From NCBI GenBank assembly GCA_902785485.1, contig CACZZA010000003.1:1-45760 (forward strand): a stretch of DNA of 45,760 nucleotides, in the 5' to 3' direction. Of the stretch, positions 1 to 45,760 are shown piece by piece (the first letter of the stretch is position 1; the number at the start of each line of letters is the position of its first letter). Position numbers and translations under genes: made by a program. This stretch comes from an uncultured Ruminococcus sp. Its GTDB lineage: Bacteria; Bacillota; Clostridia; Oscillospirales; CAG-272. The notes under the pieces were generated by a model. It was not told where the DNA came from, searched no databases, and worked only from the letters and a program-made list of their open reading frames with translations.

Positions 1-1532
1 TTGGCACGAACTCCTTTAAGGCAAACTTCACCCCCACCGATACAAACAACTACAACACCGTTTCGGACGTAAACGTGTCTGTTACGGTCGGTAAAGTAAA
101 TCCGACCTATACCGTACCGACAGGACTCACCGCCACCTACGGACAGACCCTTGCGAACGTTACCCTTCCCACGGGCTGGGCTTGGGCAGACAGTACGCAG
201 AGCGTTGGAAATGTCGGCACAAACACCTTTAAAGCGAACTTCACCCCTGCCGATACGGCAAACTACAACACCGTTTCGGGCGTCGACGTAAACGTCACCG
301 TCGGTAAAGCGGCGGGTAAAGACGCAGTCATCAGCACCGATACCATGACTTATAACGCCGATTCGATCTATATTGAGGGCGTTGAGGGACAGGAATACGT
401 CATCGTTCCCAAGGGGACGGCTGTTACCGACGCGGATTGGAACACCTCCGTCAAGCCCGATCCCGAAAGAGACAACTGGGTATTCTTCGAGGAGCTGAAA
501 GAAGCAACGGAATATGAGATCTACACCCGCACGGCGGAGACCGAGACGGCTTTCGCGAGCGATGCGGTGAAAGCAAACGTATATACCACGCTTTCCTCCA
601 TCGGTTATGATTACGACAGCACCCTTGTGGGCGCTTCGATCACAGTAGAACCGGACTCCAACGTGGAAGGCCTGACCTACAAGTGGTATCAGGATGAGGT
701 CACCGAAGACGACGAGGGCGCTATCCATCACAACTTGACCGAGATCCCCGGAGCGACCGGAAGCGCCTACACCTTCCGCGAGGAAGACGCGGGCAAACAC
801 ATTGCAGTCAAGATCTTCGCCGGCGATTCCGAGGTTGGCGACGTTGCGACAGACACACCCGTTGCTCTTACCGCAAAGGTGATCTTTGACAGCAAGGGCG
901 GCAGCGACGTTGAAACGCTGACCGACGCCGCGTATCGGTCCAAAATCAAAGCGCCTGCCGATCCTACCCGCGAGGGCTTTGCCTTTGACGGTTGGTATTG
1001 GGACGAGGAGTTTGAAACCCCGTTTGATTTTGAAAAAGACGTTATCACGTGGACCGAGACCACCCTTTACGCCAAGTGGACGCCCAACGGCTACAAGATC
1101 GTCTCCGTGATCGGTCTGTCCGGAGCAACCGGCAGAGACTGGACGAAGGGCACCAAAGACGGCGTTACCATTACCTCGGCGCTGCCCGCTGAAGACGACA
1201 GCTTCGACCGCTTTACGGGCGTAAAGCTCGACGGCAAGGACCTTGTCAGAGACGTAGACTACACCGTGAAAAAAGGCAGTACCGTTGTTACTCTGAAGCC
1301 GGAAACGCTTGAGAAACTGTCCGTCGGTGAGCACACCGTTACCGTTCTCTTCAACAACGGAGAGGTCTCCACCTCGTTCAACGTCGTGGCTGCGATAAGC
1401 GAAAGCGCGCACGTGCCGCAGACCGGCGACAACAGCCATTTGGGTCTCTGGATCGCGCTGATGACGCTCTCTATGCTCGGTATTGGGGCAAGCCTCATTT
1501 TCGGCAAAAAGAAAAGAGTATATTACAGATAA
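1..1532 (+). CDS. Sortase-type cell-wall surface protein, 3' part (5' end outside window)
   Basis: The reading frame is open from position 3, so the gene begins upstream and 509 residues are visible. The GTG at 75 lies inside a repeat and is not a start. The N-terminal part holds one partial and one full copy of a roughly 70-residue repeat containing a TATYGQTL segment and an FTPADTANYNTV segment, of the MBG-like repeats of Firmicutes surface proteins. Two Ig/fibronectin-like segments follow, then a Listeria-Bacteroides repeat (Flg_new type; motif FDGWY, ending LYAKW). The C-terminus has PQTGD, a hydrophobic segment and a final KKKR cluster, which is the plan of an LPxTG sorting signal with VPQTG in place of LPxTG. 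I infer an extracellular, wall-anchored adhesin or stalk protein; the ligand cannot be told from sequence. Confidence 0.85.
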   Translation, partial: GTNSFKANFTPTDTNNYNTVSDVNVSVTVGKVNPTYTVPTGLTATYGQTLANVTLPTGWAWADSTQSVGNVGTNTFKANFTPADTANYNTVSGVDVNVTVGKAAGKDAVISTDTMTYNADSIYIEGVEGQEYVIVPKGTAVTDADWNTSVKPDPERDNWVFFEELKEATEYEIYTRTAETETAFASDAVKANVYTTLSSIGYDYDSTLVGASITVEPDSNVEGLTYKWYQDEVTEDDEGAIHHNLTEIPGATGSAYTFREEDAGKHIAVKIFAGDSEVGDVATDTPVALTAKVIFDSKGGSDVETLTDAAYRSKIKAPADPTREGFAFDGWYWDEEFETPFDFEKDVITWTETTLYAKWTPNGYKIVSVIGLSGATGRDWTKGTKDGVTITSALPAEDDSFDRFTGVKLDGKDLVRDVDYTVKKGSTVVTLKPETLEKLSVGEHTVTVLFNNGEVSTSFNVVAAISESAHVPQTGDNSHLGLWIALMTLSMLGIGASLIFGKKKRVYYR

Positions 1533-1551
1533 CAAAAACGCAATATAACGC

Positions 1552-1590
1552 AAATCGCGGCGAAGCAGAAATGCTCCGCCGCGATTTTTC
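1552..1590 (+). terminator. Intrinsic terminator of the surface-protein gene
   Basis: A 16-bp stem with one mismatch (arms 1552-1567 and 1572-1587) closes on a GAAA loop, and T residues run through its 3' end (1585-1589). It lies 20 bases after the stop codon of the surface-protein gene. Confidence 0.85.
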
Positions 1591-1841
1591 TCTCTGTATA
1601 AATGTACAAATATCATCATTTTTCGGGAAGGTAAAAAAAGTATGTCGTCCCGGATGTTGACTTATCGGCGAATCGGTGGTACAATTATCATGATGAAAAA
1701 TATGGCAATTGAGGCTCCGGCGCAATAAACGCGCGATCTTTTCTCAATTACAGGAAAAAACGGTATTTTTTTCGGGTTACCTCGGAGAAGCGTCCCGTGT
1801 ATAATGATAAATAGAGAAATCATTTTACAGCGGGTGAAAAA
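1591..1841 (+). promoter_or_regulatory. Intergenic region with promoters for the mecA-like operon
   Basis: A strong sigma-A promoter is visible: TTGACT (1657-1662), 17-base spacer, TACAAT (1680-1685), with a start expected near 1692. A second, weaker candidate is TTACCT (1777-1782), 17 bases, TATAAT (1800-1805). The first would give a 5' leader of about 150 bases. That leader holds a 12-codon ORF (1690-1728) sitting on the predicted start without a ribosome binding site, and a 7-bp inverted repeat AATTGAG/CTCAATT (1707-1713 and 1743-1749). I see no known riboswitch. Confidence 0.7.
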
Positions 1842-2369
1842 ATGGACCTTATCATCATTTCCGGGGATAAAGTTAAGATCACGCTCAACAAGTCGGACGT
1901 CGCGCTTTGCGGGATCGATCCCGGTGTTTTGTCGGGAAGACGGAGCGTCCGACGCCAGACCGTGAACAGGATACTCAAATTCGCGAAGGCGGACTTCATT
2001 TCAAAAGGCGGAAAAAGCCTGAAAGTCGAGTGCTTTCCGGGGCGCGACGGAGGCTGTGAGCTGTTCGTCTCGCGGCTCGAACGGGAAGAGCGCGAAGTAT
2101 TCGTGTTTGCCGATTGCGACGCGTTTCTGTCGTACGTTCAGAATTCGGAGAGCAAGGCGGTCCCGCGCGGAGGAAGAGCGTACATATACAAAAACGCGTA
2201 TTATCTCGACCTTCCCGCTCAAAACGAATGTGAGACCGGACTGCTGTGCGAATTCGCAAAAAAAGCGAAGGACGGGTGTTCTCTCTTTCTCGAGGAATAC
2301 GGCGAACCGCTCGGCAATGACGGATCGGACGAAAAAAAGCTCCGCGCCCGAAAGACGGCGGATACATAA
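1842..2369 (+). CDS. MecA-like adaptor protein
   Basis: This 175-residue protein resembles the MecA/YpbH family, which delivers substrates to the ClpC-ClpP protease in Firmicutes. The N-terminal segment (about 1-50) has the KITLNKSDV pattern of the MecA N-domain. Near residues 60-80 it reads LKVECFPGRDGGCELFV, close to the VEAFPSRDGG-like block of clostridial MecA. Near 125-135 it has YIYKNAYYLDL, matching the C-terminal domain signature. It is shorter than the roughly 218-residue Bacillus MecA, mainly in the linker and C-terminus. A GGGTG-like ribosome binding site precedes the ATG. It heads a four-gene plus-strand group. Substrates and competence functions cannot be inferred; family assignment is fairly confident, activity is inference. 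Confidence 0.7.
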   Translation: MDLIIISGDKVKITLNKSDVALCGIDPGVLSGRRSVRRQTVNRILKFAKADFISKGGKSLKVECFPGRDGGCELFVSRLEREEREVFVFADCDAFLSYVQNSESKAVPRGGRAYIYKNAYYLDLPAQNECETGLLCEFAKKAKDGCSLFLEEYGEPLGNDGSDEKKLRARKTADT

Positions 2370-2399
2370 ATAATCAAACGAAAACGGGAATAAAGAAAG

Positions 2400-2969
2400 A
2401 TGGAAAACGAAAAGAACTGGCAGGAACTGCGAACTGAATGCGCGTCCTGTGAAAAATGCGGACTCTGCAAGACGCGTACCAACGTCGTTTTCGGAGACGG
2501 GAACGAAAATTCAAAAATAATGTTCGTCGGCGAAGCGCCCGGTGAAAAAGAGGACCTTTCGGGCGTGCCGTTCGTCGGAGCGGCGGGCAAACTGCTCGAC
2601 AAGTATCTCGAATCGATCGATCTTGAACGGAAGGACATCTACATCACGAACATACTTAAATGCCGTCCTCCGCAGAACCGCGATCCTCTCCCCGAGGAGC
2701 AGGACGCCTGTATCGGCTACCTGCGCGAGCAGTTCAAGCTGATGAGGCCGAAAGTCGTCGTCTGCCTCGGGAGGATCTCCGCGATGAGGCTTATAAAGCC
2801 TGATTTCCGCATCACCGCGGAACACGGAAAATTCTTTGAAAAAGGCGGAGTCACGTTCTGCGCGGTCTACCATCCGGCGGCTCTGCTCCGCGATCCGAGA
2901 AAAAAAGAAGATATGTATATCGATATGCGGAACATCAAAAAATTCTGCGACGGGACTTTGGAGAAATAA
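2400..2969 (+). CDS. Uracil-DNA glycosylase, family 4 (Fe-S type)
   Basis: This 189-residue protein removes uracil from DNA in base-excision repair. Visible features are the motif-A loop GEAPGEKED (about 44-52), the GVPFVGAAG block, LKCRPPQNRDP, and the C-terminal HPAALLRDP motif. Four cysteines are placed as in the 4Fe-4S cluster of family-4 enzymes: C17 and C20 (CxxC followed by GL), C88 and C104. Family length is usually 190-210, so it is complete. It starts 30 bases after the MecA-like gene with an AAAGA-type site, and its stop codon is directly followed by the ATG of the transporter gene, so the two are probably coupled. Confidence 0.93.
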   Translation: MENEKNWQELRTECASCEKCGLCKTRTNVVFGDGNENSKIMFVGEAPGEKEDLSGVPFVGAAGKLLDKYLESIDLERKDIYITNILKCRPPQNRDPLPEEQDACIGYLREQFKLMRPKVVVCLGRISAMRLIKPDFRITAEHGKFFEKGGVTFCAVYHPAALLRDPRKKEDMYIDMRNIKKFCDGTLEK

Positions 2970-3908
2970 ATGGACATACAGGCGCTTATAAACACCGTCG
3001 TCGGAATGTTCCTCGTTATGGCGACGGGTTACGGAGCAAAAAAGCTCAGAATGTTCGGCGAGGATTTTACAAAACAGCTTTCCACCCTTATTTTACATAT
3101 CGCTCAGCCGTGTATGATCATCGACGCGATGCTGAAACTGACGTACAGTCCGGAAAACGGCAAAGCGGTGCTGACGGTCCTCGGGATCGGCGTTTTTATG
3201 CACATTTTCGCCGCGGCGTTCGCTTTTCTGACCATGAAAGTCGTACGTCACGCCGAGAGGCGCAAGATCTCGGAATACTGCCTTATATTCACGAACGCCA
3301 TGTTCTTCGGACAGCCGATCATCCGTTCGCTTTTCGGAGACAGGGGCGATCTGTGGCTTCCCTTCTACGTCGTGACGTTCAATATCTTTATATGGACGTA
3401 CGGACTCGTCCTGCTCGGGCGCGGGCGCGACGACATCAAGCTCAAACCCCTCAACATAGTGCTGAATTACGGCACCGTCCCGGTCCTGATCGGAGCGATC
3501 CTGTTCTTCACGGGACTCGGAAGCTATATCCCGGCGGGCGTGCTGAAAGGCGTTTCGTTCTTAGGAGGACTATGTACGCCGATCTCGCTGTTTATAATGG
3601 GGGCGCTGATCGCCTCTGTGCCGCTTAGAAAACTGTTCTCTGACCTTAACGTCTACCTCGTCTGCGCGGTCAAACTGCTGATATTCCCCGTTATGATATA
3701 TCCGCTCATGCGGTACGTATTCGGACTCGACGCCGACTTTTCTCTCTTTGCGGCGGTGATCTCCGGACTCCCCACCGCGGCGAACGCGCCGATGTTTGCG
3801 GAGCTGTACGGGATCGAACCCGACTTTGCCGCTCACACTGTCGGGATGATGACGGCGCTCTCGACCTTCACTATCCCGCTCGTCGTTTACGTTTTAGGAT
3901 TTTTCTGA
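2970..3908 (+). CDS. AEC-family (auxin efflux carrier) transporter
   Basis: This 312-residue protein is almost wholly hydrophobic, with about ten predicted membrane helices arranged as two halves, as in the AEC/bile-acid-arginine superfamily. Features are the N-terminal GYGAKK turn after helix 1, a QP-containing segment (LHIAQPCMI) near residue 48, FGQPIIRSLFG around 112, and PTAANAPMFAELYG near 270, which matches the conserved second-half crossover. Bacterial relatives export malate or other organic anions, but the substrate here cannot be named. It follows the glycosylase gene with no gap and is followed after 15 bases by a solute-binding lipoprotein gene. Confidence 0.88.
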   Translation: MDIQALINTVVGMFLVMATGYGAKKLRMFGEDFTKQLSTLILHIAQPCMIIDAMLKLTYSPENGKAVLTVLGIGVFMHIFAAAFAFLTMKVVRHAERRKISEYCLIFTNAMFFGQPIIRSLFGDRGDLWLPFYVVTFNIFIWTYGLVLLGRGRDDIKLKPLNIVLNYGTVPVLIGAILFFTGLGSYIPAGVLKGVSFLGGLCTPISLFIMGALIASVPLRKLFSDLNVYLVCAVKLLIFPVMIYPLMRYVFGLDADFSLFAAVISGLPTAANAPMFAELYGIEPDFAAHTVGMMTALSTFTIPLVVYVLGFF

Positions 3909-3923
3909 TACCGGAGAAATAAT

Positions 3924-5378
3924 ATGAAACCACTGAAAAAAATAACGGCGCTTTTTCTTGCGCTGACGCTTTCTTTCTGTCTCTCATCGTGCTTTATAGT
4001 TATCAACGATCCCGACGAGACCAATCCTGCCGCCCCCGAAGAAACGTCGTCCCCGTTTCTTCCGATAGAGACCGTCGAACACCGCGACGTCGTCGGGGAA
4101 ACGCTCGATCCCGCCGTCGCGGAAGTGAGAAAAACGCTGTCCTCCATCTCCTCCGGGGAACACGAGTCTCTCCCGATCACCGTCACCTGCGTCACCGGAG
4201 CAAAATTATTCGCTCCCGGAGAAGACAACAGTACGTTCTCACGCGCGGTCGACACGAGAAACAAGCTCCTCAAGGAGTATGCGGGGACCGATATTATCGT
4301 ACAGGAGCGCACTTATGAAGAGATGCTCTCCGAGGCGAGAACGGCTAAGAACGCGGGGCAATACTACACCGACGTCGTTTGTATCCCTTTGAACGAGCTG
4401 GGGTCTTTGCTCGGTCAAAGAATGCTGATGAACCTCAAAACGCTCTACGATACCGACTTTGACAAAGATTGGTTCGACGTATATTCCACCGATCAGCTTG
4501 CCGCAGGCAGTTTTTCGTACGGTATCGTCGGAGACGCGATCCTTCCGTACGACAGCGTCTACTGCGTCTACTTCAACAAGGATATGACCGCGCTTTACCC
4601 CGACCTTTACGATATTGTCGACAGAGGCGAGTGGACGTTCGACAAAATGTATGAGTATATCCGGGAAGTCGTCTCTCGCGAAGAGGGCGTCTTCGGTCTC
4701 GGGTACGGGACGGACAACACCGTTTTCTCCAACATCTGTTTCAACGCGACGGGACTCGGTTACGTTACGACTTCGTTCGGCAACACTCCCGTACTCAACG
4801 ATGACTCCGACAAAGTCGACGAGTTCGTCGGTCTTATCAAAAAACTGCTCGTTACCGAGGACTCGACGCATATTCAGGGCACCGCGGAAGAAGCCAGGCA
4901 GGCGTTCCTCGACGGGAAACTCCTGTTCTATATAGACAAGCTCTCGGAATCGGAAGATCTGACCAATAATTTCGGCATCCTCCCCGTTCCGAAATATTTT
5001 GCAGACGGAGACTATACCACCTACGTCGACGAATTCGCCCCCGTCATCGTCGTTCTCAACTCGAACAACACGCTCGAACGCACCGGAGAATTTCTTCAGT
5101 TCGTCAACGCGTCGACCGGAAAGCTCCTGCGCGACGGGTACGTCCGCGACGCTGTGGACAACGTCGTTCGCGATATTCGCAGCGCCGATATGATCGAGAT
5201 CATCCTCGATAATACGCGCTATGAGTTTCCCACCGTTTTCGGCGTCCGCTATCCCGCGGTCGCAAACGCCACTTACAACGCCGTATCCCAAGCGATATTC
5301 GGAAACGCGGATTATTCGACCATACGTTCCCGCGCCGCGGCTAACTTCAACGCCGAAATGAGAAGAAGCTTTTCTTAA
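3924..5378 (+). CDS. Extracellular solute-binding lipoprotein (ABC-type, family 1)
   Basis: This 484-residue protein has a lipoprotein signal peptide with lipobox LSSC (cysteine 23), a Pro/Glu/Thr-rich linker (about 27-60) and a periplasmic-binding-protein-like body. Segments such as FFNKDMTALYPDL, WTFDKMYEYIREV and AFLDGKLLFYIDKLSE are typical of sugar-type family-1 binding proteins. It would sit on the outer face of the membrane. No ABC permease or ATPase gene lies next to it, so its partner is elsewhere or it has another role. A GGAGAAA site precedes the ATG. The gene ends at a bidirectional terminator. The ligand is unknown. Confidence 0.85.
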   Translation: MKPLKKITALFLALTLSFCLSSCFIVINDPDETNPAAPEETSSPFLPIETVEHRDVVGETLDPAVAEVRKTLSSISSGEHESLPITVTCVTGAKLFAPGEDNSTFSRAVDTRNKLLKEYAGTDIIVQERTYEEMLSEARTAKNAGQYYTDVVCIPLNELGSLLGQRMLMNLKTLYDTDFDKDWFDVYSTDQLAAGSFSYGIVGDAILPYDSVYCVYFNKDMTALYPDLYDIVDRGEWTFDKMYEYIREVVSREEGVFGLGYGTDNTVFSNICFNATGLGYVTTSFGNTPVLNDDSDKVDEFVGLIKKLLVTEDSTHIQGTAEEARQAFLDGKLLFYIDKLSESEDLTNNFGILPVPKYFADGDYTTYVDEFAPVIVVLNSNNTLERTGEFLQFVNASTGKLLRDGYVRDAVDNVVRDIRSADMIEIILDNTRYEFPTVFGVRYPAVANATYNAVSQAIFGNADYSTIRSRAAANFNAEMRRSFS

Positions 5379-5410
5379 TAAAAAGATTTGAAAACGGTCC
5401 TAACGCAAAA

Positions 5411-5445
5411 AACGCGCTCTTCAAACGAAGAACGCGTTTTGTTTT
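5411..5445. terminator. Bidirectional terminator between the solute-binding gene and rplA
   Basis: A 12-bp stem with one mismatch (arms 5411-5422 and 5427-5438) has T-rich sequence to the right and an A-run (5405-5412) to the left, so both strands end in U-tracts. It closes two convergent genes. Confidence 0.85.
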
Positions 5446-5453
5446 TTATCTCA

Positions 5454-6146
5454 TCAACCGAGTTTCGTGTAGTTGACTTTGATGCCGGGGCCCATAGTCG
5501 ACGCGATGACGCAACTCTTGATGTACTGACCTTTTGCAGCCGCGGGACGCGCTTTGATGACCGCTCCTACGAGAGCGTCAAAGTTTTCCTGGAGCTTTTC
5601 GGGTCCGAACGAAGCCTTGCCGATCGGGCAGTGGATGATGTTGGTCTTGTCGAGACGGTACTCGATCTTACCGGCTTTTGCTTCCTTGACGGCTTTTGCA
5701 ACGTCGGGAGAGACGGTGCCCGCCTTCGGGTTAGGCATAAGTCCTTTAGGACCGAGGATCTTACCGAGACGTCCGACGACTCCCATCATATCGGGAGAAG
5801 CGATGACGACGTCGAAGTCGAACCAGTTCTCTTTCTGGATCTTCTCAACGTATTCTTCCGCGCCTGCGTAGTCCGCGCCCGCGTCAAGAGCCGCCTGGAC
5901 CTTGTCGCCCTTGGTGAATACGAGGACTTTGACGGTCTTGCCGGTCCCGTTGGGGAGGACGATGGCGCCTCTGACCTGCTGATCAGCGTGACGGGAGTCA
6001 ACGCCGAGTCGCATATGAAGCTCGATGGTCTCGTCGAATTTTGCTTTCGCGGTCTGGCATACGAGGGAAATAGCCTCGTTTGCGTCATAGAGTTTTGCTT
6101 TGTCGAGCAGCTTTACGCTGTCGCTGTATTTCTTACCCATTTTCAT
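5454..6146 (-). CDS. rplA: 50S ribosomal protein L1
   Basis: The 230-residue product is full-length L1, which binds 23S rRNA at the L1 stalk and in many bacteria also represses its own mRNA. Recognisable blocks are the N-terminal [10 protein letters not shown] region, the LPNGTGK segment of domain II, and [19 protein letters not shown], the hallmark of the family. AAGGAGGG lies 8 bases before ATG 6146; a second ATG two codons on is possible. It is the last gene of rpmG-secE-nusG-rplK-rplA. A terminator follows directly, so rplJ and rplL, which usually come next, are not present here. Confidence 0.98.
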
Positions 6147-6159
6147 TGTTCAGCCCTCC

Positions 6160-6585
6160 TTATTCCTCTACGGTGATGCCCATGCTGCGGGCAGTACCGG
6201 CGACCATGCTCATAGCAGCTTCGAGAGAAGCGGCGTTAAGGTCGGGCATTTTGGTTTCCGCGATCTGCTTTACCTGCTCCTTGGTGAGTTTGGCGACCTT
6301 CACTTTGTTGGGAGTGCCGGAAGCGGTCTCGATGCCGCAAGCCTTCTTGATAAGGACTGCTGCGGGAGGAGTCTTGGTAACGAAGCTGAACGTACGGTCG
6401 GCGTAGACCGTGATGATAACGGGGATGATGAGTCCGATGTCGTTTTTGGTGCGCTCGTTGAACTCTTTGGTGAAGTTCGGGATGCTTACACCGTACTGAC
6501 CGAGAGCCGGACCGATCGGCGGCTGGGGAGTCGCTTTGCCGGCGGGGATCTGAAGTTTGATATAACCCTGAATTTTCTTTGCCAT
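6160..6585 (-). CDS. rplK: 50S ribosomal protein L11
   Basis: The start at 6585 (MAKKIQGY) gives 141 residues, the standard L11 length; GGAGGTG sits 7-8 bases upstream. An upstream in-frame ATG would add nine residues without a family match and lacks a better site. The proline-rich hinge region [11 protein letters not shown] near residue 20-30, contacted by thiopeptide antibiotics in known L11 proteins, is present, as is the C-terminal rRNA-binding domain ending GTARSMGI. It lies 13 bases before rplA and 113 bases after nusG, with hairpins in that gap. Confidence 0.98.
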
Positions 6586-6698
6586 TTTGATACACCTCCG
6601 AATGTGGTTCATAATACGGGAGAATCAAAAGTAAAAATTTTCTCCCTCCCACGGTATCGCGCAATGACAGCGCGAAAAGCAAAGGATATGTTTTTCTG
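6586..6698 (-). promoter_or_regulatory. nusG-rplK leader with two hairpins
   Basis: Two perfect short stems occur between nusG and rplK: TCGCGC/GCGCGA (6657-6662 with 6670-6675) and GGGAGAA/TTCTCCC (6618-6624 with 6640-6646). Neither is followed by a U-run in the minus direction, so they are more likely leader, processing or translational-control structures than terminators. Autogenous control of the L11-L1 mRNA by L1 is known in other bacteria; that this leader serves it is only inference. Confidence 0.4.
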
Positions 6699-7241
6699 TT
6701 AGACCTCTAACAGTTCGACGCTGGTCGAATCGAGCTCGACGGGCGTCAGTCTTCCGAAGAAGTTTGCCATGACCTTGATCTTTTTCTTGTCCTCGGAGAT
6801 CTCTTCGACCTTGCCGATGAATCCGCTCATGGTACCCTCTATTATCTTGACGTTGTCGCCTACGCCGTAAGAGAGTGTGACCGAAGGAGTTTCGATGCCG
6901 ATATTGGCGACCTCCTCGTCGGTAAGCGGGATGGGCTTGGATCCGGGTCCGACGAAACCGGTGACGCCGGTAATGTTGCGGACCACGTGCCAGCTCTCGT
7001 CCGACATGATCATTTTGACCAGAACGTAGCACGGGAACAGCTTGCTCTCGTATTCCTTGGCGTTCTCGCCCTCGCCCTCGGTGACTGTTTCGACCGGGAT
7101 GCGGGCGTCGAAGATAAGGTGCTGGAGACCGCGGTTCTCGACTATTTTTTCAAGATTGGTCTTGACTTTGTTTTCGTAACCGGAGTACGTGTGTACTACG
7201 TACCAACACGGCTGACGGCTGATATCGTTAAGGTCGCTCAT
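6699..7241 (-). CDS. nusG: Transcription elongation/antitermination factor NusG
   Basis: The 180-residue product has an NGN domain (about 11-115), beginning CWYVVHTYSGYENKV and including the LFPCYVLVKM and GVTGFVG blocks, then a short linker and a KOW domain (about 127-165) with the GxVKIIEGTMSGFIGKVEEI pattern split over its first strands. NusG binds RNA polymerase and modulates pausing, and can couple to ribosomes or Rho. The ATG at 7241 is one base from the secE stop codon, consistent with translational coupling. Confidence 0.97.
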   Translation of the reverse strand: MSDLNDISRQPCWYVVHTYSGYENKVKTNLEKIVENRGLQHLIFDARIPVETVTEGEGENAKEYESKLFPCYVLVKMIMSDESWHVVRNITGVTGFVGPGSKPIPLTDEEVANIGIETPSVTLSYGVGDNVKIIEGTMSGFIGKVEEISEDKKKIKVMANFFGRLTPVELDSTSVELLEV

Positions 7242-7242
7242 G

Positions 7243-7518
7243 TCAGATCAGCCTGCCGAGTCCCAGGATAGCCTGATTGAACACGTAGTCGAGTCCGCCG
7301 ATGACGGCGCCTACGACGACGATGCAGGCAAGCGCGAGTCCGGTGAAGCGGAGCGTCTGCTCCGGCGAGCACCATACGATCTTTTTGATCTCGCTCTTGT
7401 AATCCCTGAAGAACTTTTTGATTCGTTCGGTCAGTTTGACCTTTTCTTTTTTCGGAGCAGTTTTCGCCTTAACCTTGGATTCTTCGACTTTCACGTCTTT
7501 GTTTTCAAGATCCGCCAT
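7243..7518 (-). CDS. secE: Preprotein translocase subunit SecE
   Basis: The 91-residue protein has a lysine-rich, poorly conserved N-terminal tail (1-35), the amphipathic segment with FFRDYKSEIKKIVWCSPEQT typical of SecE, and one membrane helix (about 57-80). It is the single-helix Gram-positive form and clamps SecY in the translocon. The AAGGAGGC ribosome binding site overlaps the rpmG stop codon, linking the two genes. Its place before nusG is the usual arrangement. Confidence 0.96.
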   Translation of the reverse strand: MADLENKDVKVEESKVKAKTAPKKEKVKLTERIKKFFRDYKSEIKKIVWCSPEQTLRFTGLALACIVVVGAVIGGLDYVFNQAILGLGRLI

Positions 7519-7529
7519 ATACTGCCTCC

Positions 7530-7691
7530 TTACTTGGTTTCTCTATGAAGAGTGTGCTTACGGCAGAACCGGCAGTACTTTTTCATCTCAAGTCTGTCGG
7601 GATCATTCTTTTTGTTCTTCATAGTGTCGTAATTTCTCTGCTTGCATTCGGTGCAAGCGAGCGTGATCCTAACTCTGTTTCCCTGAGCCAT
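7530..7691 (-). CDS. rpmG: 50S ribosomal protein L33
   Basis: Reading the minus strand from ATG 7691 gives 53 residues beginning [16 protein letters not shown] and ending [10 protein letters not shown], a standard bacterial L33. Two CxxC pairs (C13/C16 and C40/C43) make this the zinc-binding form, which in Bacillus contrasts with cysteine-free paralogues used under zinc limitation. GGGAGGTG lies 6-8 bases before the start. It is the first gene of the operon, and secE follows with its ribosome binding site built into the stop codon of this gene. Confidence 0.97.
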
Positions 7692-7769
7692 TCAGAGACA
7701 CCTCCCGATAACCAAAGACTTTGCGTCTTTGCTAAAATTTTATCTCCCTCGATGCGAAAAGGCAGCGAC

Positions 7770-7791
7770 AAAAAAACCTCTCCGCAGAGGT
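7770..7791 (-). terminator. Terminator-like hairpin at the very 5' end of the operon transcript
   Basis: On the minus strand a perfect 6-bp stem ACCTCT/AGAGGT with a GCGG loop (7791-7776) is followed by seven T residues (7776-7770). It begins within a base or two of the predicted transcription start. It could be a 5' stabilising hairpin, a pausing or attenuation site, or a barrier to antisense transcription; sequence alone does not decide. Confidence 0.6.
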
Positions 7792-7798
7792 AAAACAA

Positions 7799-7827
7799 AT
7801 TATATCATACCGTTTTGAGTTTGTCAA
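7799..7827 (-). promoter_or_regulatory. Promoter of the rpmG-secE-nusG-rplK-rplA operon
   Basis: On the minus strand: TTGACA (7827-7822), 17-base spacer ending TGA, TATAAT (7804-7799). Both hexamers are consensus and there is an extended -10 TG, as expected for a ribosomal operon. The start is expected near 7792. Confidence 0.93.
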
Positions 7828-7940
7828 GCAGAATTTTTCATATTTTTATATATACCTGTTTTTCACACGCGGTTTTTCCGAAACGGAGGAAACTCCGACA
7901 AAAAACTCGTCGAAATATCTCATATCCTCGTTTTTTGAGA

Positions 7941-7969
7941 TTGACATTCCGAGCATCTTAATATATAAT
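7941..7969 (+). promoter_or_regulatory. Promoter of rlmD
   Basis: TTGACA (7941-7946), 17-base spacer, TATAAT (7964-7969), all consensus; start expected near 7976, only about 16 bases before the coding region. It diverges from the ribosomal operon promoter about 115 bases away. A CGGAG/CTCCG hairpin with a GAAA loop (7884-7897) lies between them. Confidence 0.92.
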
Positions 7970-7991
7970 AATATAAATAAAATGGAGTAGT

Positions 7992-9413
7992 ATGCTTATG
8001 CCGGAAAAAAACAGTATATATAAAGTCGAGATCGCCGACGTCAACCGCCTCGGTTACGGCGTCAGCCGGATCGACGGGATGGCGGTCTTCGTCGCGGGCG
8101 GCGTAACGGGGGAACTGTGCGACGTCCGTATCATCAAGGTCGCCAAAAGCTACGGCGTCGGCAGGATAGAAAAGCTGTACGTTCCCTCCCCTCTGCGCGC
8201 GGAGCAGACCTGCCCCGTTTACAAACAATGCGGCGGGTGCGTTTTCAGGCATATCGACCGCAAGTATGAACTTGAGCTTAAACGCTCGTTCGTTATGACC
8301 GAGTTCAAAAAGGTCGGACTGTCGCCCGAAGTTATGCCCGTCTCGACCGACGGACGGACCGAACGCTACCGCAACAAGGCTCAGTTCCCGGTCGACTCGT
8401 CCCTGCGAGCCGGGTTTTACAAAGAACGCACGCACGAGATCTGCGAGGCGGACGACTGCCTCCTCCAGCCGAAGGCGTTTTCGGAGATAAAGGACAAGGT
8501 CCTCGCCTTCGCGCGTGAGAACGGGATCTCCGGCTACGACGAAAAGACCGGAAACGGGATCCTTCGACATATCAATCTGCGCGCGTCGAAGGACGAACGC
8601 GAGATCGCGCTGACTCTCGTCATAAACGCCGACGACCTGCCGAAACGCGACCTGCTCGTCGAAAAATTGAAGACCGACCCGCGGATAAAGAGCGTCAGCC
8701 TCAATATAAATAAAGAAAACACAAACGTCATCACCGGACGGAAATACGTCCCCCTCTTCGGGAAAGACTCAATTACCGACACTCTGCTCGGGTGCGGGTT
8801 CGAGATCTCGCAAGCCTCGTTCTATCAGACCAACCGCGGCGTGACCGAGCTTCTCTATTCAAAGGTTCATTCCCTCGTGCGCGAGTGCGAAGGACACGCC
8901 GTCGCCGACCTCTACTGCGGGATCGGCACCATAGGCATCACGCTCGCAAAGGCGCTGCCCGATATTTCCCTTTACGGAGTCGAGATAGTCCCCGAGGCTG
9001 TCGAAAACGCCAAACGCAACGCCCTTCGCAACGGGCTGAAAAACGCGTCGTTTCTCTGCGCCGACTCCGCGGACGCCGATCTCGAAGTCCTAAAAAAATG
9101 CGACACCGTGATCGTCGATCCCCCGCGGTCCGGGATCTCGCGCAACGTCGCCGATAAGCTCGTTTCGAGCGGGGCAAAAAATATCGTGTACGTCTCCTGC
9201 GCTCCCGACACCCTCGCCCGCGACGTACGTTATCTGTGCGACAACGGCTTTTCCGCCGACAAAGCGTTTCCGTTCGATATGTTCCCGAGAACGGGTCATG
9301 TGGAGACGGTATGTTTATTGACGAGGAAAAAAGGTCAACCGCATTTCCCGCCTGAAAACGAACAGGACGAAACGGTAGATCAATGTCACACATTCGGCGA
9401 CCGCGTTCATTGA
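7992..9413 (+). CDS. rlmD: 23S rRNA (uracil-C5)-methyltransferase, RumA/RlmD family
   Basis: The 473-residue enzyme methylates a uracil in 23S rRNA using S-adenosylmethionine. An N-terminal TRAM-like domain (about 6-60) is followed by the Fe-S cysteine cluster (CPVYKQCGGC near 75-84, and another cysteine near 155). The C-terminal Rossmann domain has DLYCGIGTIGI, VIVDPPRSGI and the catalytic YVSCAPDTLARD; relatives mostly have SCNP, so Asn to Ala here is a small departure. The last 25 residues after VCLLTRKK extend past the usual end. Two ATGs (7992, 7998) are possible after GGAG. Specificity (U1939 or another site) is not certain, as Gram-positives carry several paralogues. Confidence 0.9.
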   Translation: MLMPEKNSIYKVEIADVNRLGYGVSRIDGMAVFVAGGVTGELCDVRIIKVAKSYGVGRIEKLYVPSPLRAEQTCPVYKQCGGCVFRHIDRKYELELKRSFVMTEFKKVGLSPEVMPVSTDGRTERYRNKAQFPVDSSLRAGFYKERTHEICEADDCLLQPKAFSEIKDKVLAFARENGISGYDEKTGNGILRHINLRASKDEREIALTLVINADDLPKRDLLVEKLKTDPRIKSVSLNINKENTNVITGRKYVPLFGKDSITDTLLGCGFEISQASFYQTNRGVTELLYSKVHSLVRECEGHAVADLYCGIGTIGITLAKALPDISLYGVEIVPEAVENAKRNALRNGLKNASFLCADSADADLEVLKKCDTVIVDPPRSGISRNVADKLVSSGAKNIVYVSCAPDTLARDVRYLCDNGFSADKAFPFDMFPRTGHVETVCLLTRKKGQPHFPPENEQDETVDQCHTFGDRVH

Positions 9414-9422
9414 GGTAAAAAT

Positions 9423-9938
9423 ATGAACCTTATTTTGATAAAAGCAGAGGAAAAATACAGAAGACAGATCACGGAGATGATGGACGAATGGACGGCGACC
9501 GGGGAGAATATCGTCCCCTACGCCATCCGAAAGACGGACTGTCACGATTTTGAAAAATATCTTGCGTCGCTCGAAGTCAAGGAGCCCGCGGACGGGCTCG
9601 TGCCCGATTCGACCTATTTTGCTCTTGACAAGGACAGAGATACCATCGTCGGAGCGGTAAACATAAGACATCGTCTGAACGAGCGTCTATTGCTGAACGG
9701 CGGGCATATAGGCGACGGGATCAGACCGAGCGAAAGAAGAAAGGGCTACGCGACAAAAATGATCGCGCTGGCTCTGGAAAAATGCAGAGAACTGAATATA
9801 CGCAAGGTGCTTATGGTCTGCGACAAAGACAATATCGCTTCTGCCAAAAGCATAATCAAAAACGGCGGCGTTCTTGAGAACGAGATCGTCGTCGACGGAG
9901 TTACCGAACAAAGATACTGGATCGATACAGATAAATGA
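9423..9938 (+). CDS. GNAT-family N-acetyltransferase
   Basis: This 171-residue protein has the GNAT acetyl-CoA fold: a strand with ALDKDRDTIVGAVNIR, then GHIGDGIRPSERRKGYATKM (about 92-120) holding the RRKGYA pyrophosphate-binding motif A, and motif B with VLMVCDKDNIASAKSIIKNGG. It starts 9 bases after rlmD with a GAGGTAAA site, so it is probably co-transcribed. The acetyl acceptor is unknown; it is of the size of small-molecule or peptide acetyltransferases. Confidence 0.9.
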   Translation: MNLILIKAEEKYRRQITEMMDEWTATGENIVPYAIRKTDCHDFEKYLASLEVKEPADGLVPDSTYFALDKDRDTIVGAVNIRHRLNERLLLNGGHIGDGIRPSERRKGYATKMIALALEKCRELNIRKVLMVCDKDNIASAKSIIKNGGVLENEIVVDGVTEQRYWIDTDK

Positions 9939-9973
9939 ACGACGCGCCGTCGGCATCCCATTAAACATAACAG

Positions 9974-9994
9974 ACAAAAAATCGCGCGAACGCG
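9974..9994 (-). terminator. Left-pointing terminator-like hairpin
   Basis: TCGCG/CGCGA with a CGAA loop (9981-9994) is followed, on the minus strand only, by a run of T residues. No minus-strand gene lies to its right for it to close. The 5-bp stem is short. Confidence 0.35.
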
Positions 9995-10015
9995 AAAAAA
10001 AGAAAGGAAAACACC

Positions 10016-11422
10016 TTGGAAAAGACTTCAGACAAAACTAAACCGGCAAACAGACCATATAAGATAACAATAGCCGTATTATCGGTCATCCTGGCAGCGA
10101 TACTCGCATTACAGCTGTTTTACGTAAACGGGACGTTCGCGGGCAAGACTGAAAACGATCCGGACAAGAAGGAAAATACGCCGGACAAGACTTCAAGCGG
10201 CTTTTCCCTGTCGCACGAGGGTTATGAATTGGAACAGGTCGTTATCCTGAGCAGACACAACATACGTTCCCCGCTCAGCGGCGGCGACTCCCTTCTCGGA
10301 ACGATAACTCCGAACGAGTGGTTCAGCTGGTCGTCTTCTCCGAGCGAGCTTTCTCTGCGCGGCGGAGCGCTTGAAACGCTTATGGGACAGTATTTCAGAA
10401 AATGGCTCGAAGCGGAAAAACTCTTCCCGGAAAACTATCGGCCTGAAGGCGAGGAAGTGCGGATCTATTCCAACTCAAAACAGCGCACCATCGCGACGGC
10501 AAAATATTTTTCGGCGGGACTGCTCCCCGCTTCTAACACGGAAGTCGAATACCATATGGAGTTCGACAAAATGGATCCCGTGTTCACCCCGCAATTCACC
10601 TATATTTCTGATAAGTACGTAAAAGACGCCGAAGCGCAGATAAAGAAACTGTTTTCCGAAAAGATCGCCGGACTCAAAGACAATTACGAACTTATATCCG
10701 ACGTGATCGATATGAAAAACTCACCCGCGTGGAAGGACGGAAAGGTCACGGATCTCGTTACGGACGATCTCACTCTGATCCTCAAAGAATATGCGGAGCC
10801 CGGAATGAGCGGTTCGCTGAAGACCGCCTGCTCCGTCAGCGACGCTTTGGTACTGCAGTATTACGAAGAAGCCGACGCTGAAAAAGCCGCTTTCGGACAT
10901 GATCTTTCGTTTGAACAATGGAAAGCGATCAGCGAGATCAAAGATCTGTACGGCGACGTTCTTTTCACCGCGCCTCTCGTCTGTGTGAACGTAGCGCACC
11001 CTCTCCTTTCGGAGATCGAGGACGAAATGAACGCGGAAGGGCGTAAATTCACCTTCCTCTGCGGACACGATTCCAACGTCGGCAGCGTTCTCGCCGCTCT
11101 CGAAGCGGAAGAATACGAGCTACCCGAAGCGATAGAGAGCAAAACGCCCATCGGCTGCAAGCTCGTCTTTTCAAAATGGAAAAACGCCTCCGGCGAGCGT
11201 TTTTACTCGGTCGATCTGGTGTATCAGAGCGTCGGTCAGCTCCGCGGGCTGAAAATGCTTGACCTTGACAACCCGCCTGTCGTATATCCCGTCGCGTTCA
11301 AAGGTATGAACAGGAACGCCGACGGTCTGTATCCTGAAATATCCGTAAACGAAAGATTCAAAACCGCGATCGCCGCGTACGACGATCTCACACGATACGA
11401 TACACTGAGACCCGCGGCATAA
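10016..11422 (+). CDS. Membrane-anchored histidine-type phosphatase
   Basis: The start is TTG 10016 after AAAGGA; no ATG fits. The 468-residue protein has a cytoplasmic basic tail, one membrane helix (about 17-38), an Asp/Lys-rich linker and a histidine acid phosphatase domain outside the membrane. The catalytic motif is LSRHNIRSPL (about 79-88); the family consensus is RHGxRxP, so the Gly is Asn. The second motif is FLCGHDSNVG, with the proton-donor HD pair. Relatives include phytases and glucose-1-phosphatases. A role in freeing phosphate from organic phosphates outside the cell is inference. It is flanked by hairpins that look like terminators for the opposite strand. Confidence 0.82.
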   Translation: MEKTSDKTKPANRPYKITIAVLSVILAAILALQLFYVNGTFAGKTENDPDKKENTPDKTSSGFSLSHEGYELEQVVILSRHNIRSPLSGGDSLLGTITPNEWFSWSSSPSELSLRGGALETLMGQYFRKWLEAEKLFPENYRPEGEEVRIYSNSKQRTIATAKYFSAGLLPASNTEVEYHMEFDKMDPVFTPQFTYISDKYVKDAEAQIKKLFSEKIAGLKDNYELISDVIDMKNSPAWKDGKVTDLVTDDLTLILKEYAEPGMSGSLKTACSVSDALVLQYYEEADAEKAAFGHDLSFEQWKAISEIKDLYGDVLFTAPLVCVNVAHPLLSEIEDEMNAEGRKFTFLCGHDSNVGSVLAALEAEEYELPEAIESKTPIGCKLVFSKWKNASGERFYSVDLVYQSVGQLRGLKMLDLDNPPVVYPVAFKGMNRNADGLYPEISVNERFKTAIAAYDDLTRYDTLRPAA

Positions 11423-11444
11423 CGCGCAATCGGCAGTTAAAAGA

Positions 11445-11468
11445 AAAAACCGGACCGTCATACGGTCC
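11445..11468 (-). terminator. Left-pointing terminator-like hairpin before the GGDEF gene
   Basis: GGACCGT/ACGGTCC with a 3-base loop (11452-11468) is followed on the minus strand by GG and six T residues. On the plus strand there is no U-run. No minus-strand gene to its right needs it. Confidence 0.5.
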
Positions 11469-11500
11469 CGGTCCGTTATCCGCGAGAAAGGCAACAACAA

Positions 11501-12580
11501 ATGATCAGAGAATACATTTTGCAGAATTGGGCGTTGATACTTCTTTTGATCGCGTTTGCGGTTTCGTTGAAGACCACCGTGTTTTTGGAGCAAAAGATGA
11601 TCAAACGTATGCTGATTTTGATCGTTGCGATATTTTTGCTTTCCTTAAGCGTATTTACGGAATTCCATCTCGACGGAAACAGACAGTACGATAATCTGCG
11701 TACCGTTTTGATGGCGGTGCGGTACAGCGCGACTCCGCTTATTATCGCAATGATCCTCTTTACTCTCGTCAAAAAAGCGGGTTGGTCCGTTTTTATACCC
11801 GCGGCGCTGTTGGTCGTCATCAACTTCATTTCCGTTTTTACCGGTATCGTTTTCAAAATAGACGAAACGGGCGCTCTGAGGCGCGGACCGCTCGGCTACC
11901 TTCCGTACATCGCGGTCGGAGGCTATTGCCTTATCCTCGCCATAGTCCTGTTCAGACAAAGCAATAAACAGGCGGCGGAGATCATCCCCATAGTATTTTT
12001 GAGCTGCGCCTTCGCGTTGGGACTTGTACTGCCGTTCGTACTCGGAAAAGAATACTCAAAGATCTTCTGTACCACGATCGCCGTCGCGCTGTTCGTCCAC
12101 TACGTTTTTTCCATCCTTCAGCTGACCAAAAAGGATGCGCTGACCGGACTTCTCAACCGGCACGCGTATTACGCGGATATCGCGGACAACCCGAAAGACG
12201 TCACCGCGTTGGTATCGATAGATCTGAACGGACTGAAACAGATCAACGATACGGGCGGTCACGCCGCGGGAGATAAAGCGCTGAGCACGGTGGCGCTGTG
12301 TTTTCTGCGTGCCGCAAAGGCAAGGCAGTTCGTATACAGAGTAGGCGGCGACGAATTCGTCGTCATTTGCCGGCGGACATCGGAAAACGAAGTCAAAAGC
12401 CTGCTGGAGCGCATCGAAAAGAACGTTTCCGAGACGGTATACAGCTGCTCCACAGGATACAGTTATTCCGGTAGCGGCGACAAAACGATCGATGAAATGC
12501 TTAAGGAATCGGACGAGATGATGTACGCAAGAAAAGCGGAATATCATACGAAATACGACAGACGCATGATGAAGACTTGA
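11501..12580 (+). CDS. Membrane diguanylate cyclase (GGDEF domain)
   Basis: This 359-residue protein has about seven hydrophobic helices (residues 8-215), then a GGDEF domain with DALTGLLNR at its head, SIDLNGLKQIND at the metal-binding strand and an intact GGDEF signature at 282-286. It should make cyclic di-GMP from GTP at the inner face of the membrane. I see no RxxD product-inhibition site at the usual spacing before GGDEF. AGAAAGG lies before the ATG. It shares plan and size with the GGDEF gene at 18998, and an HD-GYP gene lies between them. Confidence 0.9.
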   Translation: MIREYILQNWALILLLIAFAVSLKTTVFLEQKMIKRMLILIVAIFLLSLSVFTEFHLDGNRQYDNLRTVLMAVRYSATPLIIAMILFTLVKKAGWSVFIPAALLVVINFISVFTGIVFKIDETGALRRGPLGYLPYIAVGGYCLILAIVLFRQSNKQAAEIIPIVFLSCAFALGLVLPFVLGKEYSKIFCTTIAVALFVHYVFSILQLTKKDALTGLLNRHAYYADIADNPKDVTALVSIDLNGLKQINDTGGHAAGDKALSTVALCFLRAAKARQFVYRVGGDEFVVICRRTSENEVKSLLERIEKNVSETVYSCSTGYSYSGSGDKTIDEMLKESDEMMYARKAEYHTKYDRRMMKT

Positions 12581-12696
12581 ACCGAGCGCCGCCTGACGGC
12601 AAGACGGATCGTCATGATCTCTTTTTGCTGAGCAAACATATTGGATCACGCCGAAGGCTCGTATACCGTAACGGCCTTGCCCCTGCTTTTTCCCGC

Positions 12697-12732
12697 AAAA
12701 AAAGCGCCCCGGCGCGGTTTGGGCGCCGAGGC
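12697..12732 (-). terminator. Terminator of the minus-strand hydrolase gene
   Basis: A 10-bp GC-rich stem with one G-T pair (arms 12706-12715 and 12723-12732), 7-base loop, followed on the minus strand by GC and seven T residues (12703-12697). The hydrolase stop codon is 13 bases to the right. Confidence 0.9.
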
Positions 12733-12745
12733 GTGAGGATTTCGT

Positions 12746-13672
12746 TTATTTCATTCTTGCTTCGATCCAGTCGAGCAGATAGCGGTCAACGTCCTCCTTA
12801 TCAAGCTCGTTCAGGATCTCGTGGCGGTCGTCCGGGAACAGCTTCAGGGTAACGTCCTTGATAGCGTTTTCGGTATAGGTATCCGCGACGGTCTTCGGTC
12901 CCTTTCCAAAATCGCCGACCGGGTCGTTCTGACCGGACACGACGAGGATCGGCAGATCCTTCGGGATCTTGTCGAGATTGACCTGGCGCTGAGCGTAGCG
13001 CATACCGCGGAACAGATTATAGTATCCGTTCACGGTGAACATAAACTGATTCAGCGGATTTGCCTCATACGCGTCGACGATCTTTTCGTCTCTCGTCAGC
13101 CAGTCGTTCTTCGTCCTCGCAGGCTCAAAGGTCTTGTTGTACGAACCGAGCGCCGTATCGTTGACCATCTTGCTGCGGTAGTGACCGCCTCTCGTCTGCT
13201 GAAGCACGGCGGTCAGGGCAATGCCCATGTCGAGCGTCGCCATCGGCTGATAACCCGTACCCATAATGATCGCTCCGGATAGTCCTTCTCCGTACTTTTC
13301 GATGAACTGCCGCGCGAGGAACGATCCCATACTGTGACCGAGGAGAAAATACGGAACGCCCAGATACTTTTTGACGGTATCTTCACGCAACTGCTGCATA
13401 TCTCCGAGGACGCAGAAGTTTCCGTCGTGCTTTGCGAAATATCCGAGCTGCGATTCGTCGGTCACGGACTTTCCGTGTCCGAGATGGTCGTTGCCGACGA
13501 CGTAAAATCCGCACGACGCCATAAAGGTCGCAAAACGGTCGTAACGGTCGATGAACTCCACCATACCGTGCGCTATCTGAAGGACTCCGCGCACTTCCCC
13601 TTCCGGGATCCATTCGATCGCGTGGATCTGAGTAAGTCCGTCTTTAGAGGGATAATAAAACTCCTGTTTCAT
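12746..13672 (-). CDS. Alpha/beta hydrolase, lysophospholipase/monoacylglycerol lipase-like
   Basis: The start at 13672 (MKQEFYYPSKDG) has AAGGA 8 bases upstream; an ATG eight codons earlier is less well placed. The 308-residue protein matches the serine aminopeptidase S33/lysophospholipase group: IAHGMVE oxyanion-loop motif near 33-39, NDHLGHGKS near 61-69, nucleophile elbow GHSMG with Ser 114, acidic residue in VSGQNDPVGDFGKGP and final histidine in DDRHEI. No signal peptide, so cytosolic. It has its own promoter and terminator. The substrate is probably a lipid or other ester, not determined. Confidence 0.9.
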   Translation of the reverse strand: MKQEFYYPSKDGLTQIHAIEWIPEGEVRGVLQIAHGMVEFIDRYDRFATFMASCGFYVVGNDHLGHGKSVTDESQLGYFAKHDGNFCVLGDMQQLREDTVKKYLGVPYFLLGHSMGSFLARQFIEKYGEGLSGAIIMGTGYQPMATLDMGIALTAVLQQTRGGHYRSKMVNDTALGSYNKTFEPARTKNDWLTRDEKIVDAYEANPLNQFMFTVNGYYNLFRGMRYAQRQVNLDKIPKDLPILVVSGQNDPVGDFGKGPKTVADTYTENAIKDVTLKLFPDDRHEILNELDKEDVDRYLLDWIEARMK

Positions 13673-13734
13673 ATATTCTGTCCTTTCGTGATGCATTTAT
13701 TCCGGGTCTGTCGGGTATATCCCGCCTCAACTGA

Positions 13735-13763
13735 AGTATAACACATCGCAAAGGATTAGTAAA
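13735..13763 (-). promoter_or_regulatory. Promoter of the hydrolase gene
   Basis: On the minus strand: TTTACT (13763-13758), 17-base spacer ending TGT, TATACT (13740-13735), with extended -10. A GGAAAG/CTTTCC hairpin (13768-13783) lies upstream of it. Confidence 0.7.
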
Positions 13764-13831
13764 GAGGAAAGTTTGCTTTCCGTTTTCAAATAAAAAACAA
13801 TTAAATCAACACCATAAATGAGGTAACAAAA

Positions 13832-13900
13832 ATGAACAAACACACTTGCTCCATCTACGCTGAAAAAGGGACCTGCAGAAGCAAAAGGAGCTTGAAATGA
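13832..13900 (+). CDS. 22-residue leader ORF coupled to the HD-GYP sensor gene
   Basis: ATG 13832 is preceded by GAGGTAA at good spacing. The ORF codes 22 residues, basic overall and with two cysteines (6 and 15), and its TGA overlaps the ATG of the sensor gene in the form ATGA. The sensor gene's own ribosome binding site (AAAAGGAG) lies inside the ORF. The arrangement suggests translation coupling or leader control. I recognise no family, and expression is not proven. Confidence 0.5.
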   Translation: MNKHTCSIYAEKGTCRSKRSLK

Positions 13901-16900
13901 AAAGATCGTTTAAGTCTTTACTTTCCGTACTGATGGTGTTCGCGTTTTTCGCGTCGATCGCTCCCGTTCCGGCGCACGCCGTTTCGTACATGAGCGACAA
14001 AACCGAGATCCCCGTCGACCTCGAGGTATCGGGCGCCGAAGCGCTGGGCCAGACTGAAGCCGGATACGTCTGGATCGGCCAGTATTCGGGACTGACGCGG
14101 TACGACTCGAAAGAATTTACCACCTTCAAGAGCTTTGAATATGAAGGAAAAGACTATTCCGTCATCAACGTCCGCGCGCTCCAGACAAAGGACAACGTCC
14201 TCTACGTAGCCACCAACGAGAGCGTGTTCGTCTACAAGGACTCTCATTTTGAGCCTGTCAACGTCGAAACGGGAGTTATCACGGATATCCTCCTTGACGA
14301 GAAAAACGACCTGCTCTATATTTCCGCGGAAGACAGCGGAGGAGTCGTCTACAACGTCGCCGATAAAACTTCGCGCGTCATTCCCGGCACCGAAGGAAAA
14401 ACGGTCAGAGACATAGCCGTCGACCCCGAGCGCGGAACGTACTATTATCAGCTCGAAGCGGGCGTTTACGACGAAAACGGAAAAGAGATCTTCCTTTACC
14501 CCAAGGTGCTTGATATTTATTCGTACGGCGACACTCTGTTCATCGGAGAAGACACCGGCATCATCCACCGCTACGATATGAAGAACGGCGTCATGCTGTC
14601 CGACATCACCGTTCCGGATCAGGTCAACAAAATGCTCTATTCCGGCAAAGACGATATACTTTTCGTCGCGGCGGAAAAGAACGGTCTCTACTGTGTGGAC
14701 CTTTCTTCCGAAACGCCGGAGATCACGCAGGCGGGAAAATTCAACAACCAAAGCCAGCTCGTCGATCTTATGATCGACTATCAGGGCAACCTTTGGATCG
14801 CGTCTCACTACATAGGCGCGTCCGGAGTATCAATAATCACTCAGAACGCGCTGTTTGAGCTTCTGTACGACGATCCCGTCTGGCAAAAAATGGATGCTCC
14901 TCCCGCCAACGACAGAAACGTTTACGCGGTCGAAAAATACCGCGGGATCCTGTACGTCGTCACCACGAAGTCCATTCAGTTGTACGACGAGGCGGAGGGC
15001 AAAATTTTCGAGGACAACCCGATAATGCAGAAAATACGTGAATATGCCGACGCCAAAACGGAAGAGAGCCGCGCGGAAGGGAAAGAAAACTTTACGTTCA
15101 CGTACTATCCGAAGGACGTCGAGGTATGGAAAGGCAAAGTTTATTTCGGCGTCTCGAACATAGGTCTCGTCGAGTATGATCCCGAGACGGAGAATGTCGA
15201 AATATACGACGCGGACTACGTAGCGGCGCACATTGACAAGACGGTCGGGGACCCTGATCTCAGTGTCACGAACACGATCCGTTCGATGCGCGCTTTTGAC
15301 GACTGTCTCGTTCTCGGCACCATGCGTTCGCTGGTGAAATACGACGGGACAAGCTTCTCGGTAATGCAGATAGGCTCGAACGTTCTCTATATAAACAAGA
15401 CCAAGGACGGAAAGATCCTGTTCGACAGGACGCAGGGACTGTTCGTCGTCAACGACGATTTCACCGAGGCGACCGAGATCCCTACAAGAAAAGACATCAC
15501 AGGCAACCGGCTTAAATTCCTCGTCGACGGAGATATGCTCTACTACACGCTGAACAGCCGTCTGTTCCGCCTCGACACCGCAAGCGAAACGCAGGAGTCC
15601 GAAGAGATCGCGATCCCGTATATCAAGGGTTCCATCGTCGAGCTTGCAAAGGTGCGCTACAAGGACAAAGAGGGCAAAGACGGATTCAAATACTTGATCG
15701 GAAGCCAGGATCAGGTCTACATCGCGGATTCCCTTGAAGGAGAAAAACTCGAGGATTACGAGTTCTACGATTCGACTAACGGTCTTGAGACGATCATAGC
15801 CAACACGTCGGGATTTTACGATGAGGAGGAGCAGAAATACTATCTCCAGTCGACGAACGGCATTTTCGTTTACGATTTCAACGAACAGAAGGAAGAAACG
15901 ATCCCCGTGAAGATCCTCGTTTCCTCGGTCGATCTGGACGGCAAGCACTTCTACGGAGATACGATAAATATCGACAAGGACGTCAACCGTGTTTCCTTCA
16001 ATCTGTCGATACTCGGCTTCAAGCCGAACAAGGGTTATACGGTCTACTACAAGCTCGATGGAGTAGACGACGACTACGCTTCCTATTCGGATGAGAACAG
16101 AAGCATTTTCTATACCAACCTGAGCGGCGGAAAGTACGCGTTCAACGTTTACGTCGAAGACGAATACGGGCAGGTCTCCAACACTATCCGTATTGAACTC
16201 GTCAAAGAAAAGACGTTTTACGAACAATGGTGGTTCTGGCTGATCGTCGCAGTCGCCGCGCTCCTGTTCATAATCTCTCTGACCTCTCTGATAATCAAGC
16301 TCAAAACGAGACAGTCCCTCAAGCGTCAGCTTGAATATAAAAACATCACGGTCGAATCGATCCAGGCGATCGCGCGCACGATCGACGCTAAGGACGAATA
16401 TACGAACGGTCACTCCATCCGCGTCGGATATTATTCCAAAGTCATCGCGGAAAATATGGCTATGACCTCCGATGAAGTCGACAACATCTACTACATCGCC
16501 CTGCTCCACGACATAGGCAAGATCGCGATCCCCGACAGCATCCTCAACAAACCGGGACGGCTGACTGACGAGGAGTTCGCGGTGATGAAGAGCCACACGA
16601 CGAGGGGCGCTAAGATCCTGAAAGGGATCTCGACGATACCTCAGATAGTCGAGGGCGCCAAATCTCACCACGAAAAATACGACGGCTCGGGTTATCCCGA
16701 AGGGCTCAAGGGAGAGGACATCCCGTTCGTCGCGCGTATCATCTGCTGCGCGGACTGCTTTGACGCTATGGCTTCGAAGCGCGTTTACAAAGAGCCGTTC
16801 TCGCTTGACGTCATCATAAGCGAGTTCAAGCGCTGCTCCGGAACGCAGTTCGATCCCAAGATCGCCGAAGTCGTAGTAGGACTTATCGGGTCCGGGAAGC

Positions 16901-16995
16901 TCAAACCCTACACCGCGGAGAACACCTACCTCGGAAGCGACGGAAAAACCCACCGCATAAAACCCGGCGAAAGCGCGGACGCGGCAGGTCAATGA
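13897..16995 (+). CDS. Beta-propeller sensor with HD-GYP output domain (c-di-GMP phosphodiesterase)
   Basis: This 1032-residue protein has a signal peptide (1-28, ending AHA), a long extracellular region of Reg_prop-like propeller repeats (e.g. GYVWIGQYSGLTRYD near 58-72), a Y_Y_Y-like immunoglobulin fold (about 690-765), one membrane helix (777-803) and a cytoplasmic HD-GYP domain. Catalytic residues are intact: NGHSIRV near 838, HDIGK at 871-875, HHEKYDGSGYP at 924-934. Expected activity is hydrolysis of cyclic di-GMP under control of an external ligand. Reg_prop/Y_Y_Y modules are better known on hybrid histidine kinases that sense glycans. The gene leads a long plus-strand train and overlaps the next gene by 4 bases. 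Confidence 0.92.
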   Translation: MKRSFKSLLSVLMVFAFFASIAPVPAHAVSYMSDKTEIPVDLEVSGAEALGQTEAGYVWIGQYSGLTRYDSKEFTTFKSFEYEGKDYSVINVRALQTKDNVLYVATNESVFVYKDSHFEPVNVETGVITDILLDEKNDLLYISAEDSGGVVYNVADKTSRVIPGTEGKTVRDIAVDPERGTYYYQLEAGVYDENGKEIFLYPKVLDIYSYGDTLFIGEDTGIIHRYDMKNGVMLSDITVPDQVNKMLYSGKDDILFVAAEKNGLYCVDLSSETPEITQAGKFNNQSQLVDLMIDYQGNLWIASHYIGASGVSIITQNALFELLYDDPVWQKMDAPPANDRNVYAVEKYRGILYVVTTKSIQLYDEAEGKIFEDNPIMQKIREYADAKTEESRAEGKENFTFTYYPKDVEVWKGKVYFGVSNIGLVEYDPETENVEIYDADYVAAHIDKTVGDPDLSVTNTIRSMRAFDDCLVLGTMRSLVKYDGTSFSVMQIGSNVLYINKTKDGKILFDRTQGLFVVNDDFTEATEIPTRKDITGNRLKFLVDGDMLYYTLNSRLFRLDTASETQESEEIAIPYIKGSIVELAKVRYKDKEGKDGFKYLIGSQDQVYIADSLEGEKLEDYEFYDSTNGLETIIANTSGFYDEEEQKYYLQSTNGIFVYDFNEQKEETIPVKILVSSVDLDGKHFYGDTINIDKDVNRVSFNLSILGFKPNKGYTVYYKLDGVDDDYASYSDENRSIFYTNLSGGKYAFNVYVEDEYGQVSNTIRIELVKEKTFYEQWWFWLIVAVAALLFIISLTSLIIKLKTRQSLKRQLEYKNITVESIQAIARTIDAKDEYTNGHSIRVGYYSKVIAENMAMTSDEVDNIYYIALLHDIGKIAIPDSILNKPGRLTDEEFAVMKSHTTRGAKILKGISTIPQIVEGAKSHHEKYDGSGYPEGLKGEDIPFVARIICCADCFDAMASKRVYKEPFSLDVIISEFKRCSGTQFDPKIAEVVVGLIGSGKLKPYTAENTYLGSDGKTHRIKPGESADAAGQ

Positions 16996-17393
16996 AAAAA
17001 ATAACGAAAGAGCGTTTGTTCTTCGTACTTCTATCCGCGCTCCTGCTCGCGGTCGAGATCTTTATCGGGACGCGCGTTCACGACGCGTTCGTGCGCCCCT
17101 ATCTCGGGGACACGCTCGTCGTCATACTGATATGGGCGATCATACGGATCATCGCGCCGCGTAAGGCGGTGTGGCTTTCCGGCGCTGTATTCGTCTTTGC
17201 GCTCGCCGTGGAAACGACGCAGCTCATCCCGCTCGTCGATCTGCTCGGTATCGAAAACAGACTTATCCGCGTGCTGATGGGCACTTCCTTCGCTTTCGGA
17301 GACCTTATAGCCTACGCCGCGGGGTGCGCGGTCACGTTCTGCGCGGACTTCGCGGAGTACCGTAAAAGAAAAAACAGGGAGAAGGCATCATGA
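16992..17393 (+). CDS. DUF2809 family membrane protein
   Basis: This 133-residue protein has four hydrophobic helices. The sequence after the first one reads EIFIGTRVHDAFVRPYLGD, the best-conserved block of DUF2809, followed by VVILIWAIIRI and an ALAVETTQL segment in the third helix. Family function is unknown. It overlaps the preceding and following genes by 4 bases each (ATGA). Confidence 0.85.
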   Translation: MKKITKERLFFVLLSALLLAVEIFIGTRVHDAFVRPYLGDTLVVILIWAIIRIIAPRKAVWLSGAVFVFALAVETTQLIPLVDLLGIENRLIRVLMGTSFAFGDLIAYAAGCAVTFCADFAEYRKRKNREKAS

Positions 17394-17962
17394 ACGCAAG
17401 AGAATATCTCGATATACTCCACGTCGCGGAAAGGCTCAAAGACACCGTAAGGCACTGCACGACGTCAAAAGGAAGACCGGAGAGCGTCGCGGAACACAGC
17501 TGGCGCGTCGCCCTGATGGCGTTTCTTCTTCGCGACGAGTTTCCCAAAGCCGATATGAACAAGGTCGTGGATATGTGTCTTATCCACGATCTCGGCGAGT
17601 GCTTCACGGGAGATATACCGACGTTTCTCAAATCCGCGTCGGACGAAAAAACGGAGGAGGCGCTGCTCGGAGAATGGGTGGCTTCCCTTCCCGGCGGTAT
17701 AGCCGAACGGATGGCGTCGCTCTACGAAGAAATGAAGGAGCAAAGTACGGTCGAAGCAAAACTTTATAAGGCGCTCGACAAATTCGAGGCGCTGATACAG
17801 CACAACGAGTCGCCGCTCTGTACCTGGTCGGACAACGAATACGAACTGAACATGACCTACGCGAAAGACACGGCGGCGTTCTCGGAATGGCTGACCGGCT
17901 TACGAAAAGAGATCCTCAACGACACGCTCGAGAAGATCAAAAACGAAAAGACAGACAAATGA
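17390..17962 (+). CDS. HD-domain hydrolase, YfbR/HDDC2-like 5'-nucleotidase
   Basis: This 190-residue protein has the metal-binding HD pattern: ESVAEHSW (H36), LIHDLGE (H66-D67) and LDKFEAL near 129. The N-terminal RLKDTVRHCTTSKGRPESVAEHSW context is typical of YfbR/HDDC2 enzymes, which dephosphorylate deoxynucleoside 5'-monophosphates. The precise substrate is inferred from the family. It overlaps both neighbours by 4 bases, so it is translated as part of the train. Confidence 0.85.
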   Translation: MNAREYLDILHVAERLKDTVRHCTTSKGRPESVAEHSWRVALMAFLLRDEFPKADMNKVVDMCLIHDLGECFTGDIPTFLKSASDEKTEEALLGEWVASLPGGIAERMASLYEEMKEQSTVEAKLYKALDKFEALIQHNESPLCTWSDNEYELNMTYAKDTAAFSEWLTGLRKEILNDTLEKIKNEKTDK

Positions 17963-18495
17963 TCGAAATAATAGCAGGAAACGTATGCAGCGTCTGCGGG
18001 ATGATCTCGGACGCAGTCAGCGGAACGCGGAAGAAAAGGACGCACATCCTCATATCGCAGACCTTCAGCCTCGTTTTTTACGGGATAGGCTCCGTCATTC
18101 TCAAAGGCTACAGCAACACGGCGCAGAACGCGGTCGGGATCTTTCGCAACCTTGCGGCGATAAAGAACGTAAAGAGCAAGGTCCTTGAATGGACTCTCAT
18201 AGCGCTCGGAGTCATACTCGGGATATATTTCAACAACCGCGCGCTGATCGGATGGCTTCCCATTATCGCGAACCTCGAATATTCGGTCGCGGTCTTCCGT
18301 TTCAAAGAGAACACCTTCCTTCTCAAGCTCGCGTTTATGATAAACGCGCTTATGTTCGCGATCTTCAACTTTGCGATACAGAACTACGTCGGCACCGTCT
18401 CGTGTTCGGTAGTTTTCATAACGACTCTTATCGCACTTATCAAAGAAAAACACCCAAGCCCCGCCGCGCAGGACAGGCAGGAGGAGAACTCATGA
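17959..18495 (+). CDS. YgjV-family inner membrane protein
   Basis: The start ATG 17959 overlaps the preceding stop codon, giving 178 residues; longer upstream readings in frame only shadow the previous gene. The protein has about five to six hydrophobic helices, opening GNVCSVCGMISDAVS, then ISQTFSLVFYGIGSVILKGYSNTAQN split across the next helices, and LIGWLPIIANLEYS, all resembling the YgjV family. Its function is not known. It overlaps the next gene by 4 bases. Confidence 0.8.
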   Translation: MIEIIAGNVCSVCGMISDAVSGTRKKRTHILISQTFSLVFYGIGSVILKGYSNTAQNAVGIFRNLAAIKNVKSKVLEWTLIALGVILGIYFNNRALIGWLPIIANLEYSVAVFRFKENTFLLKLAFMINALMFAIFNFAIQNYVGTVSCSVVFITTLIALIKEKHPSPAAQDRQEENS

Positions 18496-18944
18496 GCAAA
18501 ATGAACTTCAAATACGTGCGTATCCAGGGAAAGCGACTCGCCAAAAACACAATGCACGCCAAGGGCGTTTTCAGTATGTGTATGGAAATGATACGCAACG
18601 AGGTCATGGACCCCGAGGACGCGGAGCTTTATATGGAGATCGACGGCTGGTTCTCCGAAAATCTCCCCTGGCCGCCGCAATGCCGTAATCAGGATCCGGT
18701 GATATGCTGGTTCAAGACCGAAAACTCCGAAGAAATGATGAAGATGATCCGCCCCGCGCTTTGGCTGCTCGAACGCTACAACGTGCCGTATTTTCTCGTT
18801 TACACCAACACACCGGGCGAGATCGTTTACGAGGACCGGTACCAGATCGTCGCAAAAACAGACGGGTACCTCGAGATCGACGAAGTCCCGAAGTCCTGGT
18901 CGCCCGACGCGGAAGAAAATGAAAAAACGACTCCCGGACAATGA
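18492..18944 (+). CDS. Conserved hypothetical soluble protein
   Basis: ATG 18492 overlaps the preceding stop (ATGA) and follows AGGAGAAC, giving 150 residues. I do not recognise the family. The protein is soluble and acidic, with a Trp/Pro-rich stretch (WFSENLPWPPQCRNQDPVI, about 57-75) and an alpha/beta-like middle ending VPYFLVYTN. The C-terminal 20 residues are low-complexity Glu/Pro. No signal peptide. It is the last of four overlapping genes after the sensor. Confidence 0.75.
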   Translation: MSKMNFKYVRIQGKRLAKNTMHAKGVFSMCMEMIRNEVMDPEDAELYMEIDGWFSENLPWPPQCRNQDPVICWFKTENSEEMMKMIRPALWLLERYNVPYFLVYTNTPGEIVYEDRYQIVAKTDGYLEIDEVPKSWSPDAEENEKTTPGQ

Positions 18945-18997
18945 CCGAGGAACGATCTTTTTGAAACAAGAGCAAAGGTAAACAAGGAGGATTCAAC

Positions 18998-20116
18998 TTG
19001 ACGATCAAAGATTTTTTCCTTGACAATTTCGTAATGATCTACGAGCTGATAGGGCTTATGCTGATACTCTGGATCAGCGTACATATTTCGACAAGGATGA
19101 AGCGGCTGACGCAGGCGGTCGTAATACTTATATTCATCGAAACTGTCGTGTTCTATCTCGAAAAATGGACTCAGACGTTCGATCACGTGACTATTATGCG
19201 TCCGATGTTCACGGCAACGCTGTACTCGATCTATCCTGTAATACTCGTTCTTTTGATGTTCGTCACATCTACGAGCAAGATGTCGAAAAAAAGACTGCTG
19301 ATCATGATGATACCGGAGCTCATAAGCGTTCCGCTGTACTTCACGTCCCAATGGACGCATTTGATATTTTACTTTCACGAGCCGAACTCCTACGCGGGCT
19401 CCGACTTTCACGAACTGTTCAGCTGGTGGCCGTATATCATATTCGGTTTCTATACCGCGGTGTTCGTCATACACACTTTCATATATTTCAGGCGCTACAC
19501 GCAAAACTATATCCCGATCGCTCTGTTCATAATGTTCTTCCCTATCGCGGGAGTGCTTTTCTACGTTTTTTCGGACTCGGGCAAGGACTACGGAGCGCTG
19601 TTCACCTCCGCCGTACTGCTTTATTACGTTTACGTTTATATCCACACGACCAAGATAGACCCTCTGACCTCGCTCCTCAACCGTCAGAGCTACTATAAAG
19701 ATATGCAATCCAAGGGGATCACCGGAGTCGCGTCGATCGATATGAACGACCTCAAACACCTCAACGACAATTTCGGGCACGAGGCGGGAGACTTTGCTCT
19801 GAGAGTCGTGTCGGACATAATGAGAAGGATGCAGCGCAGATGGATCACCTTCTACCGCGTAGGCGGAGACGAGTTCATGATACTGTTCACTCAAGTCAAA
19901 GAAGACTATATCGCCTCCTTTATCTCAAAGCTGCAGGAAAATCTGAACTCATCGGGATACCCGTGCGCCGTCGGTTACGCGCAGAAACTGCTCGGAGACA
20001 GCGTAGAAGACGCGATACGCGAGTCAGACCGCCGTATGTATGAAAACAAAGCCGCGATGAAAGCGGAAAAATACGCGAAAAAACAGACGGAAGAAACGAA
20101 AAACGAAACAAAATAA
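18998..20116 (+). CDS. Membrane diguanylate cyclase (GGDEF domain)
   Basis: The start is TTG 18998 with AAGGAGG 7-8 bases before it. The 372-residue protein has seven to eight membrane helices (about 12-210) and a C-terminal GGDEF domain: DPLTSLLNR, SIDMNDLKHLND and GGDEF at 289-293. No RxxD inhibitory site is visible at the usual place. The C-terminal 25 residues are Lys/Glu-rich. It is a near relative in layout of the GGDEF protein at 11501. It lies in the same gene train as the HD-GYP sensor, so synthesis and breakdown of cyclic di-GMP may be set together. Confidence 0.9.
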   Translation: MTIKDFFLDNFVMIYELIGLMLILWISVHISTRMKRLTQAVVILIFIETVVFYLEKWTQTFDHVTIMRPMFTATLYSIYPVILVLLMFVTSTSKMSKKRLLIMMIPELISVPLYFTSQWTHLIFYFHEPNSYAGSDFHELFSWWPYIIFGFYTAVFVIHTFIYFRRYTQNYIPIALFIMFFPIAGVLFYVFSDSGKDYGALFTSAVLLYYVYVYIHTTKIDPLTSLLNRQSYYKDMQSKGITGVASIDMNDLKHLNDNFGHEAGDFALRVVSDIMRRMQRRWITFYRVGGDEFMILFTQVKEDYIASFISKLQENLNSSGYPCAVGYAQKLLGDSVEDAIRESDRRMYENKAAMKAEKYAKKQTEETKNETK

Positions 20117-20131
20117 ACACAAGGAGTCAAA

Positions 20132-21049
20132 ATGAAATTAGCCACCACGACGGGAGATTTTGCCCGATACACACACTCGCAGGAGGAGCGTATCAGATAT
20201 ATCGCGGAAGCGGGGTTCAGGTACGCCGATTACAACTTCTGCACCGATTACGACCGCAAGGAGGGCGTCTTCGCCTCCGACGAAGACGGTTTCGTCGCTT
20301 CTTACGCCGCGAAAATAAAGCAAGCCGCCGATGAATGCGGCGTAAAACTCATCCAGGCACACGCGCCGATGGGAAGACCTCTGCTCGAAGGAGACAATCA
20401 CGCGGAGTTCGTCAACGCCAATATCCGCTGTATCGAGTGCTGTTCTCTCCTCGGGATCGACCGCATAGTCGTCCATTCGGGTTATCTTCCCGACATCCCG
20501 AAAAACGAGTGCTTCAAGCGCAACGCGGCGTTCTTCCGCGAGCTTCTCCCCGCGGCGGAAAAATACGGAGTATATATCCTCGTCGAAAACTTCAACAAAA
20601 TGAGCAAGGCGAACGTCTACTGGATCGACAACGCCCCCGATCTGAAAAGGCTTATAAAGCTCGTCGACCATCCGCTCTTTCAGGCGGTCTGGGATACCGG
20701 GCACGCGAATATGCAGGAAATGCCGCAGGACGTTTCGCTCCGTCTGCTCGGGAAACACGTTATGGCGCTCCACGTTCAGGACAATATGGGTGATAAAGAC
20801 TCACACGTCGCCCCGTTCTTCGGCACGCTCAACCTCGACTCGCTTATGGCGGGACTTCTCGATATAGGCTACGACGGGTATTTCACTTTTGAAGCGACGA
20901 ATATCTTTCTTCCCGGTAAAAAACGCAGGCAGTCCGACAAAGAAAAGAAGCTGCTCAACGCTCCCCTCGAACTCAGAAAAAAAGCGGAAAGTCTGCTTTA
21001 TGAAATAGGAAAAACGGTCCTCGAGGCGTACGGAGTATTTGAAGAATGA
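20132..21049 (+). CDS. Sugar phosphate isomerase/epimerase-like TIM barrel protein
   Basis: This 305-residue protein belongs to the AP-endonuclease-2/xylose-isomerase-like TIM barrel group. Visible barrel motifs are an N-terminal EAGFRYADYN strand, VKLIQAHAPMG, RIVVHSGYL, YILVENFNKM (metal-binding Glu), WDTGHANM and ALHVQDNMGDKDSH, and YFTFEATN at the end. Members isomerise or epimerise sugars and inositols; the substrate here is unknown. An AAGGAGT site precedes the ATG, and the gene overlaps the following hydrolase gene by 4 bases. Confidence 0.88.
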   Translation: MKLATTTGDFARYTHSQEERIRYIAEAGFRYADYNFCTDYDRKEGVFASDEDGFVASYAAKIKQAADECGVKLIQAHAPMGRPLLEGDNHAEFVNANIRCIECCSLLGIDRIVVHSGYLPDIPKNECFKRNAAFFRELLPAAEKYGVYILVENFNKMSKANVYWIDNAPDLKRLIKLVDHPLFQAVWDTGHANMQEMPQDVSLRLLGKHVMALHVQDNMGDKDSHVAPFFGTLNLDSLMAGLLDIGYDGYFTFEATNIFLPGKKRRQSDKEKKLLNAPLELRKKAESLLYEIGKTVLEAYGVFEE

Positions 21050-21852
21050 AAACAAAGATCGAAAAAACCGTCACCGGCGGTTTTACAAACGAATATTTCC
21101 GTTTCGGGAAAGGCAAGACCCCGCTCGTCATCCTCCCGGGAGTCAGTGTGCAGAGCGTTATGCTCTTCGCGGACGCGATAGAGGAGGCGTACGCTCCCCT
21201 TGCGGACGGTTTTGATATTTACGTACTTGACAGAAGAAAAGAACTTCCGAAAAAATACGACGTTTACGGCATGGCGAAAGATACCGCGGAAGTCTTCGAC
21301 GCGCTCGGGATAAAAAACGCCTGCGTATTCGGCGCGTCGCAGGGAGGGATGATCGCCCTCGTTCTCGCGCTCACGCGTCCCGACCTCGTCGGCAAACTCG
21401 CGCTCGGCTCGACTTGTGCCCGCATAAGCGGCGAAACGAAAGCAAAGATCGACGTTTGGGCGAAAGCGGCGGAAGAAAAAGACGCCGAAAAGTTATTTTT
21501 CGAGTTCGGACGGCTCGTCTATCCGAAAGAGGTCTTCGAGGCGTCGAAGGACGCGCTTTCCGCGGCGGCAAAGGCGGCGACGCCCGAAGAGCTTAGCCGT
21601 TTTGCGGTATTCGTCCGCGCGATGGACGGCTTTGACGTCAGTCAGTCGCTCGGTTCTCTCTCGTGCCCGGTCCTCCTGCTCGCGTCGAGCGACGACGGGG
21701 TGTTCGGAAAAGAGGACTTCGAGCTGATGAAAAACGGCTTGAAAGAAATACGCGGTTTCGCTTTTCATCTTTACGACTCGTACGGACACGCGGCGTACGA
21801 TCTTGCTCCGGACTACAAGGAACGGCTGCTGCGTTTTTTCAAAGAACAATAA
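21046..21852 (+). CDS. Alpha/beta hydrolase
   Basis: This 268-residue protein has an ILPGVS oxyanion motif near 29-34, nucleophile elbow GASQGG with Ser 98, acidic residue in LLASSDDGVFG and a final histidine in YDSYGHAAYD. No signal peptide. It overlaps the isomerase-like gene by 4 bases, hinting at a shared small-molecule pathway, though the substrate is not evident. It differs clearly from the hydrolase at 12746. Confidence 0.88.
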   Translation: MKTKIEKTVTGGFTNEYFRFGKGKTPLVILPGVSVQSVMLFADAIEEAYAPLADGFDIYVLDRRKELPKKYDVYGMAKDTAEVFDALGIKNACVFGASQGGMIALVLALTRPDLVGKLALGSTCARISGETKAKIDVWAKAAEEKDAEKLFFEFGRLVYPKEVFEASKDALSAAAKAATPEELSRFAVFVRAMDGFDVSQSLGSLSCPVLLLASSDDGVFGKEDFELMKNGLKEIRGFAFHLYDSYGHAAYDLAPDYKERLLRFFKEQ

Positions 21853-21870
21853 TCCAAAGGAGATATGACA

Positions 21871-22545
21871 ATGAGCAAACCCATCGGAATAGCCGCAAGG
21901 GCGAAAGAACTGATTGAAAAAGAGTTCAAACTGACGAAAAAAGACGTCGGAGACCTCGCCGTCCTCAAGAAAAAAGGAATGCGTTTCGAGACCGAGGCGT
22001 TTTCCGCGGAAGGACTCGGACACGTTTGTTTTCTGAGCCTCAAAGCCCCTCTCGGATTGATGAGGATGGAGACCGTCGTCATCTGCCCCGAAAACCGCGA
22101 TATCCCGCTCATAAACCTCGACGCGATGCGCGCTTTCGGACGCGACACGCAGATAGTAGAGCTGTATAACACCGAGCTTCAGCCGCCGGAGGAGGGCGCG
22201 ATGGCGCCTTACGCCGAAGCGAAAGAGAAAGACTCGGATATTCCCGACTACGTATCCGGCGAGCATTGGTACGACTCGCTCCGTTACCCCGAGTCGTACG
22301 CAAAGGTCGGCAAAGGCTTTGCGGAAAGACTCTCGGACACCGCCTGCGAGATGCTGAAACTATGGCTCAATCAGGCGAAGGGGGCGCAGCTCATCGACTC
22401 TCCCGAAAAGAAAGCGAAAATAAAAGACTTTGCCGAGACCCTTTATGAAAAAGGCGGTCCGGCGGTAGATACTTTCGTCAAGCTGTTCGGCAGAGAGACC
22501 GCGAGAAGGATGGTCGTCGGCGCGATGTACGGAGTCGATAACTGA
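21871..22545 (+). CDS. Unrecognised protein, faintly like ferredoxin-dependent bilin reductases
   Basis: ATG 21871 is chosen because AAAGGAG ends 8 bases before it; the ATG two codons upstream lies too close. The product has 224 residues, is soluble and has no signal peptide. The segment METVVICPENRDIPLINLD followed by a DTQIVELYNTEL stretch (about 63-100) recalls the central sheet of ferredoxin-dependent bilin reductases, but other parts do not obviously fit and I give this little weight. The C-terminal half is helical with many Lys/Glu. It sits between a hydrolase and an EEP-family phosphatase. Confidence 0.75.
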   Translation: MSKPIGIAARAKELIEKEFKLTKKDVGDLAVLKKKGMRFETEAFSAEGLGHVCFLSLKAPLGLMRMETVVICPENRDIPLINLDAMRAFGRDTQIVELYNTELQPPEEGAMAPYAEAKEKDSDIPDYVSGEHWYDSLRYPESYAKVGKGFAERLSDTACEMLKLWLNQAKGAQLIDSPEKKAKIKDFAETLYEKGGPAVDTFVKLFGRETARRMVVGAMYGVDN

Positions 22546-22560
22546 AAAGAGGCGTTTGGA

Positions 22561-23337
22561 TTGAAGATCGGAGTAATGACGTTCAACCTCCGGGTTGACG
22601 CGGAGATCGACGGGATCAACCGTTTTCCGCACAGAAAAGGACGCATCCTTGAAGTGATCGAAAAACATAAGCCCCACGTCATCGGTTTTCAGGAAGCGAA
22701 CGACACGATGCGCGAGTGGCTCGCCGAAGCGCTTTCCGGGGGCGGATATACCGTCGTCGGATGCGGCAGAAACACCGATTTCAGGGGCGAGAGCGTTCCC
22801 GTCGCGTTTCTGACCGACGCGTTCGACCTGAAAATGACCGATACGAAATGGCTGTCGCCCACCCCGGACGTTCCCGGATCGACCTTCGGCGGCGACCAGA
22901 GCCATTGTCCGAGGATCCTGACGTCCGCGATACTGAGCCCACGCGAGGGACGTGAGTTTCTCTTTCTCAACACCCACCTCGACCATAAGGGCGAGAACGC
23001 CCGGGTCCTCGGCGCGAGGTGCGTAACGGAATATATCGAGAAAGCGGGACTCCCGTTCGTTATCACCGGAGATATGAACGCGCGTCCCTGCGATCAGGCG
23101 ATAAAGGAATTCCTGTCGTCCGCGCCGAACGGAAAGAACTGCGTCGACGCGACGTCGAACGTCGGCGGCACGTTCCACGCGTTCGGAAGAAAAGTCGGCG
23201 AAGAAAGAACGAAGATCGACTATATATTTACCGATATGGACTGCGACCCGTCCGAGTCGTTCGCGATCTCCGAGCCTCCCGTCGACGGCGTTTACGTTTC
23301 CGACCACGACCCGGTGATAGCATTTATCGAAACATAA
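22561..23337 (+). CDS. Endonuclease/exonuclease/phosphatase (EEP) family protein
   Basis: The start is TTG 22561 after AGAGGCG. The 258-residue protein shows EEP fold signatures: VMTFNLRVD at the N-terminus, IGFQEAN (metal-binding Glu) near 40, LNTHLDHKGENAR, ITGDMNARP and the terminal SDHDPVIAF. No signal peptide is visible. This subgroup includes sphingomyelinase- and phosphodiesterase-like enzymes and DNA-repair nucleases; the substrate cannot be chosen. It is followed after 14 bases by a lipoprotein gene. Confidence 0.9.
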   Translation: MKIGVMTFNLRVDAEIDGINRFPHRKGRILEVIEKHKPHVIGFQEANDTMREWLAEALSGGGYTVVGCGRNTDFRGESVPVAFLTDAFDLKMTDTKWLSPTPDVPGSTFGGDQSHCPRILTSAILSPREGREFLFLNTHLDHKGENARVLGARCVTEYIEKAGLPFVITGDMNARPCDQAIKEFLSSAPNGKNCVDATSNVGGTFHAFGRKVGEERTKIDYIFTDMDCDPSESFAISEPPVDGVYVSDHDPVIAFIET

Positions 23338-23351
23338 AAAGGAGACCGAAA

Positions 23352-24026
23352 ATGAAAAAAGCGCTTTTTCTGATCCTGCTCTGCTTATGCCTGCTTGCCG
23401 TCTCGTGCGGCGAGAGCGCCGAAAAAGTGAAAGACACCGATACTGCCGGAGTTAAGACCGCGTCTCCCGACGCGACCGAGGAAGCGACGTCTGAAACGAC
23501 CGAAGTCCCCGGTTCAGAGGCAGCGACCGAGGCTCCCGAGACCGAGCCTCCCGCCACCGAACCCCTGGCGACCGAACCTCCCGTGACTGAGCCGCCCGCT
23601 ACCGAACCTCCCGTGACGGAACCTCCGGCAACCGAGCCGCCCGCGGCAGTCGTTCCTCCTTCTCCGGATTACAACACCACCGTCGCGGGAGTGAGCGTTT
23701 ATTCCCCCGGACAGATCGCGGTAACGAATCCCGTTTACGTTACGATGTCGTCCGATCCGTATATCCGCAGAGTTATCCTTACGACCGACACTCCGATCTC
23801 AAACTTTGAAATAGCGGCGCTGAACTCAGACGGCAATGATCTGGGCGTCACCGTTTTTCAGACCATACCGGAATTCACTCCCGGAAAGCAGATCCTCGTA
23901 GACTATTTTCAACCCGAATATTTCCCCGGCGCTGGAGTACGTTTCACGGACGCCGGCGGAACGTCGCATCTGCTTGAGTTTGCCGTTTCAGGACTCGACG
24001 GTACCGTATTTTTTATAGAACACTAA
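23352..24026 (+). CDS. Lipoprotein with a Thr-Glu-Pro-Pro repeat stalk
   Basis: ATG 23352 follows AAAAGGAGACC. The 224-residue protein has a lipoprotein signal peptide (lipobox LAVSC, Cys 19), a 70-residue Thr/Glu/Ala linker that becomes a tandem TEPPA/TEPPV repeat (about 65-95), and a C-terminal domain of about 120 residues rich in beta strands (from YNTTVAGVSVYSPGQ on). The linker should hold the domain away from the membrane through the wall. I do not recognise the C-terminal domain. Confidence 0.85.
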   Translation: MKKALFLILLCLCLLAVSCGESAEKVKDTDTAGVKTASPDATEEATSETTEVPGSEAATEAPETEPPATEPLATEPPVTEPPATEPPVTEPPATEPPAAVVPPSPDYNTTVAGVSVYSPGQIAVTNPVYVTMSSDPYIRRVILTTDTPISNFEIAALNSDGNDLGVTVFQTIPEFTPGKQILVDYFQPEYFPGAGVRFTDAGGTSHLLEFAVSGLDGTVFFIEH

Positions 24027-24048
24027 ATGATCGACAGGAGATAGAACA

Positions 24049-24630
24049 ATGATCCTTGAGCTTGCAAAAAAGAGCCGCAGCTATCGCGGCTACGACGAGA
24101 GCCGACGCGTCACCCGCGAAGAGCTCGTACACTTTGTCGACTGCGCCAGATTTGCGCCGTCGAGCGTGAACGGACAGCCGTTCAAATACTACCTCGCGTA
24201 CGAAAAAGAGGACGTAGACCGCATCCAGCCGCTGACCGGCTGGGCGAGGGCGCTCCCCCAGATGAAGCTCCCCCACCCCGGAAAATGCCCGACCGCGTTT
24301 ATCGTCATCTGCCAGAACACCGATTGGGACGCCGACCTCAAGCGTTATTTCAAGGACGTCGGCATCGTAGCGCAGACAATGCTCCTCGCGGCGGCGGAAC
24401 GGGACCTCGGCGGCATCATGATCGGCAATTTCAGTCCCGACAGAGTCAAGGAGACCCTTTCCCTGCCCGAAAACCTTGTTCCGATGCTGATAGTCGCGTT
24501 CGGAAAACCCGACGAGAAGATCGTCCTCACCGAGATCGAGAACGGCGAGAGTATCAAATATTACCGCGACGAGAATGACGTACACTACGTTCCCAAACGC
24601 AAGCTCGAAGATATAATCACCGAGAAATGA
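24049..24630 (+). CDS. Nitroreductase family protein
   Basis: This 193-residue flavoprotein has KKSRSYRGYDESRRVTRE at the N-terminus (FMN-binding Arg pattern), FAPSSVNGQPFKYY near 34-48, and DVGIVAQTMLLAAAERDLGGIMIGNF near 100-130, the usual FMN-contact helix and loop of the family. Members reduce quinones, nitro compounds or flavins with NAD(P)H. The substrate is unknown. It overlaps the following small gene by 4 bases. Confidence 0.9.
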   Translation: MILELAKKSRSYRGYDESRRVTREELVHFVDCARFAPSSVNGQPFKYYLAYEKEDVDRIQPLTGWARALPQMKLPHPGKCPTAFIVICQNTDWDADLKRYFKDVGIVAQTMLLAAAERDLGGIMIGNFSPDRVKETLSLPENLVPMLIVAFGKPDEKIVLTEIENGESIKYYRDENDVHYVPKRKLEDIITEK

Positions 24631-24947
24631 ACAGAGATAAACAGATCGAAAGGATCGCCGGGATGGAGGACCGCCTGAACGGCGCGCTCGACGCGATAAA
24701 CTCCCTCACCCGCGCGCTCGACAAATACGAAAAGGCGGCTCCCGGGATCAAAAAACTCATCCGCTATTACGGCAGCGCCTCGTGGCTCCGCGACGTCTCC
24801 GATGACGCGTCGGGAGTCCTCCCCGACGGTCTCAAACGCGGCGTACTGTCGGAAGACGGGATATACGATATGCTCGAACGCAACCGCGAAACGCTGACTC
24901 GCGCCCTTGCGGCGGTATCAAAGGCGCTCGAAGAACATACGATATGA
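24627..24947 (+). CDS. DUF4298 family protein
   Basis: This 106-residue protein is almost all helical with heptad-like spacing at the N-terminus (ERIAGMEDRLNGALDAINSL) and a conserved middle IKKLIRYYGSASWLRDVSDD, which matches DUF4298, found in many Firmicutes and of unknown function. It overlaps both neighbours by 4 bases. Confidence 0.85.
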   Translation: MNRDKQIERIAGMEDRLNGALDAINSLTRALDKYEKAAPGIKKLIRYYGSASWLRDVSDDASGVLPDGLKRGVLSEDGIYDMLERNRETLTRALAAVSKALEEHTI

Positions 24948-25696
24948 GCTACACGGACATAAACGCGGAAACCATCGACCGTTGGATCGACGAGGGATGG
25001 GAGTGGGGGCGTCCCGTCACTCACGAGATCTGCGTCAAGGCAAAACAAGGCGAATGGGACGTTCTTCTCACCCCGACGAGACCCGTTCCGCACGTGTGGC
25101 TTGGCGACCTTCGCGGGAAAAAAGTCCTCGGGCTTGCGAGCGGAGGCGGTCAGCAGATGCCGGTCTTCGCAGTCCTCGGAGCCGAGTGTACGGTACTCGA
25201 CTATTCCGAAAAACAGCTTGAGAGCGAACGGCTCGTCGCCGCGCGGGAGGGGTATGAGATACGCGCCGTGCGCGCGGATATGACTCTCCCCCTGCCCTTT
25301 GAGGACGGGGAGTTCGATCTGATCTTTCATCCTGTGTCAAACTGCTACATCAAGGACGTGAAGCACGTCTGGCGAGAGTGCTTCCGCATACTGAAAAAGG
25401 GCGGAACGCTCCTTTCGGGAACGGACCACTACGTCAATTATATCGTTTCCGAGGACGAAAAGTCGGTCGTAAACCGTCTTCCGTTCGATCCGCTCGTCAA
25501 CAAAGATCAGATGGAAATGCTCGAACGGGAAGACTGCGGCGTGCAGTTCTCACACACTATCGAAGAACAGATAAACGGTCAGCTCGAAGCGGGATTCGTT
25601 CTGAAAGAGCTGTACGAAGACACGAACGGCTCGGGGTGGCTCCACGAACTCAATATCCCGACTTTTCTCGCCATGAGATCGGAGAAACCGTTATGA
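24944..25696 (+). CDS. Class I SAM-dependent methyltransferase
   Basis: This 250-residue protein has a Rossmann methyltransferase core: motif I VLGLASGGGQQ (61-71), acidic motif II VLDYSEKQL (84-92), ADMTLPLPFEDGEFDLI at motifs III-IV, and LKKGGTLLSGTDHYV. The N-terminus has Trp-rich IDRWIDEGWEWG, typical of a Firmicutes subgroup of unknown target. It overlaps the neighbouring genes by 4 bases each. Confidence 0.9.
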   Translation: MSYTDINAETIDRWIDEGWEWGRPVTHEICVKAKQGEWDVLLTPTRPVPHVWLGDLRGKKVLGLASGGGQQMPVFAVLGAECTVLDYSEKQLESERLVAAREGYEIRAVRADMTLPLPFEDGEFDLIFHPVSNCYIKDVKHVWRECFRILKKGGTLLSGTDHYVNYIVSEDEKSVVNRLPFDPLVNKDQMEMLEREDCGVQFSHTIEEQINGQLEAGFVLKELYEDTNGSGWLHELNIPTFLAMRSEKPL

Positions 25697-26166
25697 ATAC
25701 CGTCGTTATTCCCTCCCCGCTCGGGAGCGTACGGATAAGCGAAGATACTGCCGGGATATGCGAAATCTCGTTCGTTCCCGGAGAAAGACCGTCCGGAAAA
25801 CCCGATGGCAAATATATCCCGGAGGCGGCGCGACAGCTCGGCGAATATTTTGACGGCAAACGCAAGGTCTTTTCCGTTCCGCTCTCGATAGGCGGTACCG
25901 AATTTCAACGTAAGGTCTCGCGCGCGCTGCTCGAGATCCCCTACGGCGAAACGCGAAGCTATTCCGACGTCGCGCGTTCGGTCGGCAGTCCCCAAGCCTG
26001 CCGCGCGGTGGGCGGAGCCGCGAACAAAAACAAGCTCTGCATCATCGTCCCCTGCCACAGAGTTATAGGCAAAAACGGCGCTCCGGTCGGCTTCGCCGCC
26101 GGGGTGGATATAAAGCTCGCCCTGCTCGGACTGGAGAAAAAGAACTATGCTGCTGCACGAATTTGA
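25693..26166 (+). CDS. ogt: Methylated-DNA-protein cysteine methyltransferase (Ogt/MGMT)
   Basis: ATG 25693 overlaps the preceding stop codon, giving 157 residues. The active-site motif IIVPCHRVIG has the acceptor Cys 121, preceded by the helix-turn-helix recognition segment (SYSDVARSVGSPQACRAVG split around residues 92-110) with the Arg finger. It repairs O6-alkylguanine in DNA by suicide alkyl transfer. The C-terminal segment of this gene (26076-26145) is repeated at 27035-27104, fused to a copy of the SDR gene start. The 3' end overlaps the next gene by 20 bases. Confidence 0.95.
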   Translation: MNTVVIPSPLGSVRISEDTAGICEISFVPGERPSGKPDGKYIPEAARQLGEYFDGKRKVFSVPLSIGGTEFQRKVSRALLEIPYGETRSYSDVARSVGSPQACRAVGGAANKNKLCIIVPCHRVIGKNGAPVGFAAGVDIKLALLGLEKKNYAAARI

Positions 26167-26926
26167 TCCGCGGAAAAAAGCCGTTATAGATCCTTCTGAC
26201 ATAATGCCTCCGCTGCCGGATTTTCCCGAAAGCGTGGTGTCCGTGTTTTCGTACAGACTTTTCGAGCGGCTGCTTGATTATTTCGGACGTGAAAAGGTCG
26301 CCGAAACGAAAGACGTCGACGGGATCTTCCCGGTGTACGCCGTGAATTACAAGGGCAGACGTTTTGCATTTGCTAAAGGGCGACTCGGCGCGCCCGCGTG
26401 CGTCGGCACGTTCGAGGACGTTTTCGCCCTCGGCGGAAAAAGACTGATCCTGCTCGGAAACTGCGGAGTTCTGGACAAAAACATAGACGATTGTTCGGTG
26501 ATCATTCCCGACAAAGCTCTGCGCGACGAGGGAACGTCGTTCCACTACGCGCCGCCGTCGGACGTGATGGAAGTCAACAAAAAATACGCGGAGCTTTTCA
26601 AAAAGATATGCCGCGAGCACGGTTACTCATATACAGTGGGCACGACGTGGACGACCGACGCGTTTTACCGCGAAACTCCCGACAAGGTCGCGAGAAGGCG
26701 GGAGGCGGGCGCTATAACGGTCGATATGGAATGCGCCGCCGTTCAGGCATTCTGTGATTTTCGCGGGATAGAGTTTTTCCAGTTCTTCTACGCCGGAGAC
26801 AACCTCGACGCCGCGGTATGGGATCCGCGCAGTCTGTCCGGCGCGGTGAGGCTCGACGACAAGGAAAAAATCGCGCTGCTTGCCTTCGAGCTTGCGTACA
26901 GAATAGAAAAAGATGAAACGACCTGA
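26147..26926 (+). CDS. Nucleoside phosphorylase family protein
   Basis: This 259-residue protein matches the PNP/UDP family: GAPACVGTFEDVFALGGKRLI near 83-103, LLGNCGVLDKNI phosphate-loop region, WTTDAFYRETPD near 168 and DMECAAVQAFCDFRG near 191-205 with the Met-Glu ribose-binding pair. It would split nucleosides with phosphate to base and pentose-1-phosphate; purine or pyrimidine preference is not clear. It overlaps ogt by 20 bases in another frame, so these are coupled. Confidence 0.88.
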   Translation: MLLHEFDPRKKAVIDPSDIMPPLPDFPESVVSVFSYRLFERLLDYFGREKVAETKDVDGIFPVYAVNYKGRRFAFAKGRLGAPACVGTFEDVFALGGKRLILLGNCGVLDKNIDDCSVIIPDKALRDEGTSFHYAPPSDVMEVNKKYAELFKKICREHGYSYTVGTTWTTDAFYRETPDKVARRREAGAITVDMECAAVQAFCDFRGIEFFQFFYAGDNLDAAVWDPRSLSGAVRLDDKEKIALLAFELAYRIEKDETT

Positions 26927-26937
26927 ACATGAAGCGG

Positions 26938-26996
26938 CAATATGTAATACGGCATATCCGCGTTCATCGCCGCGTATTTCATAACAGCGGCGGAAA
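26938..26996 (+). pseudogene. Decayed duplicate of the start of the membrane-protein gene at 27118
   Basis: From ATG 26942, 52 bases match the first 52 bases of the gene at 27118 with seven differences. The second codon AAA is TAA here, so the copy stops at once. Most of the other changes are silent or conservative, which suggests a real gene copy that later decayed. It is followed directly by an exact copy of the SDR gene start. Confidence 0.75.
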
Positions 26997-27002
26997 CAAG
27001 AA

Positions 27003-27104
27003 TAAAGGAGTAATATGAAAACTGCGATTATAACCGGCGCTCCGGTCGGCTTCGCCGCCGGGGTGGATATAAAGCTCGCCCTGCTCGGGACAGAGAAAAA
27101 GAAC
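27003..27104 (+). repeat. Duplicated fragments: SDR gene start joined to ogt gene end
   Basis: Bases 27003-27040 are identical to 27757-27794 (ribosome binding site and first codons of the SDR gene). Bases 27035-27088 are identical to 26076-26129 (end of ogt), and 27089-27104 match 26130-26145 with four changes. The two source segments share CGGCGC at the joint (27035-27040), which looks like a microhomology junction. Confidence 0.85.
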
Positions 27105-27113
27105 AAGGAGTAA
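27015..27113 (+). CDS. 32-residue chimeric ORF (SDR N-terminus fused to Ogt C-terminus)
   Basis: ATG 27015 carries the same AAAGGAGTAAT ribosome binding site as the SDR gene. The first nine residues are MKTAIITGA from the SDR start. From there the frame runs into PVGFAAGVDIKLALLG from the Ogt C-terminus and ends TEKKNKE and TAA at 27111. The frame is open across the junction and agrees with both parents. It is probably translated because of its position in the operon, but it holds no whole domain. Function, if any, is unknown; it may simply be a recombination scar. Confidence 0.4.
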   Translation: MKTAIITGAPVGFAAGVDIKLALLGTEKKNKE

Positions 27114-27117
27114 TGAT

Positions 27118-27759
27118 ATGAAATACGGCGAATCCGCGTTCATCGTCGCGTATCTCATCACGGCGGCGGTGCTCGGGGTACTGATCTTACGCAAAGCGAA
27201 AACAAAAGCGGCGAAGCTAATGGGCATTTCGGCGCTCGTCCTCTGCTCGGGCGACGCTTTCCACCTCGTTCCGCGCGTTATCGCGCATTTTTCGGAGAGC
27301 GACCTTTCTTTATACCTCGGCTTAGGCAAGCTCGTGACGTCGCTCACGATGACCGTCTTTTACCTGCTCGTCTATTACGTTTACGTATATTATTACAAAA
27401 AGAACGAAAACAAAAGGCTCGCGCTGTGCCTTTGGGCGCTCGTCATTATCAGAGCCGTCCTCTGCGCCTTCCCGCAAAACGGCTGGACGGTCAACAGTAC
27501 GGACGCGACGTGGGGAATAATACGCAATATTCCGTTCGTGATCCTCGGGGCGATAGTCGCCTATCTGTATTTCAAAGAAAGAAAAAGTTCGCGCGCCTTT
27601 CGCTTTATATGGCTGTATATCTGCCTTTCGTTCGCGTTCTATATCCCCGTCGCGGTCTTCGCCGGTATGCTCCCCGTCCTCGGGATGCTGATGATACCCA
27701 AGACCGTTTGCTACGTGCTGATACTGTTCGCTTTTTACAAAGAGGCTGACAAGACTTAA
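27118..27759 (+). CDS. Unrecognised six-helix membrane protein
   Basis: This 213-residue protein has about six to seven membrane helices (starting 5-23, 33-55, 66-95) with short loops. A GDAFHLVPRV motif lies near 45-54 and a Tyr-rich VYYVYVYYYKK stretch near 85-95. I do not recognise the family; the layout resembles small membrane sensors without an output domain. AAGGAGTAATGAT precedes the ATG. A decayed copy of its first 52 bases lies at 26942. Confidence 0.75.
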   Translation: MKYGESAFIVAYLITAAVLGVLILRKAKTKAAKLMGISALVLCSGDAFHLVPRVIAHFSESDLSLYLGLGKLVTSLTMTVFYLLVYYVYVYYYKKNENKRLALCLWALVIIRAVLCAFPQNGWTVNSTDATWGIIRNIPFVILGAIVAYLYFKERKSSRAFRFIWLYICLSFAFYIPVAVFAGMLPVLGMLMIPKTVCYVLILFAFYKEADKT

Positions 27760-27768
27760 AGGAGTAAT

Positions 27769-28500
27769 ATGAAAACTGCGATTATAACCGGCGCGTCGCG
27801 CGGGATCGGACGGGAGATCGCCCGCGTCCTTGCAAAGCGCGGCTACGCCGTCATGATAAACTGCAACGCATCGCCCGACAAAGCCGTTTCCCTCGCTGAC
27901 GAAATACGCGCAAACGGCGGAAGGGCGGAAGTTATGAAAGCGGATATATCCGTTCCGGAAGAGGCGAAGTCTCTCGTCCGGCAAACCGTTGAAACGCTCG
28001 GGGAGCCGGACCTTCTCGTCAACAACGCCGGAGTCGCTCTGTGGGGACTCTTCACCGACGCGGGAGACCCGGAGATCGAAAAAGTCGTCTCCACCGACCT
28101 TACGGGAGCGATGATAATATCCCGCGAGTGCGCGAAATATATGATAAAACGCAAAGAAGGCGTTATTATCAACGTCGCCTCGATGTGGGGAGAGGTCGGC
28201 GCCTCGTGCGAGGTCGTCTACTCGGCGGCAAAAGCGGGGATCATCGGCTTCACCAAAGCGCTCGCCAAAGAACTCGCGCCAAGCGGCATACGCGTCAACT
28301 GCGTGTCCCCGGGGGTGATCGATACCGATATGATGTCACGGTTTTCACCCGAGGAAATAAAGGCTCTCTGTGACGAGATACCGCTCGGGCGTCTCGGAAC
28401 GCCGCGCGACGTCGCCTCGGCAGTCGCGTTTCTCGCGTCGGACGAAGCGTCTTATATCACGGGACAGACGCTCTCCGTAAACGGCGGATCTGTCATCTGA
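27769..28500 (+). CDS. Short-chain dehydrogenase/reductase, FabG-like
   Basis: This 243-residue SDR has the nucleotide motif TGASRGIG (7-14), NNAG near 88, the catalytic Tyr 151 and Lys 155 (YSAAK), and a C-terminal ASYITGQTLSVNGG motif, as in 3-oxoacyl-ACP reductases. The Arg after the Gly motif suggests NADPH. Whether it serves fatty-acid synthesis or another substrate is open, since no fab genes are near. Its first 38 bases with the ribosome binding site are duplicated at 27003. Confidence 0.92.
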   Translation: MKTAIITGASRGIGREIARVLAKRGYAVMINCNASPDKAVSLADEIRANGGRAEVMKADISVPEEAKSLVRQTVETLGEPDLLVNNAGVALWGLFTDAGDPEIEKVVSTDLTGAMIISRECAKYMIKRKEGVIINVASMWGEVGASCEVVYSAAKAGIIGFTKALAKELAPSGIRVNCVSPGVIDTDMMSRFSPEEIKALCDEIPLGRLGTPRDVASAVAFLASDEASYITGQTLSVNGGSVI

Positions 28501-28514
28501 AAGAAGGTATCTTT

Positions 28515-29018
28515 ACGAAAAAAGAAAAGACCAACGCTCTGCGCCTGCTCGACTCGCATAAGATCCCGTACGAGACCCGGGAATACGATCCCGAAACAAC
28601 GGTCGGAGAGAACGTCGCCGGACTTATCGGCAACCCTCCGGAAAGGACGTTCAAAACGCTCGTCACGGTGTCCGACAAGGGACTTTATTACGTTTTCGTC
28701 GTCCCGGTCACCGGCTCTCTCGATCTCAAAAAAGCGGCGAAGTGCGTCGGAGCCAAATCAATAGCCATGATAAAACAAAAGGAGCTGCTTCCGCTTACCG
28801 GGTACGTACACGGCGGATGCTCGCCCTTCGGTATGAAAAAGACTTTCCCGACCTTCGTCCACGAGTCGGCGAAAGAATACGATACGATCGCTTTCTCAGC
28901 CGGGCGGAGAGGACTCCAGGTCATAGCGCCTCCCGACTGCATAATAGACATTCTGAGAGCGGAATACCGCGATATCGCGACAGAAGAGACACCGGAGGAT
29001 ACAAAATGGAATCACTGA
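28515..29018 (+). CDS. YbaK/EbsC-family aminoacyl-tRNA deacylase with non-AUG start
   Basis: The protein from TKKEKTNALRLLDSHKIPYE to the stop matches the Cys-tRNA(Pro)/YbaK deacylase family over its whole length, with the block LPLTGYVHGGCSPFGMKK near the catalytic site. No ATG, GTG or TTG occurs in frame before GTG 28668, which would remove about 50 conserved residues. Where relatives have their start Met, this gene has ACG (28515-28517), and AAGAAGG lies 7-8 bases before it. An alternative is CTG 28497, which overlaps the preceding TGA in the style of the 4-base overlaps seen elsewhere. I favour ACG, giving 167 residues. It overlaps the next gene by 13 bases. Confidence 0.78.
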   Translation, partial: TKKEKTNALRLLDSHKIPYETREYDPETTVGENVAGLIGNPPERTFKTLVTVSDKGLYYVFVVPVTGSLDLKKAAKCVGAKSIAMIKQKELLPLTGYVHGGCSPFGMKKTFPTFVHESAKEYDTIAFSAGRRGLQVIAPPDCIIDILRAEYRDIATEETPEDTKWNH

Positions 29019-30208
29019 CCGAACTGTACCGAATAGGGAGAGGACCTTCGTCCTCTCACACGATGGGACCGGCGAACGCCTCGTCCCTGATGAAGACCGT
29101 ATTCCCGGAGGCGGACCGGTTTGAAGTCACGCTTAAAGGCTCGCTCGCCAAGACGGGAAAAGGACACCTCACCGACGACGCCGTAGTAACGGCGCTCTCC
29201 CCCGTTCCCGTCAGGATAATATGGGACACGGAAAGTCCCACTCCCGTCCACCCGAACACGCTCGAATACCGCGCGTTCAAGGGCGAACGCGAGCTCGGTT
29301 TCCGCCGCGTTTTCAGCGTCGGAGGCGGAAAGTTCACCGTCGAGGGCGAAAAAGCGTTCGACCCTCCGCAAATATATCCTGAAAAGATTTTTGAAGAGAT
29401 CAAGTCCTTATGTAAGGAAAACAAACTCCGCTTCTGGCAGTACGTCGAGCATTACGAAGGACCCGAAATTTGGAGTTTTCTAAATAAAGTCTGGAACGTG
29501 ATGCGCGATGAGATCGCGCGCGGGCTCGACGCGGAAGGCACGCTCGGAGGCGGACTCAACGTACAGAGAAAGGCGCATCTGCTCTATTCGCAATGCGTGC
29601 AGTTCGAGGAGGCGGTGCGGAGCGAAAGCCGTCTCGTTTGCTCGTGCGCGTTTGCCGCGAGCGAGGAGAACGCCGCGGGAGGCGTCATAGTTACCGCACC
29701 GACCTGCGGCTCGTGCGGAGTCGTACCCGCCGTGCTGCTCTATATGCAGGAAAAACTCGGACTGCCCGACTCCGAGATATGCAAGGCACTCGCGACGGCG
29801 GGCGTCATCGGCAACGTGATCAAAACGAACGCCTCGATCTCCGGCGCGGAGTGCGGATGTCAGGCTGAAATAGGCTCCGCCTGCTCGATGGCTGCGGCGG
29901 CTCTCGCCGAACTGAACGGAATGGATCTCGATCAGATCGAATACGCCGCCGAAGTTGCGCTCGAGCATCACCTCGGTCTGACCTGCGACCCGGTCGCAGG
30001 ACTCGTGCAGATCCCCTGCATCGAACGCAACGCGGTCGCCGCGATGCGCGCGATAAACGCGCTCGAAATAGCGGACTTTCTTACTTACACGCGCAAGATC
30101 TCGTTCGATACCGTCGTCAGGACGATGTACGAAACGGGGCGCGACCTGTTCAGCAAATACCGCGAGACTAGCGAAGGCGGACTCGCGAAGAATTACGGAG
30201 TATCATAA
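29006..30208 (+). CDS. sdaA: L-serine ammonia-lyase (dehydratase), Fe-S type, single chain
   Basis: ATG 29006 follows GGAGG and gives 400 residues. The N-terminal beta domain holds GPSSSHTMGPANA near 12-25; the catalytic alpha domain holds TAPTCGSCGVVPAVL, CGCQAEIGSACSMAAAA and CDPVAGLVQIPCIERNA, which carry the cysteines of the oxygen-sensitive 4Fe-4S cluster. The enzyme turns L-serine into pyruvate and ammonia. It is shorter than the 454-residue E. coli SdaA, mainly in the beta domain and linker. It overlaps the deacylase gene and is followed one base later by a small Cys-rich gene. Confidence 0.93.
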   Translation: MESLTELYRIGRGPSSSHTMGPANASSLMKTVFPEADRFEVTLKGSLAKTGKGHLTDDAVVTALSPVPVRIIWDTESPTPVHPNTLEYRAFKGERELGFRRVFSVGGGKFTVEGEKAFDPPQIYPEKIFEEIKSLCKENKLRFWQYVEHYEGPEIWSFLNKVWNVMRDEIARGLDAEGTLGGGLNVQRKAHLLYSQCVQFEEAVRSESRLVCSCAFAASEENAAGGVIVTAPTCGSCGVVPAVLLYMQEKLGLPDSEICKALATAGVIGNVIKTNASISGAECGCQAEIGSACSMAAAALAELNGMDLDQIEYAAEVALEHHLGLTCDPVAGLVQIPCIERNAVAAMRAINALEIADFLTYTRKISFDTVVRTMYETGRDLFSKYRETSEGGLAKNYGVS

Positions 30209-30209
30209 A

Positions 30210-30425
30210 ATGGAAAACGACGCGAAAAAGCGCTCGCCGCGCAAAAAACCGGCGACTCCCTGCGAATTCTGCGCGTTCTTCGTCTGGGACGACGACGACG
30301 AGTGCTACGAGTGCGAAAAGGACCTCGACGAAGACGAGATGCTTCGTTTCCTCTCGTCGGAGAACGCGTACTGCCCGTATTATCAGAACGGCGACGAGTA
30401 CGCGACCGTGCGCAAGCAGAATTGA
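30210..30425 (+). CDS. Small cysteine-rich protein, DUF6472-like
   Basis: This 71-residue protein has a basic N-terminal tail (KKRSPRKKP), then CEFCAFFVWDDDDECYECEKD with two CxxC pairs, an acidic middle and a C-terminal YCPYYQNGDEYATVRKQN. Five cysteines in this spacing suggest a metal or zinc knuckle. I believe it matches DUF6472, known mainly from Clostridia, with no known function. It is the last gene of the long plus-strand train and lies just before the terminator. Confidence 0.8.
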   Translation: MENDAKKRSPRKKPATPCEFCAFFVWDDDDECYECEKDLDEDEMLRFLSSENAYCPYYQNGDEYATVRKQN

Positions 30426-30440
30426 CTTTTTTCTTCTTAT

Positions 30441-30471
30441 GGGACTGCAAAAAACAGTCCCTTATTTTTTT
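30441..30471 (+). terminator. Terminator closing the long plus-strand gene train
   Basis: GGGACTG/CAGTCCC (30441-30447 with 30455-30461), 7-base A-rich loop, followed by TTATTTTTTT. No other clear plus-strand terminator lies between 13832 and here. Confidence 0.92.
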
Positions 30472-30484
30472 GCGAAAACGAAAA

Positions 30485-30660
30485 GATAAACAAGGATCTG
30501 TGCGACCGCGGTCGCGCAGATATGGTCGCCTGCGGCGAGTTATGAACGGCTGTCGCCGTGTCAGGAAGGCGATCATATCATAACTTTTTGCGTAAGCAAA
30601 AATCATAACGTCAGACGCAGTCTGACTCATAACTCTTAACTCGCTGAATTCTTGTTTAGC
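30485..30660. repeat. Non-coding inverted-repeat element with a hairpin array
   Basis: The element is bordered by GATAAACAAG (30485-30494) and, inverted, TCGCTGAATTCTTGTTTAGC (30641-30660). These borders resemble the motif GATAAACAAGAATTTAGCGA found four times at 39203-39684. Inside are a 24-base near-perfect palindrome around ACCGCGGT (near 30498-30521), TTTTTGC/GCAAAAA and GTCAGAC/GTCTGAC. The last two hairpins are each followed by T-CATAAC, giving modules of 24-25 bases. No coding potential is seen. It looks like a MITE-type or REP-type element. Confidence 0.6.
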
Positions 30661-30716
30661 TTACTAATTATATGGAATCGGTTGGCGCAGATCATAAATG
30701 CGGCGGACTCGCTTTT

Positions 30717-31724
30717 TCATTCCCCGTCGAAAAGGCTTTTCGCGTTGCCGTAGAAAAACCGCTCGATCCCGTCTTCGTTTATACCGCAGATAAGGAACGC
30801 CTGGCGGACCGCCATAAGGTTTTCGGTCCCGATGAGATGATCGCTCATCCGCGTTTTTGAAGAAAACGCGTCGAGGTCCTTTTGATATATCCAGTAGAAC
30901 GAATTGCCGAGCGAAATACACTTTCCTCGCGCGCGGCAGACGGGATAGTCGCTTCCCCACATACATCGCTCCACGCCGACCTTGTTCAATATCTGTATCA
31001 TCGCGGGCGACTCGCAGACGGCGGAGAAATCGAACCACACGTTCGGCAGGTCTTTTACCCGCTCCGCGCTTTCGACCGCGGTCCACGAGGCAAACGCACG
31101 CGCGCAATGCGCGAGGATCAGCGTCGCGTACGGGTAGCTTTTCGCCGTTTCCCTTATATATTCGAGGTTGTCTGGATCGGAGAGCGCGCCGTCGCGCACC
31201 ATGTGCTGGGTGATCACCATACGTTTCGCGTTCGCGACCTCCCACGCCGAGCGCGGGAGATAGTCGCCGATCGACGCCTGCCACGTATCGGAAACGTTCG
31301 ACAGATTGTGATAGCACTTGAGCCCGCGTATGCGCGGATCGACGAGCCGTTTTTCTATGTCCTCCTCTTTTTCGTCCGGATGGACGACGATCTCACCGAC
31401 GAGAGTTTCGTCTTTTTCAAGCTCTCCGAGCAGGAACGCGTCGCTTTTTTCGATAAGACCGCTCTTTCGCTCGCGCATCGCGGCGTCGGGATATGAGATC
31501 GCGTTCATCCGCAGTTCGCGCGGAAAGCGGAGGAGCGGAGACATTTCCTCTCTGTACTTTTCTGCGCCCAGCACGACCCTCTCACCCTCTCCCGCGAGAG
31601 TCGGGATGAGCGACGTATCGAGCAGATGACAGTGCGCGTCGAATATGCGGTCGGGCAGAAAAGAATCGAGTATGCGCCCCGCCTCCGCGTCGTTCCCGTT
31701 ATATTTCATCACGGAAGAAAACAT
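30717..31724 (-). CDS. Amidohydrolase family 2 protein
   Basis: This 335-residue protein has the metal-dependent TIM-barrel signatures: FDAHCHL near 28-34, VVHPDEK, ITQHMV, LAHCARAFA near 207-215 and MWGSDYPVCRA near 259-269 with the catalytic Asp. It resembles the Amidohydro_2 group of decarboxylases and lactonases. GGAGGA lies 7 bases before ATG 31724, inside the end of the preceding sialidase-like gene, so the two are coupled. The substrate is unknown. Confidence 0.87.
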   Translation of the reverse strand: MFSSVMKYNGNDAEAGRILDSFLPDRIFDAHCHLLDTSLIPTLAGEGERVVLGAEKYREEMSPLLRFPRELRMNAISYPDAAMRERKSGLIEKSDAFLLGELEKDETLVGEIVVHPDEKEEDIEKRLVDPRIRGLKCYHNLSNVSDTWQASIGDYLPRSAWEVANAKRMVITQHMVRDGALSDPDNLEYIRETAKSYPYATLILAHCARAFASWTAVESAERVKDLPNVWFDFSAVCESPAMIQILNKVGVERCMWGSDYPVCRARGKCISLGNSFYWIYQKDLDAFSSKTRMSDHLIGTENLMAVRQAFLICGINEDGIERFFYGNAKSLFDGE

Positions 31725-31727
31725 TGT

Positions 31728-32843
31728 TCATTCCTCCAGCATAACGAAGTGATAGTCCGTTCTGTGAGTCGACGGTCCGCTGTAGAAATATACCGCGATC
31801 CGCCCGTCTTTCAGCCTCAGCATATACGGATGCCCGACGTTGAACGCGCCCATTTCGCTCCAGACGTCGTTCATACCGGCATTCTTGCTCCCGCTCCTCT
31901 GCATCCCCGAATCATATACGGTGAAATTATCGCGCCAAAGCCTCCCGTCTTCGGACTCCGCGATGCGGATGACGGGCGCTTTTTCTCTGTTGATGTAGAC
32001 GAGCAGCATACTTCCGTCACGTCCCGAGATGATATTTCCCGGTTGCCCCGTGAGTCCCGTTCCCGTCAGCGGGCCGAATGACCTCCCGCCGTCACGGCTC
32101 TCCGAATAATGGATGTCGACGTAGTCGCCGACCCTTCTGTCGAAAGTCCAGAACGCCCCACAGAGCATTCCGTCGTCAAGGAGGCTCAGCCTCTGATCCC
32201 AATAATATACGTTTCGGTCGCCCGTGATGGTGACTTCGTCTCCCCAGGTGTTGCCGCCGTCGGACGAAAAGACTGCGCAGCTGTGATGCACCCAATATTC
32301 TTTTTCATAGTAGGGCTTGTTCACCTCGAACTGGATACAGACGCGTCCGTCGCCCGTAAGGAACGGCGCTCCGGTCAGCGGGAGCGGCAGGTCGCGGTAC
32401 GTTTCGACCTGAATACGGCGAAGAGGCTCCCACGTCTTTCCCGAGTCGCGGGAATGGGAGAACATAATATACGTGTCCTTCAGCCCCTCGGTCTCCTCGT
32501 TGTAGTACGGGAGCGCTTCGAGCGTCGCGTCGACCGCGTTGCAGACGCAGAGGAGGTCGCCCTTTGCGACTTCGCAGAAATAGAGAGTACGTATCGTCGT
32601 AGGCTTGCCGTCGACGACAGGTGGAGCGAAAGGCTCGACGGGAGCCGACCACGTCTTGCCTCCGTCGTACGAAAAGACGGCGACGCCGCGGTCGGTCGCG
32701 TTGTCGGGTATCTTGCGCTCGGCGCCCTTGAACGAGGCTATGAGCGTCCCGTCGCTAAGCTCGCAAAGGCCGGGAAAAGCGCAGCTCGAATAGCGCGGCT
32801 CGTCCTTTCCCGAATAGGCGATCCCCTGTCCTATGGTTTTCAT
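31728..32843 (-). CDS. Sialidase-like six-bladed propeller protein (BNR/Asp-box)
   Basis: This 371-residue protein carries at least five Asp-box repeats: SYDGGKTW, SRDSGKTW, SSDGGNTW, SRDGGRSF and SEDGRLW, at about one per blade. The early Arg in the DEPRYSSCAFPGL segment and a RTDYHF segment near the end are in places where sialidases hold substrate Arg residues, but I cannot confirm the triad. There is no signal peptide, so it should be cytosolic and may act on imported sugars. TAGGAGGA before the ATG overlaps the stop codon of the preceding leucine-rich-repeat gene. Family is clear, sialidase activity is inference. Confidence 0.85.
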   Translation of the reverse strand: MKTIGQGIAYSGKDEPRYSSCAFPGLCELSDGTLIASFKGAERKIPDNATDRGVAVFSYDGGKTWSAPVEPFAPPVVDGKPTTIRTLYFCEVAKGDLLCVCNAVDATLEALPYYNEETEGLKDTYIMFSHSRDSGKTWEPLRRIQVETYRDLPLPLTGAPFLTGDGRVCIQFEVNKPYYEKEYWVHHSCAVFSSDGGNTWGDEVTITGDRNVYYWDQRLSLLDDGMLCGAFWTFDRRVGDYVDIHYSESRDGGRSFGPLTGTGLTGQPGNIISGRDGSMLLVYINREKAPVIRIAESEDGRLWRDNFTVYDSGMQRSGSKNAGMNDVWSEMGAFNVGHPYMLRLKDGRIAVYFYSGPSTHRTDYHFVMLEE

Positions 32844-32855
32844 ATATCAGTCCTC

Positions 32856-34919
32856 CTAAAACTTTACGTTGTAGTTCCCGCCGGGGACGTTGTAGAATTT
32901 GATCGTACATTGACCGCTCTCTCCGCGATACACGGTCGGAGTGGTACCGTCGTCGGCGTGCGCGCCGTTCAGCGTCGCCGCGACTCCGCCGATCCTCTTT
33001 TCAGCCGTGCCGTCGTAGGTGAAGACGACCCCGACCGTGACTGTGTACTTTCCGTTGCGGTTATAGTCTTTGAGTATCCATGCGTTAGTGATGAGAACGC
33101 CGCTGTCGAACGACGATCTGTAAGGAAAAGAGCTGTTTTCCAAAGTCACCGTCAGATCGGGCGCCGGGAGAGCGCTCCCCGTCGTCGCTCCGCACCAGAT
33201 ACAGGTCGCGGGAGCGGAATATGTCGCGGGAGAGTAATTGTGCGCGACTTTGGCGAGAGTCGTCTGCGCGACGATGACTTCACCGCAGACCGAGCAGTGG
33301 CTCCCCTCGCTCAATCCCGTCGACTGACAGGTCGGCGCGACCGCCGCGTCGGTGACTACGGTGTGAGTATGATCGAGCATACGGAAAGTATAACCCCCGT
33401 TCTTAGCGAAAGAATGGGCATAGGTGTTTTCGTAGCAATAGATGACGCATCCCGACGGGATCGCGCCCGAGCCTATATACGACACGGAACGCGGGATCTC
33501 GAGCCGTTCGAGAGAAGTACAGCCGGAAAATGCGTTTTTGCCTATCGAAAGGAGTCCCGACGGCAGGCTGACAGACGTAAGGGTCGTACAGCGCTCGAAC
33601 TCCGAGTCTCCTATCGAAGTCAATCCCGAAGGCAGAATGGCGGACCGCACGCCCGAGCCGGAGAACACGCGGGAAAGCCGCGAAACGGACGCCGGCAGCG
33701 TGACGTCAAGCGGTCCCGAACAACCGTAGAACACGGAACGCCCGGCGCCCCCCGCCATCGCAGTCACGGGGTAGCCGCCGAGTGACGAAGGAACGGTAAG
33801 ACTTCCCCTGAACGAGGTGTTTTTGTATTGAGTTACGGTTGCTTCTCCGTTCGCGACGGAGTAGACGTAGTACCCTTCCTCCGCCGAGTCGATGAACTGC
33901 GGTCTTTCGGTCTCAGGAGGCTGTGGCGTTGTTTCCGGAGCCAAACTATCAACGGCTGTTCGTTCGGTCTCGGGAGCGCTCGAACTGTCGGAGCTTTCCT
34001 CGCTCTGTCCGGGAGTTTTTCCGTTCGCCGCGTCCGTTACGTCGGTCAAGGGTAACGCAGGCTTCGCCGTCGCCTCACTTTCCGGGATCGGAACGAATGT
34101 AAGACCCGCGTTTTCGGCAAAGCTCTGCGCGGCTGACCCCTCTACTCCGCGCACCGTAAAATCTCCGCAACCGTAAAATCCCGTCGGCGATATGAACTCG
34201 ACGGACGGCGGTATCGTGACGCTTTTCAACGCCTCGCACGTATCGAAGGCGCAGTTTTCGACACGTTCGAGCGAAGGAGGAAGAACGATCTCTTCGAGAA
34301 AAGGACAATGGTAAAAAGAAAAGATTTTCAGCTCCGTGAGTCCTTCGGAAAGGATCACGCTGCGAACGGCTTCTCCCCAGAACGAACGGTCGATTTTTTT
34401 CACCGTGTCCGGCACTACGATATCAAGCGGACCTTTGCAGCGGGAAAACATACTTTCCCAAAGTCCGAATTCTTCAAATTCGACGTGCCCGAGAGACGTC
34501 ACCGGAAGTCCGTCTATCTCCGGAGGGATATAGAGGACGCCCGTATAGTCCTTGTTTTTATATTCGAGGAGAGTCACCTCTCCGTTTTCGATCTTGTATT
34601 CAAAATCAGAGGCGTCCGCGTATACGGCGGGAGCGCCGCCGCTTTCGTTTTCCGTATCCGGCGCGCTCACCCCGTCGAACGAAGCTTCAAAGAGGGTCTC
34701 TCCCCCTCTCGCGCCTTCGCCCCTGTCAGCAAGCGCGAGGAAAACCGCCGCGACCGTGAGCAGAGCCGCCGCAAGCACGCATATCAGCGCCGCGAGCCGT
34801 TTTTTCCGGCTCCCGAACGTCACGACCACGGTCTCTTTTTCGTTCAGCACCGTCATACAATACAGACAGAACCGCGCCCCGTCTTCAAGTTCTTCCCCGC
34901 AATGCGGACACTTTTTCAC
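32856..34919 (-). CDS. Zinc-ribbon membrane protein with BspA-type leucine-rich repeats
   Basis: The start is GTG 34919 after GGGGGAG. The 687-residue protein opens with a zinc ribbon (C4, C7, C18, C21), then one membrane helix (42-64). The rest is predicted to be outside: two blocks of LRR_5/BspA repeats (about 105-270 and 345-510, e.g. SVSLPSGLLSIGKNAFSGC) separated by a Ser/Pro/Thr-rich linker (about 275-340), then a Cys-containing segment and a C-terminal beta domain. A cytoplasmic zinc ribbon on an LRR surface protein is typical of Clostridia. Binding partners are unknown. It begins a three-gene minus-strand operon. Confidence 0.85.
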   Translation of the reverse strand: MKKCPHCGEELEDGARFCLYCMTVLNEKETVVVTFGSRKKRLAALICVLAAALLTVAAVFLALADRGEGARGGETLFEASFDGVSAPDTENESGGAPAVYADASDFEYKIENGEVTLLEYKNKDYTGVLYIPPEIDGLPVTSLGHVEFEEFGLWESMFSRCKGPLDIVVPDTVKKIDRSFWGEAVRSVILSEGLTELKIFSFYHCPFLEEIVLPPSLERVENCAFDTCEALKSVTIPPSVEFISPTGFYGCGDFTVRGVEGSAAQSFAENAGLTFVPIPESEATAKPALPLTDVTDAANGKTPGQSEESSDSSSAPETERTAVDSLAPETTPQPPETERPQFIDSAEEGYYVYSVANGEATVTQYKNTSFRGSLTVPSSLGGYPVTAMAGGAGRSVFYGCSGPLDVTLPASVSRLSRVFSGSGVRSAILPSGLTSIGDSEFERCTTLTSVSLPSGLLSIGKNAFSGCTSLERLEIPRSVSYIGSGAIPSGCVIYCYENTYAHSFAKNGGYTFRMLDHTHTVVTDAAVAPTCQSTGLSEGSHCSVCGEVIVAQTTLAKVAHNYSPATYSAPATCIWCGATTGSALPAPDLTVTLENSSFPYRSSFDSGVLITNAWILKDYNRNGKYTVTVGVVFTYDGTAEKRIGGVAATLNGAHADDGTTPTVYRGESGQCTIKFYNVPGGNYNVKF

Positions 34920-34981
34920 GTAGGCTCCCCCCTTTCGCGTGCGGTAATTAAATAATGCTCCATATTAAGACGGCGAAACGT

Positions 34982-36235
34982 TCAAATACTCAAACTGTTT
35001 TCATCAAGCAAAAACTTTCGGATCCCCATAGTGACGATCCCCGTTTCGCCTCTTCTCGGATTGATGTTATCTTTTACTATGATTATTTTCTTGAACGAAT
35101 CCCCTATCTCGTTCAGCGAGCGTTCCTCTTGTTCTCTTTTAGACTCGCTGTCCAGGGAAAACGCCGATTGAATGTAATACTTTTCATTTCCTTTTGACGC
35201 GATGAAATCTACTTCAAGTCTCTTTTTGGTCGTTTTGTTGTCCTCGCTTTTTCCGTACTGGTCTACGATACCCACGTCAACGCCAAAGCCCCTGACGCGA
35301 AGCTCGTTGTATATAACGTTCTCCATTATGTGGTTTTCTTCCATTTGTCTGAAATTCAACCTTGCGTTTCTCAGTCCCACGTCTTCGAAATAGTATTTTG
35401 AAGGAGAACCGATATACTTTCTTCCTTTGATATCGTATCTTACCGCTTTACTCACCAAAAAAGCGTCTATGAGATAATCCGTATACTTTCTCAGAGTCTT
35501 TTCGTTTATGTTTTTATTTTTGACTGTCTTGAAGGTTTTTGACAGCTTCAGCGGATTCGTCAGAGAGCCGACCGATGAGGCAAGTATGTTGACGACTTCG
35601 TCCAGTTCTTCTCTGTTTCTGACGTTATGTCTGTCGACGATGTCGTCAAGATAGACCTTGTTGAAAAGAGTGGAAAGGTATTCCGCTTTGTCTTCGGGCG
35701 TCTGACGGGAAAGGATCAGCGGCAGACCGCCGTACGTTATATAATCGTCCCAAGCCTCGTCCGGCGTCCCTTCATAAACCGAACTGTACTCACGAAAAGA
35801 AAGCGGATATATACGTATCTCGTCTCCGCGTCCTCTGAACTGAGAAATAACGTCCGAAGACAGAAAACGCGAGTTGCTTCCCGTAACGTAAACGTCAAGG
35901 TTGCGGATGTGAAGAAGACTGTTCAGAACGTCCTCAAACTCCGAAAGGAGTTGGATCTCGTCAAGCACAACGTAATATTGCTTTGTATCGGTCACCTTGC
36001 TCTTGATATAAGCAAGAATATTGTCCGGATCCCTCAACAGTTTGTTAGTGCGGTCGTCTAAGGCGATCTCGATCAGATGATCCTCGTCCACTCCTTTTTC
36101 GGATAAATGATCGTGAAAAAGCTTGAACAACAGATACGATTTACCGCATCTGCGGACCCCGGTCACAACTTTGATCAAACCGTTGTTCTCCCGTCTCTTC
36201 AATTTTTCGATATAAATATCACGTTTGATCTCCAT
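34982..36235 (-). CDS. AAA ATPase with C-terminal DUF4143 domain
   Basis: This 417-residue protein has Walker A GVRRCGKS (26-33), Walker B VVLDE (89-93), a sensor-like VTGSNSRFL near 115, and the arginine-rich FRGRGDEI. The C-terminal half has the DUF4143 pattern, with LRKYTDYLIDAFLV, KYYFEDVGLRNAR and EVDFIAS, the last resembling a PD-(D/E)xK-like strand. The family is very widespread in gut bacteria and its role is unclear. It has its own promoter at 36286-36314. It sits at the edge of an AT-rich accessory stretch. Confidence 0.92.
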   Translation of the reverse strand: MEIKRDIYIEKLKRRENNGLIKVVTGVRRCGKSYLLFKLFHDHLSEKGVDEDHLIEIALDDRTNKLLRDPDNILAYIKSKVTDTKQYYVVLDEIQLLSEFEDVLNSLLHIRNLDVYVTGSNSRFLSSDVISQFRGRGDEIRIYPLSFREYSSVYEGTPDEAWDDYITYGGLPLILSRQTPEDKAEYLSTLFNKVYLDDIVDRHNVRNREELDEVVNILASSVGSLTNPLKLSKTFKTVKNKNINEKTLRKYTDYLIDAFLVSKAVRYDIKGRKYIGSPSKYYFEDVGLRNARLNFRQMEENHIMENVIYNELRVRGFGVDVGIVDQYGKSEDNKTTKKRLEVDFIASKGNEKYYIQSAFSLDSESKREQEERSLNEIGDSFKKIIIVKDNINPRRGETGIVTMGIRKFLLDENSLSI

Positions 36236-36285
36236 CTTGCGCTCCTATTACCAAATTCATTGTGCTTCCACCGTTTTTCGTAATA

Positions 36286-36314
36286 AGTATAGCCCATTTT
36301 TCTATGCTTGTCAA
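36286..36314 (-). promoter_or_regulatory. Promoter of the DUF4143 ATPase gene
   Basis: On the minus strand: TTGACA (36314-36309), 17-base spacer, TATACT (36291-36286). The 5' leader is about 45 bases, with AGGAGC before the start codon. Confidence 0.85.
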
Positions 36315-36422
36315 CATATATTCAAAAAAAGGCGAATGAACTTCGTGTTTCAAATTCAAACGGGATCGCAACGACGTCCTTATCCGATTCCTGACAGCAG
36401 GAACGTCCAAACAATAACGAAA

Positions 36423-36446
36423 CCCCGCCCGGTCTCCCGGACGGGG
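36423..36446 (-). terminator. Terminator of the coiled-coil protein gene
   Basis: A 10-bp very GC-rich stem with one G-T pair (36423-36432 with 36437-36446) and a 4-base loop, followed on the minus strand by TTTCGTT, a weak U-tract. It lies 18 bases after the stop codon. Confidence 0.75.
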
Positions 36447-36464
36447 TCTCGATGTGTTTTGTCG

Positions 36465-37721
36465 TCAATCTCTTCTATTTGCAAGTATATCTGCAAGACT
36501 TTCGTCCATTTCCTTTTGAATGTATTTCGCCGATCCCGGATTAACGTTAATGGATTTTTTCCTTGCCGCTGATTTATATCTTTCTGTTGCTTCTTTCAGT
36601 CTACGGTCGCTTTCTCTGCGATTTCTTTCCATTTCCGCATTATACCTTCTATCCTCCTCTGCCTGCCTGCGTGTTTCCTCCAATTGAAGCCTTGCGTTTC
36701 TTTCCATTTCACGGTTATGCTTTTCTATTTCACGGTTACGCTCTTGAGCCGCCCTTTCCATTCTTTCCTGATGATCACGGGCAACCCTTGCTTGTTCTTC
36801 AAGTATTTCTTCTTGACGGTAAGCTTCTTCCCGGCGTTGTCTTTCTTCTTCCTCTTTACGAACGTCTTCCAATACTATATTAATAGCTTCTTTAACGGAA
36901 TCCGCTCGTTGCAAGCGTATCACTTCTGACAGTCTGTAAGCGTATTCAAATAAATCAGGTTGAATTATTGTAACTGCATCAAGTTTTTCTTTTATTGAAT
37001 TGTATTCTTTTGTTAGTTGATCGCGTGTTTCAGATTCTTTTTTTTGGAGTTCTTTGTATTCTTTGTTGTATTCAATAAATAGCTTTCCTGCGTTCGTATT
37101 CGGAAAATTGCCGATTATTTCAGAAAAAGCAGTTTCGTATTTCTGACAGTCGTCTATGAAACCACTATTTATTCCGATGTCAGCGCTATTTTCAAAATAC
37201 TCGACAAAATCGGTCACTTTTTTATTCCACTTTTTAATAATACTTTGGTTACTAATATTATTTTCTTCAACACTTACATAGTATTCCAAGACTTTTCGAA
37301 CACAGAAATATGCCGGAACTGCCAGTATTATCACAGTTAGACTTAAAAGCCATGAAATATCTGTTGCAAAAGTTACGATTATTGAAATAATAAGAGCAGC
37401 ACACATAGCAAGTATAGCTATCGCAAGTTTTTTTGCAATATTTGTTTCGCCCTCGTTTTTGTATGCCAGCCCGTAGAGTTCTATGTTTTGTCTAGGATAT
37501 CCAGAAAAAATAATGTGCTGTTTTTCGACACATGGTACCTTAAGTTCTTCTTCCAGAGCTTTATTTATTTTTTGGCGGTAATCCGAATCCAGTTCTTTTT
37601 GATTATACGAATAAACATCACCAACCCGATCCAATCTTTTCATTATTGATTCTGCTTTGTTAAACATTGTCGATATTTGGGATAATTCCTCTGTCATTTT
37701 CAGTCTTTCTGTTTTATTCAT
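36465..37721 (-). CDS. Unrecognised membrane protein with long C-terminal charged coiled coil
   Basis: This 418-residue protein has a helical N-terminal region (1-90), two close membrane helices (about 99-119 and 122-141), a helical middle, and a C-terminal stretch (about 275-390) dominated by Glu, Arg and Gln in heptads, predicted to be one long coiled coil. I do not recognise the family. The membrane hairpin suggests both ends face the cytoplasm. Its codons are more AT-rich than the flanking core genes, as are those of the next gene upstream, and the two are 36 bases apart and probably co-transcribed. A stress or defence role is a guess. Confidence 0.8.
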   Translation of the reverse strand: MNKTERLKMTEELSQISTMFNKAESIMKRLDRVGDVYSYNQKELDSDYRQKINKALEEELKVPCVEKQHIIFSGYPRQNIELYGLAYKNEGETNIAKKLAIAILAMCAALIISIIVTFATDISWLLSLTVIILAVPAYFCVRKVLEYYVSVEENNISNQSIIKKWNKKVTDFVEYFENSADIGINSGFIDDCQKYETAFSEIIGNFPNTNAGKLFIEYNKEYKELQKKESETRDQLTKEYNSIKEKLDAVTIIQPDLFEYAYRLSEVIRLQRADSVKEAINIVLEDVRKEEEERQRREEAYRQEEILEEQARVARDHQERMERAAQERNREIEKHNREMERNARLQLEETRRQAEEDRRYNAEMERNRRESDRRLKEATERYKSAARKKSINVNPGSAKYIQKEMDESLADILANRRD

Positions 37722-37757
37722 TTCTTTTTCCTCGCTTGCTTTTTTTAATCAATATTA

Positions 37758-38516
37758 TTACCGGTCTAAAGTATACTGAAATACAAAAGGACCATTTCCT
37801 ATAATAATAGAATTATTATTTTCATCAATTTTATAACAAGACCTCACATCGGAAAACATCCAGATAATCATTCTTTCGATATTAAGCAATGTATTTGAAC
37901 CCTCTTCCTTCAATTTAATCAAACGGTCATACGGCTTTCTTGATAGATCATAAAAATCTTCAGGTTCAGTTCCTTTATGAAAATAGCAAAGGATCCTAGC
38001 GAAAATGGGAAATAAGTAAAATGTTTGTGCATGTTCAATATCTATATTTTCTTCACCATCTTCATGCAAATTGAAAAGAATATCATTTTGATTTAATGCA
38101 TCTTTTTCGTACTTAGACAAATCTTCTGAAACAATAAACTTTACTAAAGGATTTTTATCTTCAGAAAGAATATCTGGATACTTTCCGAACTCCAAGTCGG
38201 AAGAACCTGCCGCATAAGCAATTATTGAAGCGATATTCATAATTACTGCATGTGTTTTTTCGTTAATTATTTTGTTACTGTCATGCATCAATGATTCCAA
38301 ATAATTGAAGAAATAGAAGTGCTTCTTGCGATAATTGTCAGCTGTATAATATGCTTTTTGCCCTTGTGTCGAAAAAAACCATTCTCGATCACAGTGATTT
38401 GCAGAATCCGCCCATTCATAATTTAATGTAGGCATCTGAACTATTTGCGGTCTTTCTTCCAAGGTGCCCTTCGTTATTTTAATAAAATCTTTTAGAATAA
38501 AATCTTTGATATCCAT
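37758..38516 (-). CDS. Unrecognised AT-rich soluble protein
   Basis: This 252-residue protein has no signal peptide or clear membrane helix. It is acidic with many aromatic residues (WADSANHCDREWFFSTQG near 35-52, HFYFFNYLESLMHD near 66-80) and a helical C-terminal half. GAGGAGA precedes the ATG. I know no family for it. It heads a two-gene minus-strand unit with the coiled-coil protein and diverges from the XRE regulator gene. The strong AT bias suggests acquisition by transfer. Confidence 0.78.
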   Translation of the reverse strand: MDIKDFILKDFIKITKGTLEERPQIVQMPTLNYEWADSANHCDREWFFSTQGQKAYYTADNYRKKHFYFFNYLESLMHDSNKIINEKTHAVIMNIASIIAYAAGSSDLEFGKYPDILSEDKNPLVKFIVSEDLSKYEKDALNQNDILFNLHEDGEENIDIEHAQTFYLFPIFARILCYFHKGTEPEDFYDLSRKPYDRLIKLKEEGSNTLLNIERMIIWMFSDVRSCYKIDENNNSIIIGNGPFVFQYTLDR

Positions 38517-38616
38517 ATATATCTCCTCTCAAATAAATAAATTCTTAGCGGTTTTTTGTTAGGAAAGCAACGTAAAAAAATTGATTTCGGCAAAGCGATT
38601 GATGTTTTTTTAATTC

Positions 38617-38658
38617 TTTTACACAAAAACGAAATGGTCTTATGCTGGCAGCATAGAA
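38617..38658. repeat. Direct repeat copy 1 with TATGCT-N3-AGCATA palindrome
   Basis: About 40 bases, from ACACAAAAACG to CATAGAA, match 39011-39055 at roughly 85 percent. The core TATGCT/AGCATA inverted repeat is at 38641-38655. It lies in the divergent intergenic region 38517-38762, upstream of the XRE gene. Confidence 0.75.
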
Positions 38659-38674
38659 CTCATCTCATTGTTAT

Positions 38675-38695
38675 TATACTCAATCATTGAGTATA
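38675..38695. promoter_or_regulatory. 21-base palindrome, likely operator of the XRE gene
   Basis: TATACTCAAT-C-ATTGAGTATA is a perfect inverted repeat, followed by imperfect ACTC/GAGT half-sites (38703-38717). It lies 27 bases upstream of a TATAAT -10 element (38722-38727) that has no good -35. Binding by the XRE protein encoded just downstream is inference. Confidence 0.65.
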
Positions 38696-38762
38696 AGTCA
38701 ATACTCTGATTATGAGTTTTTTATAATAGTAAGTGAATACTTTTATATCGGAGGTAAACGGA

Positions 38763-38969
38763 ATGGACTACCGCACGAGGATGCGCGATCTGCGCGAGGA
38801 CAACGACCTGACGCAGGAGCAGGTCGGGAAGATACTAAACAAATCACAGCAAGGGTATAACCACATCGAGGCGGGGCGCGCAGAATTGAAGATCGAAGAT
38901 CTTATAAAGCTATGCCGGCTTTATAAAGTGTCGGCGGACTATTTCATCGGCCTAAGCGACAAGAAATAA
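38763..38969 (+). CDS. Small XRE-family helix-turn-helix regulator
   Basis: ATG 38763 has GGAGGT 7 bases upstream; the in-frame GTG ten codons earlier has no such site. The 68-residue product is a bare HTH_3 domain: MRDLREDNDLTQEQVGKIL, SQQGYNHIEAGRAELKIEDL and LYKVSADYFIGLSD, as in phage-repressor-like and Rgg/ImmR-type regulators. It is GC-richer than the neighbouring AT-rich genes. It probably represses from the palindromic sites upstream, which could also control the divergent pair at 36465-38516. Confidence 0.92.
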   Translation: MDYRTRMRDLREDNDLTQEQVGKILNKSQQGYNHIEAGRAELKIEDLIKLCRLYKVSADYFIGLSDKK

Positions 38970-38982
38970 GACTTATTCCCGG

Positions 38983-39002
38983 GGCGCGTCGGCGCCTTTT
39001 TT
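38983..39002 (+). terminator. Terminator of the XRE gene
   Basis: GGCGC/GCGCC stem with a GTCG loop (38983-38996) followed by six T residues, 14 bases after the stop codon. Confidence 0.85.
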
Positions 39003-39010
39003 CTTTGATT

Positions 39011-39055
39011 CTATCACACAAAAACGGAAAAGTCTTATGCTGAGAGCATAGAAAT
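39011..39055. repeat. Direct repeat copy 2 with TATGCT-N3-AGCATA palindrome
   Basis: Second copy of the repeat found at 38617-38658, in the same orientation, about 395 bases on; core palindrome 39036-39050. The XRE gene and its terminator lie between the two copies. Confidence 0.75.
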
Positions 39056-39202
39056 CGTGTTTTTTTGAAATTTTTTTGATTTTTTCGGGATTTTTTTCGA
39101 TTTTTGTTTTTGAGGCGGTTTTTAAAAAAAACGGCTCGGGATTTACCTGAGCAAAGGTCCGGTTTGCGCAACGTTTTTTTGATCGGAAAGATAAAACGAA
39201 GT

Positions 39203-39684
39203 GATAAACAAGAATTTAGCGAAAAGAACGCAAGGGGACCCTTTTAAGGAAAGGTTCACCTTGACTCCTCTAAACCTTTCAGAGGGAAAGAAATATAAAC
39301 AAGAATTTAGCGAAATGTTTGAACGATTGAATCAACAAACGACAGGCGCAAACTTCACCTATCCGTGTCGAGAGAACGTCTATGTCAATAGCTCACCCCT
39401 CTGGGGGAGCTGTCGACGAAGTCGACTGAGAGGGCACACGTGCGGTTGGTTGCTATTCGTAAAACCCTCTCCGTCACGGCGGGCGTAACACGCCGTGCCA
39501 CCTCTCCCAAAGTGAGAGGTACCGGGTAGTGGTCGCTCGCCGCCTCGAGGTGAAATCCGTGCAGTTCCTCCGCTAAATTCTTGTTTATCTTTCTATTCCC
39601 TCTGTAAGGTTTTTGGAGGGGGTGGGAACCTTTTTGCCTAAAAAGGTTCCCACGCTCCGTTCTTTCGCTTAATTCTTGTTTACC
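39203..39684. mobile_element. MITE-like non-coding element with nested terminal inverted repeats
   Basis: The motif TAAACAAGAATTTAGCG occurs four times: direct at 39203-39223 and 39294-39314, inverted at 39571-39589 and 39664-39684. The outer blocks 39203-39314 and 39571-39684 are imperfect inverted repeats of each other over about 113 bases, with the same spacing and a shared CAGAGGGAA segment. The right block holds a perfect 14-bp hairpin (39622-39635 with 39640-39653). The centre (about 39388-39522) has its own inverted-repeat unit with hairpins GTCGAC/GTCGAC, CACGGCG/CGCCGTG and ACCTCTC/GAGAGGT. I see no believable gene. Mobility is inferred from structure. Confidence 0.65.
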
Positions 39685-39707
39685 GTTCTGATGTAACATT
39701 CCGCGCG

Positions 39708-39742
39708 AAAAAAAGACCCCGGGGACGTTCGGGTCCACGGGG
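39708..39742 (-). terminator. Terminator of the TraB-family lipoprotein gene
   Basis: A 10-bp stem with one mismatch (39717-39726 with 39733-39742) and a 6-base loop, followed on the minus strand by TC and seven T residues. The stop codon is 18 bases to the right. Confidence 0.88.
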
Positions 39743-39759
39743 TGTATGTTTGCTTTTGC

Positions 39760-40821
39760 TTATTTTGAGCCGACGCGTGTAACTGTGTAGCCGGCGTCTT
39801 CGAGCAGGGAGATGAGTCCCGCGTCGCCGACGTAGTGGGCAAGACCGACGGCGTAAAAGACCTTGTCTCCGTTTTTGAGGTACTCTATCGCCTTGTCGCG
39901 CATACCGAGGTTGCGGTCGTCGAGCATCTTTTTGTTATAGTCGTCGTAGAGCGCGATCTGCTTTTCGGTATATTTCGCGAGCGTTTCTTCGTCGACCTCC
40001 TCGGTCAGAAGGTCGAAGATCTCCTCGTCGCCCTTTACGTAAAGCTCGTAGAGATCCACTGTCTGCTTTGCAGTCTCTTCCGGATCCTCGAGCGAGTCGC
40101 CTATCAGGATCTGATAGAGTTCGTCGCTGAAAGATTGAAACATCTCGTTCTGCGCTTCCACAGACTCGATCTCGCGGACCTCGTATTCCCTGTCCTTCGC
40201 GTAATTCATCAGCAATACGTCGACTCCGGAGTCGGGCGAAAGGTCGGTATAATAGTCGAGCGTTTGCTGTTCAAGGGTCTGACTCCAGAACGACAGATCG
40301 AAGTTCTCGAACATCGCGGAGTAAAATCCCAGCTCCTTTGCCACGGCGACGAGTTTTTCATAAAGCTCGGGAGAAAGATGATCCTTTAATTTCGTTCCGT
40401 CTTTATACATAAATCCGCTGACGTATTTCATCATCGCGGCGTAGTCGTTCTGAAAAGCGACCGTGTCGCACTCGACGGCGAGGACGCCGCATCTGTCAAG
40501 AAAAGGCTTGAACCGCTCGACCGCCTCCGCGTTGCGTTCGTCGCCCACGTGGATAGTGCCGAGCATATAGAGCAGTCCTCCGTTTTCGGACTGGACCTTC
40601 CACAAAAACGGCGCCTCGGCGGGGTACCCGGCTTCAAGCTCGGCGTATTCAGCATCGTCCTTCGTCTCGGGAACGGAAGTATCTTCCGTCACGGGAGTTT
40701 TTTCGGTCTGCGCCGACGTCTGCTCCGGAGCGGAAGTCTGTTCGGGGCGCTTGCCCTCTCCGCAGGAGAACAGGGCGAACGCCATTAACAATATCAATAA
40801 GAGCGATATTATTCTTTTCAT
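39760..40821 (-). CDS. TraB/GumN-family lipoprotein
   Basis: This 353-residue protein has a lipoprotein signal peptide (ALFSC, Cys 20), a Thr/Glu/Pro linker (about 25-65), and a TraB/GumN domain. The paired family motifs are present: MLGTIHVGD with a following Glu segment (LAVECDTV), and GLAHYVGDAGLISLLEDAGY at the C-terminus. Bacterial members are thought to be metal-dependent, Tiki-like hydrolases, which I mention as family knowledge only. It lies 36 bases after another lipoprotein gene with no promoter between, so the two are co-transcribed. Confidence 0.9.
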   Translation of the reverse strand: MKRIISLLLILLMAFALFSCGEGKRPEQTSAPEQTSAQTEKTPVTEDTSVPETKDDAEYAELEAGYPAEAPFLWKVQSENGGLLYMLGTIHVGDERNAEAVERFKPFLDRCGVLAVECDTVAFQNDYAAMMKYVSGFMYKDGTKLKDHLSPELYEKLVAVAKELGFYSAMFENFDLSFWSQTLEQQTLDYYTDLSPDSGVDVLLMNYAKDREYEVREIESVEAQNEMFQSFSDELYQILIGDSLEDPEETAKQTVDLYELYVKGDEEIFDLLTEEVDEETLAKYTEKQIALYDDYNKKMLDDRNLGMRDKAIEYLKNGDKVFYAVGLAHYVGDAGLISLLEDAGYTVTRVGSK

Positions 40822-40857
40822 TTTTACCTTTTTCTCAAAAAGTCGTTTTGTCCGGTA

Positions 40858-41487
40858 TTATTTCGTCTCCGCGTTCATCGGGAGCCTGACTTCGGCGTAA
40901 CATCCGCCCTCGAGCGGCATACCGTTGTAGTAAACGAAACATTCGGTCCCGGAAAACGCCATGCCCGCCGGATCAGGCGCCTCGTCTTTTTCAAAAATAA
41001 ACTTATAAAAACTGTCTTTGAGCTGTTCCTTTGCCGCCGCTTTCAGTTCAGCGGCGTCGGGAGAATAGATCTCAAAACCGCTCTTGACCGTCGCCGTTAC
41101 GGGATCGACGTTGACCGGGATGACGAACAGCAACTCTCCTCCGGTCTGCGCGGCGTCGTCAGCGTACGTACATTTGTAAACCACGCTGATGAGCGCGTCC
41201 GACGCCTGCTTTATCTCATAATCGACTTTGAGCAGAACGTTTTTCGGCGCATTTTCGGACATTGCATCGTTTATCACGTCGTTTTCCATAAGGAGATCAT
41301 AAAGCAGATCGTTTATTTCTTTATCCCTTTCATAGGTATTTTTGAATTCGGGATAAGAAATGCTGATATGCCCCTTGTTAACCTCTTTTTTTGCTGTCTC
41401 GTTCTCCTTCCCGTCTCCGCAGGCAAAAGCGGAAAGCAAAAAGAGAAACGACAGGACGATGAGCAAAACTGTCTTTACGGTCTTCAT
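40858..41487 (-). CDS. Lipoprotein with DUF4163/RsiV-like domain and three tandem start sites
   Basis: From ATG 41487 the product has 209 residues: signal peptide with lipobox SAFAC (Cys 23), then a domain with ISISYPEFKNTYERDKEINDLL near 37-58, resembling the DUF4163/DUF3298 part of PdaC and RsiV-like proteins. Two further in-frame ATGs at 41514 and 41541 each have their own AAGGAGT and would add 9 or 18 residues rich in Lys, Arg and Thr before the signal peptide. I prefer 41487 because it begins right at the signal peptide. Ligand or enzyme function is unknown. Confidence 0.82.
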   Translation of the reverse strand: MKTVKTVLLIVLSFLFLLSAFACGDGKENETAKKEVNKGHISISYPEFKNTYERDKEINDLLYDLLMENDVINDAMSENAPKNVLLKVDYEIKQASDALISVVYKCTYADDAAQTGGELLFVIPVNVDPVTATVKSGFEIYSPDAAELKAAAKEQLKDSFYKFIFEKDEAPDPAGMAFSGTECFVYYNGMPLEGGCYAEVRLPMNAETK

Positions 41488-41558
41488 TTTTTTACTCCTT
41501 TTTTCGGTCTTCATTTTTGTACTCCTTTTTTCGGTCTTCATTTTTGTACTCCTTTTTT
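41478..41558 (-). repeat. Three tandem 27-bp units, each with a ribosome binding site and ATG
   Basis: Units at 41478-41504, 41505-41531 and 41532-41558 are almost identical (one T/G variation). Read on the minus strand each holds AAAAAAGGAGT, five or six bases, then ATGAAGACC. Being 27 bases long, the units keep all three ATGs in one frame. A degenerate partial copy continues into the end of the upstream channel gene (41559-41578). Confidence 0.92.
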
Positions 41559-41569
41559 CGGTCTCGTTT

Positions 41570-42202
41570 TTACGGTCTCGGAAGGTTGAGCCTGAACCTC
41601 GCCGCGAGGAAACGTATCGTCATAACTACGACGAAGCCGACAAGCATACTGACGTATTCGGGTAGAGCGGGTACCAGATAAAACAGCAAAAAGCAGACGA
41701 GCGCCCCGGCTATCGACGCGGACGCGTACACGTGCTTGACGAATATGTAAGGTCTGTCGCCCGCGAAAACGTCGCGCATCACTCCGCCTCCGACGCCGGT
41801 CAGCACCGCGACGAACACGACGAGAAATCCGTTGTCGCCGAATCCCGCGTCGACCGCGATCTTTGCTCCGACGACGGTGAAGATCCCGAGTCCTGCGGAG
41901 TCAGATACGAGCAGAAGCAGTTCAAGCAGAGTGTGTTTCTTTTCAAAATACCGCCGTACGAACGGCAGGAACGTCACTACGGACGTCGATATGGCAACGA
42001 TGATGTATACAGGATCCCGGAAAGTCGACGGAGGGGTTATGCCGAGGATAAGGTCGCGTATGATACCGCCTCCGGTCGCGGTCGTCAGTCCGAGCACGCA
42101 GATACCGAATATATCCATCCGCTTTTTTATGGCGGTGATGGCTCCCGAGATCGCGAACGCGACGGTACCGATTATTTCGAGAATCAGAATGAATATCTCC
42201 AT
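41570..42202 (-). CDS. TRIC-type cation channel family protein (YicG/UPF0126)
   Basis: This 210-residue protein has seven hydrophobic helices in two repeats, each with a glycine-rich kink: AISGAITAIKKRMDIFGICVLG with TATGGGIIRDLI in the first and GVGGGVMRDVFAG in the second. These GGGxxRD motifs mark the bacterial trimeric intracellular cation channel family. The physiological ion in bacteria is not settled. It has its own promoter overlapping the end of the upstream methyltransferase gene, and GGGGG precedes the ATG. Confidence 0.92.
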   Translation of the reverse strand: MEIFILILEIIGTVAFAISGAITAIKKRMDIFGICVLGLTTATGGGIIRDLILGITPPSTFRDPVYIIVAISTSVVTFLPFVRRYFEKKHTLLELLLLVSDSAGLGIFTVVGAKIAVDAGFGDNGFLVVFVAVLTGVGGGVMRDVFAGDRPYIFVKHVYASASIAGALVCFLLFYLVPALPEYVSMLVGFVVVMTIRFLAARFRLNLPRP

Positions 42203-42238
42203 AACGTTTCCCCCGAAAACGCGTTATTTACTGCTTTT

Positions 42239-42266
42239 ATTATATTCGACCTTTGCCTTTTGTCAA
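42239..42266 (-). promoter_or_regulatory. Promoter of the channel-lipoprotein-TraB operon
   Basis: On the minus strand: TTGACA (42266-42261), 16-base spacer, TATAAT (42244-42239). The -35 overlaps the stop codon of the methyltransferase gene. Confidence 0.85.
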
Positions 42267-43030
42267 CCCTTGTTGTGGTTGTGTACGCGGCAGACGTAGT
42301 ACGCTTTTTCCGCATTTTCAAAATTTTTTCCGAATTCCGTCGACGAAAAAACATCGATAACTTCAAATCCCGCCTCCGCGAGCGCGCGGCGCAGGGTGCG
42401 GTCGGAATGGTATTTTTCTCTTTGTATCTCATCCGAACGTGTGTACGTCCCGTCGGCGTTCTCTTTGAAAAACGAAAGATAGAAGTCGCAGATCTTCTTT
42501 TTTTCGTCATAATAGTTCTGCCACGAGCAAAAGAGTCCGTCTTCGTCGAAAACGTACGCGTTATCCGCGTAAACACACTCGAAACGGTAAAGCGTATTGA
42601 CGTCGAAAACAAAGATACCCCCGTCCATCATAAAAAACGCGATCTTTGAAAGCGCGCCGCAAAGGGTCCTGTACGACGTGAGATAGTTCAGGCTGTCGAG
42701 CGAACAGACCGCCGCGTCGACCGTTCCGAAAAGATCGAGTTGTGTCAGATCCTGATTGAGGAAAAGCACGTCCCGCCCCGCCTTGCGCGCCTTTTTTGCG
42801 GCAAGCTCGAGCATACCTTCCGAAAGGTCGACTCCGATCATATCGAAATCTTCGGCAAGGATGCAGGTCAGTTCTCCCGTGCCGCAGGCGGCGTCGAGAA
42901 CGATTTTCGGTCCATAGGAGCCGTACCGTGCCACGGCCTCTTTGAAAAAGCGGGCGTACGCCTCATAGTCGGCGGAAGAGTTGAGCGCGTCGTAATATTC
43001 GGGAAGTATTTCGTATTGACCGTAACTCAT
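42263..43030 (-). CDS. Class I SAM-dependent methyltransferase
   Basis: ATG 43030 (MSYGQYEILPEYYD) follows AAAGGA and gives 255 residues; an upstream in-frame start adds 17 unmatched residues. Motif I is VLDAACGTGE (44-53), the acidic residue of motif II is in MIGVDLSEGM, and LNQDLTQLDLFGTVDAAVCSLDSLNYL is split over motifs III-IV. It resembles the small-molecule methyltransferases with an N-terminal YYDAL helix. The substrate is unknown. It shares a short divergent intergenic region with the phosphopantetheinyl transferase gene; a TTGTCA...TATTAT candidate promoter is weak. Confidence 0.9.
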   Translation of the reverse strand: MSYGQYEILPEYYDALNSSADYEAYARFFKEAVARYGSYGPKIVLDAACGTGELTCILAEDFDMIGVDLSEGMLELAAKKARKAGRDVLFLNQDLTQLDLFGTVDAAVCSLDSLNYLTSYRTLCGALSKIAFFMMDGGIFVFDVNTLYRFECVYADNAYVFDEDGLFCSWQNYYDEKKKICDFYLSFFKENADGTYTRSDEIQREKYHSDRTLRRALAEAGFEVIDVFSSTEFGKNFENAEKAYYVCRVHNHNKG

Positions 43031-43113
43031 TTTTTGTCCTTTCTTCACGGAGTATGCCGAAGCATAAACGCGTTCGATCAAACATATTATTTATAATAAT
43101 TGCATATAAATCA

Positions 43114-43142
43114 TTGACAAACTTCTGTTATTTTGGTAAAAT
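43114..43142 (+). promoter_or_regulatory. Promoter of the phosphopantetheinyl transferase gene
   Basis: TTGACA (43114-43119), 17-base spacer, TAAAAT (43137-43142). The start is expected near 43149, about 29 bases before the ATG. Confidence 0.88.
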
Positions 43143-43177
43143 TGATAAACAGAGTCAAGAAAGATGCAGGTGATATT

Positions 43178-43726
43178 ATGACCGAAGTGTACATAGTCAA
43201 CGCAAGTCCGCTGTTCGACCCGCAAAAATGCGCGTCTGTCCTCTCTTCCTTGTCCGGAGAATTGTATCTCCACATCAAACGTAAAAAAATAACGGTAGAC
43301 CGCGCAAGGAGCCTCGCCGGATACCTTGTCCTCGCTTACGCGGCAAGAAAAGCGGGTTATGATTTTTCGCTCGACGACGTCACTTTTGAGCCGAACGGCA
43401 AACCGTACCCCAAAAGCGGAAAAATGTTTTTTTCGCTTTCACATTCCGGCGACTATTCTGTCTGCGCCGTTTCCGACGGTCCGGTCGGAGTGGATATCGA
43501 GGCAAAGTCACGCGTCAGCCTGCTGATCTCGCGACGTTTTCTCGACGGAAAAGGAGTTGAAGAATGGACACGGCGCGAAGCAAAAGGAAAATTTACCGGA
43601 AAAGGCTTTACGGAGCCTGATGAACCGAACGCCGTCTATTCCGATTACGACTATGATGAATATCACGTCACGGTCTGCGCGAAGGAAAAAGCGGGAGAGA
43701 TCGTCACCGTCACCCTTCCGGATTGA
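43178..43726 (+). CDS. 4'-phosphopantetheinyl transferase superfamily protein
   Basis: ATG 43178 follows AGGTGAT; the earlier in-frame start has no site. The 182-residue protein shows the Sfp-type pattern GKPYP (84-88), FFSLSHSGDYSVCAVS, then GVDIE with Asp 106 and Glu 108 for magnesium, and WTRREAKGKFTGKGF with Glu 134. It transfers the phosphopantetheine arm of CoA to carrier proteins. It is shorter than Sfp (about 224), closer to compact clostridial forms. No NRPS or PKS gene is in the window, so the target carrier protein is unknown. Confidence 0.9.
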   Translation: MTEVYIVNASPLFDPQKCASVLSSLSGELYLHIKRKKITVDRARSLAGYLVLAYAARKAGYDFSLDDVTFEPNGKPYPKSGKMFFSLSHSGDYSVCAVSDGPVGVDIEAKSRVSLLISRRFLDGKGVEEWTRREAKGKFTGKGFTEPDEPNAVYSDYDYDEYHVTVCAKEKAGEIVTVTLPD

Positions 43727-43738
43727 AAAAACATACAG

Positions 43739-43770
43739 CCGGGGAGAATACTCCCCGGTCTTTTTTATTT
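43739..43770 (+). terminator. Terminator after the phosphopantetheinyl transferase gene
   Basis: CCGGGGAG/CTCCCCGG with an AATA loop (43739-43758) followed by TCTTTTTTATTTTT. The minus direction has only a delayed T-run, so it may also help to end murC transcription. Confidence 0.9.
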
Positions 43771-45132
43771 TTCGAGCAATATATCGGTAAGTTCTATTAT
43801 ATCTCCCGCGCCCATAACGACGATAAGGTCTCCGGGACGGGCGGTCTGTTTCAGATAGTCCGCTATCTCGCCGAACGACGGGAAGTATTTGGCTCCTTCG
43901 ATCCTTTCGGCAAGCTGTTTTGACGAGACGCCGAAGGTGTTGACCTCACGCGCGGCGTAAATATCGGCGAAAACGACTTCGTCCGCATCTTTGAAAGCTC
44001 CGGCAAATTCGTCGAACAGTCCCGCGGTGCGGGAATAGGTGTGCGGCTGATAGACGCAGAGCAGTTTCCCTTTCGTCAGTTTGCGAAGACCGCCGAGCGA
44101 CGCTTTGATCTCGGACGGATGATGAGCGTAATCGTCGTAAATATCGACGCCTTTCATCTCGCCCCTGTATTCTATGCGGCGCATTACCCCGCGGAAGGTC
44201 TCCATCGCTTTCGCGGCGCTCCGGGCGTCGACTCCGTTGATAAAGGAAGCCGCGATCGCAGCCGCCGCGTTGTACGCGTTGTGGTCTCCGGGGATCGAAA
44301 GCGTGACGTCGCACAGTTTTCCACCCTTGTATTCAAGCGAAAAGCGGGCAAATCCCTTTTCCGTGTGACCTGGGGCGACTATGCGAAAATCACACTCTTC
44401 ACCCTTTCCGAAGGTGTACAGCTCTCCCTTGTACGTTTTCAAAGCGTCGAGCAGTTCCGCGTCGTCTCCGTTAGCGACGGTCTTTGACGCGATGGAAGAA
44501 TAGCGCAAAAACGACTCCTTGATCTGTTCCATCGACTTGAAATAGTCGACGTGATCCATCTCGAGGTTGAGCAGGACAGCGGTGTCGGGGTGGAAAGAGA
44601 GAAAAGTGTCTTTGTACTCGCACGCCTCGAAAATAAAATTCTCGCTCTCGCCTACGCGGTACGCGCCGCCGAGTTCACGCACGTTCGCTCCGTTCAGAAC
44701 GGTCGGGTCGAGTCCAAGCTCGAGGTAGATATGCGAGATCATACCGGTCACGGTGGATTTTCCGTGCATACCCGCCACACCGATACGGTTGCCGTAGCCA
44801 AGCATAATAGAACCGAGATAGTCTCCCCTGTAAAAAGTCGCGAGTCCGTTTTCCTTAGCGTAAACAAGCTCCGGGTTGCTCTCTGGGATCGCCGCGGTGT
44901 AAACGACGGCGTCGTACCCCTTGACGTTGTTCGCGGAGTGACCGATAAATACCTCGATCCCGTTTTTACGCAGCATTTCCACGGTGTCCGAATCGGTGCG
45001 GTCGCTCCCTCCGGTACGGATCCCGTTCTTTTTTGTGATGAGAGCAAGGGACGACATACTTATACCGCCGATACCGATAAAAAATACGGATCTTACCCCT
45101 TTTGGCAGAAAATCAATTGAATAATTATGCAT
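43765..45132 (-). CDS. murC: UDP-N-acetylmuramate--L-alanine ligase
   Basis: ATG 45132 has GGGGTG 7 bases upstream and gives 455 residues. MurC adds L-Ala to UDP-MurNAc, the first peptide step of peptidoglycan synthesis. Domains in order: N-terminal Rossmann with FFIGIGGISMSSLA near 17-30, ATP-binding GMHGKST near 113 (most relatives have GTHGKTT), HVDYF near 205, and the C-terminal ligase domain with YDDYAHHPSEI and PHTYSRT. It stands alone, with a strong promoter at 45157-45185. Confidence 0.97.
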   Translation of the reverse strand: MHNYSIDFLPKGVRSVFFIGIGGISMSSLALITKKNGIRTGGSDRTDSDTVEMLRKNGIEVFIGHSANNVKGYDAVVYTAAIPESNPELVYAKENGLATFYRGDYLGSIMLGYGNRIGVAGMHGKSTVTGMISHIYLELGLDPTVLNGANVRELGGAYRVGESENFIFEACEYKDTFLSFHPDTAVLLNLEMDHVDYFKSMEQIKESFLRYSSIASKTVANGDDAELLDALKTYKGELYTFGKGEECDFRIVAPGHTEKGFARFSLEYKGGKLCDVTLSIPGDHNAYNAAAAIAASFINGVDARSAAKAMETFRGVMRRIEYRGEMKGVDIYDDYAHHPSEIKASLGGLRKLTKGKLLCVYQPHTYSRTAGLFDEFAGAFKDADEVVFADIYAAREVNTFGVSSKQLAERIEGAKYFPSFGEIADYLKQTARPGDLIVVMGAGDIIELTDILLEK

Positions 45133-45156
45133 ATTCAAACACCCCAAAACCGCAGA

Positions 45157-45185
45157 ATAATATCAAAAAAACGGTCATTTTTCAA
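45157..45185 (-). promoter_or_regulatory. Promoter of murC
   Basis: On the minus strand: TTGAAA (45185-45180), 17-base spacer ending TGA, TATTAT (45162-45157), with extended -10. The leader is only about 18 bases. Confidence 0.85.
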
Positions 45186-45238
45186 AAAAATTCAATAAAA
45201 GTATAAAAATTGTACTCAATATATTAACAAATAACGGA

Positions 45239-45259
45239 TATAATCGTTTTGTACAAAAC
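45239..45259 (+). promoter_or_regulatory. spoVG promoter region with a palindrome on the predicted start
   Basis: TATAAT at 45239-45244 is a clear -10, but no good -35 is present at 16-18 bases. A perfect 14-base palindrome GTTTTGTACAAAAC (45246-45259) covers the predicted start. I see no SigH-type pair of the Bacillus spoVG kind. The palindrome may be an operator. Confidence 0.6.
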
Positions 45260-45292
45260 TAATTCTAAGTGAATAATATTTTGGAGGGATCT

Positions 45293-45595
45293 ATGACTAT
45301 TACCGACATCAAAATCAGAAAAACGTTCGATGATATTCCGATGAAGGCGATAGTCTCTGTCACCTTCGACGATCAACTTGCCGTCCACGATATCAAAGTA
45401 ATCAGCACTAAAGACAAGACATTTATCGTTATGCCGTGCAGGAAAAATCCCGACGGAACTTTCAGAGATATCGCGCACCCCATCAACGTTGGATTCAGAG
45501 CAGAGCTTGAGAGAGCGATCCTCGAGGCTTACGAAAAAAAGTTGATCGAACTGAGTGAAGAAACAGCGGCAAACGCGTCTTCCGAAGAAAACTGA
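45293..45595 (+). CDS. spoVG: Septation regulator / RNA-binding protein SpoVG
   Basis: ATG 45293 follows GGAGGG and gives 100 residues. The protein matches SpoVG along its length: MTITDIKIRK, LKAIVSVTFDD-like block, VHDIKVI, FIVMPCRKNPDGTFRDIAHPI and the C-terminal helix ending AILEAYEKK. SpoVG is a small nucleic-acid-binding regulator, conserved also in non-sporulating Firmicutes, so its presence does not prove spore formation. It is monocistronic. Confidence 0.96.
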   Translation: MTITDIKIRKTFDDIPMKAIVSVTFDDQLAVHDIKVISTKDKTFIVMPCRKNPDGTFRDIAHPINVGFRAELERAILEAYEKKLIELSEETAANASSEEN

Positions 45596-45605
45596 AACCG
45601 TTACC

Positions 45606-45646
45606 TGATAAAAAGACTTGCGTCAAAATGGCGCAAGTCTTTTTTT
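45606..45646. terminator. Bidirectional terminator between spoVG and the thioredoxin gene
   Basis: A 12-bp stem (45611-45622 with 45632-45643) with a 9-base loop is followed by T residues on the plus strand and preceded by an A-run, so it can end both convergent genes. Confidence 0.9.
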
Positions 45647-45653
45647 ACCGGTT

Positions 45654-45760
45654 TCAGCCGATGAGAGAGATTATCTCTTCCTTCGGGATGACGCCGACCG
45701 ATTTATTGACCGGTTCGCCGTTTTTGAAAACGATGAGAGTGGGTATGCTCATAATTCCGA
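45654..45760 (-). CDS. Thioredoxin, C-terminal part (5' end outside window)
   Basis: Reading inward from the window edge, the minus strand codes about 35 residues: [20 protein letters not shown] then [14 protein letters not shown] and TGA. SIPT with the cis-proline and LIVFKNGE are the standard C-terminal half of thioredoxin; the CGPC active site lies beyond the window. The protein should be a disulfide reductant in the cytosol. It shares the terminator with spoVG. Confidence 0.9.

Follow-up and report, generated by a model that had tools for sequence, protein, structure and literature searches.

We find that about 190 bp of DNA between a nucleoside phosphorylase-superfamily gene (N) and a membrane-protein gene (M) of an uncultured Ruminococcus sp. 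consist of copied pieces of neighbouring genes, and that this scar is probably (at roughly 60%, judging from the sequence) a real rearrangement that arose by tandem duplication inside one genome and subsequent loss, with no designed element in it. Working copies, one each of ogt, N, M and the SDR gene, are left beside the scar.

Three duplicated segments between N and M

The scar lies in contig C3, the whole of which (45,760 nt) was the window analysed, within a draft genome of 2.34 Mb in 210 contigs. The genes around it run in one direction and are closely packed, in the order methyltransferase, ogt (O), N, M, SDR (S), a ybaK-like gene and a last gene that, from its sequence family, we take to be serine dehydratase-like. 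With the copied segments A, B and C included, the order across the region is O-N-A-B-C-M-S. The segments were defined by self-comparison, in which three high-scoring direct matches together cover the scar.

25693..26166, + strand: ogt (O), methylated-DNA--protein-cysteine methyltransferase, parent of segment C (Pfam PF01035, E=8e-30; NCBIfam TIGR00589 above cut-off)
26076..26129, + strand: parent sequence of C, exact over 54 bp, starting with the CGGCGC microhomology (self-comparison)
26147..26926, + strand: nucleoside phosphorylase-superfamily gene (N), single copy, overlapping the ogt end (Pfam PF01048, E=4e-25)
26925..26993, + strand: segment A, decayed copy of M from its upstream region to codon 17, with a stop in place of codon 2 and no RBS left (self-comparison)
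26929..27018, + strand: ORF of 29 codons in A that shares ATGA with the chimeric ORF and probably arose by chance (49% of simulated random A decays give a bridging ORF)
26996..27040, + strand: segment B, copy of the last bases of M, the SDR RBS and the first SDR codons; exact part 27003-27040 (self-comparison)
27015..27113, + strand: 32-codon chimeric ORF MKTAIITGA-PVGFAAGVDIKLALLGTEKKNKE; its RBS, AAAGGAG, was copied with the SDR start, and its stop precedes the M start codon by 4 nt; no Pfam match
27032..27104, + strand: segment C, copied from the 3′ end of ogt; exact over 54 bp at 27035-27088 (self-comparison)
27035..27040, + strand: CGGCGC joint of B and C, common to both parents (SDR 27789-27794, ogt 26076-26081); 6 bp microhomology
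27118..27759, + strand: membrane-protein gene (M) in its intact form, from which A derives; rumen Clostridia and other Bacillota have homologs of 36-62% identity
27769..28500, + strand: SDR gene (S), EF-P 5-aminopentanone reductase YmfI type, parent of B (NF047420, 275 bits against a cut-off of 238)

The E-values of the three self-matches, 4e-10 to 1e-25, exclude chance, and the duplicated segments that the original prediction had placed between N and M were all recovered. Segment A matches the start of M over 54 bp (26940-26993 against 27116-27169, 87%, E=4e-10) and can be extended without a gap back to the GAAC at 26925, which makes it 69 bp long, with 14 positions changed, 10 by transitions; in its RBS block 7 of the 11 positions differ from M, 6 by transitions. 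Segment B matches its parent over 46 bp (26996-27040 against 27749-27794, 96%, E=2e-13), with an exact core of 38 bp (27003-27040 against 27757-27794). On its left, B also covers the 3′-terminal bases of M (ACAAGA-TAAAGGAG), a point to be added to the original prediction, and because the homology of B includes these bases, A and B together amount to an internally deleted M followed by the start of SDR. Segment C aligns with ogt over 74 columns (27032-27104 against 26073-26145, 94.6%, E=1e-25), 54 bp being exact, and here we add that all the differences fall in one cluster (GGACTGGAG versus GGGACAGAG); the conserved Leu of the ogt LLxLE is replaced by Thr in C. C ends in KKNKE*, a tail similar to the short ones of ogt homologs, whereas present-day ogt runs instead into the start of N, whose homologs have the common start MLLEEFD/MILEEFD.

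When the scar segment was compared with its own whole genome, the only matches were itself, the parental ogt and the M-end/SDR-start sites. The sequence read comprised 1.72 Mb of the 2.34 Mb, of which 1.35 Mb were scanned for repeats. Within this sample of the genome, the scar is the sole place where the second copy of a repeat directly adjoins another repeat's first copy; the same pattern was found neither elsewhere in the 1.35 Mb nor in 0.77 Mb of relatives' loci.

Probable tandem duplication and loss

The joining of B and C at CGGCGC, also claimed by the original prediction, was borne out, since the two matches overlap there and both parents contain the motif. If S and O were joined at random, at least 6 bp of identity would occur with P=0.0033, a value that favours duplication within the genome, and short GC-rich microhomology is a join-point substrate used in experimental bacterial tandem duplication (PMC11111574). 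The novel joint ties the downstream end of the unit (SDR start) to its upstream end (ogt end), and A, B and C are direct-orientation copies of neighbours at most 1 kb away, arranged as would be expected of a head-to-tail repeat after duplication and loss; both features are those of a tandem-duplication scar. Most simply, B|C would be the tandem-duplication joint itself, ogt end to SDR start, in which case a complete second copy of SDR or ogt need never have existed. Tandem duplication with loss, as originally predicted, is the best-supported reading, whereas the internal deletions inside full SDR and ogt copies that were predicted along with it are possible but superfluous.

The direction of change in A can be read from the M family. 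Close M homologs all start with MKYGES/T..F; the intact M agrees and A deviates (codon 2 stop, E5I, L13F). Since the intact M keeps the conserved family start and A departs from it, the changes happened in A, which is the dead copy, and since the lineage-specific residues I9 and A11 are common to A and M, A was copied from the M of its own lineage. A dead copy with a nonsense codon beside an intact M with a conserved start is a further point for duplication within one genome.

Segments, parents, joints and the direction in which A changed are shown by the comparisons; from them we infer the following order of events. Out-of-register joining at the 6-bp CGGCGC common to the SDR start and the ogt end would have led to a tandem duplication, the joint of which would be the present B|C. 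The redundant parts would then have been lost separately, the first M copy being reduced to its first ~17 codons and last bases. As for the second unit, N may have been deleted from it between two GAAC copies or may never have been there: GAAC stands on both sides of N, so that its absence from the second unit could be a 4-bp microhomology deletion or, alternatively, N could have entered the first unit. The single N does weigh against the duplication, which has to assume either that a second copy was deleted or that the units were unlike from the start, and so does the lack of any intermediate in the relatives compared, which leaves the order of events without polarity.

The uneven divergence of the segments is a third point against it. 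In A, 7 of 54 positions are changed (14 of 69 with the upstream block) compared with 0 of 92 in the exact cores of B and C, which a single event followed by even decay does not predict. The Fisher test gives p = 0.0007, an optimistic value in that the exact cores were chosen as the unchanged parts; when the C cluster is counted as four changes, p rises to 0.04. The 7 of 11 positions changed in the upstream block of A point in the same direction. Equal age would predict changes at synonymous sites in B and C too, so either A is older or two haplotypes were fused at CGGCGC. Given how much further A has diverged than B and C, the scar would have required either multiple steps or the joining of two strain haplotypes, and the earlier hint of more than one event gains support from this contrast.

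Possible haplotype fusion or assembly artefact

The joining of two haplotypes, which we consider less likely, would involve a lineage carrying ogt-N-(dead M)-SDR and another carrying ogt-M-SDR, the second being placed behind the first by an out-of-register joint at CGGCGC, so that a working M was restored in one step. By this one joint it would be explained that N occurs once, that A is old and that B and C are fresh, and also that C ends in KKNKE* like the short ogt-homolog tails and has a single cluster of differences. However, the ogt and SDR ends would have to be identical over 92 bp while A decayed by 13-20%, which means that the flanks must have been homogenised by recombination, and strains of either type were absent from the genomes compared.

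Could the scar be a product of the assembly instead, the possibility that the original prediction itself had named as refuting it? An assembler might have set two strain variants, one arm with N and the dead M and the other with M, in tandem, and the layout does resemble a falsely tandem bubble in an assembly of 210 contigs that contains gaps of Ns. Nevertheless, we judge this unlikely. Fourteen contig-end overlaps measure exactly 99 bp and none is longer, as expected for a final k of ~100; this k exceeds both exact repeats, so that the order of the segments should be resolved, and a false tandem bubble would leave flanks of 99 bp rather than the 38 and 54 bp found here. A true microhomology of 6 bp would be improbable under blind trimming (P=0.0033), and the signature is absent elsewhere in the 1.35 Mb of genome scanned. 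In addition, the window holds no run of Ns; contig numbering follows falling length except in apparently scaffolded contigs, where most such runs sit, and C3 belongs to the regular, length-sorted and apparently unscaffolded series. The unique abutting pattern and the value of k speak in favour of duplication within the genome. Contig-end overlaps can be used in this manner to judge whether a feature seen in a draft genome might have been made by the assembly.

The chimeric mini-ORF

As the original prediction described, the joint carries a 32-codon ORF (27015-27113) with a good RBS (AAAGGAG) and with both parts in their parental frames. MKTAIITGA comes from SDR and PVGFAAGVDIKLALLG.EKKNKE from ogt, and the predicted chimeric product contains the peptide stretch MKTAIITGAPVGFAAGVDIKLALLGTEKKNKE. 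The mini-ORF is probably translated at some level and its ribosomes may continue into M, while its existence is most likely a by-product of the duplication.

A role of the mini-ORF as a translated spacer is compatible with any of the origins considered, though it is unlikely. It would have been kept because ribosomes stopping 4 nt before M open or protect the M start, replacing a coupling that once came from ogt. The TAA stop does lie 4 nt before the ATG of M, and the AAGGAG of M is inside the last mini-ORF codons; moreover, pairing between A and the start region of M is predicted at -26.1 kcal/mol, a value that 2% of simulated decays reach, and the fold of the whole scar has z=-2.3. However, the pairing test was post hoc and its p=0.02 is to be taken as a lead, the geometry, though suited to translational coupling, was taken over from an ogt-M junction, a strong RBS belongs to M itself, and the locus stands in a single genome. 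A very improbable alternative is that the scar has been co-opted, with A pairing with the M start and the mini-ORF, translated from the copied SDR RBS, opening it, so that debris would have become a translational control leader of M. The 29-codon ORF in A was rejected as a selected leader because about half of the random decays yield one. No Rfam match was found in the window at the gathering threshold, and a known structured RNA was rejected as the identity of the scar.

The proposal that the mini-ORF is a newborn gene, whose 32-residue chimeric protein is expressed and selected, found no positive support and is very improbable. Initiation signals and an open frame are present on 27015-27113 as a newborn gene would have them, with a good RBS and both halves in the frames of their parents; the SDR part is free of substitutions, and 54 bases of the ogt part are exact. 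However, two joined pieces would both be in frame in 1 case out of 3, and the RBS was brought along by the duplicated SDR start. The identity extends to synonymous sites and hence points to a young copy rather than to selection on the protein. The SDR half is a truncated Rossmann beta-strand/turn and the ogt half a C-terminal helix whose conserved Leu is now Thr; neither is a domain (no Pfam match). The locus is known from one genome only and was absent from the relatives compared.

Relatives and known systems

The O-N-M-S order was found in relatives neither by searches with the ogt, N, M and SDR proteins, which covered 395 family genomes for each of the four genes and 1 genome in the genus, nor by a contig scan. 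Among the genomes compared, the genus is represented by this one alone, with no other species. The conserved neighbourhood is limited to SDR-ybaK(-sda) in one other genus, where the gene before SDR is presumably GNAT-family-like; no neighbourhood of ogt, N or M is held in common. As none of the relatives compared keeps the gene order, neither an intact duplicate, for which the original prediction had proposed to look in related genomes, nor the unduplicated state was seen among them.

Events of this kind are known, and the scar is a well-preserved instance. It resembles spontaneous bacterial tandem duplications (e.g. Anderson and Roth 1978, cited in PMC11111574) in the short GC-rich microhomology joint and in the fusion of a downstream gene start to an upstream gene end; it differs from them in that the unit has been largely lost again, leaving the joint and fragments, and in being a natural relic and not the outcome of laboratory selection. 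With operon gene remnants and pseudogene fragments it has in common a decayed, truncated copy of a neighbour with a nonsense codon and a lost RBS, but here three remnants of three genes stand back to back and one joint makes an in-frame ORF. Chimeric genes at tandem-duplication boundaries likewise take a 5′ part and RBS from one gene and a 3′ part, in frame, from another, whereas the putative product of the scar has 32 residues and no complete domain. It is a clean natural case of how a short microhomology joint and later losses can keep the gene order and deposit a short chimeric frame with a ready-made RBS. Scars of this kind supply material for new small genes and make plain that in-frame chimeras arise easily without selection.

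Other repeats in the contig and genome

Several other repeats were noted. On the same contig as the scar, a small tandem start-site duplication lies at 41474-41571 (minus strand, at the start of the gene ending at 40858), where a unit of ~27 bp with RBS and start codon (AAAAAAGGAGTAnAAAAATGAAGACCG) occurs ~3 times with the starts in frame (MKTEKRSTKMKTEKRSKKMKTVK...). An imperfect inverted repeat of ~110 bp (39205-39312 and 39571-39682, 80%, arm ends AAACAAGAATTTAGCGAAA) surrounds a block of ~260 bp, part of which (GTCGACGAAGTCGACTGAGAGGGCAC) recurs at other contig ends and looks like a dispersed non-coding repeat, possibly MITE-like. A sequence of ~55 bp is present twice, at 38605-38658 and 38999-39053 (84%; CACAAAAACGnAAnnGTCTTATGCTG..AGCATAGAA), on both sides of a small HTH-regulator-like gene at ~38764-38967, and a lipoprotein-like gene contains a short in-frame tandem repeat at 23523-23644 (TEPPATEPPVTEPP...). 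Elsewhere in the genome, contig C10 carries an apparent CRISPR array (17646-18860, 66-bp spacing, repeat of the GTTTATCAATATCCATCAGAGAACTAAAAC type), and contigs C4 (1-5400) and C60 (2508-5518) hold tandem paralogous genes 85-87% alike in DNA, recent duplications that have been kept, unlike the lost duplication at the scar.
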